From Synechococcus sp. WH 8109 (lineage in GTDB: Bacteria > Cyanobacteriota > Cyanobacteriia > PCC-6307 > Cyanobiaceae): DNA of 64,000 nucleotides. Where the stretch lies: contig NZ_CP006882.1 of assembly GCF_000161795.2 (NCBI RefSeq), forward strand, positions 1,674,001-1,738,000. Reading direction: 5' to 3'. The translations under genes and the position numbers were made by a program. Shown piece by piece: positions 1 to 64,000 of this stretch. Below the pieces are notes generated by a model. It saw nothing but the letters and a program-made list of their open reading frames with translations, did no database searches and was not told the DNA's origin. How positions within the stretch are numbered: the first letter of the stretch is position 1; each line of letters starts with the position of its first letter.

Positions 1-522
1 AGCGGCAATGAAGGGGTCGTAGGCGATCACCTCCATGCCCATGGCCTGGGCAACCCGGGCGATGTGGGTTCCGATCTTGCCGAGACCGACCACCCCCAGC
101 GTTTTTTTGTAGAGCTCGTTGCCTACATATTTCTTGCGGTCCCACTTACCTGCCTGCATGCCGCCATGGGCCTGAGGAATGTGCCGCGAGAGGGTCAGCA
201 TCATCGCCAGAGCGTGCTCTGCAGCAGCGATGGTGTTGCCCTCTGGCGAGTTCACCACCAGCACACCCCGCTGGGTGGCCGCAGGCACATCAACGTTGTC
301 GACGCCGACGCCGGCGCGGCCGATGATTTTGAGACGGCTCGCCGCCGCGATCACCGCTGCGGTCACCTGGGTGCCGGACCGGATCATCAATCCGTCGTAC
401 TCACCGATGATCCCGATCAGCTCCTCCTCCGAGAGGCCGGTGCGCTGATCCACCTGCGCCACTTGGCCAAGGATGTCGATCCCGGCCTGGTCGATCGGAT
501 CGGAGACAAGAACTTTCGTCAT
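1..522 (-). CDS. serA: D-3-phosphoglycerate dehydrogenase, N-terminal part (runs off the left edge)
   Basis: This enzyme oxidises 3-phosphoglycerate to 3-phosphohydroxypyruvate with NAD, the first step of serine synthesis. The visible 174 codons start at an ATG at 522 and read [18 protein letters not shown], then the substrate-domain segment [15 protein letters not shown]. The NAD-binding half begins near the edge ([16 protein letters not shown]). The C-terminal catalytic and ACT regions lie outside the window. The divergent neighbour starts about 105 bases away, so both promoters share that gap. Family assignment is by sequence recognition and is firm. Confidence 0.9.
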
Positions 523-628
523 CGAAAGGCGCAGAACTGCCGCGCTGAACTGTAGAGATCGACATCCACCACCCCCTCCAGTTCGAAGCACAGGGTTCAG
601 AATTCAGCGCATTGGATCTAAATGCCCC

Positions 629-1129
629 ATGCCCGTCTGTGTGATGGTGATGGCCGACGCTCCTGCGGCGGAAGGCCTGACCCAGCGGCTCCGGGACACC
701 GATCTGCCGCTGCTGAAGTGTCTGACGATCCCCCCAGATGGTGATGCCATCGACAAGGTTGCCCTGCTGAACCCCAACCTCACGCGCCAACAGCGGCAGA
801 GGGGAATGGCCCGCTGGCTGATGCCCTTCGGTTTCCTGGCAGGGGTCACCTTCACCAAAATCACCACTCTCACCACCTTCGCCAGCTTTGGTCCCTGGGG
901 TGAAACCCTGATCGCCGGCCTGCTGGGCATGGGCTCCGGCCTGATGGGGAGCTACGCCGCAGCCGCCAGCGTGGATTCAGACAACGATGCAGGCGTGCGG
1001 ATCCTGCGCAACCGCCGCGACGAAGGACGCTGGCTGGTGCTGCTGGAAACGCCCAATGGCATCGAGGCCCCCTGGCAGGTGATTCAAAAATCACGGCCGC
1101 AGCAGGTGGTTCGCCTCGACGACCTGTGA
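629..1129 (+). CDS. Conserved cyanobacterial membrane protein of unknown function
   Basis: I do not recognise a named family. The 166-residue protein has a soluble N-terminus (LRDTDLPLLKCLTIPPDGD) followed by two hydrophobic stretches around residues 60-115 (LMPFGFLAGVTFTKITTL and GETLIAGLLGMGSGLMGS), suggesting a membrane hairpin, and a charged C-terminal tail of about 50 residues. ATG at 629 is used; in-frame ATGs at 644 and 650 are also possible. Its stop overlaps the start of the following S4-domain gene by one base, so the two are probably translationally coupled. It resembles proteins seen only in marine picocyanobacteria, but that is memory, not a search. Confidence 0.65.
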   Translation: MPVCVMVMADAPAAEGLTQRLRDTDLPLLKCLTIPPDGDAIDKVALLNPNLTRQQRQRGMARWLMPFGFLAGVTFTKITTLTTFASFGPWGETLIAGLLGMGSGLMGSYAAAASVDSDNDAGVRILRNRRDEGRWLVLLETPNGIEAPWQVIQKSRPQQVVRLDDL

Positions 1130-1905
1130 TGCTGCCTCGGGAGGAGCTGCTGGCGGGGACCCAGAACCCGGAAGGGCTGACGGCGCTGGTCGATCTCGCG
1201 GAGCAGGTGTTGCGCACCTGGCAACCGGCCTGGAGTCCCTTCCTCAGCGCACCACTGCGGGAGGAAGCCTTGGCGCGGTTGGGCAACCTCAGTGAATTGA
1301 CCTGGATCAGTGATGGCGGCTATCCAGACGCCGAACGCCAACGACTACTTTGCCACCGCCGCGACGACAGCCCTGATTCAGGGGCCCCGACTCAAGGCCT
1401 GCTGATCGAAGGCAATTTCCTCTTCGACCCCCTATCGCCCGACGACCTGCGCGAGGCATTGCAGCTTATGGGCGTGAACGCAGACAAAATCGGCGATCTC
1501 TGGGTGCGAGGCGATCGCGGCGGGCAAGGGGTCTGCACCCCCAGCGCTGCCGAAGCCCTGCATGGCCGCCTGGGGGCCGTACGCAAGGTGGAGATTCGCT
1601 GCGAATCCCTCCCCATAGAGCAGTTGCAGCAGCCTGTCAAACGCAGCGTCCGCACCCTGCAGACGGTGGAGGCCTCCTGTCGCCTGGATGCGATTGCATC
1701 GGCAGGATTCGGGCTGTCCCGAGCCAAGATCGTGACCCACGTCAAAGCTGGGCGTCTACGGCTCAACTGGGGCAACGTGCGTCAAGCCAGCCGTGAACTG
1801 GTGGTGGGCGACCGGCTGCAGCTGCAGGATCGCGGCTCGGTGGAAGTGCTCTCGCTCACCCGCACCAAAAGGGAGCGCTGGCGCGTTGAACTGCGCCGCA
1901 GTTGA
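1129..1905 (+). CDS. S4-domain RNA-binding protein (photosystem II S4 / YlmH type)
   Basis: The 258-residue protein has the layout of the cyanobacterial 'photosystem II S4 domain protein' family, related to YlmH. A helical N-terminus precedes a central domain (EGNFLFDPLSPDDLREAL, LGAVRKVEIRCESLPIEQ). The C-terminal S4 RNA-binding module spans about residues 185-250 (LDAIASAGFGLSRAKIVTHV, KAGRLRLNWGN, VGDRLQLQDRGSVEV). Family members are linked to RNA binding and to photosystem II; the exact role is unknown. The start overlaps the upstream stop (TGATG), and a GTG three bases upstream is an alternative. The tRNA-Val gene follows. Confidence 0.8.
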   Translation: MLPREELLAGTQNPEGLTALVDLAEQVLRTWQPAWSPFLSAPLREEALARLGNLSELTWISDGGYPDAERQRLLCHRRDDSPDSGAPTQGLLIEGNFLFDPLSPDDLREALQLMGVNADKIGDLWVRGDRGGQGVCTPSAAEALHGRLGAVRKVEIRCESLPIEQLQQPVKRSVRTLQTVEASCRLDAIASAGFGLSRAKIVTHVKAGRLRLNWGNVRQASRELVVGDRLQLQDRGSVEVLSLTRTKRERWRVELRRS

Positions 1906-1978
1906 GTTGAGCTGCCCATCAGCTGCTACTGTTCTGCCTCGATCGGTGAAATCACAAGATTTCAACCTGATCGAGGCC

Positions 1979-2050
1979 GGGCGATTAGCTCAGGGGTAGA
2001 GCACTACATTGACATTGTAGGAGTCACTGGTTCAAATCCAGTATCGCCCA
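1979..2050 (+). tRNA. tRNA-Val (anticodon GAC)
   Basis: A full cloverleaf can be drawn. The acceptor stem GGGCGAT pairs with ATCGCCC, the D-arm is GCTCAGGGGTAGAGC, the anticodon stem CTACA/TGTAG encloses loop TTGACAT with anticodon GAC, and the T-arm is CTGGTTCAAATCCAG. The gene is 72 nt with discriminator A and no encoded CCA. There is no variable-arm extension. It lies between the S4 gene and murD on the same strand. Confidence 0.95.
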
Positions 2051-2092
2051 CTTTCCCTGTCGGGACTGCGTTTTCAAACCTCAGACCTTGCG

Positions 2093-3478
2093 ATGACACG
2101 CACGATTGTCGTTGGCTTGGGTCGCTCAGGTTTGGGGGCTGCACGTCTGCTCAAGCAGCAGAATCGCGACGTTGTTGTGTTCGAACGCGGCGATAACGAA
2201 GCCCTCCAACACACCTCGAAAACGCTCGCCGAAGAGGGCATTCGGGTGGTCTTGGGCCAACCCCTGGCCCTAGAAAGTTTTAACGATTGGCGAAACAACC
2301 TAGGCGCTGTGGTGATCGGCCCCGGCATCCCCTGGGATCACCCAACCCTGGTCCAGCTGCGATCCGAGGGCATCAAGGTACGCGGCGAGATGGATCTAGC
2401 CTGGGATGCCCTTCAACAGATCCCCTGGATCGGCATCACAGGGACCAACGGCAAAACCACTGTCACCCATCTGCTCAGCCACGTGTTGGAGGCCTCAGGC
2501 CTCACTGCACCGATGGGGGGAAACATGGGCCTCTCCGCGGCAGACCTGGCCTTCCAGATCGGCTCAGGGGCCACGCCCCGGCCGGATTGGCTCGTGATGG
2601 AACTGAGCAGTTACCAAATTGAAGCGGCTCCCGCTGTGGCCCCCAAGATCGGCATTTGGACCACGCTGACCCCAGACCATCTCGAACGCCACGGCAGTCT
2701 GGAGGCCTACCGAGCCATAAAACGCGGGCTGCTCGAACGCTCGGAGTGCGCCCTCTTCAATGCTGATGATCCAGACCTGCGCCAGCAACGCAGAAGCTGG
2801 GACCGCGGTACCTGGGTGAGCAGTGAGGGCGCGCGTCCGGACGACCAGCCCGCCGACCTCTGGATTGATGACGAGGGCATGGTGCGCAACAACGCCACCA
2901 GATTGTTTGCGGCTGATGCCCTAGCGATGCCGGGCCGCCACAACCGCCAAAACCTGTTGCTGGTGGCCGCTGCCTCCCTGAAGGTCGGCCTCTCCCCCCA
3001 GCAAATCGCCGACGCCTTGCGTACATTTCCGGGCGTACCGCACCGACTTGAAAAGCTGGGCACGTTGGCGGGAGCCAGCGTGTTCAACGACAGCAAAGCC
3101 ACCAATTACGACGCAGCCGAGGTTGCCTTGCGGGCCGTGCAGGGACCCGTCGTGGTGCTGGCCGGGGGTCAGACCAAACAGGGCGACGCTGGTGGCTGGC
3201 TGGAGCAGCTGCACACCAAGGCCTGCAGCCTGATCGTGTTCGGCGCGGGGGCCGATGAGCTCGCCTCCCTAGCCAAAGCAGCTGGATACCCCGGCGAACT
3301 GCAGCAGTGCCCGGAGCTCGAAAGCGCTGTGAACCTGGCTGAAACGGCCGTGCAGCGTCATCAGGCCTCAACGCTGCTGCTGTCACCGGCCTGTGCCAGC
3401 TTTGATCAATACCGGGATTTCGAGGCTAGAGGTGAACACTTCCGCACCCTGATCCAGCCCCTACTGGACGTCGCCTGA
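2093..3478 (+). CDS. murD: UDP-N-acetylmuramoylalanine--D-glutamate ligase
   Basis: MurD adds D-glutamate to UDP-MurNAc-L-alanine in cytoplasmic peptidoglycan precursor synthesis. The 461-residue length is normal. The N-terminal Rossmann domain opens TRTIVVGLGRSGLGAARLL; the ATP-binding P-loop GTNGKTT sits at residues 117-123; the central ligase signature includes ELSSYQIE and TPDHLERHGS; and the C-terminal domain carries VFNDSKATNYDA and LLSPACASFDQ. The ATG at 2093 follows the tRNA-Val gene by about 40 bases. No anomaly is seen. Confidence 0.96.
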   Translation: MTRTIVVGLGRSGLGAARLLKQQNRDVVVFERGDNEALQHTSKTLAEEGIRVVLGQPLALESFNDWRNNLGAVVIGPGIPWDHPTLVQLRSEGIKVRGEMDLAWDALQQIPWIGITGTNGKTTVTHLLSHVLEASGLTAPMGGNMGLSAADLAFQIGSGATPRPDWLVMELSSYQIEAAPAVAPKIGIWTTLTPDHLERHGSLEAYRAIKRGLLERSECALFNADDPDLRQQRRSWDRGTWVSSEGARPDDQPADLWIDDEGMVRNNATRLFAADALAMPGRHNRQNLLLVAAASLKVGLSPQQIADALRTFPGVPHRLEKLGTLAGASVFNDSKATNYDAAEVALRAVQGPVVVLAGGQTKQGDAGGWLEQLHTKACSLIVFGAGADELASLAKAAGYPGELQQCPELESAVNLAETAVQRHQASTLLLSPACASFDQYRDFEARGEHFRTLIQPLLDVA

Positions 3479-3548
3479 GACCAAACGAACTCAAGGGGAT
3501 GCATCTGGGCCTAACGGTCCGATGATGGTGTGAAACAAGCCTTGAGAC

Positions 3549-4010
3549 GTGGCCTTCTGGTTGATGAAAAGCGAACCCGACGCCTACGGGATAGATGATC
3601 TGCGTCGCGAGGGCACCACGCTGTGGGACGGCATTCGCAACTACCAGGCCCGCAATTTCATGCGCAGCATGGACGTGGGCGACCAGGCATTTTTTTATCA
3701 CTCCAATTGCAAACCACCCGGGATCATCGGGCTGATGGAGGTGATGGAGACCGGCCTGGTGGACCCCACTCAGTTTGATCCCACGGCCAAGTATTACGAC
3801 CCCAAATCAAGCCCCGAGAAACCACGCTGGGACTGCGCACGCCTGCGATTCCTCGGCGAATTCGACGCCCTGCTCAGTCTCGACCAGCTGCGGGAGCTTT
3901 ACAGCGAAGAGCAGCTGCCCGTGATCAAACGCGGCAACAGGCTCTCGATCCTTCCGGTCCCCACCGACACCGCCAACGACCTCCTTGCACGGCTTGGCCA
4001 GCTCCACTGA
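3549..4010 (+). CDS. EVE domain-containing protein
   Basis: The 153-residue protein is a single EVE domain. It opens AFWLMKSEPDAYGIDDLRRE, followed by LWDGIRNYQARNFMRSM, FFYHSNCKPPGIIGLMEV and the closing VIKRGNRLSILPV. EVE domains share the PUA-like fold and bind modified bases in nucleic acid. The start is the GTG at 3549, about 70 bases after murD. Its 3' end overlaps the downstream membrane-protein frame by about 26 bases, which suggests coupling. The cellular substrate in cyanobacteria is unknown. Confidence 0.88.
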   Translation: MAFWLMKSEPDAYGIDDLRREGTTLWDGIRNYQARNFMRSMDVGDQAFFYHSNCKPPGIIGLMEVMETGLVDPTQFDPTAKYYDPKSSPEKPRWDCARLRFLGEFDALLSLDQLRELYSEEQLPVIKRGNRLSILPVPTDTANDLLARLGQLH

Positions 4011-4722
4011 AATCCCGCTGGTCACGCTACTGCCACGGGCCTGGATCGGCTTCAGCAGGGGGCCCTGGCGCTGTGTTGGCTTGGCGGCGCTGGTGTTGAT
4101 CAGTGCCAGTGGCCCTGCAGTGATCGGCCACGACCTGCGCCTGGCGGGATCCCCCTGGCTGAATCGGCTGGGGGACCTCTCGGTGTTGATCAGCCTGGTG
4201 CTTCCGCTGCTGCCTTTCCTAGGCCTGCTCCAACTGACGGATGGCCTCCTTCCCGACCGACGCGACGACCGTCAACCGCAGAGCTGGAGACAGCTGCTGC
4301 GCCAGGCCTTCACCCTGGTGCTGCTTGAGCTGGTGCTGGTGCTGGGTGGCGTCGGATTGATTCAGTCGGTGAGCTGGGCGCTCGGACGCTGGAGCACGGC
4401 CTTGGCAGGCCTCAGCGTGCTGCTGGGGGGAGTGGTGCTGCTGAGCTGGCTGTTCAGCCAAACCCTGGCCTTGCCCCTGCTCGTGCACGAGCGCTGCCGA
4501 GCGCTTCAGGCGATGGACCACAGCCGACAGCTGGTGCACCGCAATGGGCTCAAGGTGCTGGCGCTGCTGGGAATGCTGCTCGGCCTCAATCTTCTGGGGC
4601 TGATCGGGGCCACCCTGGGGCTGCTGCTCAGCCTCCCCTTCAGCGCCCTGGTGCTGATGGCCTGCTGCCGGCCTCAGACCCCGTTGATCAGCGATTCCCG
4701 GCGGAACATGTTTCCGACGTAA
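3985..4722 (+). CDS. Multi-pass membrane protein of unknown function
   Basis: This is a very hydrophobic, leucine-rich protein with at least five predicted membrane segments (WRCVGLAALVLISASGPAV, LSVLISLVLPLLPFLGLLQ, FTLVLLELVLVLGGVGLIQ, LSVLLGGVVLLSWLFSQT, VLALLGMLLGLNLLGLIGA). Short basic or polar loops separate them. I know no family for it. The start is uncertain: TTG at 3985 overlaps the EVE gene, and a GTG at 4021 is an alternative. Its 3' end overlaps the convergent DUF2811 gene by about 50 bases. Confidence 0.6.
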   Translation: MHGLASSTEIPLVTLLPRAWIGFSRGPWRCVGLAALVLISASGPAVIGHDLRLAGSPWLNRLGDLSVLISLVLPLLPFLGLLQLTDGLLPDRRDDRQPQSWRQLLRQAFTLVLLELVLVLGGVGLIQSVSWALGRWSTALAGLSVLLGGVVLLSWLFSQTLALPLLVHERCRALQAMDHSRQLVHRNGLKVLALLGMLLGLNLLGLIGATLGLLLSLPFSALVLMACCRPQTPLISDSRRNMFPT

Positions 4723-4919
4723 ACCCTGGTGATCTCACGCGATGCCTGGCCGTTCTGCACCAAGAAGCCGGCAAGCGCCGCCTGAACCAAACGGTATTGA
4801 TCCCAGTTCGGGTGTCCTTCGATGAACTGGGTCATGGCCTGCTGGAGGGGCTGCGGTACTTCCGATTGGAAACTCACAACACTGGTCTCAGCCGCGGCTT
4901 GCTCAAGGCCTTCCGGCAT
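4674..4919 (-). CDS. DUF2811 domain protein
   Basis: The 81-residue protein matches the small cyanobacterial DUF2811 family by its core VSFQSEVPQPLQQAMTQFI, HPNWDQYRLVQAALAGFL and the closing ITRVYVGNMF. Members are soluble helical proteins of unknown role. It is convergent with, and overlaps, the membrane-protein gene on the other strand. An ATG at 4919 starts it; no competing start is better placed. Confidence 0.75.
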   Translation of the reverse strand: MPEGLEQAAAETSVVSFQSEVPQPLQQAMTQFIEGHPNWDQYRLVQAALAGFLVQNGQASREITRVYVGNMFRRESLINGV

Positions 4920-5232
4920 CTTTTCTCTTCGAAACGAACACTAGTTCTCCACACCACGGCGCCGCCGTCAAGGACCCCCAACACGGGGCCATTCTCACGA
5001 ATCTCCAGGTGAGATCCCTGCCAGAAAGCCACTCCTGCACTGGTCGAGGCGCCGGCCTAGACGGAACTGTGCAGCCCGCCGCCATCGTCAAGCAAAAACA
5101 ACGACAAACGGGGAATTTCCACAGAAACCCGCCAGGGCGGCGTTAACAGCCCATGGCCTGTGGAAAAACTGTGCAGAGCAGCAGGGAAAGGGCGGGGGAA
5201 ATCAATGACTCAAAAACGATTAGCTGGATTAA
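4920..5232. other. Intergenic stretch with two DnaA-box-like 9-mers
   Basis: No convincing gene lies in these 313 bases. The sequence contains ATTTCCACA at 5115-5123 on the plus strand and TTTTCCACA on the minus strand at 5159-5167, 35 bases apart. Both resemble the cyanobacterial DnaA-box form. No AT-rich unwinding region or dnaA/dnaN gene is nearby, so this is a weak observation. Confidence 0.3.
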
Positions 5233-5604
5233 TCAATGCTGCGAGTCCCACAACGTTCTCAAGGCCGCAACGGCCGCCGCCGCCGCTGGGGCAGGCCACT
5301 CCCCCTGCGCCGCACGTCCCTCAAGCGGGGTGAGCAGGATGCTCAACTCCCATTGGTTGCGACCACCGCTTAAGCATCCCCACCACACGCCCCGATCCAG
5401 CTCCAGCTCGATCGACTCCTCTGGCATCAGTTGGTTAACCAGACCCCTGTATTGCTGTTCAAGGGTCGCCACGAGATCAACCAGATCCCGCCACTCCGGC
5501 TCGGTCAACTCAAACGCCCAGCGTTGTCCCCCCACAAGAACGCAATATTCGCCGCGGGAGGGGTCGTGCGACACCCGCCATCCGTCCCCCTCCTGCTGAA
5601 TCAC
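5233..5604 (-). CDS. DUF1818 family protein
   Basis: The 123-residue soluble protein has the DUF1818 pattern: EGDGWRVSHDPSRGEYCVLV, then GQRWAFELTEPEWRDLVDL, then SIELELDRGVWWGCLSGG. An alanine-rich tail follows (PAPAAAAAVAALRTLWD). The family occurs in cyanobacteria and plastids, and its function is unknown. It lies ten bases downstream of rpoZ on the same strand and is probably co-transcribed with it. Confidence 0.8.
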   Translation of the reverse strand: MIQQEGDGWRVSHDPSRGEYCVLVGGQRWAFELTEPEWRDLVDLVATLEQQYRGLVNQLMPEESIELELDRGVWWGCLSGGRNQWELSILLTPLEGRAAQGEWPAPAAAAAVAALRTLWDSQH

Positions 5605-5614
5605 AGCCGATGGA

Positions 5615-5857
5615 TCAACCAGGCAGCAGATCGGGTTGGTCTTGCTCGTCGCTCAATTCCACGATGGCCCGTTGCACCGGCTTGACGCTGGACTCCTCCA
5701 GCAGACCGTCAAAGTCGTCGAAGCGGCGCTGCTTGGCCCGGAAGGCGATCCGCACCGTCGTCAGATAACGGTTGCTTGATTGACGAATCAAACTTTCGCC
5801 ACGCTTGGCGAGATCCTTGGAATCCACTCCGGCCGAGAGCACAGGCTTCTTGATCAA
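5615..5857 (-). CDS. rpoZ: RNA polymerase omega subunit
   Basis: Omega is the small assembly factor of RNA polymerase and binds the beta' subunit. The 80-residue protein has the cyanobacterial omega features: [18 protein letters not shown], then [20 protein letters not shown], then an acidic tail ([15 protein letters not shown]). An ATG at 5857 gives the usual length. It sits between an unknown gene and the DUF1818 gene on the minus strand with gaps of 27 and 10 bases, suggesting one short operon. Confidence 0.88.
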
Positions 5858-5884
5858 ACATCTACAGATTAATTGGTGACCGTC

Positions 5885-6169
5885 TCAGGCCAGCTGATCG
5901 GTGTGAAAGGGCACGTGCATGGGGTAAGCCCGCTGACGGGAGCCTGGAACCCGCAACACGATCTGGCGCCCCATCCCCAAGGCCGCCAGGGGCAAGCGCA
6001 GATCAGCGACCAAACCACTCAATTCCTCGAGATGCGCATCGTCGATGCACTCGATGCGGATGCTGCCCCAGCTGCGACGCATGCGACAGCTCCGCAGCGG
6101 CTCCAGCCTGTCCTGCAGTTCAGGATCTTCCCGATAGAAGGAGAAGATCAGCTGTTGCAATCGATCCAT
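5885..6169 (-). CDS. Small conserved protein of unknown function
   Basis: The 94-residue protein begins MDRLQQLIFSFYREDPELQD and continues with SWGSIRIECIDDAHLEELSG and ADLRLPLAALGMGRQIVLRV. I do not recognise a family. It looks like a compact alpha/beta protein. The ATG at 6169 is preferred over an in-frame start at 6193 because the sequence becomes regular only from there. It lies just upstream of rpoZ on the same strand. Confidence 0.6.
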   Translation of the reverse strand: MDRLQQLIFSFYREDPELQDRLEPLRSCRMRRSWGSIRIECIDDAHLEELSGLVADLRLPLAALGMGRQIVLRVPGSRQRAYPMHVPFHTDQLA

Positions 6170-6231
6170 CGCCGCAAGTCCCCCTAGTCTCATCCTGACT
6201 TCACCGTGCCCTGAGCACGGTCAGAGATCGC

Positions 6232-7806
6232 GTGGGCGAAGAAAAGCTTCAGCATTCAGACCAACGGGGCGGAACACTCGCCATCGATTTGGGCAGCACC
6301 ACCACGGTGGTGGCCTATCAGGGAGCGACATCCACAACTGCCGATCTGCTTAACCTGCCCGCCATCTGCAGCCGCGCCGGTGAAATTCCCAGCCTGGTGT
6401 GGGAGTCATCCCAACGCCCTCTGATTGGCCGGCAAGTGCTCGAGTCAGGCCTCAATGACTCCGTGGACAGCCGTCTGCATCGCGACTTCAAAGGCCGCAT
6501 TGGTCAAGCGGATGCCCCAGAGCAGGAAGCAGCCCGCTGGGCTGGAGAACAGCTGCTTCAACAGATCTGGAGCCGGCTCCCCAACGATCTCCAGGTGGAG
6601 CGGCTGGTTCTGACTGCCCCGGTGGAGTGCTACCGGGCGTATCGCAGCTGGTTGCTGCAGGCCTGCACCACGCTGCCGGTGGCCGAGATCGCCCTTGTGG
6701 ATGAACCCACAGCAGCAGCCATGGGTGCAGGGCTTCCCGCTGGTTCCACTCTGCTGGTGGTGGACCTCGGCGGAAGCACCCTGGATCTTGCCCTGGTGGC
6801 TCTGGAAGGAGGGGAAGGTCGTGCTGCACCGATCGCCCAATTGCTGCGGCTGGGGGGGCGCAGCCTCGGGGACAACAGCCGCCAGTTGCTTCGCACAGCA
6901 AAGGTTCTGGGCAAGGCGGGGCTGCGCCTCGGGGGCCGTGACATTGATCGCTGGATTGTGGACCGGTGTTGCCCAGGTCAACCCGCCAGCACACCCCTGC
7001 TCAATGCCGCCGAACGGCTCAAATGCCGGCTGAGCGACACCGCCTTGGCCGAACGCGAGCCCCTGATGGAGTTGGCGGTGGATGAGCAGGAGCATGTGCT
7101 CAGCCTGTCGCGCAGCGAACTCAACGCGCTTCTGCTGAAGCGCGGCTTCGGAGACGCCCTAGAACAGTTGCTGGAGACATGTCTCGCCGGCGGTCGCCGC
7201 AACAACTGCAGCCTTGAAGATCTGGAGGGCGTGGTGGCCGTCGGAGGCGGTGCCCAGCTGCCCCTGCTGCGCCAGTGGCTCTCCGAGCACACGGCGCCAG
7301 CGCCCTTGCTCACCCCGCCACCGGTGGAAGCCGTGGCCCTGGGTGCGCTTCAACTCACGCCGGGGGTCGCCATTCGGGATGTGCTGCAACACGGCGTTTC
7401 CCTCCGTTTCTGGGATCAGCGCAGCAACAGCCACCGCTGGCATCCCCTCTTTATGGCCGGTCAACCCTGGCCGAGCCCAGCCCCCCTGGAGCTGGTGCTG
7501 GCCGCTAGCCGGACCGGCCAAAGCAGCGTGGAGCTGGTGCTGGGGGAGCCCATCGCCCAGGGGAGCCACAGCGTGGTCTTCATCGATGGTTTGCCGACCC
7601 TGCAGGAGCAGACCGCCGGGGAGGTCTCCCATCAGCCTTGGCCCGGCATCGAGCTGGTGCTGCCTCTGGAACCCGCCGGAGAGCAGGGCGAGGACTGCCT
7701 GCGGCTGCGCTGGAGCATTGATCAAGAAGCGCAGCTTCAGCTGGAGATCAACGATCTGCGTTCAGGTCGGAAGTGGTCCCAGCCAACGCTGGGGGCTGTC
7801 CGATAA
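6232..7806 (+). CDS. Hsp70/DnaK-family ATPase (short form)
   Basis: The 524-residue protein has an actin-like Hsp70 ATPase domain: phosphate-1 motif LAIDLGSTTTVVAYQG near residue 20, connecting motif LVDEPTAAAMGAGLP near 165, phosphate-2 motif LVVDLGGSTLDLALV near 180, and adenosine motif GVVAVGGGAQLPLLRQWL near 340. The C-terminal part (FRWDQRSNSH-type strand segments, about 140 residues) is shorter than in true DnaK and ends without an EEVD-type tail. It is probably a specialised Hsp70-like protein, not the housekeeping chaperone. The GTG at 6232 is used. The next gene encodes a membrane-anchored helical protein and is probably its operon partner. Confidence 0.82.
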   Translation: MGEEKLQHSDQRGGTLAIDLGSTTTVVAYQGATSTTADLLNLPAICSRAGEIPSLVWESSQRPLIGRQVLESGLNDSVDSRLHRDFKGRIGQADAPEQEAARWAGEQLLQQIWSRLPNDLQVERLVLTAPVECYRAYRSWLLQACTTLPVAEIALVDEPTAAAMGAGLPAGSTLLVVDLGGSTLDLALVALEGGEGRAAPIAQLLRLGGRSLGDNSRQLLRTAKVLGKAGLRLGGRDIDRWIVDRCCPGQPASTPLLNAAERLKCRLSDTALAEREPLMELAVDEQEHVLSLSRSELNALLLKRGFGDALEQLLETCLAGGRRNNCSLEDLEGVVAVGGGAQLPLLRQWLSEHTAPAPLLTPPPVEAVALGALQLTPGVAIRDVLQHGVSLRFWDQRSNSHRWHPLFMAGQPWPSPAPLELVLAASRTGQSSVELVLGEPIAQGSHSVVFIDGLPTLQEQTAGEVSHQPWPGIELVLPLEPAGEQGEDCLRLRWSIDQEAQLQLEINDLRSGRKWSQPTLGAVR

Positions 7807-7880
7807 GACGTCCGTCCACAGGCCCTTGGAACGGGAGCCGTCACTCCATAGAACAGAACCAACGTTCAGCTCCACCCTTC

Positions 7881-8726
7881 GTGGCAGCACCGCGTCAACT
7901 GCTGCTACGGCTCTGGGGTGTTGGAACCCTGGGATTGGTGCTGGCGATTGCGACAGGTGCCTATTTGTGGGAACAACAACTGCCGGAGCGGCTGCAGAGC
8001 GCCATCGATGCCAACGACTACGAGGCCTGCATCCGCACCAGTGAGCAACTCGCATCCCTGCGCTGGTTGGGGGAGGGCGCACCGGAAGAGCAGGCCCTAT
8101 GCCGCCGGAAGCACGCCGAACATCTCTGGGGCCAAGGCGATTCGATCGCTGCCCTCACGCTGCAGCAGCAACTGGTCGCCTCGGGCCATGGCGACCTTGC
8201 CCTCCATCGCAAGAACCTCGAACGCTGGCGCCAGGCCCTGATGGATCAGGCGATTGCTCTGTTTCGTGAGGGAGACCTGCAGCAGGCACTCGAGTTGCTG
8301 GATCCCCTCAAAGGCACCGCGCGCAGCTCCATCAGCCAACTCAGTGCAACGCTGATGGAGATCTGGAACCGCAACCAATTGGAACAGCGTCGGCTGGTTC
8401 AACTGGTGGAGCAAAAACGCTGGTGGGAGGCCTTGGACAGCCTCAACAAACTCGACCATCCCTGGTGGCAGCAGCAGGCAAGTGCCACCCGTCAAGAGGT
8501 GGAGAGTGCCATTCAGGCCCTCGATGAGGCCCAGCAACACCAACAGCACCCAGCGGTGCATTCCGACGTCATCAGCGGTGACAGGCTGGATGCCGCCGTC
8601 GAGGATCAGTTGCTACAAGGTCTGGACCCCTGGTCGGCCTTTTCGATGGGCTGCAGCGACCTTGGCGGTCGCGTCGAAGAGGACGGACCGGAAAGTTTCT
8701 GTCGACACTCGTCCCCGAGCCCGTGA
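7881..8726 (+). CDS. Membrane-anchored helical-repeat protein of unknown function
   Basis: A GTG at 7881 gives 281 residues: a basic start (VAAPRQLLLRLWG), one membrane segment (TLGLVLAIATGAYLW), then a long hydrophilic helical region with paired-helix, TPR-like spacing (ANDYEACIRTSEQLASL, LFREGDLQQALELLDPL, LVEQKRWWEALDSLNKL). No family is recognised. It follows the Hsp70-like gene by about 75 bases, so a helper or scaffold role with that ATPase is plausible but inferred. Confidence 0.62.
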   Translation: MAAPRQLLLRLWGVGTLGLVLAIATGAYLWEQQLPERLQSAIDANDYEACIRTSEQLASLRWLGEGAPEEQALCRRKHAEHLWGQGDSIAALTLQQQLVASGHGDLALHRKNLERWRQALMDQAIALFREGDLQQALELLDPLKGTARSSISQLSATLMEIWNRNQLEQRRLVQLVEQKRWWEALDSLNKLDHPWWQQQASATRQEVESAIQALDEAQQHQQHPAVHSDVISGDRLDAAVEDQLLQGLDPWSAFSMGCSDLGGRVEEDGPESFCRHSSPSP

Positions 8727-8756
8727 CAAAATGAGCCCGTGGATGACTCAGGTGCA

Positions 8757-8978
8757 ATGCAGGCGGGCGACAGGGTGACGGTGGAGGCATCCGTCGTTGT
8801 GTTCAACCATCCCGAACACCGGGGCCAGGCCTTTGACATGAAAGGGCAGACCGGAGAGGTGGCGAACGTTCTCAATGATTGGAAGGGTCGGGTGATCAGC
8901 CCGACCCTTCCTGTGATCGTTGCTTTCGGCCGCTACAAAGCCCATTTCCGCGCCGACGAACTCAAGCCTGCCGGCTGA
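8757..8978 (+). CDS. ftrV: Ferredoxin-thioredoxin reductase, variable (alpha) chain
   Basis: FTR passes electrons from photosynthetic ferredoxin to thioredoxin. The variable chain clamps the catalytic chain. The 73-residue protein reads MQAGDRVTVEASVVVFNHPE, then GEVANVLNDWKGRVISPTLP, then VAFGRYKAHFRADEL, the SH3-like family pattern. An in-frame GTG at 8739 could extend it by six residues. The 3' end overlaps the convergent pyrR gene by 17 bases. The catalytic chain (ftrC) is not in this window. Confidence 0.9.
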   Translation: MQAGDRVTVEASVVVFNHPEHRGQAFDMKGQTGEVANVLNDWKGRVISPTLPVIVAFGRYKAHFRADELKPAG

Positions 8979-9513
8979 GTCGGCTGAGGAACACTCCCTC
9001 CTCACCATCAACATCCCTGAGGCGTAGCTCGATGGTTTCGCTGCGTCGGGTCGGCACAACGCGGCCACAGAAATCAGGCTGAATCGGAAGCTCCCGATGG
9101 CCTCTATCCACCATGGCCAGCAACATCACCCGCTGCGGCCGCCCCCAGCTCTGCATGGCCTCCAGCGCGGCACGCACCGTCCGCCCCGTGAAGATCACAT
9201 CGTCCACCAGAATCACCTGACGGTCCTCAATGCTGCTGGGGAGAGTCGTGAGCTGGGGCAGACGGGTGCCGATGCGCTCCAGATCATCGCGATGGAACGT
9301 GGGATCAATGGCCCCCTGGGAGATTGCGTGACCTGTCAACCGCTCCAATTCACGCGCCAAAACCCTGGACAACTGAACGCCGCGGGTGGGGATCCCCAAC
9401 AGCATCAGTCGACGGCTGTCTTCGGCGCTCTCCAACACCTGCGACGCCAAACGCGACAGCGTTAGACCAAGCTCACGCTCCGAGAGAATTTCGATCCGTT
9501 CAGGGTCGGCCAT
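8962..9513 (-). CDS. pyrR: PyrR bifunctional pyrimidine regulator / uracil phosphoribosyltransferase
   Basis: PyrR binds pyr mRNA leaders in some bacteria and also makes UMP from uracil and PRPP. The 183-residue protein has the PyrR pattern: ILSERELGLTLSRLASQV at the N-terminus, GIPTRGVQLSRVLARELE, and the PRPP-binding loop VILVDDVIFTGRTVRAAL near residue 105. It ends with VDRGHRELPIQPDFCGR and a ten-residue tail. The ATG at 9513 is chosen; upstream codons look non-coding. No pyr operon is adjacent, so its regulatory target is elsewhere or absent. Confidence 0.92.
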   Translation of the reverse strand: MADPERIEILSERELGLTLSRLASQVLESAEDSRRLMLLGIPTRGVQLSRVLARELERLTGHAISQGAIDPTFHRDDLERIGTRLPQLTTLPSSIEDRQVILVDDVIFTGRTVRAALEAMQSWGRPQRVMLLAMVDRGHRELPIQPDFCGRVVPTRRSETIELRLRDVDGEEGVFLSRLSRQA

Positions 9514-9620
9514 GGAGGATTGAGCGCTGCGGGGTATGGGAATTGGCTGAAACTGCAGCTTGAGGGCTGGCTTGGCGTTAAGTTGATTCTGCAAGAGTCC
9601 TTAAGAACCGTCGGTCGCGG

Positions 9621-11258
9621 GTGAACGTGGGGAAAAGCACTACCAACGGTTCAGGACGCTCCGGGACAGTGGCACCGGTCGTTCTCGCCATTCTTGATGG
9701 GTGGGGTTACAGGAACGCAAGCGAGCACAACGCGATTCAGCAAAGCGGCACTCCTGTGATGGATGCCCTGTGGCATGCCTATCCACACACCTTGATTGAG
9801 GCCAGTGGCTCCCATGTGGGCCTCCCCGATCAACAGATGGGTAACTCTGAGGTGGGCCACCTCACCATCGGAGCCGGCCGCATCATTCGCCAGGAGTTGG
9901 TGCGAATCAGCGACACGGTGCGCAGAAATCAACTGGGCGACACGCAAGCACTAAAGGGACTAGCAGAACGCACCCAAAGGCGGGGCGGCACCTTGCACCT
10001 GCTCGGCCTCTGCTCCGATGGTGGCGTCCACAGCCATGTGGACCATCTCTGTGGACTGATCAAGTGGGCAGCCGACAGCGGCATCTCCGATGTCGCCGTG
10101 CATGCCATCACCGATGGGCGCGACACACCCACCCAGAGCGCACCGGGATACATCAGCCAGGTGGAAGCGGCCCTGAGCCGAAGCGGCGTCGGCCAGCTCG
10201 CCAGCCTCTGTGGCCGGTACTGGGCCATGGACCGGGACCAGCGCTGGGAGCGGATCGAAAAGGCTTATAACCTCTACACCGATCCCAACATCGCCGTCGA
10301 CAGCCGGATGGCAGAGCAGGTGTTGGCTGACAGTTATGCCGAGCACATAACTGATGAATTCCTCGAACCGGTACGGCTTCAGAACAGCATCATCAAAGAC
10401 GGTGACAGCGTTCTGGTGTTCAACTTCCGACCCGATCGCGCCCGCCAAATCGTGCAAGCGCTCTGCCTTCCCAATTTCGAGGGCTTCGAGCGCAGCCACA
10501 CTCCGGAGTTGGATGTGGTCACCTTCACCCAGGTTGAACAAGACCTTCCCGTGCAAGTGGTCTTCCCTCCCGAGCCGCTCGACCAACTGTTGGGGCAAGT
10601 AGTGGCAGACGCCGGGCTGAAGCAATACCGCACTGCCGAAACGGAAAAGTATCCACACGTCACGTACTTCATGAACGGTGGCATCGAACAGCCACTTGCG
10701 GGAGAAGACCGTCACTTGGTGCCATCGCCGAGGGTCGCCACCTACGACCTTTCACCGGCAATGTCGGCCGAGCAACTCACCGACAGCTGTATTTCAGCAA
10801 TTGAAAGAGCGGACTATTCGCTGATCGTGATCAACTACGCCAACCCCGACATGGTGGGGCATACCGGTGTGATGGAGGCCGCCAAGGAAGCCATCCAAAC
10901 CGTGGATGCCTGCATTGGCCGGTTGTTGGATGCGGTGGGACGCCAGGGCGGAACCATGCTGATCACGGCTGATCACGGCAATGCCGAGTTGATGCAAGGT
11001 CCGGATGGCCAAGCCTGGACAGCCCACACCACCAATCCTGTGCCTGCGATCCTGATCGAAGGAGAACGGCGCAAACTGCCTGGCCATGGCAACGCAATCA
11101 CACTTCGCGATAACGGGGGGCTCGCCGATATCGCTCCGACGTTGCTGCAAATTCTTGACCTTGCGCAACCGGCGGCCATGACTGGCCAAAGCCTGATTGC
11201 ACCCATGTCCAATATGGACCCCACCCCAAAGACCGCTCGCCTTCCTCTTTCCGTTTAA
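9621..11258 (+). CDS. gpmI: 2,3-bisphosphoglycerate-independent phosphoglycerate mutase
   Basis: GpmI interconverts 3- and 2-phosphoglycerate with two Mn ions. The 545-residue length is typical. Motifs include the first metal site [19 protein letters not shown], the phospho-serine segment [30 protein letters not shown], the second metal site [11 protein letters not shown], and [12 protein letters not shown]. The GTG at 9621 is given; a GTG at 9669 ([13 protein letters not shown]) is also plausible. Its last base is shared with the ATG of secG, so the two are coupled. Confidence 0.95.
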
Positions 11259-11488
11259 TGCTCACCTCAATTTTGTCCTGGAGCTGGATCGGCACCGGCC
11301 TTCTTTTGATCGTCTTGGTTCTGCTGCATAGCCCCAAAGGTGATGGCATGGGTGGCTTGGCGGCAAGCGGCAGCTCCATGTTCAGCAGCGCCAGCAGCGC
11401 AGAAGCAACGTTGAACCGTCTGACATGGACATGCCTGGCGTTGTTTTTGTCCTTGGCTGTGATCCTGAGTGCTGGCTGGTTGAACTAA
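11258..11488 (+). CDS. secG: Preprotein translocase subunit SecG
   Basis: SecG is the small accessory subunit of the SecYEG protein channel. The 76-residue protein has two membrane helices (WSWIGTGLLLIVLVLLHSP and LTWTCLALFLSLAVILSAGW) joined by the diagnostic loop KGDGMGGLAASGSSMFSSAS. Its ATG overlaps the gpmI stop by one base. No clear terminator follows. Confidence 0.92.
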   Translation: MLTSILSWSWIGTGLLLIVLVLLHSPKGDGMGGLAASGSSMFSSASSAEATLNRLTWTCLALFLSLAVILSAGWLN

Positions 11489-11697
11489 ACCAACCCGCTC
11501 ACAAACTCAATTTTCAGCATGCATTCTTTGCAGGCAGCTTCAACCTGATGGTTGAATTGCTCTTCATCAACTTGCCTCTCTGTTCCGATCAATTTCGCGA
11601 GCCAGAACAAACTCAAAGAAGCACATTGAGCACGAATCCAGAAAACTAAGGCAAAACCGAGGCGGTACTGCAATAACAAAAACCAAGAGCTCTTCAA
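11485..11697 (-). CDS. Possible small protein, unrecognised
   Basis: A 70-residue frame is open here: a hydrophobic start (MKSSWFLLLQYRLGFALVFW) and a helical charged end (GTERQVDEEQFNHQVEAA). The hydrophobic start followed by an amphipathic helix could be a real small protein. The frame ends inside the last bases of secG on the other strand. No homology is known to me and no ribosome binding site stands out. Confidence 0.3.
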   Translation of the reverse strand: MKSSWFLLLQYRLGFALVFWIRAQCASLSLFWLAKLIGTERQVDEEQFNHQVEAACKECMLKIEFVSGLV

Positions 11698-11758
11698 GCA
11701 GTCTGGATGGGTGAAAGCCGAAGCGGCCGTGAACTTCAGTCGTGATACGTCAGAAACA

Positions 11759-12112
11759 TCACTCAGGGCTTTGCAAGCCTGATTTCAGAAAAGCAATTTC
11801 CTTGTAGACCCTATCAAGCTCGTACAACGTTTTTGTTTCCTTCTTTTCAAGGATTTCAACCCGCTTCAACAGATCCTCCAACAGTTTGTTTTGCAGAGAT
11901 TCAACCTGGACTTGCCTTTTTTGCACGCCTTTTGACGGAGCGGAAGCCGTGCTGGCTGGAGAAAGAATGCCTCCATCCGTTTCGACGTACAACAACGCAA
12001 GACGCTCCAACACCTTGGAGTAGGCCTTGTCTTGCTGTCGACAGAGGGCCTTGAAACGCTGCAGCGTCTCTGGAGCGAACTGGGCGGCAAAAGCTCCGGG
12101 GCGCTGGGGCAT
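11759..12112 (-). CDS. Small helical / coiled-coil protein, possibly DNA-binding
   Basis: An ATG at 12112 gives 117 residues. Residues 1-45 (FAAQFAPETLQRFKALCRQQ, KAYSKVLERLALLYVE) look like a ribbon-helix-helix or helical domain. Residues 65-117 (VQVESLQNKLLEDLLKRVEI, LEKKETKTLYELDRVYKEI) form an obvious coiled coil. I know no family name. In-frame ATG at 12178 would lengthen it across unlikely-looking sequence. A 36-base palindrome lies about 100 bases upstream of the start, so autoregulation is a reasonable guess. It is downstream of groEL but separated by a terminator. Confidence 0.55.
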   Translation of the reverse strand: MPQRPGAFAAQFAPETLQRFKALCRQQDKAYSKVLERLALLYVETDGGILSPASTASAPSKGVQKRQVQVESLQNKLLEDLLKRVEILEKKETKTLYELDRVYKEIAFLKSGLQSPE

Positions 12113-12208
12113 TTGTCCCGACACAACGTTACACAGCAAGACGCTAGCCGGCGCGTCTCCACACCTCACATCCTCCATGGCCGGCACCAACGCTGCCCCC
12201 CAGGCACC

Positions 12209-12244
12209 ACATGTCTTGTAAGAACTAGTTCTTGCAAGACATGT
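12209..12244. promoter_or_regulatory. 36-base near-perfect palindrome
   Basis: The left half begins ACATGTCTTG and the right half ends CAAGACATGT, around the central self-complementary core AAGAACTAGTTCTT. Only one base pair of the 18 mismatches. There is no loop and no T-run, so it is not a simple terminator. It lies upstream of the coiled-coil gene and downstream of the groEL terminator. A dimeric or tetrameric operator is the likeliest reading; function is inferred. Confidence 0.6.
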
Positions 12245-12254
12245 ATCCGAGCAT

Positions 12255-12280
12255 AAAAAAGAAGCCCCGCAGGACCTCTT
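12255..12280 (-). terminator. Rho-independent terminator of groESL
   Basis: Read on the minus strand, AAGAGGTCC pairs with GGGCTTCTT (with G-U pairs) across loop TGCG and runs into a T-tract. It lies about 55 bases past the groEL stop. Confidence 0.75.
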
Positions 12281-12304
12281 GGCATGACTTGAGTTGGGGT
12301 GATC

Positions 12305-12324
12305 GGGTGGTCTCCCGACCACCC
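12305..12324 (-). other. Hairpin just after the groEL stop
   Basis: GGGTGGTC and GACCACCC form a perfect eight-pair stem with a four-base loop, ten bases past the groEL stop. There is no T-run. It may protect the mRNA 3' end or assist the terminator 25 bases further on. Confidence 0.5.
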
Positions 12325-12333
12325 ATACGTCGA

Positions 12334-13968
<1,635 letters not shown>

Positions 13969-14045
13969 GGAAGGCGGTTCCTAATAAAGGGGATGGTTAA
14001 GGGAGGCTGAGTCGAGTCTCAAGCCGCAATGCAGCGGGGCTGATC

Positions 14046-16043
<1,998 letters not shown>

Positions 16044-16117
16044 TCCCTGCGGGGGTGTTATTCACACCCCCGATCACGTGTTTCTCGACAGTCCGTTCTC
16101 TTTCCGAACCAAGGTTC

Positions 16118-16528
16118 ATGTCCCTCACCCTCCGCGTGCTGGCAACAGACCAGAACGTCTTTGATGGCAGCGCCGACGAGGTGATCCTGCCCAGTACCAC
16201 CGGTCAACTCGGCATCCTGCCCGGCCACATCTCCCTGCTCACCGCCATCGACATTGGTGTGCTGCGGGTGCGTGCCAACGGTGCCTGGAACTCCATCGCT
16301 CTGATGGGTGGTTTTGCCGAAGTAGATGCTGATGAAGTCACCGTTCTGGTGAACAAGGCCGAACTGGGCAGCTCCATCGATGCCGCTGCAGCCGAAGCCG
16401 CTTTCCAGAAGGCCTCCACCGTGGTGGCTGGCATGGAAGGCCAACCTACTTCGCCGGAAAAACTCAAGGCGCAGCAACAGCTGAACGAAGCCCGTGCTCG
16501 CCTTCAGGCCAGCAAAACCACCGACTGA
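16118..16528 (+). CDS. atpC: ATP synthase F1 epsilon subunit
   Basis: Epsilon is the rotor stalk subunit and intrinsic inhibitor. The 136-residue protein opens SLTLRVLATDQNVFDGSADE and has VILPSTTGQLGILPGHISLL. Its C-terminal helices include KLKAQQQLNEARARLQ. The ATG at 16118 is preceded by a 74-base gap from atpD, and a strong terminator follows, closing a two-gene unit. Confidence 0.95.
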   Translation: MSLTLRVLATDQNVFDGSADEVILPSTTGQLGILPGHISLLTAIDIGVLRVRANGAWNSIALMGGFAEVDADEVTVLVNKAELGSSIDAAAAEAAFQKASTVVAGMEGQPTSPEKLKAQQQLNEARARLQASKTTD

Positions 16529-16559
16529 TTCATCCCCCTGTTTCAAGGATGACGTTGTG

Positions 16560-16591
16560 AAAGGCCAGGGGCTCCTACCCCTGGCCTTTTT
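16560..16591 (+). terminator. Terminator of atpD-atpC
   Basis: AAGGCCAGGGG and CCCCTGGCCTT form an 11-pair stem with loop CTCCTA, followed by TTT, 30 bases past atpC. Confidence 0.9.
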
Positions 16592-16647
16592 AGTGGTGTC
16601 GTTTGTCCGTTAGTCATCCCAACACCACGCAAGCAACGGGAAGGCAT

Positions 16648-16673
16648 AAAAAAACCTGCCCGAAAGCAGGTTT
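16648..16673 (-). terminator. Terminator of the PSRP-3 gene
   Basis: On the minus strand AAACCTGC pairs with GCAGGTTT across a short loop and runs into a T-tract. It lies 25 bases past the PSRP-3 stop and faces the atpC terminator. Confidence 0.85.
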
Positions 16674-16697
16674 GCATCATCAAATTGAAGAGCGTAA

Positions 16698-18038
<1,341 letters not shown>

Positions 18039-18079
18039 GGGAGACTGTGCTCCGCGAAACTCCCCGCTGATCGAGGCGA

Positions 18080-19405
18080 TCAGCGCTCCATCGCAGCAAC
18101 GCTCTTGAGGGCGCCGGCGGTGAGCACCTCATGGCCGGTCTCGGTGACGGCAACATCGTCTTCGATGCGGATGCCGATACCTTTCCAGCGATCGTCAATC
18201 TCAGGCTGTCCTTCCGGCACGCTGAGGCGATCGCTGACGTAAAGACCGGGCTCAACGGTGAGCACCATGCCTGGCTCCAGCGGCGCAGGTTGCTCACCGA
18301 GCCTGTAGGCCCCCACGTCATGCACATCCAGACCCAGCCAATGGCCGGTGCGGTGCATGTACAGGTGGCGGTAGTCGCCTCGCTCGATGATGCCATTCAC
18401 ATCCCCGATCAGCAGGCCCAGGTCCACCAGGCCCTCCACCAAAATTCGCAGGGCGGTGTCGTGCACCGCCTCCGCCGTGCCGCCGGGAGCCACAACGGCA
18501 ACCGCAGCTTCCTGAGCCTCCAACACCACGCTATAGAGCTCCCGCTGTTCCGCCGTGAAGCGGCCATTCACCGGGAAGGTACGGGTGATGTCGCCGTTGT
18601 AGTAATCCTCCAGCGAACAACCGGCATCGATCAGCAGCAGGTCACCGTCCTGAAGGGGGGCCGTGTTGGCGGTGTAGTGCAGCACGCAGGCGTTATCACC
18701 GCCGGCGACGATGGATCCGTAGGCAGGACCGCGGGCCCCGTTGCTGCGGAAGTGGGCCTCCATCGCCGCCTGCACCTCGGCTTCGTTCATGCCAGGGCGG
18801 GTGATCGATCGGGCCAGCTCGTGGGCTTCTGAGGAGATGCGACAGGCCTCTCGTAGACGCTCCAACTCATGGGGCTCCTTGCGCAGGCGCAGGCGATGCA
18901 GGATCGGCGTTGGTGCCACCAGGCCCAGGGCCGCCGTCCCTGTGCGGGCATAGGTATCCAGTTGCCGCCCCCAGGCCGAAAGCACCATCGATTCCACCGA
19001 TGTATGGCGGCCCACCCGGAAGGCGATGGCTTCGGCACCGGCGAGGTACTCGGGCAGTTTTTCGCTCAGCTGATCCAGCGGATGGGCCAGGTCCGCCCCA
19101 TAGCGCTCCACCGCTCCTTCGGTGCCCCAGCGGAAGCCAGTCCACACCTCAGCAGCCGGGTCCTTGGGCTGCACGAACAGTACGTAGCGCTCGCCTTCCG
19201 GTCGATGCGGCAGCAGTAGAGCCACCGCGTCCGGTTCATCAAAACCGGTGAGATAAAAGAAATCGCTTTCCTGCCGGAAAGGCCATTCACAGTCGGCGTG
19301 ATGGGTCGCCAACGCCGCGGCCGGGATCACAGCGGCGGCAGCGCCGAGTTGCTCCATGAACAAGGCGCGACGACGCGCGTGGATGCCGGAGTCGAAACCG
19401 TTCAC
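18080..19405 (-). CDS. pepP: Xaa-Pro aminopeptidase (M24B family)
   Basis: The enzyme removes N-terminal residues before proline. Residues 1-150 form the aminopeptidase-P N-terminal domain (CEWPFRQESDFFYLTGFDEP). The pita-bread catalytic domain follows, with metal ligands in LLIDAGCSLEDYYNGDITRT, RTGHWLGLDVHDVG, VLTVEPGLYV and IRIEDDVAVTETG. The 441-residue length is normal. It is convergent with the HAD gene and divergent from the CNNM-type gene. Confidence 0.92.
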   Translation of the reverse strand: MNGFDSGIHARRRALFMEQLGAAAAVIPAAALATHHADCEWPFRQESDFFYLTGFDEPDAVALLLPHRPEGERYVLFVQPKDPAAEVWTGFRWGTEGAVERYGADLAHPLDQLSEKLPEYLAGAEAIAFRVGRHTSVESMVLSAWGRQLDTYARTGTAALGLVAPTPILHRLRLRKEPHELERLREACRISSEAHELARSITRPGMNEAEVQAAMEAHFRSNGARGPAYGSIVAGGDNACVLHYTANTAPLQDGDLLLIDAGCSLEDYYNGDITRTFPVNGRFTAEQRELYSVVLEAQEAAVAVVAPGGTAEAVHDTALRILVEGLVDLGLLIGDVNGIIERGDYRHLYMHRTGHWLGLDVHDVGAYRLGEQPAPLEPGMVLTVEPGLYVSDRLSVPEGQPEIDDRWKGIGIRIEDDVAVTETGHEVLTAGALKSVAAMER

Positions 19406-19492
19406 AGCAGCAGAGCGTTCAGGGGAACAGGATGGCAGTTGGCAAGGCCGAACTGGCCAGGGCCTCTACGATGCAAGGAGTTTCAGACGGCA

Positions 19493-20491
19493 ATGAGCTC
19501 CGATCTCCTGGTGCTGTTGCTGCTGGTTTTGGTGGTGCTGCTGGGTTCGGCCCTCTGTTCCGGCGTGGAGGCCGCCCTGCTGACCGTGAGTCCGATCCGG
19601 GTGCACGAGCTGGCTGCCCGGGAACGCCCCGTGGCCGGGGCCCGGCGGCTAGCGCAGTTGCGTCAACGACTGGGGCGCACCTTATCGGCTCTGGTGATCG
19701 CCAACAACGGCTTCAACATTTTCGGCAGCCTGATGCTTGGTGGTTATGCCGCCTGGGTGTTCGAGCAGCGCAATATCAGCGGTGCAGCCCTGCCAGTTTT
19801 CTCGGTGGGACTCACCGTCCTGGTGATCCTGCTGGGGGAAATCCTGCCCAAAGCCCTCGGAAGCCGTCTGGCCCTGCCGGTGGCCCTGGCCAGCGCACCC
19901 CTGTTGCATTGGCTCGGCCTGGCGCTACGGCCGCTGGTGCTGCTGCTGGAACGGATGCTGCCGGCCATTACCGCCGAAGCGGAACTCAGCACCAATGAAG
20001 AGGAGATCCGTCTGCTGGCTCGTCTGGGCTCCCAGAAGGGAGAGATCGAAGCCGATGAAGCCGCGATGATCGGCAAGGTGTTCCAACTCAACGACCTCAC
20101 CGCCCGCGACCTCATGACGCCGCGGGTGGCGGCGCCCACCCTGGACGGCAGCCTCAGCATCGAAGCCCAGCGGGCCAAGCTGATGAGCACGAACGATCCC
20201 TGGTGGGTGGTGCTGGGTGATCAAGTGGACAAGGTGCTTGGCGTGGCCAGCCGCGAACGGGTGCTCACCGCTCTGTTGGAGAACCGCGGCCTGCTCACAC
20301 CCGTTGACCTCTGCGAACCGGTGGAATACGTGCCCGAGATGATCCGGGCCGATCGGCTACTGACAGGCTTCCGGCGCGATAGCGGTGGCGTACGCGTTGT
20401 GGTGGATGAATTCGGCGGCTTTGTCGGCGTGATCGGTGCCGAATCAGTGCTGGCCGTGCTGGCCGGCTGGTGGCGTAAGCCGGCAGCATGA
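19493..20491 (+). CDS. CNNM/HlyC-type membrane transporter with CBS domains
   Basis: The 332-residue protein has an N-terminal DUF21 membrane domain (LVLLLLVLVVLLGSALCSGV, LSALVIANNGFNIFGSLMLG, LTVLVILLGEILPKALGSR). A CBS pair follows (NDLTARDLMTPRVAAPTLDG, GGVRVVVDEFGGFVGVIGAE). Such proteins move or sense Mg/Co or other divalent cations. The C-terminal CorC domain found in longer members is missing. The ATG at 19493 is chosen. Its stop overlaps the next gene's start (ATGA), so the two are coupled. Confidence 0.88.
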   Translation: MSSDLLVLLLLVLVVLLGSALCSGVEAALLTVSPIRVHELAARERPVAGARRLAQLRQRLGRTLSALVIANNGFNIFGSLMLGGYAAWVFEQRNISGAALPVFSVGLTVLVILLGEILPKALGSRLALPVALASAPLLHWLGLALRPLVLLLERMLPAITAEAELSTNEEEIRLLARLGSQKGEIEADEAAMIGKVFQLNDLTARDLMTPRVAAPTLDGSLSIEAQRAKLMSTNDPWWVVLGDQVDKVLGVASRERVLTALLENRGLLTPVDLCEPVEYVPEMIRADRLLTGFRRDSGGVRVVVDEFGGFVGVIGAESVLAVLAGWWRKPAA

Positions 20492-21783
20492 AAGGGATGC
20501 AACCCACCCCGCCCGATACCGTTGAGCGCTGCCAGCTGCTGCTGGAACACTGGCGCAGTCAGCTTCAGCTGAGCCCACGGGACCAGGGACTGCTGGGGGG
20601 TGAATTGCAGCTGCTGGATCGTCAGCTGCAACGGCTGCAGCAACGGCGCCTGCGCATTGCTCTGTTTGGTCGGGTGGGGGTCGGCAAATCCAGCCTGATC
20701 AATGCATTGATCCGCCAGCCACTGCTGGCAACGGATGTCGCCCACGGCAGCACCCGCCATCAGCAGGCGGTGGACTGGCCCGTGGAGATTGCCGGACTGA
20801 CCAGGGTGGAACTGGTGGACACCCCCGGCATTGATGAAATTGATGCCGCTGGGCGGGCTCGCTTGGCCTCCCGCGTGGCCATGGGGGCTGATCTGGTGCT
20901 GCTGGTGGTGGACAGCGACCTGACCCGGGCCGACCTGGAGGCCTTACGCACGCTGCTGGAGAGCGGCAAACCCCTGCAGCTGGTGCTGAACCGGAGCGAC
21001 CGCTGGCCAAAGCAGGAACGTGCCGAACTGCTGCGCAGCATCCGCGCCCGGCTGCCGGTGGATCTACCGATCACCGCGGCAGCGGCAGCGCCCCGCAGCC
21101 CCCAGATCCAGGCAGATGGACGGGTGCGCAGCAGGATCACGGCGCCGCAGGTACAAGATCTTCAGAAGCAGCTTTGCCGGCAGCTGGAGAACGAAGCCAC
21201 CCTGCTGCTGGCGATTCAGTCGCTGCGCCAGGCCGACCGCTTCCAGAAGGCCTGCCAAGAACTGCGGCTGCAACAGCACCGCCGCACGGCCCAGAGCCTG
21301 ATCGGTCGCTATGCAGCCGCCAAGGCCACCGGCGTGGCCGTCAACCCTGTGATGGCACTGGATATGGCGGGAGGCATGGCCTGCGACACCGCCCTGGTGC
21401 TGCAGCTCAGCCGTCTCTACAACCTGCCGATGACACCTGCGGCGGCAAGGCTGCTGCTCACCCGACTCTCCAGCCACAACGCCTTGTTGGGCGGAGTGCA
21501 GTTGGGGCTGGCGGCCCTCAAGCAGGTACTGCTGCTGCTGGTGCCGGTGAGCGGCGGCGGCAGCTTGGCCCCTGCAGCGCCGGTGGCCCTGGCCCAGGCC
21601 GCCCTGGCAGTGCATGCCAGCCGCCGAACGGGGCGTCTGGTGGCTCAGCAGTTGCTGCGACGGCGCGGTGGACAACCAGGTGCACTGTTGCGCCGCCTGG
21701 CCGAACGTGATCCCGTGGTGCACCATTGGCTGTTGCGCTGGCCCAAAGCCCTGGAGCAGGATCTGCAACCACTGCTGCCCTGA
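20488..21783 (+). CDS. Era-like GTPase with C-terminal DUF697-like membrane domain
   Basis: A GTPase domain carries G1 ALFGRVGVGKSSLINALI (about residues 58-75), G3 VELVDTPGIDEID, and a G4 variant LNRSDRW (NRSD instead of NKxD). A C-terminal hydrophobic half follows (VNPVMALDMAGGMACDTALV, LKQVLLLLVPVSGGG), similar to DUF697 membrane-associated GTPases. Length is 431 residues. The ATG overlaps the CNNM-type stop by four bases, and nadD starts two bases after it ends. The role is unknown; a membrane remodelling or translation link is only a guess. Confidence 0.8.
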   Translation: MKGMQPTPPDTVERCQLLLEHWRSQLQLSPRDQGLLGGELQLLDRQLQRLQQRRLRIALFGRVGVGKSSLINALIRQPLLATDVAHGSTRHQQAVDWPVEIAGLTRVELVDTPGIDEIDAAGRARLASRVAMGADLVLLVVDSDLTRADLEALRTLLESGKPLQLVLNRSDRWPKQERAELLRSIRARLPVDLPITAAAAAPRSPQIQADGRVRSRITAPQVQDLQKQLCRQLENEATLLLAIQSLRQADRFQKACQELRLQQHRRTAQSLIGRYAAAKATGVAVNPVMALDMAGGMACDTALVLQLSRLYNLPMTPAAARLLLTRLSSHNALLGGVQLGLAALKQVLLLLVPVSGGGSLAPAAPVALAQAALAVHASRRTGRLVAQQLLRRRGGQPGALLRRLAERDPVVHHWLLRWPKALEQDLQPLLP

Positions 21784-21784
21784 G

Positions 21785-22366
21785 ATGACCGCTGCTGCCA
21801 TCGCTTTGCTGGGCACCAGCGCCGATCCACCCACCCGCGGCCACCAGGTGCTGCTGGAGGGTCTGTTGAGCCGCTATGGCCAGGTTGCGACCTGGGCCAG
21901 TGACAACCCCCTGAAACAGCACGATGCCCCCCTGGCGTTGCGGGCGATGCTGCTCGGCCAGCTGGTGCAGCAACTGCAGGATGAACGGCTGGAGCTGGTC
22001 CAGCATCTGAGCAGCCCTTACACCTTGATCACCTTGCAACGGGCCGCCCAGCATTGGCCTGATCGCGACCTGGTGTTTGTGGTGGGAAGCGATCTCGCCG
22101 GCCAGGTTCCCCGCTGGAAACAGAGCGATTGCTGGCTGCCGCAGTGCCGCCTGGCCATAGCCCCACGTAAGGGTTGGCCCCTCGAGGACGCGACGCTGCA
22201 GGCACTGCGCGATCTGGGCGGACGGGTGGAGCTGCTGGATCTGGAGGTTCCCGCCACCGCCAGTTCGCAACTGCGCCAGCAACCGAATGAAGCTCAGATC
22301 CCTGAAGCGGTGTGGCCGCTGTTGCTCCAGCACAATCTTTATGGCCTCTCTGGGAGCCTCTGCTGA
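21785..22366 (+). CDS. nadD: Nicotinate-nucleotide adenylyltransferase
   Basis: NadD adenylylates nicotinate mononucleotide in NAD synthesis. The 193-residue protein begins AIALLGTSADPPTRGHQVLL, the nucleotidyltransferase T/HxGH motif, and has FVVGSDLAGQVPRWKQSD in the centre. The C-terminal ATP signature is TASSQLRQQ, corresponding to SxTxxR. The start ATG at 21785 and the stop shared with nadE place it in a coupled nadD-nadE pair. Confidence 0.88.
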   Translation: MTAAAIALLGTSADPPTRGHQVLLEGLLSRYGQVATWASDNPLKQHDAPLALRAMLLGQLVQQLQDERLELVQHLSSPYTLITLQRAAQHWPDRDLVFVVGSDLAGQVPRWKQSDCWLPQCRLAIAPRKGWPLEDATLQALRDLGGRVELLDLEVPATASSQLRQQPNEAQIPEAVWPLLLQHNLYGLSGSLC

Positions 22367-24039
22367 TGCGTATCGCACTGGCGCAACTCAACCCTGTGAT
22401 CGGCGACTTCGAGGGCAACGCGAAGCGGATTCTGGAGGCCGTGCTCAGGGCAGAAGAGCAGGCTGTTGAGCTGGTGCTCACCCCTGAACTCTCCCTCTGG
22501 GGGTATCCCCCTCGGGACCAGTTGCTCGAGCCCAGCCGCCTCAAACAGCAGGACATGGTGCTGCAGTGGCTGGTGAACCAACTCAACAGCAGCGTCACCC
22601 TGTTGGTGGGAGCTGCGCTGCCCGCAACAGATGCTCGCAGTCCACGGCTGCACAATGGTGTGGTTCTGGTGAATCGTCTGGGCTGGCGTCCGATTGCCCA
22701 GAAACAGCTGCTGCCCAGTTACGACGTCTTTGATGAGCGTCGCTATTTCCGCCCCGGCGATGGGCCCTGCCTGCTCAGGCTGCCCAACGGGAAGCGAGTG
22801 GGCCTCACCATCTGCGAAGACCTCTGGGTGGATGACGGCCTGCAGCGCGAGCGCCTGGACGGACCGGATCCCATCGATCAACTGATCCCCGAACAGCCGG
22901 ATCTGGTGATCAATCTGGCGGCTTCCCCCTTCGATGCCTCCAAGCCAGCCTTGCGCCAACAGCTGGCGGCGGCGGCGGCGCAACGCCTCAATTGCCCTCT
23001 GATCTACCTCAATCAAGTGGGTGGCAACGACGAGCTGGTGTTCGACGGGGCCAGTTTTGTGATGGGAGCCGATGGCGCCATGCAGCTGGAGCTCCCCGTC
23101 TGTGAGGAGCACCTGGCGGTGTGGGACAGCGACCATCCCACCTCGATCCAGATTCAACCCATGCCCCCCCTCGAGCGACTGTTCCGCGCCCTGGTGCTTG
23201 GGGTGCGTGACTACGCCAGGAAATGCGGGTTCAACAAGGCATTGCTGGGGTTGAGCGGCGGCATCGACTCAGCGCTGGTGGCCGTGATCGCCAGCGCAGC
23301 CCTTGGGAACGAGGCGGTCTCAGCGCTGTTGATGCCCTCCCCCTGGAGCTCGGCTGGATCCATCGACGACGCCTTGGCCTTAGCCGAACGGTTGGGGCTG
23401 CAGACCAACACAGTACCGATCGCCGGCCTGATGGAGGGCTACGACCAGGCCCTGACCGCACCGCTAGGGGCAACGCCCCAGGGCGTGACGGCGGAAAATC
23501 TGCAATCACGCATTCGCGGCACCCTGCTAATGGCCGTGGCCAACCAGCAGGGCCAACTTCTGCTCACCACCGGCAACAAATCCGAGCTGGCCGTGGGGTA
23601 CTGCACCCTCTACGGCGACATGAACGGCGGGCTTGCGGTGATTGGCGATCTCTACAAAACCAGCGTGTTTGCCCTGTGCGACTGGCTCGACAGCGACGCA
23701 GCCCTGGGCTGCCGCCAGGCGCTGGGACTCCCGACCCACGGGGAGCTGGTGGGGGAGGCGATTCGACGCAAACCCCCCAGCGCCGAGCTCAGGCCCAACC
23801 AGAAAGACAGCGACTCCCTGCCCGACTACCACGCTCTGGACGCCCTGCTCAAAGCGCTGATCCAGGAGCGCCAGTCTGGACCAACCCTGGTGGAGGCCGG
23901 CCACGATCCCGCCCTTGTTCAACGGGTGGAACGGTTGCTGAAAAAGGCCGAGTTCAAGCGACGCCAGGCAGCACCGTTGCTCAAGGTGAGCCCCCAGGCC
24001 TTCGGCAGCGGCTGGCGGTTGCCCATTGCAGCGGCCTAA
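22366..24039 (+). CDS. nadE: Glutamine-dependent NAD synthetase
   Basis: NadE converts nicotinate adenine dinucleotide to NAD with ATP and glutamine. Of its 557 residues, the first 270 are a nitrilase-type glutaminase: MRIALAQLNPVIGDFEGNAK, LTPELSLWGYPPRDQLLE, VGLTICEDLWVDDGLQRE with the catalytic Cys. The rest is the synthetase, with P-loop LLGLSGGIDSALVAVIASA near residue 295 and GNKSELAVGYCTLYGDM. The ATG at 22366 overlaps the nadD stop, so consecutive pathway steps are co-translated. Confidence 0.95.
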   Translation: MRIALAQLNPVIGDFEGNAKRILEAVLRAEEQAVELVLTPELSLWGYPPRDQLLEPSRLKQQDMVLQWLVNQLNSSVTLLVGAALPATDARSPRLHNGVVLVNRLGWRPIAQKQLLPSYDVFDERRYFRPGDGPCLLRLPNGKRVGLTICEDLWVDDGLQRERLDGPDPIDQLIPEQPDLVINLAASPFDASKPALRQQLAAAAAQRLNCPLIYLNQVGGNDELVFDGASFVMGADGAMQLELPVCEEHLAVWDSDHPTSIQIQPMPPLERLFRALVLGVRDYARKCGFNKALLGLSGGIDSALVAVIASAALGNEAVSALLMPSPWSSAGSIDDALALAERLGLQTNTVPIAGLMEGYDQALTAPLGATPQGVTAENLQSRIRGTLLMAVANQQGQLLLTTGNKSELAVGYCTLYGDMNGGLAVIGDLYKTSVFALCDWLDSDAALGCRQALGLPTHGELVGEAIRRKPPSAELRPNQKDSDSLPDYHALDALLKALIQERQSGPTLVEAGHDPALVQRVERLLKKAEFKRRQAAPLLKVSPQAFGSGWRLPIAAA

Positions 24040-24112
24040 AGCAGTCCCACCCTTGAGATGTGGCGGGTTGCGCGCAGCGGAGCCAGATTGAAGGGATCCC
24101 CTTGAAGCCGCC

Positions 24113-25252
24113 ATGGCAGCCTCCGTTCTCTCGGCCCCGATGGCCAGCATCGGTGTGCCGAAGGAGATCAAGCTCGATGAGCAGCGCGTGGCGCTGACTC
24201 CCGATGCGGTGCGGGAGCTGGTCAGCCAAGGCTTGGAGGTGCGCATCGAAACCGGTGCCGGGGCTGGAGCGGGAATCGGTGACGAAGCCTTCGCCGCCGC
24301 CGGTGCCCAAATGGTGAGCCGCGACGAGGCCTGGGGCGCTCATTTGGTGGTGAAGGTGAAGGAACCGCAGGCGGAGGAATTTGCCTACCTGCGGAAGGAC
24401 ATGGTGCTGTTCACCTACCTGCACCTGGCCGCCTATCCCAGCGTTGGCGAGGCCCTGCTGGAGGCAGGCACCGCCGCCATCGCCTACGAAACCGTGCAGC
24501 TGGAGAACGGCAGCCTGCCGCTGCTGGCGCCTATGAGCGAAATCGCGGGACGCTTGGCGGCCCAGGTTGGAGCTCACCTGCTGGAGAAACCCCACGGCGG
24601 CCGCGGCGTGCTGATGGGGGGCTGCACCGGCGTGCAGCCGGCCCGGGTGGTGGTGCTTGGCGCCGGCACCGTGGGATGGAATGCCGCACGAACGGCCGCC
24701 GCCATGGATGCCGAGGTATTGCTGCTCGACCGCTCACCCCAGCGGTTGCGCAGCCTGGAGGCCGACCGGCGCGGTCGCTTGATGAGTGTGGTGAGCAGCC
24801 GCGGGCTTCTGGAACGGTTGGTGCCAACGGCGGATCTGGTGATCGGAGCCGTGCTCACTCCCGGCGGGCGCGCCCCCACCCTGGTGGACGAGGAGATGGT
24901 GAAGCAGATGCGGCCCGGTTCGGTGATCGTGGATGTGGCCATCGACCAAGGCGGCTGCATCGCCACAAGCCAGGAGACGACCCACCGCGATCCCACCGTG
25001 ACCATCCACGGCGTGCAGCACTACGCCGTGGGCAACATGCCTGGTGCGGTTCCGTTCACCTCCACCGAAGCCCTGGTGAGCGTGACACTCCCGTACATCC
25101 TGGGCATCGCCGGACGAGGTCTTGAGGAAGCGGTGACGGAACGACCGGAACTCATCTCCGGCCTAAACACGGTGCAGGGATCGGTCTGCCACCCCGGCGT
25201 GGCCAAAGCACTGGGGGTACCGCCGCGGCATCCGATGGCCTGCCTGCGTTAG
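24113..25252 (+). CDS. ald: Alanine dehydrogenase
   Basis: The enzyme deaminates L-alanine to pyruvate with NAD, reversibly. Features are the N-terminal SIGVPKEIKLDEQRVALTPD, the substrate region HLVVKVKEPQAEEFAYLRKD, the NAD-binding fold RVVVLGAGTVGWNAARTAAA, and VDVAIDQGGCIATSQETTHR. Length is 379 residues from the ATG at 24113; a second ATG at 24140 gives 370, closer to the family average. The last bases overlap the convergent YchJ-like gene by four. Confidence 0.94.
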   Translation: MAASVLSAPMASIGVPKEIKLDEQRVALTPDAVRELVSQGLEVRIETGAGAGAGIGDEAFAAAGAQMVSRDEAWGAHLVVKVKEPQAEEFAYLRKDMVLFTYLHLAAYPSVGEALLEAGTAAIAYETVQLENGSLPLLAPMSEIAGRLAAQVGAHLLEKPHGGRGVLMGGCTGVQPARVVVLGAGTVGWNAARTAAAMDAEVLLLDRSPQRLRSLEADRRGRLMSVVSSRGLLERLVPTADLVIGAVLTPGGRAPTLVDEEMVKQMRPGSVIVDVAIDQGGCIATSQETTHRDPTVTIHGVQHYAVGNMPGAVPFTSTEALVSVTLPYILGIAGRGLEEAVTERPELISGLNTVQGSVCHPGVAKALGVPPRHPMACLR

Positions 25253-25677
25253 CCCTCCAAGTGGAGTGCACCCACATAGAGCCAAGGGCCATCCTCCGCG
25301 CCATCGCGACGCTGAAACAGGGAGGTTTCCTTCAGCACCCCACCGCGATAACGGGCTTCAAACTGCACCGTTCCATCTAGATCACGCGGGCCGCCGGCGC
25401 TGACACCCAGCACAGTCAAGCCGAACCAACGGGTCTGCCGGCAACTCCGCTCCAGGGAACGACGCCGCTGCTGTGCTGGAACATCCGGCTCGGGATGGGT
25501 GGCCAGCAGATAGTCGATCTCGCCGCGCGCAAAAGCTGAATATCTGGAGCGCATCAACTGTTCAGCCGTTTCGGCACGCTGATCGCCGCGATGCAAGGGC
25601 CCGCAGCAGTTGCGATAAACACCACCCCCACAGGGGCAAGAGCTCTGATCGGAGGCTGCACCGAAACCGCCAGGCAT
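25249..25677 (-). CDS. YchJ-family protein with SEC-C zinc motif
   Basis: The 142-residue protein opens with a SEC-C-type zinc site (SCPCGGGVYRNCCGPLHRG) and continues with the YchJ core (AEQLMRSRYSAFARGEIDYL, FEARYRGGVLKETSLFQR). The family has a cystatin-like/NTF2-like fold and unknown function. The ATG at 25677 overlaps the stop of the upstream DUF3326 gene (ATGA), so the two are translationally coupled. Confidence 0.88.
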   Translation of the reverse strand: MPGGFGAASDQSSCPCGGGVYRNCCGPLHRGDQRAETAEQLMRSRYSAFARGEIDYLLATHPEPDVPAQQRRRSLERSCRQTRWFGLTVLGVSAGGPRDLDGTVQFEARYRGGVLKETSLFQRRDGAEDGPWLYVGALHLEG

Positions 25678-26714
25678 CAATCCAACCGTTGCAGCGCTGG
25701 TAGTGGCCGGCCCAGGGACGCCGGACTCAATCCCTCCCGCAGCGCCAGCACCAACCCTGCTGCCTCGCTGTAACTGCTGGCATGAAGAACGCCTTGGCTC
25801 AAACCAATGGCGTCGGCCGTAACCGACAGCACCGATGGATTGGCCACGCAGACCACGGGCAAATTGCGCTCCACACAGGCCAACACCGCCTCCCCCCCCA
25901 GGGCACCTTCGGGCACCACAACTGCCCCCAATTGCGCCGCATCAAGATCGCCAGGCTGTCGGGGGGCGCTCACCAGATCCGGTGCTCGGCTCAGCCCCAC
26001 CAACACGCAGGCCAGGAAGGTGTAGCCGAGCTCCTCACCCGCCGCCCTTGGATCCAGCTGCGGATCCAGGGGCAAAGGGTCCAAAGCGGGCGCATGGGCA
26101 CAGGGAATCTGCAGGTGCTGCACCAGCAGGTGGCTGATCACCGCTTCAGCACCGGCCAGAGCATCCACGCCACTGCCCTGGCGATAAGCCGCCAACTCCT
26201 CACTCTTCGAATCCTCCGGAAAGCGGGCCACCACCGAAATCGCCGTCGCCCCGGCTTGCTTCAAGCGTTCACCAGCCCGCAACAAGGCATCAGGACACCC
26301 CAATCGCCCCCAGCTGGCGCCACTGGCACCGCACTCAAGCGTCACCTCAAGGGGCGCATCCGTTGTAATGACCGGGCCGATCTCTAAACCCAGGCTGGCG
26401 CGACAGCCCTCAGCCACCTGAATCTGGCGCTGGGCCAGCTCGGGCTCGATGCCGGCATCCAGCAGCAAGCCGATCCGTTGCCTTCGCACCGGCCGCAGGG
26501 CCCAATCACCCACGGCAAACCGATCGAGGCCATAGCCCTCCACATAGAGCACGCGGGAATCGCTCCAATACAGCGAAGCCCCGTTCATCACATTGGGATG
26601 GGTGATCAGGCAGCCGCTCGCTGCAGCCAGCAACCGTGCAGACGGCAGGGCGTCACCGGCGTAGCCACCGATGTCACAACCGATGCCTGTCGGCACCAGC
26701 ATCAGCGTTGGCAT
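25677..26714 (-). CDS. DUF3326 family protein
   Basis: From the ATG at 26714 this is a 345-residue soluble protein with the distinctive start MLVPTGIGCDIGGYAGDALP, then LITHPNVMNGASLYWSDSRV and YVEGYGLDRFAVGDWALRP. Near the end is VVCVANPSVLSVTADAIGL. It matches the cyanobacterial DUF3326 family as I remember it. Function is unknown, but the fold looks like a Rossmann-type enzyme. It is the middle gene of a four-gene minus-strand run from ferredoxin to the YchJ-like gene. Confidence 0.8.
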   Translation of the reverse strand: MPTLMLVPTGIGCDIGGYAGDALPSARLLAAASGCLITHPNVMNGASLYWSDSRVLYVEGYGLDRFAVGDWALRPVRRQRIGLLLDAGIEPELAQRQIQVAEGCRASLGLEIGPVITTDAPLEVTLECGASGASWGRLGCPDALLRAGERLKQAGATAISVVARFPEDSKSEELAAYRQGSGVDALAGAEAVISHLLVQHLQIPCAHAPALDPLPLDPQLDPRAAGEELGYTFLACVLVGLSRAPDLVSAPRQPGDLDAAQLGAVVVPEGALGGEAVLACVERNLPVVCVANPSVLSVTADAIGLSQGVLHASSYSEAAGLVLALREGLSPASLGRPLPALQRLD

Positions 26715-26725
26715 CGGTGCCGAGC

Positions 26726-26911
26726 TCACGCGCTGATCACTGCCTCCAATTGAAGGGTTCGAGCACCATCGGCGCTGGAGTGGACTGCGGTAAGAGCCCA
26801 ACGCAGCACATGACCCTCCTGAGCCAACTGCTGACGGATCCAGCTGCGCAGCTCAACCAATGGCACATCAGCGGGCCAAGGAAACTGGCGTTGCAGGCTA
26901 GTGAGCCTCAC
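26726..26911 (-). CDS. Small conserved protein next to ferredoxin
   Basis: A GTG at 26911 gives 61 residues: RLTSLQRQFPWPADVPLVEL, then RSWIRQQLAQEGHVLRWALT, then a strand-like end (GARTLQLEAVISA). The start overlaps the ferredoxin stop by four bases (GTGA), the main reason for choosing it over the longer frame. I believe it recurs in picocyanobacteria in the same place but cannot verify this. Function unknown. Confidence 0.65.
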   Translation of the reverse strand: MRLTSLQRQFPWPADVPLVELRSWIRQQLAQEGHVLRWALTAVHSSADGARTLQLEAVISA

Positions 26912-27237
26912 TTCTGGTATTGACCGAACTGGGCTTCGTAGAGCGCATCCTCTTGCGCCGCCTTGAGGGTGAGATCGGCCCGCGGGAAAGCCACACACAG
27001 CAGGCTGTAGCCCTGCTGCTGAAGCTCACCCTTCACGCCCATTGCATCGGGCTGTTCAACACTGCCCTCGCTGATCACCGCAGCACAAGTGGTGCATACC
27101 CCGGAGCAGCAGGAGCTGGGAAGGGTAATGCCAGCGGCCTCAGCAGCATTCAGCACCGTCTGGTCAGCGCGGCAGGGAAAGCTGTGGGTTTCGCCTTCGA
27201 ACTCGGCACGGACGGTGTAGGTGGCCACGTCGGACAT
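26908..27237 (-). CDS. [2Fe-2S] plant-type ferredoxin
   Basis: The 109-residue protein starts MSDVATYTVRAEFEGETHSF and carries the ligand loop SSCCSGVCTTCAAV (Cys-x4-Cys-x2-Cys) near residue 42-50, with the fourth ligand in GYSLLCVAFPRADL. Compared with photosynthetic PetF it has an extra N-terminal stretch and a C-terminal tail (AAQEDALYEAQFGQYQK). It may therefore be a specialised ferredoxin rather than the main photosynthetic one. ATG at 27237. Confidence 0.88.
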   Translation of the reverse strand: MSDVATYTVRAEFEGETHSFPCRADQTVLNAAEAAGITLPSSCCSGVCTTCAAVISEGSVEQPDAMGVKGELQQQGYSLLCVAFPRADLTLKAAQEDALYEAQFGQYQK

Positions 27238-27269
27238 GCCGGGCTCAACAAGGAAGATGCCGCATTCTC

Positions 27270-27980
27270 TCAGGCAATGGGCTCCTCCAGCGAGTCCCAA
27301 TGGCGGGGGTGGGGCGCCAGAAATTCCGGCGAACCACCCTGCATTGGTGCTGTCAGCACGAAATCAAAACTGATGGAACAGCGCAGCTCGTCTGGGGCGT
27401 CATTGGGCAGAACGCTGTGGTGCAGGCTCGACGGAAACAGCAGCAGCAAACCCTGGCGTGGGGCCAGATCCCAGTGGGACTGATTGAACGGGTGGCCTTC
27501 AGCAATTGGGCCGCCATAACCAACGGCCAAACCCGCCACCAACTCATTGGGTTGATGGGAGGTATGCAGCCGCAACACGCCTTCTTCTCCCGAGCCGTTA
27601 CCGGTGAGGTAGAGAACAGCGCTGAGATGGGCATTGGGGTGATGGTGGCGGCCAACCGCTTGATCCCAATCACTGATCACCGGCCAGCAACGCTGCAGAT
27701 GCAGGGCCACTTGGCTTCGCTCAAACCCAAGCGAATCGAGATAATTCCAGGCCTGCTCAACCACCAGCTGAGCCAAGGCCTGAAAGGGCTGCTGTTGATG
27801 CAGCTGCCACACCTCATGCAGGTCGCCCGTCCAGGCGCAGCCTTCACTGGGGTTGCCATCGGCCTCGCCGCGAAGCTCCAGCAGAGCCTGAATGCAGGTC
27901 GCCTGCTGCAGAGGGTCGAGAGGAAGTTGCGTTGTTGCCACGACGGTGGGGAAGAGCTGATGAAGCTGAAGCACGCCCAC
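27270..27980 (-). CDS. Putative 2OG-Fe(II) oxygenase (TIGR02466-like)
   Basis: The 236-residue protein resembles the TIGR02466 family of 2-oxoglutarate-Fe(II) dioxygenase-like proteins. It begins LQLHQLFPTVVATTQLPLDP, with the iron region RHHHPNAHLSAVLYLTGNG in the middle and LLLFPSSLHHSVLPNDAPD before the C-terminus. These positions fit an HxD...H facial triad only loosely: the aspartate is replaced by Asn in HPNAH, so activity is not certain. It lies just upstream of ferredoxin on the same strand. Confidence 0.72.
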   Translation of the reverse strand: MGVLQLHQLFPTVVATTQLPLDPLQQATCIQALLELRGEADGNPSEGCAWTGDLHEVWQLHQQQPFQALAQLVVEQAWNYLDSLGFERSQVALHLQRCWPVISDWDQAVGRHHHPNAHLSAVLYLTGNGSGEEGVLRLHTSHQPNELVAGLAVGYGGPIAEGHPFNQSHWDLAPRQGLLLLFPSSLHHSVLPNDAPDELRCSISFDFVLTAPMQGGSPEFLAPHPRHWDSLEEPIA

Positions 27981-28016
27981 TTCTCAAACCGCTCAGCTTC
28001 ATCGTTAACACGGCAC

Positions 28017-28041
28017 AAAAAAACCGGCCCCGAAGGACCGG
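28017..28041 (-). terminator. Terminator of the main atp operon
   Basis: On the minus strand CCGGTCC-TTCG-GGGCCGG forms a stem with a UUCG tetraloop followed by seven T. It lies about 40 bases past the atpG stop. Confidence 0.92.
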
Positions 28042-28082
28042 CGTTGGCTGAATCAATCGAGCGAAAAGATCAGCCGAAATGG

Positions 28083-29033
28083 TTAGCCAACAGCGGCAGC
28101 ACCACCTGCAACTTCCAGGATCTCCTGAGTAATCGCAGCCTGACGGGCCTTGTTGTAGTCAAGGGTGAGGGTCTTGGCCAACTCCTTGGCGTTATCGCTG
28201 GCGTTGTTCATGGCCGTCATCCGGCTGGCCAGCTCGGAGGCTGCCGATTCCTGAAGGGAACGCAGCATCTGGTTCTGCAGATACAGCGGAAGCAGTGCAT
28301 TCAGCAACTGTTCAGGGGTCTGCTCAAACACGATGTCCGAAGGAATCTTCGGCTCAGTGTTGGCAGGGCCTGCACCAGGCTCCACCGTCAGAAGGCCATC
28401 TTTGGTGGTGAGACGGAAGATCTCATCATCAGGATCAGCGATGTCCTGAGGATCCAAGGGCAGCAGGGTCTGAACCACGGGCTTGCAGCTCACCAGATTG
28501 ATGAACTTGGTGAAGATCAGCTCAACGCGGTCAGTGCTTTCGGCCAGGAATTCAGCCAGCAGATCTGTGGAGATCGTATTGGCCTCATCGGCGGTGGGCA
28601 CCTGTTCGAGACCGGAGAAGGTGGCCTGGATTGGGTAGTCGCGACGGGTGAAGTAGCCGATGGCTTTGGTACCGATCAGCAGCAGCTTCACATCGAAGCC
28701 CTTGCCCTTCAGCTCAGCAAAACGCTGTTCAGTGCGCTTGATGATGTTGGCGTTGTAGCCACCACACAGGCCTCGATCACCGGTAACCGCTACCAGGGTG
28801 ATGGTCTCCACATTGCGCTGCTGCATCAGGGGAGAAGCAGCATCTTCGAAGCCCATGCGGGACTGGAGGTTTTCCAGAATCCGGGCCAGCCGATCCGCGA
28901 AGGGACGACTGCGGAGCACTTGCTCCTGGGCGCGGCGCACCTTGGCCGCAGCCACGAGGCGCATGGCCTCGGTGATCTTGCGGGTGTTTTTGACCGACTT
29001 AATTCGGTCTCGGATTTCCTTGAGATTCGCCAT
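28083..29033 (-). CDS. atpG: ATP synthase F1 gamma subunit
   Basis: Gamma is the central rotor shaft. The 316-residue protein begins [20 protein letters not shown] and has [20 protein letters not shown]. The cyanobacterial/plastid insert lies near residues 195-235 ([20 protein letters not shown]). The C-terminal helix is [19 protein letters not shown]. The insert lacks the paired regulatory cysteines of green plant chloroplasts, as usual in cyanobacteria. It is the last gene of the operon. Confidence 0.96.
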
Positions 29034-29046
29034 TTCGGCAGCTCCT

Positions 29047-30567
29047 TCAGGCCGCGGAAGCGACCATGGTGGACACGACTTCGGTGATGGCGTCCTTGAG
29101 GATCGCCTCAGCCTCAGGACTCATCACTTTCTTTTCCTGAATTTCGGTGATGAACTCCGCCTTATTGGACTTGAGGTACTCACGCAATTCACGGGAGAAG
29201 TCGACAACCTTTTCGACGGGGACGTCGTCGATAAGGCCCTTCACACCTGCGTAAACAATGGCGACCTGTTCAGCAAGGATCAGGGGGCTGAACTGAGGCT
29301 GCTTGAGCAGCTCACGCAGGCGCTTGCCGCGCTCCAGCTGCTGCTGGGTGGAAGCATCCAGGTCAGAAGCGAACTGGGAGAAGGCGGCCAGTTCGTCAAA
29401 CTGGGCCAGCTCCAGTTTCAAGGTACCGGCAATCTTCTTGATGGCCTTGGTCTGGGCAGCACCACCCACCCGGCTCACAGAGATGCCCACGTTGATCGCA
29501 GGACGCAGACCTGAGTTGAACAGGTCGGAGCTGAGGAAGATCTGACCATCCGTGATCGAAATCACGTTGGTGGGGATGTAAGCCGAAACGTCTCCGGCCT
29601 GAGTCTCGATGATCGGCAGGGCGGTCATGGAACCCTTACCCATGGCGTCAGACAACTTGGCTGCACGCTCAAGCAGACGGCTGTGGCAATAGAAGACGTC
29701 TCCGGGATAGGCCTCACGACCGGGCGGACGACGCAGCAGAAGCGACATCTGGCGGTAAGCAGCAGCCTGCTTGGAAAGATCGTCGTAGATCACCAGGGTG
29801 GCTTTGCCCTTGTACATGAAGTACTCGGCGATAGTGGCGCCGGTGTAGGGAGCCAGGTACTGCAGCGCAGCGGGCTCGGAGGCGTTGGCCGCCACGATCA
29901 CGGTGTAATCGAGGGCACCGCGCTCACGCAGCACTTCAACGACGTTGGCCACGGAAGCAGCCTTCTGACCAACAGCGACGTAGACGCAAATCATGTCCTG
30001 ATCCGCCTGGTTCAGGATCGTGTCGATCGCGATGGCGGTCTTGCCGGTCTGGCGGTCACCAATGATCAGTTCGCGCTGGCCACGGCCAACGGGGATCATC
30101 GCGTCGATGGCGGTGATGCCGGTCTGCATCGGCTCGTGCACCGACTTGCGCTGAATGATGCCGGGCGCCATGGATTCGATGAGGCGCGTCTCGCTGGTGG
30201 CGATTTCGCCCTTGCCATCGATGGCGCGGCCCAGGGAGTTCACCACGCGGCCCAGCATGGCTTCACCCACGGGCACAGCGGCGATCTTGCCGGTGGCCTT
30301 CACCGTGCTGCCTTCCTGAATGCCGTAACCCTCACCCATCAGCACTGCGCCGACGTTGTCGTCTTCGAGGTTCAGGGCGATGCCTTCAGTGCCGTCCTCA
30401 AATTCAATAAGTTCGCCGGCCATGGCTTGCTGCAGGCCGTAAACACGGGCGATGCCATCGCCCACGGTCAGAACGGTGCCGACATTGCTGACGGAAACCG
30501 ACTTGTCGTAGTCCTCAATCTGCTTTTTGAGGATGGCGCTGATCTCGTCGGGACGGATGGAAACCAT
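29047..30567 (-). CDS. atpA: ATP synthase F1 alpha subunit
   Basis: Alpha carries the non-catalytic nucleotide sites. The 506-residue protein has [20 protein letters not shown] at the start, the P-loop [16 protein letters not shown] near residue 170, and [20 protein letters not shown]. The gap to atpG is only 13 bases. No anomaly is seen. Confidence 0.97.
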
Positions 30568-30624
30568 GGCGTGTGATCCCTGCTGGGAGTTGGGGAGGAA
30601 GGAGCGGTGGAGGAAAGAGTGAGG

Positions 30625-31173
30625 TCAGCTCGCCTTGGCGAGTGCCAGACCGAGGCGACGAACCTGGCCAGACAGGCTGGCGTCGATCACCTGAGATCCG
30701 AGACTCACGACGAAACCGCCGATTAGGGACGGATCCACACTGAGGTCGATGTCGACCTTGTTGGTGCCGGCCATGGCCTGCACCTTTTTGGACAGTGCCG
30801 CCTGTTGATCCTCATTGAGGCTTTGAGCAGAACGGACCTGGGCCAGCGTGATGCCCTGCTGTTCCCGATAAAGCTCGAGATAGCGAAGCATCACCGCATC
30901 AAAAGCGATGAGTCGTTGACGGTCAGCCAACACCTTCAGCAAATTGAAAACTGAAGGAGTGACATCCTCACCAACCAACGCCTTGAGGGCTTTCTTCTTG
31001 GCATCCGGCTCAAGAACCGGGGACACCATGGCGTCGCGGAAATCTTCCGAGTCGTTCCAGATCGCAAGCAATTGCTTGCATTGATCGGCAACGGTTTCAG
31101 ACTCGCCGCGGGCTTCGGTGACCTGAAGCAACGCTTCGGCGTAGGGGGTAGCCAGAGAATTGAGGAGAGGCAT
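30625..31173 (-). CDS. atpH: ATP synthase F1 delta subunit
   Basis: Delta joins the peripheral stalk to the top of F1. The 182-residue protein opens LLNSLATPYAEALLQVTEAR. It has the C-terminal signature DPSLIGGFVVSLGSQVIDAS and LSGQVRRLGLALAKAS. Its start shares one base with the end of atpF, indicating coupled translation. Confidence 0.95.
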   Translation of the reverse strand: MPLLNSLATPYAEALLQVTEARGESETVADQCKQLLAIWNDSEDFRDAMVSPVLEPDAKKKALKALVGEDVTPSVFNLLKVLADRQRLIAFDAVMLRYLELYREQQGITLAQVRSAQSLNEDQQAALSKKVQAMAGTNKVDIDLSVDPSLIGGFVVSLGSQVIDASLSGQVRRLGLALAKAS

Positions 31174-31655
31174 CAGGCGTTCTCCAGATTTTTGATGGTG
31201 GAATCGATCAACTTGGCCTGAGCACTAGCGTCGAGACGAGACGGAAGTTCGGCAAGAACATTGTCGATTGCCGCCAGGGCGGCCTCACGTCGCAGGCTGT
31301 CCTTGATCCGAGCAGCATCGGCTTCGGCATCGGCATCGGCACCGGCCTTGATCGCAGCCATCACGGAGATGGTGCGCTTTTCGCCTTCAGCCCGGATGCC
31401 TGCGGCACGGGCCTGGCCATCAGCACGAATCTTCTCGGCTTTCTGCTGGGCAGCAGCCAACTCGGACTGGGCCTGGCTCAGATTTTCGGTGGCGGTCTTC
31501 AAGCGGGAGTCTGCGTCCTGTAATTCCTGAAGGATGGCGGCGCGGCGGCGTTCCAGGATTCCTCCAAGGAAACCGCGCAGGAACCAAAACAGGAGCCCGA
31601 TAACGATGACCAGGTTGACCAGATTGGTCTCGAGCGGATTGAGATTAAGGGTCAT
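31173..31655 (-). CDS. atpF: ATP synthase F0 subunit b
   Basis: Subunit b is one of two non-identical peripheral stalk helices. The 160-residue protein has one N-terminal membrane helix (TNLVNLVIVIGLLFWFLRGF) and a long charged helix (RRAAILQELQDADSRLKTAT). The ATG at 31655 overlaps the b' stop (TGA/ATG), so the two partners are translated together. A GTG three bases upstream is a less likely start. Confidence 0.94.
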   Translation of the reverse strand: MTLNLNPLETNLVNLVIVIGLLFWFLRGFLGGILERRRAAILQELQDADSRLKTATENLSQAQSELAAAQQKAEKIRADGQARAAGIRAEGEKRTISVMAAIKAGADADAEADAARIKDSLRREAALAAIDNVLAELPSRLDASAQAKLIDSTIKNLENA

Positions 31656-32119
31656 CACGCTGCCAGCAAACGGTTGATGATCGTGGTGCTCAGCTGATCC
31701 ACCTGACCCTTGAGCTGGGTGCGGGCGGACTCACGCTCGGCCTCGATGGCACGACGGCTTTCCTCTTTGGTGCGGTTGGCTTCAGCTTCCGCCTGGGCCA
31801 GCGCTTCGCGGTAAAGCCGATCAACTTCTTGTTCCGCCTCAACGATTACTGCCTGAGCGGCCTGGCGGGCACCTTTCAGCTGTTCAGCCAGATCAGCTTC
31901 CAGGCGTTCAACCTGGGCAAGCTTCTGCTTGGCATCAGCACGACTGGTGGAGATATAGCCCTCACGATCTTCCACGACCTTGCCGACCGGACGGAAGAAG
32001 AGGACATTGAGCAGGAAGGTGAGGAGAACCACCTGAACCGCCATCAGCGGAAGGGTGGCATCGAGGTCAAAAAGACCTCCCTCCGGAACACCTGCTTCAG
32101 CGAGCAGAAGCCAGGTCAT
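31655..32119 (-). CDS. atpG2: ATP synthase F0 subunit b'
   Basis: b' is the second stalk subunit, specific to photosynthetic F-type synthases. The 154-residue protein has a membrane helix ([20 protein letters not shown]) and then the stalk helix ([20 protein letters not shown]). It lies between atpE and atpF. The name varies between authors (atpG', atpX, atpF2). Confidence 0.93.
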
Positions 32120-32161
32120 GGAAAGGTGCGCTGGGAAGGAATCGAAACAAGAAGTTCAGAA

Positions 32162-32180
32162 GGGGGATCAACGACCCCCC
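32162..32180 (-). other. Hairpin between atpE and the b' gene
   Basis: GGGGG and CCCCC flank an eight-base loop in the 69-base gap after atpE. There is no T-run. It could stabilise the atpE 3' end or partly stop transcription; both would favour the many-copy c subunit. Confidence 0.45.
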
Positions 32181-32188
32181 TGGACTGA

Positions 32189-32566
<378 letters not shown>

Positions 32567-32607
32567 TTAGCAGATCGCCGTTCTCAGGCGATAGAGGGGA
32601 TCGGGTT

Positions 32608-33333
32608 TTAGTGGGCCTCGTGGAGGCCTTCACCGATGTAGAAGGACGCCAGGGTCGCGAAGATCAGAGCCTGAATGGCACTGGTGAACAGACCCAGAAG
32701 CATCACAGGAAGGGGCACGATCAGCGGAACCAGGTACACCAGCACCCCCACAGCCAATTCGTCGGCAAGGATGTTTCCGAACAGACGGAAGGAGAGGGAG
32801 AGAGGCTTGGTGAATTCCTCGATGATCTTGAACGGGAGCATGATCGGGGTTGGCTCCACGTACAGCTCGAAGAAGCGCAAACCCTTACGGCTCAGGCCGG
32901 CATAGAAGTACGCCAGGGACACCAGCAGAGCCATCGCCACGGTGGTGTTGATGTCTGCGGTGGGAGCGCCGAGCTCACCCTCAGGGAGTTCGAAGATCTT
33001 CCAGGGGATCAGAGCTCCGCCCCAATTGCTCACGAAAATGAACAGGAACAATGTGCCGATGAACGGCAGCCAGTCGCGGTAGTACTTCTCGCCGATGTTG
33101 TCGCGGGCGATGTCGCGGATGAAGTTCCAAAGGAATTCGAGCAGATTCTGCAGACCGATCGGGTCACGCTTCATCCCGCGGGTGCCAACAAGCACCACAG
33201 CAAGGAGGATGCCGATCAGGATCCAGGAGCTCAGGAACACCTGGCCGTGCAGATACAGATCGCCGATCTGCCAGTACAGGTGATGACCCACTTCCAGTTC
33301 AGCGAACGGGAGTGGTAAGGGCAACAAAGCCAT
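32608..33333 (-). CDS. atpB: ATP synthase F0 subunit a
   Basis: Subunit a provides the proton half-channels. The 241-residue protein has several membrane helices and the key segment [20 protein letters not shown] with the essential Arg. The last helix is [20 protein letters not shown]. It follows atpI by 24 bases in the operon. Confidence 0.96.
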
Positions 33334-33357
33334 GGGTGCAGAGAAAAGTGCTCAGAC

Positions 33358-33729
33358 TCAGCGGTCGTCAAAGACGTGCTGAAGAATCAGGGCGGGCTTG
33401 TAGAGAAGGAATCCCAGGAAGGCCGGCAGCAGATCGAGCTGAGGCAGCTTGGCCGAACCAACCACAAGCAGGGTTGGAACGATGAGCTGAAAACGCCCCA
33501 GTCCACGGGACTGGTCACTGAGCCGGGCCACACTGCGAGCCAGCAAGCGCACGTACAGAAGTCCGGCGCAGGAGCCCACAAAAACACTGCCGGCCACCGA
33601 AAGATTCATGGTGAGAGCCACGATCGGAACCGTGACGAGTGACACCAGAACGGTGGCCAACAGCAGGCGACGTTGAAGACGATAAAAATCTTCCAAGCGC
33701 TGCCTGAAATGGCGCGCGGAATCTATCAC
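33358..33729 (-). CDS. atpI: ATP synthase subunit I
   Basis: AtpI helps assemble the c ring. The 123-residue protein has four hydrophobic segments (LLLATVLVSLVTVPIVALTM, GSVFVGSCAGLLYVRLLARS, FQLIVPTLLVVGSAKLPQLD, LPAFLGFLLYKPALI). Position as first atp gene supports the call. It begins 13 bases after the stop of a methyltransferase gene on the same strand. Confidence 0.85.
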   Translation of the reverse strand: MIDSARHFRQRLEDFYRLQRRLLLATVLVSLVTVPIVALTMNLSVAGSVFVGSCAGLLYVRLLARSVARLSDQSRGLGRFQLIVPTLLVVGSAKLPQLDLLPAFLGFLLYKPALILQHVFDDR

Positions 33730-33742
33730 GCGTTCGCTGCTG

Positions 33743-34912
33743 TTATTCCTGCAACAGAAGCAGCTGGCGGTTCACAAGATCGCGGATCTGATCAGGAGAC
33801 GCAAGGGTCCCCAGCGTCTGTTGCGGCTGCTCGGCGACAGTCCGCAGCAAGGAGCGGTCGGCATCACTGAGCTGAATGGGCTCCATGTTGCGACCAAGAA
33901 TTGGATCGGGTTCCCCCCAGAGGCAGGGCTGCACCAAACCCCTGGCCCGACCAAGGGCCTCATCACTCCAGCGAGGTCGTTCCACCGGTGCCGCGGAGAG
34001 AAAGAACTCGAAGTGGCTGATGTCGGGATCCAGCTGCTCCACAAGCTCCCACTGCTGAAGCGGTGGCAAGGCCTGGGCTCGTTCCAGCAGCTCTCCGTGC
34101 AGAAGGCGTGCTGGATCCCAGACCTCCGGATTGGAGAAGCCGGCGAAATGCAGACCCGCCGTTTCGATGAACGCGAAGAGGCGCACGAGGTTGTAACTGG
34201 TTTCCTGTGGGTGCAGGTACATGTCCGCGAAATTCGCGTCAGGTGCGCAATCCACAGCCCAGCGTTCACGGTGATGACGGGCAAGGCGGTTGCCCTCGGG
34301 CAGGCTCTCGAAGAGTTCCCGCCCTAGACGCAGGCCTTCCGACCCTGTGCCGGCATTCAAAATGCTCAGCGCTTTCTGGGTCCGATGGATCTCCCAGCGA
34401 CCGGCATCGGCATAAAGAAAGAGATGCAGCAGACCCGAAGGAACCAGGCGATCCGCTAGGGAGCGCAGCCCCGCTTCCGGCTGATCCAGGTGATGCAACA
34501 CCCCAACCGAATTGATGTAGTCGAAAGAGCCTTCGTCGCTGAGATCAAGAAGACTGCGCTGCTCCTGACGCAGGGAGGCCACTTGTTCAGCCGCCCCGGA
34601 GCGCTGGCAGCGTTCCCGCGCCACCGCCAGAGCCCCATCACTAATGTCTACCCCGAGCACATCAGCGCCCGGGTTGAGATGGCAGAGGTAATCGGTGCTC
34701 ACCCCGGTTCCGCAGCCGGCATCGAGGATCCGCGGCGCCTCCATCTTTGCAGGGATTGATCCGAGCACGGCGGCCAGAACGCTGCGGTGACACCAACGCC
34801 AGTTGTATCCCGGGGGCGGTCCGTCCTGCAGTGGATCCCCCGGGAAGGGGAAGCGGTCATAAAACGCACTAACCACAGGAGTCGCAGCATCACTGGGCTT
34901 GGGGTGGGTCAT
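33743..34912 (-). CDS. Class I SAM-dependent methyltransferase
   Basis: From the ATG at 34912 the protein is 389 residues. The N-terminal part has VVSAFYDRFPFPGDPLQDGP and the SAM-binding motif ILDAGCGTGVSTDYLC near residue 68. It continues with VLGVDISDGALAVARERCQR and YINSVGVLHHLDQPEAG. A C-terminal extension of about 180 residues has no clear family. The substrate is unknown. It lies directly upstream of atpI on the same strand and may share its transcript. Confidence 0.82.
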   Translation of the reverse strand: MTHPKPSDAATPVVSAFYDRFPFPGDPLQDGPPPGYNWRWCHRSVLAAVLGSIPAKMEAPRILDAGCGTGVSTDYLCHLNPGADVLGVDISDGALAVARERCQRSGAAEQVASLRQEQRSLLDLSDEGSFDYINSVGVLHHLDQPEAGLRSLADRLVPSGLLHLFLYADAGRWEIHRTQKALSILNAGTGSEGLRLGRELFESLPEGNRLARHHRERWAVDCAPDANFADMYLHPQETSYNLVRLFAFIETAGLHFAGFSNPEVWDPARLLHGELLERAQALPPLQQWELVEQLDPDISHFEFFLSAAPVERPRWSDEALGRARGLVQPCLWGEPDPILGRNMEPIQLSDADRSLLRTVAEQPQQTLGTLASPDQIRDLVNRQLLLLQE

Positions 34913-35058
34913 GCAGCACAGATTTCGCGCCTGCGAGCTTTTCACGTCAGACCCGTGGATCCCCTGCAGCACCGCAAGGCCTGCAAACATTTGTTCATGG
35001 GGCCACGGAGGGCCATCCCAACAGCCGTAACGTGGCGCGATCCGGCTTGCTTTCGTCG

Positions 35059-38013
35059 ATGACAGTGACCGCCAGCAGCGGCAGCCCGCGCGTGTCTCCC
35101 CAACTGTTCGACACGCTGCCGCTCTCCAGCGTCCGTCAGGCAGAGCAGCAGGACCGTTTCCCTGACAACGGGGAACTAGACAGTCTTGTGACCTTCTTCC
35201 GAACCGGTCAGGACCGGATCGAAGCGTCCCGGATCATTGCGGCCAACGCCGAGGCCATCGTGGCCCGCGCCGCCAACAGAATTTTTGTGGGAGGAACGCC
35301 CCTATCCTTCCTTGAATCACCTCTAACAACGGGCGAAACCGGCCGTTCAACCGTTCAGGGAGGCACTCCGCTGGCAGCAGACCAAGCCGCGTTTGAGCAG
35401 TCGGTGCGCACGTTCACTGGCGATAGCGGCACCAAGAAAAGAGGCAACTTCCTGACCCGTCTTCTCGAAGGGGCCGGTGGGGATGCTGATATTCGTGTGG
35501 TGCTTCCCACAGGCTTCAACGCCATCAGCGTGGCCAAATACGGCCCGGCCTTCATGCGCAAGTCAGTGCGCGACATGGGTTGGTTCCTGCGCTACGTGGG
35601 ATACGCACTGGTGGCCGGAGACCCAAGCATCCTTGCGGTCAACACCCGCGGCCTGCGCGACATCCTTCTTGAGAACTGCTCCCTGGCCGCCACCAATGTG
35701 GCTCTTCAGGAAATGCGTGCCGCCTCAGCGGAACTGCTGCGGGATCGTCCTGAAGCCCGTCAGATGACCATCGACTGCTTCAACGTGCTGTTGCAGGAGC
35801 TGGCCATCCCCACCCCCAGCACCAAGCAACGCCAGGGAAGTGCGGTGCAACAGGGCCTGCAGCTGCCCGCGATCTATGCCCTGGCCTCCGAGGGACGTCA
35901 GCTGTTTGAAATGCGGCCGGGTCTGTCGGGTGCCGAGAAGGCAGAAATAATCCGTGCCGCCTACCGCCAGGTTTTTGAGCGAGACATCGCCAAGGGCTAC
36001 TCCCAGACCCCCTGTGCAGACAAAGCCAGCGCCGTCGCCCAAGGCCAGATCTCAATGCGCGAATTCGTTCGTGCCCTCGGCCGCAGCAAGGAATATCGCC
36101 AGCAGTTCCACGACGGTTTCGTCAACAGCCGCGTGGTGGAACTGGCTTACCGCCACTTCCTCGGCCGGGGCATCAGCTCCCTCGAGGAATTCCGCAAGTC
36201 ATTCGCGATCCTCAGCGACCAGGGCCTCAATGGCCTGGTTGATGTGCTGGTGAACTCTTCCGAATACGCCCAGGCCTTCGGAGAGGAAACCGTTCCCTAC
36301 CTCCGGGATCTCGGCACGGAAGCTCAGGAAAGTGCCGGCTGGGGCTCCAACCGCAAGCTCTTCAACTTCAGCGCCCCGTTCGATGGCGCACCGCAGTACG
36401 TCACCCTTTACGCCTCCTACCGCCAGCCCTTTGCCGACCAGCACGTCTACGGCGGTGGCAATGATCCGGTGGCGAACAAATTCGGCGCCATCTTCCCGAG
36501 CGGAACCGCCTCGGTGGCCACACGGCCAGCGCCTTACGGCTACGACAGCCGCCGGCTGCTGGTGAGCAACGGTCTAAACAGCCCCGGGCAACTGGACAGC
36601 GCCAGCTTCCGCAAGAGCCGCCCCCGCAAGGGTGGTCCACGTGTGATGCGACTTCAGCAGATCGCCACGGGTGGCACTGTGAATCCAGGGCGAGGTGGTC
36701 AGCCCAGCGTCCGTACGACTGAGGCCAGCACCCAAGCCGTAATTAAGGCTGTTTACGTGCAAGTGCTCGGCAACGGCGGCTATGCGGGAGAGCGGATGAG
36801 CTCTGATGAAGCCCGCCTCGAAAACGGAGACATCTCACTCAAGGATTTTGTTCGGGCAGTCGCCAAATCCGATGCTTTTCGACGCCGCTACTGGAGTGGT
36901 CTTTACATCGTGAAGGCGATCGAAGTCATGCACCGCCGTCTGCTGGGACGCCCCACCTTCGGCCGCTGGGAAATCGATGCCCTGTTCGACACCGCTGCCC
37001 GCCACGGCTTCTACGGAGTGGTTGACGCTCTGATCGACAGCAAGGACTACAGCGAAGCTTTTGGGGCCGACACAGTCCCCTACGAACGTTTCATCACACC
37101 CGGTGATGTGACTGCACGCCGCACTCCAGGCTGGTCACGTGCTCTCAATCTTGAGGCTCCCGCTGACCTCACCCTCAGCAGCCGTCCTGAAACACAACAG
37201 CGGTCCGAAGCATTCCGCAGCAGTGGCGATGTAACGCCACGCAACCTGCCGGACACTCAAAAGACAGCCACCCAAGATTTCACGACAACGACGAGCGGAA
37301 ACGCCGCTGCGCCCAGTTGGCTGTCGGTAGTGCGTCAACAACGTCTTGCGTCCAACAGGACTGGCTTCCCGATGCGGCGAGCAAGCAACTCAACGCCAAC
37401 CAGCATTGGTGGCCGGTCATGGAGCGTTGAGCTGATTTCTTCTAATGCTCGGAGCGGGCAAGCACTCCCACGCATGGGGATGGCTCTTGTCACAGAAGGC
37501 GCTGAAGGATTCCGCTTGCGGGGTGGACTTCCCGCGACGCTGGAGCTGAAACAGCCGTGCAGCGAAGATGAACTCCAGACTGCTGTAAATGCAACCTACA
37601 AGCAGCTTCTCAACCGTGTCCCCACAGGGAATGAGCGTCTCATCAGCGCGGAATCACGGCTGCGCAATCAGGACATTGACCTGACCGAGTTCATTGCTGA
37701 GGTAGCGATGAGCGAAGCGTTCCAGAAGCGCATCGCCACGATGGCACCCCTTCGGGCCGCGTCTGCGGCAGGTTTGGCTCTGCTGGGACGGGCCACCACC
37801 CCAGCAGAAACCAGCCGCTTCCTGATCACCCGCGCTCAAGCGGGTCATGGGGCTGCCGTGACTGAACTACTGGCGGAACGTATCAGCACGACGGTGCCCC
37901 GCATCGACGGCATGGCGACCGCATCAGGGGTCAACCAAGCCACCATCCAGCGCACGGCCTCGCTCTATCGCGGCAATGCCGGCCTGAATCCCCCCACGGG
38001 CGACGCGATCTGA
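35059..38013 (+). CDS. apcE: Phycobilisome core-membrane linker (LCM)
   Basis: ApcE organises the phycobilisome core, anchors it to the thylakoid and is a terminal energy emitter. The 984-residue protein has a phycobiliprotein domain (about 20-240), interrupted by a loop near 80-145, with the chromophore Cys near residue 207 (RDILLENCSLAATNVALQEM). Three linker (REP) repeats follow at about 265-417, 554-680 and 829-949 (for example RAAYRQVFERDIAKGY, KAVYVQVLGNGGYAGERMSS, NATYKQLLNRVPTGNERLIS). Three repeats predict a tricylindrical core. The ATG at 35059 fits the family; the intergenic 146 bases hold divergent promoters. Confidence 0.96.
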   Translation: MTVTASSGSPRVSPQLFDTLPLSSVRQAEQQDRFPDNGELDSLVTFFRTGQDRIEASRIIAANAEAIVARAANRIFVGGTPLSFLESPLTTGETGRSTVQGGTPLAADQAAFEQSVRTFTGDSGTKKRGNFLTRLLEGAGGDADIRVVLPTGFNAISVAKYGPAFMRKSVRDMGWFLRYVGYALVAGDPSILAVNTRGLRDILLENCSLAATNVALQEMRAASAELLRDRPEARQMTIDCFNVLLQELAIPTPSTKQRQGSAVQQGLQLPAIYALASEGRQLFEMRPGLSGAEKAEIIRAAYRQVFERDIAKGYSQTPCADKASAVAQGQISMREFVRALGRSKEYRQQFHDGFVNSRVVELAYRHFLGRGISSLEEFRKSFAILSDQGLNGLVDVLVNSSEYAQAFGEETVPYLRDLGTEAQESAGWGSNRKLFNFSAPFDGAPQYVTLYASYRQPFADQHVYGGGNDPVANKFGAIFPSGTASVATRPAPYGYDSRRLLVSNGLNSPGQLDSASFRKSRPRKGGPRVMRLQQIATGGTVNPGRGGQPSVRTTEASTQAVIKAVYVQVLGNGGYAGERMSSDEARLENGDISLKDFVRAVAKSDAFRRRYWSGLYIVKAIEVMHRRLLGRPTFGRWEIDALFDTAARHGFYGVVDALIDSKDYSEAFGADTVPYERFITPGDVTARRTPGWSRALNLEAPADLTLSSRPETQQRSEAFRSSGDVTPRNLPDTQKTATQDFTTTTSGNAAAPSWLSVVRQQRLASNRTGFPMRRASNSTPTSIGGRSWSVELISSNARSGQALPRMGMALVTEGAEGFRLRGGLPATLELKQPCSEDELQTAVNATYKQLLNRVPTGNERLISAESRLRNQDIDLTEFIAEVAMSEAFQKRIATMAPLRAASAAGLALLGRATTPAETSRFLITRAQAGHGAAVTELLAERISTTVPRIDGMATASGVNQATIQRTASLYRGNAGLNPPTGDAI

Positions 38014-38074
38014 TCCTCAGGTCTCCATTTCGCTGACAAACAGCCTCCACAAATTACGTTTGTTTTTGTGATCC

Positions 38075-38111
38075 GATCCCGGTGAAGTAAGGCTTCATCG
38101 GGATCATTTTT
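38075..38111 (+). terminator. Terminator after apcE
   Basis: GATCCCGGTGAAG and CTTCATCGGGATC form a 13-pair stem (one G-U) with loop TAAGG, then ATTTTTG. It separates apcE from apcABC, though read-through is possible. Confidence 0.88.
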
Positions 38112-38422
38112 GTGTGTTGCAAGCACTCAGGGGCGATCTCGCAGATCGCAATGATGCCAAGGCTTCTCCGCAAAACAGACGCGCCGTGAAGAACTGTTAC
38201 CCAGCCAAATTTCCCTGGCCATCGCCAGCGCAGAATGCATCAGCCGAATCCAAGGGAGCGAGCTCACCCCGGTCAGTGTTGACCGATGTGAACAAGTCTC
38301 ACTCCCAACGCTTCGACCCCCTGTCCCAGCCTTATAGTCTGGGACGCGATCCCTCGGGATCACCCCTTATTCACCGGATACCGGTCTCCTACGGGCGGCC
38401 GCTTGTTTCGAGGCAGAACTGC
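38112..38422 (+). promoter_or_regulatory. Leader region of apcABC
   Basis: These 311 bases between the apcE terminator and apcA contain no gene I can support. The reading frame of apcA stays open back to 38114, but codon use and family alignment exclude it. Highly expressed apcA genes usually have long untranslated leaders, and this is probably one. Confidence 0.5.
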
Positions 38423-38908
38423 ATGAGCATCGTCTCCAACTCGATCATCAACGCGGACGCCGAAGCCCGCTACCTCAGCCCTGGCGAACTCGACCAGATC
38501 AAAGCCTTCGTCACCGGCGGTCAACGCCGTCTGCGCGTGGCCCAGGTCCTGTGCGAGAGCCGCGAGCGCATCGTCAAGCAGGCTGGTGGTCAGCTGTTCC
38601 AGAAGCGTCCCGACGTCATCTCCCCCGGCGGCAATGCCTACGGCGAAGAGATGACTGCCACATGTCTGCGCGACATGGATTATTACCTCCGCCTCGTCAC
38701 CTACGGCATCGTTGCCGGTGACGTCACTCCGATCGAAGAGATCGGCGTGATTGGCGCGAAAGAGCTCTACCGCTCCCTGGGCACTCCCCTCGAAGCATTG
38801 GCTGAATCCGTGCGCGAAATGAAGATCGTCGCCATGGGCCTCCTCACCGGAGCCGATGCAGAGGAAGCCGGCACTTACTTCGACTACGTGGTTGGCGCCC
38901 TCGCCTGA
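38423..38908 (+). CDS. apcA: Allophycocyanin alpha chain
   Basis: ApcA pairs with ApcB to form the phycobilisome core trimers. The 161-residue protein begins [20 protein letters not shown]. It has the bilin attachment segment [20 protein letters not shown] with the chromophore Cys near residue 81, and ends [15 protein letters not shown]. The ATG at 38423 is the only family-consistent start. Confidence 0.97.
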
Positions 38909-38947
38909 ACCGCACGCTGATTTTCTCCCTCGCCTCCTCACGGATCC

Positions 38948-39436
38948 ATGCAAGACGCCATCACCAACGTCATCAACAAGTCGGACGTCCAGGGCCTCTA
39001 CCTGGACACGGCTTCGATGGGCAGCCTCGAGTCGTATTTCGCCAGCGGTGAACTGCGCGTCCGCGCTGCTGCCACCATCAGCGCCAATGCTTCGGCGATC
39101 ATCCGCGATGCCGTAGCCAAGGCCCTGCTCTACTCGGACATCACCCGTCCCGGCGGCAACATGTACACCACCCGCCGCTACGCAGCCTGCATCCGCGACC
39201 TGGATTACTACCTGCGTTATTCCACCTACGCCATGCTCGCTGGCGACACCTCAATCCTTGATGAGCGAGTTCTGAACGGCCTCAAGGAGACCTACAACTC
39301 CCTGGGTGTGCCAATCGGCGCCACCGTTCAGGCCATCCAGGCAATGAAGGAAGTCACCGCCGGACTGGTCGGTCCTGATGCAGGTAAGGAAATGGGTGTC
39401 TACTTCGACTACATCTGCTCCGGTCTCGGCAACTGA
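38948..39436 (+). CDS. apcB: Allophycocyanin beta chain
   Basis: The 162-residue protein has the beta-chain start [20 protein letters not shown]. The methylated-Asn region is [20 protein letters not shown], followed by [20 protein letters not shown] with the bilin Cys just before it. It follows apcA by 39 bases and precedes apcC by five, in the usual apcABC order. Confidence 0.97.
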
Positions 39437-39441
39437 GCCCC

Positions 39442-39642
39442 ATGCGGTTGTTCAAAGTCACCGCCTGCATTCCCAGCCCTGAAAAGGTTCGGACGCAGCG
39501 CGAATTGCAGAACACCTTCTTCACCAAGTGGGTCCCCTACGACAGCTGGTTCGCTGAACAGCAGCGCATCCAAAAACAGGGTGGCCGTATCATCAAGGTG
39601 GAGCTCTGCACCGGGGGTCAGCAGGTCAACGTCGGCAACTGA
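39442..39642 (+). CDS. apcC: Phycobilisome small core linker
   Basis: ApcC (LC) caps the core cylinders. The 66-residue protein reads MRLFKVTACIPSPEKVRTQR, ELQNTFFTKWVPYDSWFAEQ, QRIQKQGGRIIKVELCTGG, a CpcD-type linker domain. A terminator follows within 25 bases. Confidence 0.95.
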   Translation: MRLFKVTACIPSPEKVRTQRELQNTFFTKWVPYDSWFAEQQRIQKQGGRIIKVELCTGGQQVNVGN

Positions 39643-39665
39643 ACTCCGCTCCAAAGCAAGTTTCT

Positions 39666-39690
39666 AGCCCGGTTCAACACCGGGCTTTCT
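39666..39690 (+). terminator. Terminator of apcABC
   Basis: AGCCCGG and CCGGGCT form a seven-pair stem with loop TTCAACA, then TTCTTG. Confidence 0.85.
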
Positions 39691-39699
39691 TGTTGGCCA

Positions 39700-40506
39700 T
39701 CAACCTTTGAGGGTCTGCGCCACCAAAGCATCGAAATCCGGAAGAACAGCGGCATCTCCCTCCCCCAACCAAAGCACGTACTCGTGGTTGCCGGCCGGTC
39801 CAGTGATCGGCGAAGCCACCAAGCCCTGGGGCTGCCAACCCGATTCTGCTGCCGCTGCAATCACAGATTGAATGGCATCCCGATGGGCCGCGGGGTCACG
39901 CACCACGCCGCCCTTGCCAACGCGGCTCTTGCCCACCTCAAACTGCGGCTTCACCAGCACCAGCGCGTCGGTGTCGGGACCCCGCAACAACCGGCGCAAC
40001 GCCGGAAGAATCAGCCGCAGGGAAATGAACGACACATCGGTGACCGCCAAACTGGGCCAGGGATCGTCAGCCCCATAGAGATCATCGGGCTGCAGATGGC
40101 GCAAGTTGGTGCGTTCCCGCAGCACCACCCGTTCGTCGGTACGCAAGCTCCAGGCCGTCTGGCCGTAACCCACATCAACGCCATAAACACGAGTAGCACC
40201 ATGCTGCAACAGGCAATCGGTGAATCCCCCTGTAGAGATGCCGCCGTCCAGGCAGACGCGCCCCTCCACCGGCACAGCGAAAGCCTTCAAGCCCGCCAGA
40301 AGTTTTTCGCCCCCTCGAGAGACAAAGCGGGGGGGCTGCTCCACCCGCAGTTCTCGCTCCGGCGTCACCTCCGTTCCGGGCTTGTCCAACAGGGTGCCGG
40401 AGCCATCCCGCACCTTTCCAGCACGAATCAATTGCTGCGCCTGTTGGCGTGAGCTGACCAATCCACGGGTCAGGAGTTCCAGATCAAGACGCTGTTTGGA
40501 CGCCAT
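39700..40506 (-). CDS. tlyA: TlyA family rRNA 2'-O-methyltransferase / hemolysin-like
   Basis: TlyA-type enzymes methylate 16S/23S rRNA ribose. From the ATG at 40506 the 268-residue protein has an N-terminal S4 domain (QRLDLELLTRGLVSSRQQAQ). An FtsJ-like methyltransferase domain follows (VCLDGGISTGGFTDCLLQHG, VYGVDVGYGQTAWSLRTDER, VLVKPQFEVGKSRVGKGGV). The usual Gly-Ala-Ser/Ser-Thr-Gly motif is GISTGGF here. A longer in-frame start at 40800 runs across the divergent small gene and is rejected. Confidence 0.9.
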   Translation of the reverse strand: MASKQRLDLELLTRGLVSSRQQAQQLIRAGKVRDGSGTLLDKPGTEVTPERELRVEQPPRFVSRGGEKLLAGLKAFAVPVEGRVCLDGGISTGGFTDCLLQHGATRVYGVDVGYGQTAWSLRTDERVVLRERTNLRHLQPDDLYGADDPWPSLAVTDVSFISLRLILPALRRLLRGPDTDALVLVKPQFEVGKSRVGKGGVVRDPAAHRDAIQSVIAAAAESGWQPQGLVASPITGPAGNHEYVLWLGEGDAAVLPDFDALVAQTLKG

Positions 40507-40601
40507 TGCGACATAAAAGCAGACCGATCCCGAAGAAAACCGGCGATCCAGCTGCTGGAACGTGTTCTGCCTGGAGGATTTCCCAATTCGCGTCGAGGGA
40601 C

Positions 40602-40802
40602 GTGTCCAACCACCACTCCCAACCCGCCAAGGTGGTGCCGCTGTTGCAGCCGGGCAGCTTTGTGCGACTCGACAACCAGCCCTGCGACCTGCCGCCCTTC
40701 CAGGTGCTTCACTGCCGCGGCGGACGCTGCTGGGTGCGCCAGCAATCCTGGGGATCCCACGTGCAATGGGAAGTCGAGCATGAGCGGTTGAACGTTGCAT
40801 AA
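40602..40802 (+). CDS. Small conserved basic protein
   Basis: A GTG at 40602 gives 66 residues: SNHHSQPAKVVPLLQPGSFV, then RLDNQPCDLPPFQVLHCRGG, then RCWVRQQSWGSHVQWEVEHE. The strand pattern suggests a small beta barrel, SH3-like. I recall similar picocyanobacterial proteins but no function. It is divergent from tlyA. Confidence 0.6.
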   Translation: MSNHHSQPAKVVPLLQPGSFVRLDNQPCDLPPFQVLHCRGGRCWVRQQSWGSHVQWEVEHERLNVA

Positions 40803-40911
40803 GCGAAACCGCTGCTCACCAAGTCCTGCAAAGACTCCCAGCCAACAATTCTGTTCAATCAGTGCCTTGGCAAAGCAACCATTTCACGGCTCAATGGAGC
40901 ATTGATGCTGT

Positions 40912-42153
40912 TTGAGCAAACGTTTGAGTCACGCGACAGCCCTACAAAGAGCTTCGAGACGACGGGGTAAGCAAGAGACTCAAACGTCGGCTCTGGTTCA
41001 GCGGCTGCTTCCCTTGCCGTGGCAGCTCTGGCCGGCAGAAGCTCGCCTGCTGATGGGGCTGGCGGGATTCTGGAGTGTGGCAGGGCTGGTGGTGTTGGCG
41101 TCCGCCAGTTGGTGGGTGGCCCTACGGGAAATGGGCGATGGCGGTTTTTATTTGAAACGGCAGGCGATCTGGCTCTTGGCCAGCTGGAGTTTGCTGGGCA
41201 TCACGATCTCCACCAACCTGCGGCGATGGCTGCGCTGGTCAGGCCCGGGGCTGTGGATGGGCTGCCTGCTGATCGCCGCCACCCTTGTGATGGGCACCAC
41301 GGTGAACGGCGCCAGCCGCTGGCTTGTGCTGGGCCCGCTGCAGATGCAGCCCTCGGAGCTGGTGAAACCCTTCGTGGTGCTGCAGGCCTCCAACCTGTTC
41401 GCCCCCTGGAACCGCATGAGCCTCGACCAGAAGCTTCTCTGGCTGGGGAGCTTCGGCGGGCTCCTGCTGCTGATCCTCAAGCAACCCAACCTCTCCACAG
41501 CGGCCCTGATGGGACTCACCCTCTGGATGGTGGCCCTGGCGGCTGGGCTGCGCTGGCGCAGCCTGTTGGGCACCGCCCTGGCGGGATCGCTGATGGGCAC
41601 TGCAAGCATTCTGATCAATGAATACCAGCGGATCCGGGTGGTGTCGTTTCTGGATCCCTGGAACGACCCGATGGGAGATGGCTATCAGCTGGTGCAGAGC
41701 CTGCTGGCGATCGGATCAGGCGGTTGGATGGGGCAGGGCTATGGCCTCTCCACCCAGAAGCTCCAATATCTGCCCATCCAAAGCACCGACTTCATCTACG
41801 CGGTGTTCGCCGAGGAATTTGGATTCGTGGGTTCAGTGCTGCTGCTGCTGTTCCTGATGCTGGTGGCCTGGGTGGGGCTGCGGGTGGCCCTGCGCTGCCG
41901 AAGCAACCAGGCCCGGCTCGTGGCCATCGGCTGCACCACGATCCTGGTGGGCCAATCGATCCTGAACATCGCAGTGGCCTCTGGGGCGATGCCCACCACC
42001 GGTCTGCCACTGCCCTTGATCAGCTACGGCGGCAACTCGCTTATGTCGAGCCTGGTGATCCTGGGCCTGCTGATCCGCTGTTCACTGGAATCCACCGGCT
42101 TGATCGGGGGACGACGATCCAAGGGGCGCCAACGGTCGTTGCTTCAACGCTGA
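40912..42153 (+). CDS. ftsW: Cell division peptidoglycan glycosyltransferase FtsW
   Basis: FtsW polymerises septal glycan with its partner PBP. The 413-residue SEDS protein has about ten membrane helices and the family motifs NGASRWLVLGPLQMQPSELV, KPFVVLQASNL, FAEEFGFVGSVLLLLFLMLV and GLPLPLISYGGNSLMSSLVI. The N-terminal 40 residues are basic and cytoplasmic. The start is the TTG at 40912; no ATG fits the family. RodA is a related alternative, but the N-terminus and context favour FtsW. Confidence 0.88.
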   Translation: MSKRLSHATALQRASRRRGKQETQTSALVQRLLPLPWQLWPAEARLLMGLAGFWSVAGLVVLASASWWVALREMGDGGFYLKRQAIWLLASWSLLGITISTNLRRWLRWSGPGLWMGCLLIAATLVMGTTVNGASRWLVLGPLQMQPSELVKPFVVLQASNLFAPWNRMSLDQKLLWLGSFGGLLLLILKQPNLSTAALMGLTLWMVALAAGLRWRSLLGTALAGSLMGTASILINEYQRIRVVSFLDPWNDPMGDGYQLVQSLLAIGSGGWMGQGYGLSTQKLQYLPIQSTDFIYAVFAEEFGFVGSVLLLLFLMLVAWVGLRVALRCRSNQARLVAIGCTTILVGQSILNIAVASGAMPTTGLPLPLISYGGNSLMSSLVILGLLIRCSLESTGLIGGRRSKGRQRSLLQR

Positions 42154-42207
42154 GCCTGGTCTGGTGAGCAGCTTGCCTGGATAGGCTTTCCACACTCAAG
42201 GGCACCT

Positions 42208-42921
42208 GTGGACCTGCTGCTGCTCTCCGATTTGGCCCAGAGCGGCGAACAGCTGCTTCAGCGCGCCCTGGCGGATCCAGGTCCACTGACGCTGGCACTT
42301 GTGTTTGGTGGCGGCGCCCTTACCAGTCTTGGGCCGTGTTCCCTGTCATTACTGCCGGTAACGCTGGCCTACCTGGCGGGCTTTGACGATGGCCAACCGG
42401 CCTGGCAGCGCAGCCTCGCCTTCTGCGGCGGCATCGTCGGCGCCCTAGTGGTGCTGGGAAGCATCAGCGGACTGCTGGGCCGGATCTACGGCCAGGTGCC
42501 GGCACTGATCCCCACCTTGGTGGCGATCCTGGCGGTAGCGATGGGGCTCAACCTGCTGGGTGTGCTGCGAATTCCACTGCCCAGCGGTCCAGACCCGGAG
42601 CAATGGCGTCAGAAGGTACCGGCCCCGCTGGCGCCGGTTGCAGCAGGACTGGCCTTCGGGCTGGCTGCCTCACCCTGCACCACCCCCGTGTTGGCGGTGC
42701 TGCTGGGCTGGATTGCCCAGAGCGGACGTCCCCTAGCAGGGGTGGCCCTGCTCAGCAGCTTCGGTATCGGCCAGGTGCTGCCCCTGCTGCTGGCGGGCAC
42801 CTTTGCAGCTGCCATTCCCAAGCTGCTCGCTCTGCGGGGCATCAGTCGCTGGGTGCCGCCAGCCAGTGGAGTGGTGCTGCTCATTAGCGGCCTACTCACC
42901 CTGCTGGCCCGCTGGAGCTGA
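42208..42921 (+). CDS. ccdA: Cytochrome c biogenesis protein CcdA
   Basis: CcdA carries reducing power across the thylakoid membrane for system II cytochrome c assembly. The 237-residue protein has six hydrophobic segments and the two key cysteine sites [20 protein letters not shown] and [20 protein letters not shown]. The start is the GTG at 42208. It shares one base with the following ccs1 gene, so both assembly factors are made together. Confidence 0.93.
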
Positions 42922-44210
42922 TGGGAATGGCACGACTGAAACGCCTGGCAGCCTGGCTCAGCGATCTGCGGCTGGCCATCGTGCTGCTGCTGCTGATTGC
43001 CCTGGCCAGTGCCGTGGGCACCGGCATCCCCCAGGGGGACCCTCCCTCCAGCTACATCGATGCCTATGCCGATACCCCCTGGCTGGGCCTGCTTAACGGC
43101 GAACAAGTGCTGCAGTTGCAGCTCGATCATGTGTATTCCAGCGGCTGGTTTCTGGCCCTGCTGGCCTGGCTAGGTCTCGCCCTCATCCTTTGCAGTTGGC
43201 GTCGTCAGTGGCCAGCACTAATAGCGGCCCGGCGCTGGATCGACTACCGCACCACACGCCAGCTGAGCAAATTGGCCATCGCCGAAAGCGAGCCCTGCGC
43301 TGACCCCAGCCAGGCTCTGACGCAGCTGGAGACGGTGCTGCGAGCCGGCGGATGGGAAGTGCAACGCAAGCCACAACGGCTGGCGGCCCGACGCGGCGCC
43401 ATCGGCAGGGTGGGGCCCCTATTGGTTCACACGGGCCTGGTGCTGCTGATGCTTGGCGCGGCCTGGGGGGCATTATCGGGGAACCGCTTGGAGCGCTTCC
43501 TGGCCCCCGGCCGCAGCCTCGATCTGCTGGATCGCGATGGCACCAGTCAGCTGACGATCACCCTGAACCGCTTCGCCATTGATCGGGACCCGGCGGGCCG
43601 CACGGAACAGTTCCGCTCCGCTCTGCAGTTGCAGGGACCCAACCAAAGCTTAGATGCCGAGATCAGCGTCAATCACCCACTTCGGCACCGGGGCATCACC
43701 ATTTACCAGGCCGATTGGTCACTGGCGACGATCAGCTTGCAGATCGGGCGCAGCCCCGTGCTGGAGCTGCCGCTTCAGACATATCCGGAGCTGGGTGATC
43801 AGATCTGGGGCCTGGTACTGCCCACACGCCCCGATGGAACCGAACCGGTGTTTCTGAGCCTGGAGAGCGAACAGGGACCCGCCACAGTGTTTGATGCCGA
43901 CGGCCAGCAGCTCGCCCGACTGCGACCGGGTGGTCCCGCCGCTGAGGTGAAGGGCTTGCCTATGCGGGTGGATGCAGTGCTGCCGGCCAGCGGACTGCTG
44001 CTCAAACGGGATCCCGGAGTACCGCTGGTGTACCTGGGCTTCGCAGTGCTGCTGGTGGGCGGTGGGTTGAGCCTCGTGGCCACCCGGCAGCTGTGGGCCA
44101 TCGCAGCCGATGGAACCCTCAGCGTGGGTGGCCTCTGCAATCGCAACCTCGCCGCCTTCGCAACTGAATTGCCTCAGTTGATGCAGCAGGTGGTCGATCA
44201 GCAGGGCTGA
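42921..44210 (+). CDS. ccs1: Cytochrome c biogenesis protein Ccs1 (ResB/CcsB family)
   Basis: Ccs1 works with CcsA to attach heme to apocytochromes in the thylakoid lumen. The 429-residue protein has N-terminal helices ([20 protein letters not shown]), [20 protein letters not shown], and a third helix [21 protein letters not shown] lumenal domain of about 200 residues and a last helix ([20 protein letters not shown]) follow. ATG at 42921. Its end overlaps the convergent queF by 13 bases. Confidence 0.92.
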
Positions 44211-44587
44211 CGGGTGCCGTGACTCACCCGCACCACGGTGTGCACATTGCCGCGGGGGTTGAAATCGGCTTCCAGCTGCATCCACACCGGATCGGTAGCC
44301 GCCACCAGATCATCAAGGATGCGATTGGTGACCTCCTCATGGGAGATCGACTGGTCGCGGTAGCTGTTCACATATAGCTTGATCGCCTTCAGCTCCACCA
44401 CCCGCGGCCCGGGTTGATAGATCAGGCGCAGCACCGCGAAATCGGGATAGCCGGAAAAGGGGCATTTGCAAGTGAATTCCGGCAGCTCGATCGACACCTC
44501 GTAGGGGCGCCCAGGCCGGGGGTTGTCGAAGCAGATCAGCTCAGCTTCGGCGATGGCGCGTTCGCCATAGAGGGGGGTCTGGGTCAA
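44198..44587 (-). CDS. queF: NADPH-dependent 7-cyano-7-deazaguanine reductase QueF
   Basis: QueF reduces preQ0 to preQ1 for queuosine in tRNA. The 129-residue, unimodular protein has the nucleophile region [20 protein letters not shown], the motif [20 protein letters not shown] and the closing [19 protein letters not shown]. The start is the TTG at 44587 ([11 protein letters not shown]); the longer frame to 44731 would run into glnB and does not match the family. Confidence 0.92.
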
Positions 44588-44647
44588 AGGGCTGTAGGGG
44601 CCAGTTCTGATCAGCGACCCTAGGAAGTCAAGCTTCAACAGCGTTCT

Positions 44648-44661
44648 GTAACGGTAGCCAC
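44648..44661 (+). promoter_or_regulatory. Weak NtcA-like box upstream of glnB
   Basis: GTA, eight bases, then CAC lies 52 bases before the glnB ATG. The NtcA consensus is GTA-N8-TAC, so one end base differs. glnB is a classical NtcA target, which makes the site plausible but unproven. Confidence 0.3.
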
Positions 44662-44691
44662 TCACGGCTCTGAGAACCGCGGCATCCTTGA

Positions 44692-45051
<360 letters not shown>

Positions 45052-45112
45052 GCTCAGAACGCCAGATCATTGCTCAGGATTGGCCCGGTCCCCATCGGTT
45101 CGGGGCCGATGA

Positions 45113-45131
45113 ATGCTTTAGAGCATTTTTG
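45113..45131 (+). terminator. Probable terminator of glnB
   Basis: AATGCT-TTAG-AGCATT forms a six-pair hairpin followed by TTT, about 60 bases after the stop. Confidence 0.55.
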
Positions 45132-45275
45132 AGAGCTAAACGCTGAACATCCAGGGGCGGGTACCAAGACAAGTCAGATTCCGAGAGGATCGCGACTCGT
45201 TGAGGTCCAGCGCTGAGATCAACTCGCGCGGAGGCGGCCCCATAGATTTGTTGTGTTGTTCAACCGAGCGCGCCG

Positions 45276-46571
45276 GTGATTGAGCGTTACACCCTTCCTG
45301 AGATGGGAGCCGTCTGGAGTGAGCAGGCGAAATTCCAGAGCTGGCTTGATGTGGAGATCGCTGCCACCGAAGCCAACTGCAGGCTCGGCCGCGTGCCCCA
45401 AGAGGCCCTCGACACCATCAAAGCCAAGGCCAGCTTCGAGGTAGAGCGCATCCTCGAAATCGAAGCCGAGGTGCGCCACGACGTGATCGCCTTCCTCACC
45501 AACGTGAATGAGCACGTTGGTAATGCCGGACGTCACATCCATGTGGGCATGACCAGCAGCGACGTGCTCGACACGGGCGTGGCCCTGCAGCTGAAACGTT
45601 CCGTGTCCCTACTGCGCACCGAACTCGATGCCCTGGCCGATGCCCTGCGCGAACTGGCCCGGGCCCATAAGGGCACCGAAATGATCGGCCGCTCCCATGC
45701 CATCCACGGCGAACCGATCACCTTCGGGTTCAAGGTGGCCGGCTGGCTCGCCGAAACCGAGCGCAACCGGCTGCGTCTGAAACGCCTCGAGCAGGATGTC
45801 GCCGTGGGCCAAATCAGCGGCGCCATGGGCACCTACGCCAACACCGATCCCCAGGTGGAGGCGATCACCTGCGAGATCCTTGGGCTCACCCCCGACACCG
45901 CCAGCACCCAGGTGATCTCCCGCGATCGCCATGCCGACTACGTGCAGACCCTCGCCCTGGTGGGCGCCTCCCTGGAGCGCTTCTCCACCGAAATTCGCAA
46001 CCTCCAACGCACCGACGTGCTGGAAGTGGAGGAGAACTTCGCCAAGGGGCAGAAGGGCAGCTCCGCCATGCCCCACAAACGCAACCCGATCCGCAGCGAG
46101 CGGATCAGCGGTCTGGCACGGGTACTGCGCAGCTACACCATTGCTGCCCTTGAGAACGTGGCCCTCTGGCATGAGCGCGACATCAGCCACAGCTCCACGG
46201 AGCGAATGATGCTTCCCGATTGCTCAGTGACCCTGCATTTCATGCTGCGGGAAATGACCAGCGTGGTGAAGGGTCTTGGGATCTACCCCGAGAACATGCA
46301 CCGCAACATGAATGTGTATGGCGGCGTGGTGTTCAGCCAGCGCGTGCTGCTTGCTCTTGTGGGCACTGGCATGAGCCGTGAGGAGGCATACCGGGTCGTT
46401 CAACGCAATGCCCACACCGCCTGGAACACCCCCGGCGGGGACTTCCGCGCCAACCTCGAAGCGGATGGTGATGTCACCAGCCGCCTCTCCGCGGCGGAGC
46501 TGGCGGACTGCTTCAGCACCGCACTACATCAGGAGAATCTGGGCGTGATCTGGGAGCGGCTGGGAATCTGA
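45276..46571 (+). CDS. purB: Adenylosuccinate lyase
   Basis: PurB catalyses two fumarate-releasing steps of purine synthesis. The 431-residue protein starts MIERYTLPEMGAVWSEQAKF. It has VNEHVGNAGRHIHVGMTSSD and the superfamily signature QKGSSAMPHKRNPIRSER near residue 262-280. The GTG at 45276 matches the family start. The last 43 bases overlap a convergent gene. Confidence 0.96.
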   Translation: MIERYTLPEMGAVWSEQAKFQSWLDVEIAATEANCRLGRVPQEALDTIKAKASFEVERILEIEAEVRHDVIAFLTNVNEHVGNAGRHIHVGMTSSDVLDTGVALQLKRSVSLLRTELDALADALRELARAHKGTEMIGRSHAIHGEPITFGFKVAGWLAETERNRLRLKRLEQDVAVGQISGAMGTYANTDPQVEAITCEILGLTPDTASTQVISRDRHADYVQTLALVGASLERFSTEIRNLQRTDVLEVEENFAKGQKGSSAMPHKRNPIRSERISGLARVLRSYTIAALENVALWHERDISHSSTERMMLPDCSVTLHFMLREMTSVVKGLGIYPENMHRNMNVYGGVVFSQRVLLALVGTGMSREEAYRVVQRNAHTAWNTPGGDFRANLEADGDVTSRLSAAELADCFSTALHQENLGVIWERLGI

Positions 46572-47245
46572 TCCAGACACTGGGCCAGCGTCTTCTGGGG
46601 CTGGGCTGGGGAGCTGGTGATTTCCAGGATGCGACCACAGGCCTGAGGCTGCTCCAGAGCATCCAGGCAGACCTGTGCCACAAGGCGGCGAGGAATGCTG
46701 TTGCTCAGTTGTTGATCGGCGCCGGTCACCAGCACTCCCTCCGTGGTGCTGCGGCTGTCGTCTTCACTCAGCCCCCCAGGCCGGATCACGGTCCAATCAA
46801 GACCGCTGCGTTCCAGGTAGCACTCCCCCAGCCGCTTCCAAACCAAGATCAGGCCAAACAGATTGAGGGGATGCAGCCAACGGCCAGCGCAGAGGGAGCT
46901 CACCAGCACCACGCGCTTCAGCCCCAGAGAGCGGCAGGCCTGCACCTGCACCTGCACTCCCCATGCATCCACCTGCAAGGGACCGGCCAGATTGATCGAA
47001 GGGCGAGCACCCGTGGCGATCACCAAGGCCGTGCAGCCCTGCAACGCATGGAGCAACGCTTCCGCTGAGTCCAGCTCCAGGCGGCGCACCTCCAGGCGTC
47101 CCTCCTGCTCGGCCTGGGCCAGGGCAGAGGGCAACACGGAGGCGGGACGAACGATGGCTCGCACCGCTTGACCGCGCTGGAGCGCCTCCTCGACCACACG
47201 CCATCCGGTTTTGCCGGAAGCGCCTGACACCGCCAGTTGCGTCAT
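46529..47245 (-). CDS. NAD(P)-binding (atypical SDR) protein
   Basis: The 238-residue protein begins with a Rossmann motif (QLAVSGASGKTGWRVVEEAL). It continues LELDSAEALLHALQGCTALV, RVVLVSSLCAGRWLHPLNLF and WTVIRPGGLSEDDSRST. This is the pattern of Ycf39-like/NmrA-type atypical short-chain dehydrogenases, several of which act in photosystem or chlorophyll assembly. Substrate unknown. ATG at 47245. The 3' end overlaps purB on the other strand by 43 bases. Confidence 0.85.
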   Translation of the reverse strand: MTQLAVSGASGKTGWRVVEEALQRGQAVRAIVRPASVLPSALAQAEQEGRLEVRRLELDSAEALLHALQGCTALVIATGARPSINLAGPLQVDAWGVQVQVQACRSLGLKRVVLVSSLCAGRWLHPLNLFGLILVWKRLGECYLERSGLDWTVIRPGGLSEDDSRSTTEGVLVTGADQQLSNSIPRRLVAQVCLDALEQPQACGRILEITSSPAQPQKTLAQCLDQIPSRSQITPRFS

Positions 47246-47329
47246 CCCATCAGACCTGATCTGCGCACCAGTCAACAGGCCAAGGGGCAACAACAGAGCC
47301 ATCAGAATCAGCACAACATCGCCAGCGGG

Positions 47330-47545
47330 ATGAGCACGGACCAACTCCGGCAATTTTTTGCCCACATCTCCAGAGATCCTTCCCTCAGGGAGCAGCTACT
47401 TCAGGCCGTGAGCGCCGATGCTGCAGCCCTGATTGCCCAGCAGCTGGGCTACGAGGTCTCCGGAGATGAACTGCTGCGGTTCTCCGGCAAGAGCTCCTCA
47501 GGCGTAAGCGTCACCAAAATTCAGCACCCCGGTGAGTACCACTAA
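47330..47545 (+). CDS. Nif11-like leader peptide family protein
   Basis: The 71-residue protein reads MSTDQLRQFFAHISRDPSLR, EQLLQAVSADAAALIAQQLG, YEVSGDELLRFSGKSSSGVS. The helical Nif11 domain is clear. Many Nif11 proteins in picocyanobacteria are leaders of modified peptides with a double-Gly cleavage site and a Cys-rich core. Here the C-terminus (VTKIQHPGEYH) has no cysteine and no Gly-Gly, so it is probably not a lanthipeptide precursor. No LanM-like enzyme is nearby. Confidence 0.8.
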   Translation: MSTDQLRQFFAHISRDPSLREQLLQAVSADAAALIAQQLGYEVSGDELLRFSGKSSSGVSVTKIQHPGEYH

Positions 47546-47663
47546 AACTGCTGAAGCTGTTCGTCCTGAGTCGGCGAGATGGATCAGACGTATGCGGAAG
47601 CGCAAACAAGGCTGGAATTTGGCTTCCCGCTGAGCCAGAACCGAAGGGCTCGCATTCCTTCTG

Positions 47664-47798
47664 ATGGCACGCCTTCTTCAGCTTCTGCAGGGGTCCAGCA
47701 GCAACGCCGATCTTGCGGCATGGACAGCCGTGATCTTTGCCTCAATCACCGCACTGGTGATCTGGGGCCTTCTCAACGCCTATCCGAACTTGCTGTGA
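47664..47798 (+). CDS. 44-residue single-helix membrane protein
   Basis: An ATG at 47664 opens 44 codons: MARLLQLLQGSSSNADLAAW, then TAVIFASITALVIWGLLNAY, then PNLL. One membrane helix with an N-terminal amphipathic segment is typical of small thylakoid subunits. I cannot name it. The sense of the sequence is much better than the overlapping longer frame on the same strand. Confidence 0.6.
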   Translation: MARLLQLLQGSSSNADLAAWTAVIFASITALVIWGLLNAYPNLL

Positions 47799-47808
47799 GC
47801 GCCAATAT

Positions 47809-48354
47809 CTAACGAAATGGGTCTTGCTCGTACACGGCCAAACGAAGGGTGGGTCCCAGATAACGAATGGGATCTTCACCATCCGCCCGGAGTTCCGTTG
47901 ACCATTGATAAATGCTGGCCTGAGGATTAAAGCCTCGGAAGACAACATTCACGGTTTGCCCCGGCTCAATCGCTGGATTGAATTGGATGGTCAAATCCTC
48001 TTCAGCCTCTGAGACAACAGCGGAGGCCAATCCGATTGTTCCTTTTCCGCGCAGGGAATAGTCACCGAGATAAAGACGAGGTTCCAACCGCCCCCAGTCC
48101 CACTGATCTGGATTGGGTAATTGCCGCAAAACAATCGATCCCAAAGCATTACCCGCATCCTCAGGAACCACAACCGTAATTGTGGTGCGATTGCGCAAGC
48201 CTTCGGTTGATTCGGGGCTGTGAATCATCACCCGCGTTGGGGGTCGATCAAACAACGCATGCGCAAACGATGAGGGCACCTGCAACAACACCACTGGAGC
48301 CCACAACAACATCACAATCCACTGGTGCTTCACCCGATTGTTACGACGAATCAA
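47809..48354 (-). CDS. DUF2808 secreted protein
   Basis: The 181-residue protein has a signal peptide (HQWIVMLLWAPVVLLQVPSS, cleavage near FAHA). The DUF2808 pattern follows: TTITVVVPEDAGNALGSIVL, PDQWDWGRLEPRLYLGDYSL, INPAIEPGQTVNVVF-like (FNPAIEPGQTVNVVFRGFNP). The family is cyanobacterial, extracytoplasmic and of unknown function. ATG at 48354. It lies at the boundary where gene density drops. Confidence 0.82.
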   Translation of the reverse strand: MIRRNNRVKHQWIVMLLWAPVVLLQVPSSFAHALFDRPPTRVMIHSPESTEGLRNRTTITVVVPEDAGNALGSIVLRQLPNPDQWDWGRLEPRLYLGDYSLRGKGTIGLASAVVSEAEEDLTIQFNPAIEPGQTVNVVFRGFNPQASIYQWSTELRADGEDPIRYLGPTLRLAVYEQDPFR

Positions 48355-48519
48355 CCAACGCTAGCGATCCCAAACAGACCAACATCTCAAGCGGAAGCAT
48401 CGCGCTTGCAACTCACCCACTCTCCAGAACGAGCAGCCGGAACACAAGTCACCAGCAGCCCAACAGCAATCAACCCAACAGAGCAGCATGAGGACAACTT
48501 CTGGTTTCAAGAATCCTTG

Positions 48520-48612
48520 TTAGGTGGCCAGCAACTCAAGCCAGAACAATGCGATGAGCGCAGTGGCTCCCAACGCCAACGCGAACCATTGATCTTTGAG
48601 GGTGCGAACCAC
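48520..48612 (-). CDS. Possible 30-residue membrane peptide
   Basis: A GTG at 48612 opens VVRTLKDQWFALALGATALI, then ALFWLELLAT, one perfect helix with a polar N-terminus. It is bounded by an upstream in-frame stop three codons away. The composition is that of a small membrane subunit, but no ribosome binding site or homologue supports it. Confidence 0.35.
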   Translation of the reverse strand: MVRTLKDQWFALALGATALIALFWLELLAT

Positions 48613-49041
48613 GTTGCATCAGCTGTTGCCCCAATAAACCGAGCTTTCAGCCAGAAGCCAACATCAGCTGATCCTCTGTCGCCCAACCGATATCACCATC
48701 AGGATGCGTCACACTCTGGAGCGCATCTGGCAGGACGCGGTTCCATGTCAGCGACAAACTGATCTCATGGCTCATAAACCCTGGTTCCAAGCCAACATCC
48801 ACGCCCCCGGCACAGGCTTCGCTTTGCTGGTCATTGCGTTTTGCTTGCTGCTTCAAACCATCCCTTCAGCGATCTGCGTGTTGACCCCCAGGACTGGTTG
48901 GGATCCACCGTTGTCTCCCGAGAGGGTCAGGTACTGCAAGGGCGGCTAGGGATTTCACCAAGCGGCTGGTCAAATCAAGGCGGACTTGGAGATCAATTGT
49001 CCTGAAATCTTTGAAGGAGCCTTCCAGCCCCCACGAGTCAT
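48613..49041. other. Stretch without a supported gene
   Basis: Several frames are partly open. A plus frame from 48767 has a hydrophobic run (GTGFALLVIAFCLLLQTIPS), and a different plus frame around 48860-49005 reads like protein (QDWLGSTVVSREGQVLQGRL). Together they could be a frameshifted remnant. Nothing here is firm. Confidence 0.3.
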
Positions 49042-49068
49042 TTGGGTGATGGGACTGAAGCAGCTCCA

Positions 49069-49473
49069 ATGACCGGGAAGACTCTCGGGAACGTCCTGCG
49101 ACGCATGCCTCACTGGCAGAGGCTGATGGCCGAATACAAAGCCCAATGCGAGTGGCTGCGGCCTTACTCATTGCGAGACACCTTCGGCGTTCGAGCGCAC
49201 GGAATCGTGAAGGACGACACCCTGATCACCGCGGCCATGGGCCACACCGTTGAAGTGCATCACTGCAGCTACCGGACAACAAAGTGGAGGAGCCTGCGGA
49301 CTGCTTTTGCACGGGCAGGCGGCAATGAGATGGCGTCCCTCGTGAAGCATCACAGCAGATGCAACAACAGCAGCAGTTACTGCTCTTCATCTGTGAATTG
49401 TGACAAGCAACTGAAAATTGCTATCAAAAACTGTTTGCCGAAACACACTCAAGCCGTTCACTGTAGCCGCTGA
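49069..49473 (+). pseudogene. Tyrosine recombinase (integrase) C-terminal remnant
   Basis: The open frame contains the end of a tyrosine recombinase catalytic domain: LRPYSLRDTFGVRAHG (the R-x-x-H/K box, with Asp replacing His), then TLITAAMGHTVEVHHCSYRT (the G-H box and the nucleophile Tyr). Everything N-terminal is missing, and after about 49350 the sequence becomes low-complexity (NNSSSYCSSS). An ATG at 49069 exists but is unlikely to make a functional enzyme. It marks a past insertion event at the island edge. Confidence 0.65.
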
Positions 49474-49570
49474 GCAACAAGCAATTATCACTAAATAATT
49501 AAGTATCGGATGGAACATTGTTTTGGCAAGCGCCTTGCGCTGAGATCACAGCGTTTGCATCCATCCCCTA

Positions 49571-49735
49571 ATGGAACTCAATTTCCTCGGCAATAAGTAC
49601 ACCACGAGCAACGAGCCAAAGGAGAAGACCGTTGTTCAGCTCAAGTACATGGGCAAGGCTTACCAGGCATCAATTAGCAGCACCTCACGCGCTGTGACCG
49701 CTCTTACATACCGCGGGGTGAGCTACTCAAACTAA
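49571..49735 (+). CDS. DUF4278 domain protein
   Basis: The 54-residue protein reads MELNFLGNKYTTSNEPKEKT, VVQLKYMGKAYQASISSTSR, AVTALTYRGVSYSN. The final LTYRGVSY repeats the motif LKYMGKAY, the signature of small cyanobacterial DUF4278 proteins. Function unknown. A short stem (GCGGA/TCCGC) lies about 20 bases downstream. Confidence 0.75.
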   Translation: MELNFLGNKYTTSNEPKEKTVVQLKYMGKAYQASISSTSRAVTALTYRGVSYSN

Positions 49736-49792
49736 GTCAAGTGGATGGGGCGGATGCTTCCGCTCTTAATGGCATCAACGCACATGCGGCAA

Positions 49793-49829
49793 CAAAAAAA
49801 GGGGGTATGCCCCTCAGCCATCCCCCCTC
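49793..49829 (-). terminator. Orphan terminator-like hairpin
   Basis: On the minus strand GGGG-CATA-CCCC, embedded in a longer G/C-rich pairing, runs into a seven-T tract. No minus-strand gene lies immediately upstream (49830 to 50509), so it may end a small RNA. Confidence 0.5.
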
Positions 49830-50509
49830 ATGAAAATGCTCGACGCATTTAAGGCACCACTGCGTCTCGTCAACCGTCGTCCATCAGATGCCGATATATA
49901 ACCCCATAAACACCAATCAGGTATTAAGCCTCATTGAGCGCGATTTAGGGCCTACTGAAAATGGGCTTGGCGCGAGCACCACTGCCACGCCTTAGGAGAT
50001 GAAATCCAGCGGGTTCCCTCGCTCGCGTCTCCCTCACTCTTCAGCGCATGGACGGAGACGCCTAGCGTCGCGCGATGAAGGTTACGACTCAGCCACCGTT
50101 GTGCCCTAGAACCCACAGACGGCACATTGGTTCTCTCCCTGGGCCAGGGATAGAAATTGGCTCAACTAATACCGATTCCAGCAGTAGTTGGCGCGAAAGC
50201 CGAGACGTTGCAACATTGGGGACTGAGAAAGCACCACCAAAAAAATTAGGCAACTCGACTCTGGACTCGGAAGTCTTGTTCGTCACAACCATCAGTTAAT
50301 CAGCCAACAGGAGGCTGCATACTTGAAGTCCTCAAAGGTCATACAGGTAGCTGCAAACGTCGAACCTGCTTGAAGTGGGAAATCAATGGTGAGCTTTCAG
50401 CTTTAGAGCGAAAAAACCTGATGGCACAGCTCACTGCTGTTCCATGCAAACAAATAAGCTTGCATCAATCTCGACGAAGCAAACAAGGTCGACAACGATT
50501 GTTGAGTCC
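49830..50509. other. Stretch without a supported gene
   Basis: No recognisable protein is present. On the plus strand, 50231-50374 stays open and reads like protein (QLDSGLGSLVRHNHQLISQQ) but has no start codon; it is probably a fragment. On the minus strand a small RNA ending at the terminator at 49793 is possible. Confidence 0.35.
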
Positions 50510-50606
50510 TTACCTGACGGGCGGGGGGCAGCGTCTCCAGCCCGTCTTCTGCATCGTCTACCAAGCCTCAATGGAGTTGTGCCGCAAGATCCGCCGCCTC
50601 GACCCG
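50510..50606 (-). pseudogene. Decayed DUF1651 copy
   Basis: The minus strand reads RRRILRHNSIEAW-stop-TMQKTGW, then RRCPPPVR and a stop. This aligns directly with the end of the intact copy at 61862-62143 (RRRMLQHNAIEAWNTMKKTGW). An internal TAG interrupts it, another TAG precedes it, and the N-terminal half is gone. It is a clear relic. Confidence 0.75.
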
Positions 50607-50815
50607 ACCTAAGTCGTGAGGGGTAAAGTTCAGTCAGCGATGCCGCTGGCGACCAGCTCACAAGTGATCTCGAAACTCTCTTTTCGCATCACAAACTTAC
50701 TCCAGCTCCCTTTATCCCCAAAAAGCCAAACAGCAAACATCGTCGCATTTTTGGGAGAAAAATTTTACTTCAGCCCAACCAAATTAGAAAATAATTGACG
50801 AATTTTTTCTTTATC

Positions 50816-51424
50816 CTAGCCCAGAGGGAAATGAGACAAAGCCAATTCACGAAGAAAGTCGTCAGAAACTTTCTCTTTAACAGCAACTGCCCATAAATCA
50901 AAAAATGGCGCGCCACGAGAAGCAGTCGCTACAGATTCAAATCCAGCCAATGTCAACTCAGCCCTGAGCACTTTCTCTGTAAAACCACATCTATGTGCCA
51001 TGTATAAATTACCTTTTGCAAGGCTTTTCCTCCAGCCGTACAGGACGTCGATAGGAGCAACGTCACCGGCAGGAGAAGAATACGCCGAATCAGTTAATTT
51101 ATCCTCAACTATTAATGCACTTATAGACTTGAGATCAGGGCAGGTAATAACAGCAAATCCTCCTGAACTTAAAACTCGTAGAAATTCATGCAGCGCAGGC
51201 AAAACTTCATGTGGGTACAAATGCTCGATATTATGACTAGAAAAAATCGCATCGACTTCACCATCCATGACTGAGCCCATGTCAGTCATGGTTCCAACCA
51301 AGTCAGGAGTCACAGATTTATCAATATCAAACCGAATCTCAGCCCATTCATCAGTATTAAAACCAGCAGTCGTGCTTTCTTTTGACTGTGGACCACACCC
51401 GACATGCAGGAATTTTCTCACCAC
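50816..51424 (-). CDS. Class I SAM-dependent methyltransferase (AT-rich)
   Basis: The 202-residue protein begins KFLHVGCGPQSKESTTAGF (glycine-rich SAM motif at the very start). It has DAIFSSHNIEHLYPHEVLPA and LRVLSSGGFAVITCPDLKS. This is the short methyltransferase type often found among surface-polysaccharide genes. Base composition is much more AT-rich than the core genes, indicating transfer. The neighbours do not define a pathway. Confidence 0.82.
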   Translation of the reverse strand: MVRKFLHVGCGPQSKESTTAGFNTDEWAEIRFDIDKSVTPDLVGTMTDMGSVMDGEVDAIFSSHNIEHLYPHEVLPALHEFLRVLSSGGFAVITCPDLKSISALIVEDKLTDSAYSSPAGDVAPIDVLYGWRKSLAKGNLYMAHRCGFTEKVLRAELTLAGFESVATASRGAPFFDLWAVAVKEKVSDDFLRELALSHFPLG

Positions 51425-51577
51425 TTCAGTTGCAGAAGATGCTCAATATAGCCATTGATAAACCCCCGGCGACGGAACCTAAAGATCTATAGACAGGGAC
51501 TTAGGGTCTCAAACATCGATATACCGCATGGACTTGCAGACAAGAACGTTAGTGCCAAAGTCAAATAATCTGACAAA

Positions 51578-51877
51578 TTACCATCCACAATAATCCTCAA
51601 GCCAGGTAATTGCATCGGCTTTGGAAAGCCCACGATATTCAACTGGCCAACTCGAAGTGGCTTTACAAGGACCTACAACTTCAGCTCCGTCCATCCAATA
51701 AACACCCAGAAACACCTCACCTCCATTGAAAACCCCCCTACATACCTCGGCCACCCTATTAGCATCATCTAGAACCGATTCGCATTGGTCATCCCGCCAA
51801 TCATCGCCAGGCTCCCAAGCAATGGCAGGGATTGACGAAACTACCAAGGCCGAAATAACCAGCAGAAGGCGTTTCAT
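51578..51877 (-). CDS. Small secreted protein, unrecognised
   Basis: The 99-residue product starts with a signal peptide (MKRLLLVISALVVSSIPAIA, cleavage likely after AIA). The mature part has four cysteines (DDQCESVLDDANRVAEVC, VVGPCKATSSW, WLEDYCGW), suggesting two disulfides. An earlier in-frame start at 51934 is possible but unlikely. No family is recognised. AT-rich. Confidence 0.6.
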   Translation of the reverse strand: MKRLLLVISALVVSSIPAIAWEPGDDWRDDQCESVLDDANRVAEVCRGVFNGGEVFLGVYWMDGAEVVGPCKATSSWPVEYRGLSKADAITWLEDYCGW

Positions 51878-51923
51878 TAGCAAAATCGTAGGTATGCCAC
51901 ACATTCTGGCGAGGACTTGACTT

Positions 51924-52289
51924 TTGTCCAACAAGGACCGCGGCTTTTATGGAGCTCTAGAAAATGCTGGTTGTAATGGCTGGATCTATTTCGAGCAGCA
52001 GCAGAAGCTCTTTCACTTCAAGCTTGACAGTGCGAACACGAACGTACAGTGCGTAGTCATCAGGATGTACAGGCAAGTGCCGACCCGCCCTCCTAGGCCG
52101 ATGGCCCGGCGGTTGATATTGCGGCAAAACGCGATTGTGGCTTGGTTAGCGATGCGATTGAAAGGGCTGTGGAGGCTGCCCACGACAAAATTGTTGACTC
52201 AATACATTGAGCCAACTGCTGGTTCCGATGACAGGTTCGCAATGTGGCTGAGACGGCGACCATTCATTGGATATTCGTCCAATGAATAA
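51924..52289 (+). CDS. DUF1651-like protein
   Basis: The 121-residue protein has the DUF1651 pattern: GWIYFEQQQKLFHFKLDS, the strand VVIRMYRQVPTRPPRPM, then ARRLILRQNAIVAWLAMRLK. DUF1651 is a small family I know mainly from marine picocyanobacteria, with no known function. The tail after LWRLP is longer than in the copy at 61862 and may reflect a recent frameshift. The first codon is a TTG. Its start overlaps the upstream end of the secreted gene on the other strand. Confidence 0.65.
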   Translation: MSNKDRGFYGALENAGCNGWIYFEQQQKLFHFKLDSANTNVQCVVIRMYRQVPTRPPRPMARRLILRQNAIVAWLAMRLKGLWRLPTTKLLTQYIEPTAGSDDRFAMWLRRRPFIGYSSNE

Positions 52290-52337
52290 ACGATTGCAAT
52301 AAACCCTTTTAATTTAAATAGTAAGCCTCAAATCCAA

Positions 52338-52362
52338 AAAGCCACGACGGGGCTTTCTTTTC
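52338..52362 (+). terminator. Terminator-like hairpin after DUF1651 gene
   Basis: AAAGCC and GGCTTT form a six-pair stem with a seven-base loop, followed by CTTTTC. Confidence 0.6.
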
Positions 52363-52733
52363 AAATACATAAAATCTCACTTTAAGTAGTCATGTCATTT
52401 GCATTTATCGGAGTTGACTTCTAGTACCCCAGTCGGGCAAATAGAATTTGATAGCGATTAATGTTGAGAAGTAGATTCGGTCATTAGGGGGTTTGCCAAA
52501 AGTTGGACACTATGGAATGAAGTGACTTCGATGCAAAAGCTGGCGAAGCCACATCGATATGCCTTCACTATCTAGAAAATAGCGCAACTCTGAACGCATG
52601 ACAATAGTACCAAACCGCGACTAGTTTTTAATGCTTTCCCGGTAACCTTTTAGAAAAGCCATGGCAATAAAAAAATCAATACATCAATTCGCAGTGAATT
52701 TATTTTTCCCCATTTATCACCGAACGATATTGT
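52363..52733. other. AT-rich stretch without a supported gene
   Basis: No gene is visible. The segment GTTTGCCAAAAGTTGGACAC at 52490-52509 resembles the termini of some IS3/IS481-type elements, but no second end or transposase is present. Confidence 0.35.
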
Positions 52734-54608
52734 CTATGCAAGGCTTGCCAGGTCGCCATACCAAGCAATTCCTTCATTTAAATAATTCGAGGAGTTGTCT
52801 AAAATTGATTGTTCGACAGGGCTTGTTGAGTAAACATGAGATCCAGAATTACGGTCTAAATATCTTACAACTGCCAATGAAGAATTAGGCTTTTGGTCTA
52901 CACTGAAGCAGTTAAATGCAGCGCCTTCGTAAAGCCAAGACGAAAAGGAGTCACTGGCAATAATTGCATCTCTTTCGCTTTCGTTGGCTGTGTAGAAGTG
53001 TCGGTTTTGGCTGCCCACATAAAACCGATAAACATTAGCTGTACCTATTCCCGGTGATGTATAAGACATGCCTTCATTTTTCCAATCTCCACCTTGTCCA
53101 GTGAGAATATCAATCTCACCTTGGTTAGAGGAAAATAAATGTTTTCCAGTTGTTGAATTAAACAATCTGTAGACAGAATTAGAGAGAGAGTCGATTGAGT
53201 TAACCATTGTCAAAGCACCTTCTAAGTCTAAAAAGTAACCATTTTCCACGAAGCCATTTAATGATCGATACTGCTTAGCACTCTTCTGAAGAATGGTTTG
53301 TATTTCGGCCGGCTGTAGATCAGGGTCAAGCCCCAACATAAGTGAGATAGCTCCTGTAACTACAGGGGCAGCCATACTTGCTCCCTGTTTCCATGAATAA
53401 TTGCTCTGGCTATCTGTATTGAGGATTCCACCAGTTGTACCGCTAATTGAGAAATCACCGCCAGGCGCTGCAATTGAAATTTTACTTCCATAGTTCGAGT
53501 ATTGAGTGATCTTTCCTGTATTTCCAACTGATGCTACTGAAATTACTCCTTCAAACAAATCACTGTAAATAGCTGGTGTTGATATCCAATTTCCATCAGA
53601 GCTTTTGTCCTCGTTTCCAGCTGCAATGACCACAGTACATCCATTATTGACAGCATTTTGCAATACTTGCCTGGCCAATGCATCTGCCTCTGGATATAGA
53701 CTTTTATATTGTTCGTAAGTCATGTTCGCGGTTGCACCCAGAGACATATTAATTACGCTTGCTTTGTTATTGACGGCATAATTAACTGCTTCCCAGTACA
53801 AGCTACTACTCGTTGTTTTATTTGTGTTGAAGACATCAAGTGACATCAGATTGACGTCCCATGTAACTCCTGCGACGCCGACACTGTTGTTTCCGTCGGC
53901 ACCAATAATCCCAGCCACATGAGTTCCATGCGAGTGATGGAAAACTTGATTGTTATTGGTAACAAAATTCCATCCATTTATATCATCAATATAGCCATTA
54001 TTGTCGTCGTCAATTCCATTCCCCTGAATCTCGTCTTGGTTTAACCATACATTGCCACTAAGATCCGGATGAGTTGTCTGAATGCCGCCATCGATGACTG
54101 CTACCGTTACATTGGGGCTTGTTGAAGCAATCTTCCAGGCTTCAGGAGCAAAAATGTCCTCATTGTCCAATCCATCTCCTTGTCCAGTATTAAATAAATA
54201 CCACTGATTTGTAAAGCTAGGGTCATTTGGAAGGACTGTATTGTCCTGGAATGTTTTTGAATCATATTTCAGGCTAAAATAACTGTTACTAGCATTACCA
54301 GATACTCTCGCATAATAATGGACATAAGCTTTGTATGAGCCAGGAGACAAATACTTGAAGAACGATTCGCTTACTGTTCCACTATTATCTGATGATTTTA
54401 TTTTGCTGTATGAACCGTTGCTCTCCTTATATAGAGACAAGTCTAGGTCATCTGACAAACCCTCTAGCGTGAGATAAATTCCCATCGCCTCGGGTACGCT
54501 AAAAGAATATTCAATAAAGCCATCCGTTGCAACCGCCCCGTCGATCGTTCCAATCTCATTTGATTGAAACGCACCCAGATTGATCTGAGTAGATGAGGAG
54601 GAGGTCAT
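52734..54608 (-). CDS. Subtilisin-like serine protease (S8) with three C-terminal repeats
   Basis: From the ATG at 54608 the protein is 624 residues. It has an N-terminal beta-rich domain (FIEYSFSVPEAMGIYLTLEG) resembling a PPC domain and the catalytic triad Asp173 (TVAVIDGGIQTTHPDL), His227 (SHGTHVAGIIGADG) and Ser411 (QGASMAAPVVTGA). A Ca-site-like stretch (DDDNNGYIDDINGWNF) is also present. The last 140 residues contain three repeats of about 45 residues (VYRLFNSTTGKHLFS, VYRFYVGSQNRHFYT, VVRYLDRNSGSHVYS), like DUF5648. No signal peptide is seen; export by another route is possible. AT-rich, so probably acquired. Confidence 0.88.
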   Translation of the reverse strand: MTSSSSTQINLGAFQSNEIGTIDGAVATDGFIEYSFSVPEAMGIYLTLEGLSDDLDLSLYKESNGSYSKIKSSDNSGTVSESFFKYLSPGSYKAYVHYYARVSGNASNSYFSLKYDSKTFQDNTVLPNDPSFTNQWYLFNTGQGDGLDNEDIFAPEAWKIASTSPNVTVAVIDGGIQTTHPDLSGNVWLNQDEIQGNGIDDDNNGYIDDINGWNFVTNNNQVFHHSHGTHVAGIIGADGNNSVGVAGVTWDVNLMSLDVFNTNKTTSSSLYWEAVNYAVNNKASVINMSLGATANMTYEQYKSLYPEADALARQVLQNAVNNGCTVVIAAGNEDKSSDGNWISTPAIYSDLFEGVISVASVGNTGKITQYSNYGSKISIAAPGGDFSISGTTGGILNTDSQSNYSWKQGASMAAPVVTGAISLMLGLDPDLQPAEIQTILQKSAKQYRSLNGFVENGYFLDLEGALTMVNSIDSLSNSVYRLFNSTTGKHLFSSNQGEIDILTGQGGDWKNEGMSYTSPGIGTANVYRFYVGSQNRHFYTANESERDAIIASDSFSSWLYEGAAFNCFSVDQKPNSSLAVVRYLDRNSGSHVYSTSPVEQSILDNSSNYLNEGIAWYGDLASLA

Positions 54609-55038
54609 TTGAAGATCTATATTTAATCTATTATATGATTGCAAATTTTGCTCCGCCACAAAAGCTACCAAAAGACTTTAGGTCAAGAGTCCCTATTCCT
54701 GAAGCGAGCCCAACCATTTTATCTTTGTTCGCCCGATATCATTCTTTCTCAAAAACTATTGCCCTAAATATGACAAGATTTTAGTTTGCCTCCATCAAGG
54801 CTTGAATTTTTAAATACCGGGTCAATAAACGACTCGCTATGCTGGCACAAGGAGTCATATTGTTCGACTGGACAAGTATATCGGTCGCCTAATTTAACTA
54901 CAAGCTATATTTTTAGAATGCAGAAAACTCAGCAGGCCTTATGTAGTTAGCTTAAGTACAGTAAAAGATGTGTTGAGTTCCACGACCATTGAAATAGAAA
55001 GGCGTCTCAATTGTGGCGCCACCATCAGCTTTGGAAAA
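54609..55038. other. AT-rich stretch without a supported gene
   Basis: Only very short frames exist. The region probably holds the protease promoter (minus strand) and the 3' end of the DUF4189 transcript. Confidence 0.4.
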
Positions 55039-55410
55039 TTAGTCTTCATAGGCATCTTCACAGGCAGCGATTCTTCTAATGCAGATAAAATTTCTCTTCG
55101 TGCACCTTGTGTAGGCTTTTGAGTTTGCTTCCTTACGACTATTGCCCCAGCTAGCCCCCCATCCATATTTCCCGCTGCGTGGTGAAACGTAGAGTGAGCT
55201 GCAGCGATTCGACCAAGTAGCTTGAATGCATCCCAAACCACCTCGTCTCCTACACTGCCTTTTCGCTTTAATTAGTGCCTCTTCTTTTGTCTCCTGTCCA
55301 TAAGAGGCTCCAACAATGTTGTTTCTAGGTGCAAAAAATATTGCATTGTAACCAGCCCAAGCCGGCCCGCAAGACAATGTGATCAAGAAAAAAAGGCTTA
55401 GAAACTTCAT
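55039..55410 (-). CDS. DUF4189 secreted protein
   Basis: The 123-residue product has a signal peptide (MKFLSLFFLITLSCGPAWAG). A DUF4189-type mature part follows: YNAIFFAPRNNIVGASYGQE, ALIKAKRQCRRRGGLGCIQ, GWGASWGNSRKEANSKAYTR. Six or more cysteines suggest disulfides. Such proteins occur in many bacteria with unknown function. The ATG at 55410 is chosen over upstream ATGs because it begins the signal peptide. Confidence 0.78.
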   Translation of the reverse strand: MKFLSLFFLITLSCGPAWAGYNAIFFAPRNNIVGASYGQETKEEALIKAKRQCRRRGGLGCIQATWSNRCSSLYVSPRSGKYGWGASWGNSRKEANSKAYTRCTKRNFICIRRIAACEDAYED

Positions 55411-55500
55411 TAGATTATAAAGCATACATCTCAATTATGTCCTGACTTATCCTAGCGGAAGCAACGTTTAAGTATTAGAACAAGTTTGATAGAGCTGTTG

Positions 55501-55662
55501 GTGGCGATGTTGATATTGATCAGCGGCTATACCGGCGATTTTAAAGAGAGGCATGCCGCAGAAACCTGCCGGAGACGGACCGGTCGACCTACCGCTTGCA
55601 GCTATGAGCGCAACAACCATGATCGCCCAGGTCGTAATCGCAGCAGGCGGCCTAGTCGTTGA
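55501..55662 (+). CDS. Possible small exported basic protein
   Basis: A GTG at 55501 (or ATG at 55507) gives 53 residues. A hydrophobic start (VAMLILISGYTG) is followed by a basic mature part with two Cys (AETCRRRTGRPTACSYERNN). It ends 11 bases inside the convergent flotillin gene. No homologue is known to me. Confidence 0.35.
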   Translation: MAMLILISGYTGDFKERHAAETCRRRTGRPTACSYERNNHDRPGRNRSRRPSR

Positions 55663-56923
55663 GCCCGTCAGCGCCAGCGCCCCTTTCGTTCACCGCCTTA
55701 GGGTGATCTGACGTTGATCCATCCGACTGGGTGATTCGCAGTCCGGTGCTGTTTTGCAGCTGGCGCAACAGGGTGGCTATCGACAGGTTCATTTGCCCCT
55801 CCCGTTCACCAATCAGGGCCACTTCTTCCACCTCGATGGGCTGGACAGTGTCGCTGAGCATGGTGAGCAGCGGCTCCAACTTCTGAAGAAGGAAGAGGCG
55901 CTTGGCATCAGAGCCGGAACGCTTCAACGACGTAACCAGGTCCTGCAGACCTTCCGCCTGGGAGCGGCCTTGCTCCACAATCGTGGCGGCGGCACCTTTG
56001 GCCTCAGCCATCATCGTTTGGCACTCCGATTCAGCCGGTGCGATTACATCGGCTTCCAGCTGTTTGGTGACCTGTTTAATGCGTTCCTGCTGCACAGGCA
56101 GTTCGGCCTCAGCCCTGGCCAGCTCGGCACCGATTTCCGCCTCCACCTCAGCCACAAGGGCCTCACGGCGGGTGAGGGCATCCTTTATACGTTTCTGAGC
56201 GTTGGCAGTCGCCACCGCCAGGTCCTTATCAAGCCGCCGCAGGGAGGTGATGCGAGCGTTCTCGGCCTGCTTCACCGCCGACTGCGACGTGGCCTCGGCT
56301 TCAGCGATGCGCGAATCCCGCTTCAACTCAACCAGCTGCTTGCGGCCGATCGAATCGAGGTAGCGCACGTCGTCAGAAATGTTTTGGATCTGCAGGGTGT
56401 CGAGCACCAGTCCCAACTTCTGCAGATCGTCTTCCGCCTCCTCCAGCAAAGTGCGAGCGAAGGTGATTTTGTCTTCATTGAGCTGCTCGGGTGTGAGGCT
56501 GGCCATCACACCGCGCAGGTTGCCCTCAAGGGTTTCTTTGGCGATATGGCGGATTTCGTCTTGGGTTTTGCCGATCAGCCTTTCGATTGCGTTGTGGATT
56601 CCCGGCTCATCACCAGAGATCTTGATGTTGGCCACACCCGCCACATTCAAAGGGATACCTCCCTTGGAGTAGGCGTTATCCACCCGCAGCTCGATGATCA
56701 TATTGCTTAGGTCGAGACGCATTACGTCTTCCAACACTGGAATGCGCAAGGCACTGCCACCACGCACGGTGCGGTATCCCACCTTGCGGCCATCTCCTGT
56801 GGTGCGACTGAGACCAGCAAAGATCAGCACTTCACTTGGCTGGCAGATGAAATAAAGCTGCTTGAGCATCGTCACGAATGCCCAGATACCGGCAGCACCG
56901 GTGATTCCAACGGCGAAAAACAT
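55652..56923 (-). CDS. Flotillin-like SPFH protein (second of pair)
   Basis: SPFH proteins organise membrane microdomains. The 423-residue protein has an N-terminal membrane segment (AVGITGAAGIWAFVTMLKQL). The SPFH domain follows (RLDLSNMIIELRVDNAYSKG, GVANIKISGDEPGIHNAIE). A long Ala/Glu-rich coiled coil (ITSLRRLDKDLAVATANAQK) and a polar tail complete it. Its start overlaps the stop of its paralogue by one base, so the two are coupled and probably form a hetero-oligomer. Confidence 0.86.
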   Translation of the reverse strand: MFFAVGITGAAGIWAFVTMLKQLYFICQPSEVLIFAGLSRTTGDGRKVGYRTVRGGSALRIPVLEDVMRLDLSNMIIELRVDNAYSKGGIPLNVAGVANIKISGDEPGIHNAIERLIGKTQDEIRHIAKETLEGNLRGVMASLTPEQLNEDKITFARTLLEEAEDDLQKLGLVLDTLQIQNISDDVRYLDSIGRKQLVELKRDSRIAEAEATSQSAVKQAENARITSLRRLDKDLAVATANAQKRIKDALTRREALVAEVEAEIGAELARAEAELPVQQERIKQVTKQLEADVIAPAESECQTMMAEAKGAAATIVEQGRSQAEGLQDLVTSLKRSGSDAKRLFLLQKLEPLLTMLSDTVQPIEVEEVALIGEREGQMNLSIATLLRQLQNSTGLRITQSDGSTSDHPKAVNERGAGADGLND

Positions 56924-58245
56924 CAGTTCACTCCGGTTGACGACAAGGTGCCAAGCAGGTCTACGCCAAGAATCTCCTTGACCTGCTCAAAGAATTGGCG
57001 CACCACCTTATGGTTCACGGCCACAAGGCTGGCGAGGCTGGAGGCATCATTGCCATCGAGGGCCGTGATGCGCTTGAGCTGCAGTTGTCCCGGCAAACGG
57101 GTGGCCTGCTGCAATACCATTTCGATCTGTTGCAGCAAAAACACCAACTCAGCTGTGCTGCCGGCGTCTTCCCAAACCTGGGTGAGCAGATCGTTCACCA
57201 GAGCGCTGGCTTTCACATCTTCAGCGGTAGCGGCTGCCCGGCCACGAGCCCGCAATTCCTGTGCTTTTTGCTGTGCCTGAGATGGCAGTACCGCTTCTGC
57301 TTTGAGGCGCAGGCGCTCGAGCTCAGCCCGTACCTTTTGCAGTCGTTGTTCGGCCTTGGCGCGGGCTTCCAGTTCGGCCGCCTCGGTGCGTTCCTCCTCG
57401 GAACGGGCCTCCTTCTCCATTTGCGCCACCTTGGTGCGCACGTCGTTGTCTTTCGCTAAGACCACGGTTTCCGCCTCGGTGCGCACCACCTCAGCCACTT
57501 CTTCCATCTCTGCCTCAATACGCTCGGCTTGGCCAATCGCCTCGGCTTCAGCAATCTCGGCATCGCGCACTATCTGGGCGACGCGCCGGCGGCTTATCGA
57601 ATTGAGGTAGTCAACGTCGTCGAACACGCTCTGAATTTTTAGAGTGTCGAGCTGCAGTCCCAGGCGACGCAGATCTTCCCCCACCTCATCGGCGATCTGC
57701 TCAGCAAACCGCAGACGGTCTTCGTTCACCTGCTCAGGCGTGAGCTGGGCCAGCACACTGCGTAGGCTGCCTTCGAGATTTTCCTTCGCCACTTGTACGA
57801 TTTCCTTGGTGTCACGCCCGAGGAAACGCTCAATGGCGTTGTTGCGCACCGCCGTATCGGTGCTCACTTTTACATTGGCGATCGCCTGAATGTTGAGGGG
57901 CGTACCACCCTTGGAGTAGGCATTGCTGACCTCCACGAGCACCGGCAGGAGGGTCACATCCATGCGACGGGCCGTTTCCAGAATTGGCTTCACAAAGGTG
58001 AAACCACCATTGGCTACCACCCGGTAGCCCTTCACGCCCTGGCCACCCTGGTTGGATTTCGATCCTGTCACCACCAACATTTCGTTGGGCCGGCAGATAC
58101 GAATCATCCAGCGGCTGATCAGGGTGAGCGCCACGATCACTACAAACACAGTGGTGCCGATTGACACCACAGCACCGGCGGGGTCGCTGCTGGATTGACG
58201 CTGAGCTAAGAGGGGCAACGGGTCTGTTGACTGGCTGGTTTGCAT
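56923..58245 (-). CDS. Flotillin-like SPFH protein (first of pair)
   Basis: The 440-residue paralogue has a polar N-terminus of about 25 residues, a membrane helix (AVVSIGTTVFVVIVALTLIS), and an SPFH domain (RMDVTLLPVLVEVSNAYSKG, AIANVKVSTDTAVRNNAIER). A charged coiled coil of about 150 residues follows (EMEEVAEVVRTEAETVVLAK). It lies 41 bases after the NfeD-like gene on the same strand. Gene order and overlap make a three-gene microdomain operon. Confidence 0.86.
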   Translation of the reverse strand: MQTSQSTDPLPLLAQRQSSSDPAGAVVSIGTTVFVVIVALTLISRWMIRICRPNEMLVVTGSKSNQGGQGVKGYRVVANGGFTFVKPILETARRMDVTLLPVLVEVSNAYSKGGTPLNIQAIANVKVSTDTAVRNNAIERFLGRDTKEIVQVAKENLEGSLRSVLAQLTPEQVNEDRLRFAEQIADEVGEDLRRLGLQLDTLKIQSVFDDVDYLNSISRRRVAQIVRDAEIAEAEAIGQAERIEAEMEEVAEVVRTEAETVVLAKDNDVRTKVAQMEKEARSEEERTEAAELEARAKAEQRLQKVRAELERLRLKAEAVLPSQAQQKAQELRARGRAAATAEDVKASALVNDLLTQVWEDAGSTAELVFLLQQIEMVLQQATRLPGQLQLKRITALDGNDASSLASLVAVNHKVVRQFFEQVKEILGVDLLGTLSSTGVN

Positions 58246-58286
58246 GCCAACTGCATGAAACTTGCCTTCCCATAGCCAGAATTTAT

Positions 58287-58817
58287 TCAGTCGGCCATTT
58301 CAAGTGGATCGACTATCAGAGTTAGGCCATCAGATCTGAGAATGACCACCCGCTCACCGCGCTCCAAAGGTCTGGAGGCACTACGGGCGGCCCGGCGCAA
58401 CAAGCTGCCGCGCACCGAAAGCTCCACAAACCCACGTTCGTCAAACGACAAGGGCAAGGTGACAATGGCTTCGCTGCCGATCAGATCATCTGATCGCACC
58501 ACCGTGTTGGGATCTCTGCGGGCCAGAACCCGCAGTGTTGAGGCAGCTCCCCAACCCATTAGCAATCCGAGCAGCAAGGCATATGGCAGCGTGAAAGCTG
58601 AGGAGTTGGAGCCCTGAAACAACTGCAGCAGCAGACCGCAAAGACCAAAGGCCGCCAAACCAAACGACCAGAACGACGTGCTGAAAAGCACCGCGAGGTT
58701 GCCACCCTCGCTGATTCCATCAGCTTCGATGTTCAAATTGGCATCGGCATCACTAGCGATCGAAAGGGTGATCAACACCCCTCCGGCGATGAGGCAGAAA
58801 AAATATGTCCACGCCAT
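58287..58817 (-). CDS. NfeD-like membrane protein with OB-fold
   Basis: The 176-residue protein has membrane helices at the N-terminus (TYFFCLIAGGVLITLSIAS, FWSFGLAAFGLCGLLLQLF, LPYALLLGLLMGWGAASTL). A C-terminal beta-barrel follows (LIGSEAIVTLPLSFDERGF, LERGERVVILRSDGLTLIV), the NfeD arrangement. NfeD proteins are commonly encoded beside flotillins and are thought to work with them. It begins the three-gene operon. Confidence 0.8.
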   Translation of the reverse strand: MAWTYFFCLIAGGVLITLSIASDADANLNIEADGISEGGNLAVLFSTSFWSFGLAAFGLCGLLLQLFQGSNSSAFTLPYALLLGLLMGWGAASTLRVLARRDPNTVVRSDDLIGSEAIVTLPLSFDERGFVELSVRGSLLRRAARSASRPLERGERVVILRSDGLTLIVDPLEMAD

Positions 58818-59340
58818 CGGCGCGTCCCGCGAGTAACTCCATCCTGAAGCGACATCGCACCAAAGAGGTCCTACAGCAACAAATCGCGGGCAAAGCTCTG
58901 TATTGGAGCCAGGTTAACCGGCACCTTCGGGAGCCATAATCACATTCACCACCAGAGTGAATAGAGCTGCACTGGGTGATGCTGCGAAACATGGTTGAGC
59001 TGGATAAGGACAGCTCGTGCCCAAACCATCTCTTTCTGCGATGTCTCGCCGATGGCGTTAGTTCAGTAGCCAATAGGAGCTCAAACGTCGATTGTTCGTA
59101 GCCATCGCGACCTGCGATTCTCCTCTTATGGCTGAGTGACTTATCGCGACAGCACGGGGGAGCGACCCGTTAGCTGGCAGACATTCCAGTCCCCATCGAG
59201 CGGCAAATGTCAATGGGGCTCGCTACCTGCGTTTAAGCTCATCTCCCAATAAAAGGAAAGTTAAGTACGTTCCGCTTCATTGAGTTGCACCTCTAAAGTG
59301 TTAAAAGAGGTATTAGTAGATTTAGGGAAAGAGATTCCTT
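58818..59340. other. Stretch without a supported gene
   Basis: A 40-residue plus frame at 58979-59101 is open but unremarkable. Composition turns AT-rich after about 59240. Nothing else is visible. Confidence 0.4.
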
Positions 59341-59385
59341 GATTCTAGGAATTTGCGCTCTATTTTAACGCAAATTCCTAGAATC
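59341..59385 (-). terminator. Long hairpin overlapping a stop codon
   Basis: GATTCTAGGAATTTGCG and its exact complement form a 17-pair stem with an 11-base loop. The stop codon of the small secreted gene lies inside one arm. There is no pure T-run, so it may act as an mRNA 3' structure rather than a classical terminator. Confidence 0.6.
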
Positions 59386-59653
59386 TAATCCTCAATGGGC
59401 AGTCATAATGGTTGTTCCGAGCCTGAAAGTTAAATCCCTCCACCATTTGCATCTCCTCTCGATAGGGGGTTGGACTATTTCTAATTTGAGAATCTAATCT
59501 GTCCAGTATTTCATACACTTGGCTCTGGCTATAACCTGACTCCAGCATTACACATGCAACAGCTGCTGCTCCCTGTCCAAAATCATATCTAGCAGCATGG
59601 GCTGGCGCTGCTGCTGCTGCAATCAAGGCAAAAACGAAATAAAACTTTTTCAT
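59378..59653 (-). CDS. Small secreted protein, unrecognised
   Basis: The 91-residue product has a clear signal peptide (MKKFYFVFALIAAAAAPAHA, cleavage after AHA). A mature part of about 70 residues follows: YDFGQGAAAVACVMLESGYS, QSQVYEILDRLDSQIRNS, and a terminal CPLRIRF. It has two cysteines. No family is recognised. AT-rich relative to core genes. An upstream ATG at 59674 adds seven residues. Confidence 0.62.
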   Translation of the reverse strand: MKKFYFVFALIAAAAAPAHAARYDFGQGAAAVACVMLESGYSQSQVYEILDRLDSQIRNSPTPYREEMQMVEGFNFQARNNHYDCPLRIRF

Positions 59654-59746
59654 AGCAAATAATCGATTTGGCAAATAAATTTGGCATTGGTACCTTTTCC
59701 AAGGACAATGTAGCAGATAGAACTAGACGATGCTAGTCACTTCACC

Positions 59747-59902
59747 TTGATAACACCAGGCCAGAGGATTGCAGGTGTCGTGGCAATATCTATTTTGCTA
59801 CTGCTCGTATTACAGCCAACCTTCACCGCCAGCCTTTTCTGGCGGTTCGTGAAAGCAGCGGCTCTTATTGGACATTTAGATGGCCTAACCACTTGTCCCT
59901 AG
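59747..59902 (+). CDS. Possible 51-residue membrane protein
   Basis: A TTG at 59747 opens ITPGQRIAGVVAISILLLLV, then LQPTFTASLFWRFVKAAALI, then GHLDGLTTCP. One strong membrane helix and a sensible amphipathic second half suggest a real product. No ATG is available, and no homologue is known. Confidence 0.4.
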   Translation: MITPGQRIAGVVAISILLLLVLQPTFTASLFWRFVKAAALIGHLDGLTTCP

Positions 59903-59983
59903 CCCTCGAAACATGGGTAGGAAAAGCAAAACCACCAACCTGATCCTAGAGCCATCGCCTGGGACAGGACCTTCCACAAACGG

Positions 59984-60115
59984 ATGCGGAAGCGTTTTGG
60001 CCTTAGCGAGTACCAGTACTCAACTCTGACTTTCGCCAAGGGGCTGGTGGTCGGACACGGCCTGGCGTTTCTGTTTCACCTCCCAGCAGCTGCGGTCCTT
60101 GTTGGGCATACATAA
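59984..60115 (+). CDS. Possible 43-residue protein
   Basis: The ATG at 59984 gives MRKRFGLSEYQYSTLTFAKG, then LVVGHGLAFLFHLPAAAVLV, then GHT. The frame remains open further upstream (AIAWDRTFHKR), so this may be the end of a longer decayed gene. The C-terminus looks membrane-embedded. Confidence 0.4.
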   Translation: MRKRFGLSEYQYSTLTFAKGLVVGHGLAFLFHLPAAAVLVGHT

Positions 60116-60153
60116 AGCACTAGCCAGAATGGGTTGCATGCCGAGGGCCACTT

Positions 60154-60549
60154 ATGGCTTATGCCTTGAACTGGACATCACTAAGCGCACTATTGCTCTT
60201 AGTCCTATGGCTAGTGAGCGTTCCCTCTGCAGCCTTTCAAATTTGGTTTCTGTTGACTAGAAGAGCAGACACCACCCCTCAAGTACTTATCAGCACGATC
60301 CTGCGGTTCGTCACTGGTGTCGGACGACTAGTCGGCTTACCAGCAGCAGGAGCAATCTTATTTTTTCAGGGTTGGCGCTTAGACCCGACGCTTCAAGCTG
60401 CCGTGCTCATGCTGACTTTCGGTCTGATCATGGAGTCCAGCAGCGGAATAATCGCTGACTACAACGGATGGCGAGCCAGAACAGGCCGCGCAACTGCTGT
60501 CATTCCAGTGCAAGAACAACCGTCTGACGATGATTACGGAAGTAAATAA
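60154..60549 (+). CDS. Multi-helix membrane protein, unrecognised
   Basis: The 131-residue protein has helices SALLLLVLWLVSVPSAAFQI and VGRLVGLPAAGAILFFQGW. A third is LQAAVLMLTFGLIMESSSGI. A short cytoplasmic tail follows (IPVQEQPSDDDYGSK). I do not recognise it. ATG at 60154. GC is near the core average, unlike its AT-rich neighbours. Confidence 0.6.
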   Translation: MAYALNWTSLSALLLLVLWLVSVPSAAFQIWFLLTRRADTTPQVLISTILRFVTGVGRLVGLPAAGAILFFQGWRLDPTLQAAVLMLTFGLIMESSSGIIADYNGWRARTGRATAVIPVQEQPSDDDYGSK

Positions 60550-60574
60550 GCCCTGGGCTCTGGAGCCCCCCCAC

Positions 60575-60600
60575 GTTTGTCTCATAACAATGAGACAAAC
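60575..60600. repeat. Perfect 11-pair inverted repeat
   Basis: GTTTGTCTCAT and ATGAGACAAAC are separated by four bases. It lies 26 bases after the preceding membrane-protein gene and may be its terminator, though no T-run follows. Confidence 0.55.
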
Positions 60601-60636
60601 TGTGTTGGACTGCCCGTCCAGGATCATTCCCTAGAG

Positions 60637-60732
60637 GTGATCGACTCGCTTGGCAGTGGCTTCGGTGTTCTGGTGCTTGTGGTGATTAGCGTCGGGACCA
60701 TGATGGGTACGACGGCGACGCCAGTGCTGTGA
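60637..60732 (+). CDS. Possible 31-residue membrane peptide
   Basis: A GTG at 60637 gives VIDSLGSGFGVLVLVVISVG, then TMMGTTATPVL. It is one hydrophobic helix. The frame is open upstream too, which weakens the start. Low support. Confidence 0.25.
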   Translation: MIDSLGSGFGVLVLVVISVGTMMGTTATPVL

Positions 60733-60768
60733 GCTGACCAGCTCCACCCGCATGCGGTTGGTCAGCTC
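60731..60768. repeat. Ten-pair inverted repeat
   Basis: GAGCTGACCA and TGGTCAGCTC are separated by 18 bases. It lies just beyond the 3' end of the convergent 58-residue gene and may be its terminator structure. Confidence 0.5.
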
Positions 60769-60785
60769 AGAACCATCAGGGAGTA

Positions 60786-60962
60786 CTAAGGGTCAGCTGG
60801 GGAGGCTGATTCAGGAACATTCCGGCTCAGATAAAGAGCATTGGAAAGGCCCATCACAACGGTGCAGCCCGTAGGGCCACAAACCCGATAAAAGTGATTG
60901 CCAATGGACTCAACGGTTCCGCGCCCTTGAACCGAATAAGGGAGTTTCAGCGCTTCAGTCAT
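60786..60962 (-). CDS. 58-residue protein, unrecognised
   Basis: An ATG at 60962 opens 58 codons: MTEALKLPYSVQGRGTVESI, then GNHFYRVCGPTGCTVVMGLS, then NALYLSRNVPESASPADP. The middle looks like a small beta-strand domain with two cysteines spaced C-G-P-T-G-C. The frame is clean with a proper ATG and stop, and competing frames are poor. I do not know the family. A paired inverted repeat follows the stop. Confidence 0.55.
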   Translation of the reverse strand: MTEALKLPYSVQGRGTVESIGNHFYRVCGPTGCTVVMGLSNALYLSRNVPESASPADP

Positions 60963-61144
60963 AACGACAGCTTGAAGGCGCGAATGATTCTCATTTCTCA
61001 GGGGGTGACCTGGTCTGCGACGGTCGCTACCGAATTCACCGTTCTTTGCGCTTCGACACTCAGCGCAACAGCCTCCGCAGCGCTTTGGCGACGCAATCTG
61101 AGTTACGTAGCCAAACTGAAGGCTACTGAAGACGACGGCTCCCC

Positions 61145-61618
61145 ATGCCGAAGATCCTCAAAACGGTTACCGCCGAAAAGATCTACTCATTCCCCGCTTA
61201 CAAGCAGTTCGTGGCGTCGGGGAAGCACTTCGGGGAGTACAACTCGCTGGCCGACAACGGCGAGATTTTCATCATTCGAGGCGATTCCGAAAGCAAGGAG
61301 TGGTTCGCCTGGCGCTGTCATTCCCCCCAGGTCGCGGACAAAACCGACTTCAAGAAAATGCTCACGGGTTACGAGCCCACAGGAGATGTCAGCGACACGT
61401 TCAAAACCAAGAAGGCTTTGACGACAGCACTGGAAGAAGACACAGCAGGATTCAAGCCATGGGAGGAGTCTCCCTACGACTTCGTGCGATGCGGTCAGAT
61501 CAAAACCGACCGGCGCAGCACTGCTGATGATGACAGCACTGTGAAACTCCCCAGCTGGATCTGGTACTTGGCCGCAGCAGTGGTTGTCGCTGTTGGAATC
61601 GCAATCATGGCCGGTTGA
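61145..61618 (+). CDS. Tail-anchored protein, unrecognised
   Basis: The 157-residue protein has a soluble part (PKILKTVTAEKIYSFPAYKQ, GEYNSLADNGEIFIIRGDSE, EWFAWRCHSPQVADK) and a single C-terminal membrane helix (WIWYLAAAVVVAVGIAIMAG). This is a tail-anchored layout. No family is recognised. Its stop overlaps the next ATG (TGATG), so the next gene is co-translated. Confidence 0.6.
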   Translation: MPKILKTVTAEKIYSFPAYKQFVASGKHFGEYNSLADNGEIFIIRGDSESKEWFAWRCHSPQVADKTDFKKMLTGYEPTGDVSDTFKTKKALTTALEEDTAGFKPWEESPYDFVRCGQIKTDRRSTADDDSTVKLPSWIWYLAAAVVVAVGIAIMAG

Positions 61619-61845
61619 TGGAAGTCATCTACCTGATCTTTTTCTTCGTTACGAGGGGGGCTGCTTTTACCGATCAGGTGCCTCAGGCATCGATAGAGCA
61701 GTGCGAAGAAAACGGCGCTGCGCTCCAAAAGCTCTACCGCGAAATCAAGTTCAAATGCATCCCCGGGCTCGCGGAGGGGGCGGGCACACCTATCTCAACC
61801 GAGGAACTCATGAATCGCTACGGCTTCAAGGATTCCTCCTACTGA
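61618..61845 (+). CDS. Small exported or membrane-tethered protein, unrecognised
   Basis: The 75-residue product starts MEVIYLIFFFVTRGAAFTDQ, a short hydrophobic segment, then a helical part with two Cys (SIEQCEENGAALQKLYREIK, FKCIPGLAEGAG). It is coupled to the preceding tail-anchored gene by a one-base overlap. Function unknown. Confidence 0.55.
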   Translation: MEVIYLIFFFVTRGAAFTDQVPQASIEQCEENGAALQKLYREIKFKCIPGLAEGAGTPISTEELMNRYGFKDSSY

Positions 61846-61861
61846 CTGGACGTAAATCCGC

Positions 61862-62143
61862 TTACGACAAGTCAGCGGACGGGTGGGGGGCATGGCCCCA
61901 GCCCGTCTTTTTCATGGTGTTCCACGCCTCGATGGCGTTGTGCTGAAGCATCCGTCGCCGGGTGAGAGGAACAGGTGGGCTAGGCGGAACCCAGCTGTAG
62001 GTGCGCACCGCCACCCATTCGGCATGGACGGTGGATGAGTCTGGCGTGAACTGCACCACCTTCTGCTGCTGAGCATTCACGAGCAACACCTCGCCGCCAG
62101 GTTTGACGGGACTGTCCTTGTAGCGGGGGCCTTCCTTAAACAT
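61862..62143 (-). CDS. DUF1651 protein
   Basis: The 93-residue protein reads MFKEGPRYKDSPVKPGGEVL, then LVNAQQQKVVQFTPDSSTV, then EWVAVRTYSWVPPSPPVPLT, and ends RRRMLQHNAIEAWNTMKKTG W. This is the DUF1651 pattern. A longer GTG start at 62251 exists, but the ATG at 62143 gives the same N-terminal length as the copy at 51924. Function unknown. Confidence 0.72.
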   Translation of the reverse strand: MFKEGPRYKDSPVKPGGEVLLVNAQQQKVVQFTPDSSTVHAEWVAVRTYSWVPPSPPVPLTRRRMLQHNAIEAWNTMKKTGWGHAPHPSADLS

Positions 62144-62224
62144 GTCGACAACCCTACGGAAACGCCTCTCAGCCCCGCGGTAGAGGCTGCCGTAAGCCGA
62201 CTTGCGCTGGCGATCATCGATTGC

Positions 62225-62467
62225 TTGGTCGTCGAGGCTGAGCGATTCCACGCCAACACCGACGACTTAGAGGCTCAGGCGATTGCCAGGTTCAAAGAGC
62301 TGGCCCCGGTCGAATGGGCCTGGGACAAGTTCAAGACCAAGTGCAAAGACCCCATCCGCAAAGAGGCTTCGAAGCTGTGGACGAACATCGTCACGACGAT
62401 GCGTGATGCAGGCATCGGCGAGATAGCCGAGTCGAAACCGCTCACACCACAGACATACGGACGTTGA
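62225..62467 (+). CDS. Small helical protein, unrecognised, possibly truncated
   Basis: The 80-residue frame begins at a TTG and reads EAQAIARFKELAPVEWAWDK, then FKTKCKDPIRKEASKLWTNI, then VTTMRDAGIGEIAESKPLTP. It is helical and well coded, but has no ATG, and the frame stays open upstream into the divergent DUF1651 gene. It may be the end of a longer broken gene. A palindrome lies directly after the stop. Confidence 0.45.
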   Translation: MVVEAERFHANTDDLEAQAIARFKELAPVEWAWDKFKTKCKDPIRKEASKLWTNIVTTMRDAGIGEIAESKPLTPQTYGR

Positions 62468-62805
62468 CGGACATCGCGAGATGTCCGCCTAGAGCCCAGT
62501 CAGGCACTGCTATCGCGGTGCCACGGACACACAGACACCACTCGCCGCGTGCTCGAAAACGCCTTGTTTCGCGCATGCGGTGTTTTTCTGACCGCCGTCA
62601 GTAGACGCACTGTGCTGCAACGGGTTTGTCCAGACATAGCGGGATGTCCGCGCCTGTCCGCGTGTGAGTCGCAGCGGAAGATCAACACGACTGCGGCACA
62701 GCCGATGTGCCCGTCACCAGCGGGGACAACCGTAGACACGTGTCACAACAAACAACTCAATCGCTCTAGTGGAGCTACAAAACAACTAAGTCCGGCTCCC
62801 CTCTC
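62468..62805. other. Stretch with short inverted repeats, no supported gene
   Basis: GGACATC-GCGA-GATGTCC at 62469-62486 is a perfect seven-pair hairpin with a GNRA-type loop. A degenerate copy (GACAT...ATGTCCGC) occurs at 62633-62650. Open frames on both strands are low quality. Confidence 0.4.
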
Positions 62806-63219
62806 GTGGATAAAGACAAATTCGATAAAGCCATTGCCTACGCAATTTCAAAGGGCTACTTCCGAGATCCCAGTACACCGGACATCGACCAATCCACCGA
62901 TGAAGGCGGTTTGATCACCCTTAGGACTCCAAGAGGGGCGAAGGTCGCCGAATTTCAAACGGATGGAGACACCTTCGATGGCATAGGCAATCTCAGCACG
63001 AAGACCGCAGGAACGAAGTCCTCCTATACGTGTCCAAAGTGCGGGAGCACTAGCTATGAGATAGGTCAGATCAGAGTCTCTGGTGATTTCTGGTCCAGCG
63101 CCTTTGATATAGAAAATAAGCGGTATGACTCTGTTTCATGCACAAAGTGCGGTTACACGGAGTTCTACAAAAAAACTGTCAGCAGGACCGAAAAGATACT
63201 TGACTTCCTTGCAGACTGA
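62806..63219 (+). CDS. Zn-ribbon protein (DUF2082-like)
   Basis: The 137-residue protein has an N-terminal helical part (DKDKFDKAIAYAISKGYFRD). A C-terminal zinc ribbon has Cys pairs YTCPKCGSTSYEIGQIRVS and VSCTKCGYTEFYKKTVSR, separated by about 40 residues. The ribbon resembles the DUF2082 family of predicted nucleic-acid-binding proteins. The start is a GTG at 62806. AT-rich. Confidence 0.7.
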   Translation: MDKDKFDKAIAYAISKGYFRDPSTPDIDQSTDEGGLITLRTPRGAKVAEFQTDGDTFDGIGNLSTKTAGTKSSYTCPKCGSTSYEIGQIRVSGDFWSSAFDIENKRYDSVSCTKCGYTEFYKKTVSRTEKILDFLAD

Positions 63220-63313
63220 AACAGAGCTAGATAGAAATTTGAGACAGCTAATGCGTTATCCCGCTACTCATAGTTGTTAAACATGATATGCTCTAGACAT
63301 TACATATCTTTTT

Positions 63314-63658
63314 ATGAGAAAGCTCGTCTCTACTATTTCTGCGAGCCTGTTTTTCGCATCGGGTGCTTTAGCACACGGTGTTCCTGATATGCGGTTGGTC
63401 GTTGGATCTCTCGACGGGCAAAGCCTGCGTGAATGTGAGCGATCTTCGCTTCGAGCCTTGCACAGTCATGGCCTTGAAACTTCAGTAACAAGACAGGATT
63501 CAACCGTCGTAAAAGTATGGGGTACTAGCATCTCAAAGCTCTACAGCCTTCAAGTAGAATGCGACACTTCTATGCAGACAAAAGCAGTCGCATTTTCTCA
63601 TCCTGTCGCACATAATTCGAGAGAAGTTCGTGACATTTTTGATTCTCTATTTAGATAA
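63314..63658 (+). CDS. Small secreted protein, unrecognised
   Basis: The 114-residue product has a signal peptide (MRKLVSTISASLFFASGALA, cleavage after ALA). The mature part is MRLVVGSLDGQSLRECERSS, LRALHSHGLETSVTRQDSTV, and LYSLQVECDTSMQTK. Two cysteines could pair. No family is recognised. AT-rich. Its 3' end overlaps a weak minus-strand frame. Confidence 0.6.
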   Translation: MRKLVSTISASLFFASGALAHGVPDMRLVVGSLDGQSLRECERSSLRALHSHGLETSVTRQDSTVVKVWGTSISKLYSLQVECDTSMQTKAVAFSHPVAHNSREVRDIFDSLFR

Positions 63659-63843
63659 TCGCACCGACATTCCCAGTCATACCAAGCCTCCTCAATTGCT
63701 TGAATTTGTGTTCCTGTGTTCCAGTCACTGATTGCTTTTGAGCGAATCCTTTGACTGCCTTTCTGGATCTTAATATCTATACCAACGGATGGAATGAGGG
63801 TCCTGACCGTCTCCCAATACAGGAGATGGCCTAGCCCCCACAA
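63598..63843 (-). CDS. Possible protein fragment near the right edge
   Basis: The TTG at 63843 opens 81 codons (TVRTLIPSVGIDIKIQKGSQ, RIRSKAISDWNTGTQIQAIE, EAWYDWECRCDYLNRES). The frame stays open upstream to about 63926 without an ATG. It reads like real protein but has no start, so it may be a truncated gene. Confidence 0.35.
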   Translation of the reverse strand: MWGLGHLLYWETVRTLIPSVGIDIKIQKGSQRIRSKAISDWNTGTQIQAIEEAWYDWECRCDYLNRESKMSRTSLELCATG

Positions 63844-64000
63844 AGCCAGTCTAGATTTGAACTTCTCGGAACAAGTGTTCCGCGACGTGCTCGTGTTGCC
63901 GCCCCAGAGGACTTCTAATACCCATCAACCAACAGGCGGCACGGCGTCGATTACGGCAGGGCAGTGACTAGCCAAGCCAAAGAGAAGAACTGTCCCGAGG
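63844..64000. other. Right edge, nothing supported
   Basis: No start, RNA or repeat that I can support lies in these last bases, other than the upstream open part of the preceding minus-strand frame. Confidence 0.3.

Follow-up and report, generated by a model that had tools for sequence, protein, structure and literature searches.

A conserved palindrome behind groESL in marine Synechococcus, a putative operator of a ribbon-helix-helix-like protein gene

Within the 64-kb stretch of Synechococcus sp. WH 8109 DNA analysed here (in the following called the window), we found a 36-bp near-perfect palindrome, O1, that is probably the operator of the gene following it. As judged from sequence comparison, the product of this gene, a 117-aa protein with a ribbon-helix-helix (RHH)-like N-terminus, would occupy each operator with two dimers and is a putative autorepressor. 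With this assignment, an uncharacterised, lineage-restricted family of proteins from abundant marine cyanobacteria would gain a testable role, that of a transcription factor with a precise DNA target.

Results

A near-perfect palindrome between groESL and a small gene

O1 lies at positions 12209-12244 and consists of two 18-nt arms with a gap of 0 nt. The arms are 94% complementary, with 17 of 18 Watson-Crick pairs and one mismatch, exactly as counted in a preliminary description of this DNA. Among the ungapped 36-bp dyads with at least 14 of 18 pairs, O1 is the only one in the window. A chance origin was rejected because 20 first-order Markov samples of the window contained no dyad better than 15 of 18 pairs, and a mobile or repeated element was rejected because the genome of 2,111,515 bp holds a single copy of O1.

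Read along the minus strand, groES and groEL (12334-13968) are followed by a terminator-like hairpin with a T-tract (12280-12259), by O1 and then by the gene for the 117-aa protein. The hairpin belongs to the groESL operon and separates it from the RHH gene. From the near edge of O1 to the ATG of this gene (12112) the distance is 97 bases, close to the ~100 bases estimated before. O1 itself has no T-tract and is missing from the sites found in a scan for terminator-like structures, and a terminator-like hairpin already adjoins it. We therefore rejected O1 as a terminator, in agreement with the earlier judgment.

Conservation of the O1 core

We searched 34 genomes of the genus for orthologues and obtained a protein match in 19 of them and none in the remaining 15. 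Thirteen of the 19 are close orthologues (83-100% identity, one on a truncated contig), and all 13 keep a core of O1, GTCTTG-N16-CAAGAC with a central CTAG (12213-12240). In the general form GTMTTG-N16-CAAKAC, the core is found exactly at the locus in 11 of them, and the other two, G012 and G022, are one base off, with the left half-site differing at its first base in G022. The left half-site begins 128-130 bases ahead of the start codon in every close orthologue. The full 36-mer is not conserved and, with up to 3 mismatches allowed, was matched in the window's own genome alone. The conserved unit is a core of 28-30 bp with a CTAG-like centre and fixed spacing rather than the whole 36-mer; of the 36-base element originally proposed, it is this core that stands.

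Column identity in the two 7-base arms of O1 amounts to 0.95 and 0.97 and in the central CTAG to 0.94; for the bases between the arms and the centre it is 0.65 and 0.69. Across the terminator hairpin and the 8 bases following it the value is 0.90, and between terminator and O1 it is 0.53. In one orthologue (L007), both arms show a paired change, yielding GTATTG/CAATAC. Such a pattern, in which the arms and the centre hold their positions and the intervening bases vary, agrees better with a protein-DNA site than with an RNA hairpin, for which pairing of the inner bases would be needed. When each close orthologue is considered by itself, the dyad lies above the 95% level of 60 shuffles in just five of the 13 (the window, L002, L005, L011 and L012), so that the case rests on conservation, not on symmetry alone. 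The centre of O1 reads TAnnnT in eight of the 13, the window not being one of them, and might cover a second -10 box there.

A second site and a candidate promoter

A second, weaker and imperfect site with the same geometry as O1, absent from the preliminary description, was identified directly in front of the gene. This site, O2 (GTCTTG-N16-CGGGAC, 12115-12142, minus strand), ends 3 bases ahead of the ATG. It surfaced in a search of the window's own genome that allowed two mismatches to the O1 core. As this search yielded 80 genomic matches, and the reversed control 131, O2 is unremarkable when considered alone, and it is its place and conservation that speak for it. The GTMTTG of O2 lies exactly 30 bases ahead of the start codon in all 13 close orthologues. 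When the 15 gaps from 4 to 18 were scored, N16 was best with 51 of 78 letters, followed by 34 for the next gap, a score to which the 13 orthologues contribute as related and hence not independent sequences. The right half of O2 matches 3-4 of 6 letters and may be kept for translation instead. A pattern made from the O2 block had one match, at the locus, in each of 13 of the 34 genus genomes, and the reversed control had none; because the pattern was derived from the same sequences, this result shows uniqueness and is not independent support.

Inside the spacer of O2, a candidate -10 box, TAACGT (12126-12131, minus strand), was recognised by eye. In 11 of the 13 close orthologues the box, again read by eye, is TATnGT or TATnGA. 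A sigma-70 scan found no promoter. The distance between O1 and O2 is 98-100 bp, or about 9.3-9.5 helical turns, and because this is not a whole number of turns we did not adopt DNA looping between the two sites.

An RHH-like N-terminus followed by a long helix

The gene (11759-12112, minus strand) encodes a protein with an RHH-like N-terminus (residues ~4-45), a linker and a long C-terminal helix (68-110). It is under purifying selection, with for instance 16 synonymous and 0 nonsynonymous codon changes compared to L002.

The Pfam families RHH_9 and RHH_10 gave 12.6 and 12.8 bits for the window protein, with cut-offs of 23.4 and 27, respectively, and no cut-off of a curated RHH family was reached by it. 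At E ≤0.1, ParG is matched by nine of the 29 family members and RHH_9 likewise by nine (best E 0.0022 and 0.0028, respectively); the window protein itself has no ParG or RHH_9 match at this level. A sequence search of the PDB with the N-terminal 50 residues returned ParG as the best match (E 0.011); next, at E 0.026-0.027, came two entries for an unrelated protein from eukaryotes. With the full-length profile, the PDB yielded a designed helical protein (E 0.00046), a UPF0335 protein (0.0013) and ParG (0.015), the first two matching over helices only, mainly in the helical tail. There was no match to a NikR family in Pfam or NCBIfam at E ≤10. A PHROG annotated as "Arc-like repressor" was matched by two of the 29 members (best E 5.4e-5), and phrog_5354, for which no function is assigned there, gave a weak match to residues 17-94 of the window protein (E 3.5e-5). 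A phage origin was rejected, since tblastn against phage records produced no match and a scan of viral contigs no relative.

In the structure models, helices are predicted for residues 14-26 and 31-44, and the C-terminus forms the single long helix given above. When Foldseek was queried with the modelled N-terminal domain, its first 11 rows were chains of ParG, CdbA, PutA, CopG and CopASO, all of them RHH proteins. The top row, ParG, had a probability of 0.82; the best E-value of 0.63 is not significant. In VIA-align, RHH domains fill most of the list as judged by eye, with a top Z of 5.0; these lists are second looks, and families off the list may match as well. The full-length model gave four matches in the PDB (best E 5.3), none of them useful. 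The ribbon segment appears as a short helix and not as a strand in both models (monomers, of modest confidence at pLDDT 64-66), which counts against the RHH assignment but may reflect the modelling as a monomer. Overall, in sequence and model the N-terminus resembles an RHH domain, below curated thresholds, and a long C-terminal helix is predicted to follow. The earlier idea of a possibly RHH or coiled-coil protein thus holds as an RHH-like domain with a helical tail, an assignment that is weak by sequence and below the Pfam cut-offs.

Association of O1 with the gene

We inspected the region behind groEL in 11 genomes lacking the gene and found the GTMTTG site absent from all 11 readable loci; eight of these genomes are at least 98% complete, and one locus (L059) provides 166 bases downstream only. 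Because the whole interval differs in the gene-less genomes, this result is to be read as co-loss of gene and site, not as loss of the site alone. The expectation that the palindrome is conserved along with the protein was borne out for the core, by its presence in all close orthologues and its absence from these loci, but not for three further members in the same genus (L015-L017), whose proteins are 59-62% identical and which are without the GTMTTG dyad.

Outside of the locus, the strict core pattern occurs at 13 sites in the 34 genus genomes vs 16 for the reversed control, and hence nothing points to a wider regulon. One off-locus site recurs at the same place in G002, G014, G023 and G033 and, with one mismatch, in G000. 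It lies inside a long open frame in all four inspected loci (L078, L087, L093 and L023) of these five genomes, and because of this location in a coding frame we took it as a coincidence and rejected it as a regulon member. The frame is presumably that of a glyceraldehyde-3-phosphate dehydrogenase, as it reads like one.

What follows groEL varies between genomes, and in several that lack the RHH gene other frames occupy this interval. The loci showing the variation are L051, L053, L056, L057, L102 and L103; in the latter two, frames that we named by eye as sulfotransferase-like come after the RHH gene.

Distribution of the family and its distant members

Of 400 genomes sampled from the taxonomic family, 37 contain a match to the protein family. 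In a sample of the class, 14 of 388 genomes gave a match, one of them outside the taxonomic family and weak (E 8.6e-4). Twelve of the 13 close orthologues have the gene behind groEL, as do L015, L016, six g9 and two g34 genomes. No groEL is present in the stretches of L017 and of nine distant loci (L018-L021 and L046-L050). The one exception among the close orthologues is L006, from the single-cell genome G014, in which the terminator hairpin, O1, O2 and the gene are all kept. The stretch upstream of them has no groEL match, with the last codons alone recognisable by eye, and indicates a rearrangement or an assembly fault.

For the distant members, 20 distinct upstream regions were examined. 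We treated L097, L098, L099, L101, L104 and L106 as apparent copies of counted regions, judged by their matching dyads, and left L105 out of the count due to a short match and an uncertain frame. Among L107-L113, a frame was found in L107, which was used in protein alignment A4 alone; L108-L113, L114 and L115 were outside the analysis. An inverted repeat spanning ~30 bp was found in 10 of the 20 regions (six g9 genomes, L046, L047, L049 and L050) and none in the other 10 (L015, L016, L017, L018, L019, L020, L021, L038, L039 and L048), with L016 possessing a 24-bp dyad instead. By alignment, all six g9 genomes share TGTnTAG-N16-CTAT, the arms of which complement each other over three or four bases only. 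The dyad of L047 is GTATCTA-N16-TAGATAC, that of L046 is TGGTATCTA-N15-TAGATACCA with a span of 33, and L049 and L050 have GCCTATACA-N12-TGTATAGGC. Considered singly, the dyads of L041, L044, L046, L047 and L049 are within the 95% level of 60 shuffles, and the 30-bp dyad of L050 is narrowly above it (9.0 vs 8.5).

At ribbon residue 11 the close clade has Gln, whereas 17 of the 18 other rows in the alignment have Asn. The comparison of these sequences suggests that site and protein changed together across lineages. Expanding on this, the proteins may be picocyanobacteria-specific RHH/coiled-coil autoregulators that kept a two-turn frame of ~28-30 bp and rewrote the half-site as protein and operator co-evolved, with GTMTTG belonging to Gln11 and the TGTnTAG, TATCTA and TATAGGC types to Asn11. 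We put this reading forward tentatively, as a possible but doubtful one. If true, the gene would have settled downstream of groESL in three genera or more, and the co-evolving family would offer a small set of natural variants from which the RHH recognition code could be read. A joint change of operator and protein would then be a natural experiment in which RHH specificity shifts with the geometry kept.

The proteins of L018-L021 are 26-36% identical and combine an RHH-like start with a different tail (SITTRG...MLERLERVE). They possibly form a second subfamily.

Discussion

Proposed mode of action

What we observed here are the dyads, the constancy of their geometry, their association with the gene and an N-terminus resembling RHH domains. 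From these observations we infer that the protein is the binder of O1, that it forms a tetramer and that it represses. Its C-terminal helix would associate into a coiled coil and thereby join two RHH dimers, which would sit on the two GTMTTG half-sites of O1. The centres of these half-sites are 22 bp apart, about two helical turns, so both would be presented on the same face of the DNA. The weaker O2 would be bound by the same protein, which would then cover the candidate -10 box and reach the start codon, and the accumulated protein would in this way shut off its own promoter. O1 could serve as a high-affinity reservoir, or it could cover a further promoter upstream.

Comparison with known systems

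Two articles describe NikR as an RHH tetramer bound to an inverted repeat of 27-28 bp with the half-sites at its ends, the ribbon being placed into the major groove of each half-site (PMC545781, PMC4486848). The O1 core GTCTTG-N16-CAAGAC is also 28 bp long, with its 6-bp ends 16 bp apart. In contrast to NikR, our protein has no match to a nickel-binding domain and possesses the long C-terminal helix instead, and the half-site is GTMTTG. A "very large operator" had been regarded as a novelty of this locus; with a core of 28-30 bp it has the frame already published for the NikR sites of 27-28 bp (PMC545781).

TrcR (All0854) of Anabaena PCC 7120 is presented in PMC10272220 as an autorepressing cyanobacterial RHH protein, which means that a self-regulating protein of this type, likewise thought to be new, was already in print for a cyanobacterium. 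Following the same text, its site ATACTACACTTGTATTAC is protected from -53 to -28 and overlaps its own -10 box, and TrcR has several other targets. Both cases concern a cyanobacterial RHH or RHH-like protein and a conserved site that covers the -10 box of its gene, the box being a candidate in our case; in contrast to the several other target genes given for TrcR, we found no off-locus excess. TrcR is likened here by description, and the profile of our RHH domain had one weak match outside its own taxonomic family among the 388 class genomes. With the autoregulation of TrcR and the 28-bp operators of NikR published, an RHH autorepressor with such an operator is a known kind. The pair of palindrome and gene would be a tidy and fairly ordinary genetic switch and reveals no new kind of system.

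Another small RHH protein from the same group of organisms is FciC of marine Synechococcus. In PMC3877281, it is introduced as an RHH-domain protein of 55-67 aa that is encoded in the chromatic acclimation island and suggested to be a regulator. It differs from the protein described here in its length (55-67 vs 117 aa), and the word "palindrome" does not appear in that article. Our literature search found no paper on this gene or palindrome, which does not prove their absence from the literature.

Alternative explanations

O1 and O2 could also be the operators of another, trans-encoded regulator that controls this gene alone, the RHH protein itself acting elsewhere. Regulators with a single target exist, and the role of the RHH protein as the binder is one that we infer; still, we consider this arrangement rather unlikely. 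The GTMTTG dyad shows no off-locus excess (13 vs 16 for the reversed control) and was not found behind groEL in any of the 11 readable gene-less loci, dyads of another sequence but of similar span are carried by more distant members, and the half-sites differ where ribbon residue 11 differs, Gln vs Asn. Even without any DNA-binding protein, the palindrome could function as an RNA hairpin in a leader or readthrough transcript, with effects on processing, stability or attenuation. The gene strand folds with -12 kcal/mol or below in six of the 13 orthologues, and G-T pairs, which RNA tolerates, are frequent at the inner positions 11-15 (in up to seven of 13). However, the predicted energies spread from -16.3 to -5.4 kcal/mol, inner pairs are few in L006, L009, L010 and L013, and the best-conserved bases outside of the arms are those of the self-complementary centre, the would-be loop. 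As there is also no T-tract, and a conserved terminator hairpin is located just upstream, a function at the RNA level appears quite improbable.

The similarity to ParG (PDB 1p94), the closest PDB sequence match of the N-terminus and the first Foldseek row, leads to the third possibility, that O1 is a chromosomal partition or nucleoid site of a ParG-like protein rather than part of a gene switch. The letters NVNF in the ribbon of L046 are shared with the ParG segment, and a single copy of O1 agrees with such a site. ParG is, however, a plasmid partition protein, whereas the gene described here is chromosomal, lies next to groEL, encodes a C-terminal helix and has no partner gene recognised with it; by eye, none of the neighbouring frames was recognised as a ParA/ParF-type partner. 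Moreover, the protein has no match in 15 of the 34 genomes of the genus, and the placement of O2 at the start codon is that of a gene switch. A role in partition is, in our view, very improbable.

At the other end of the groESL operon, the region upstream of groES contains a further inverted repeat, TTGGCACTC-N9-GAGTGCCAA (14409-14435), which we take to resemble the CIRCE element, the heat-shock operator of HrcA.
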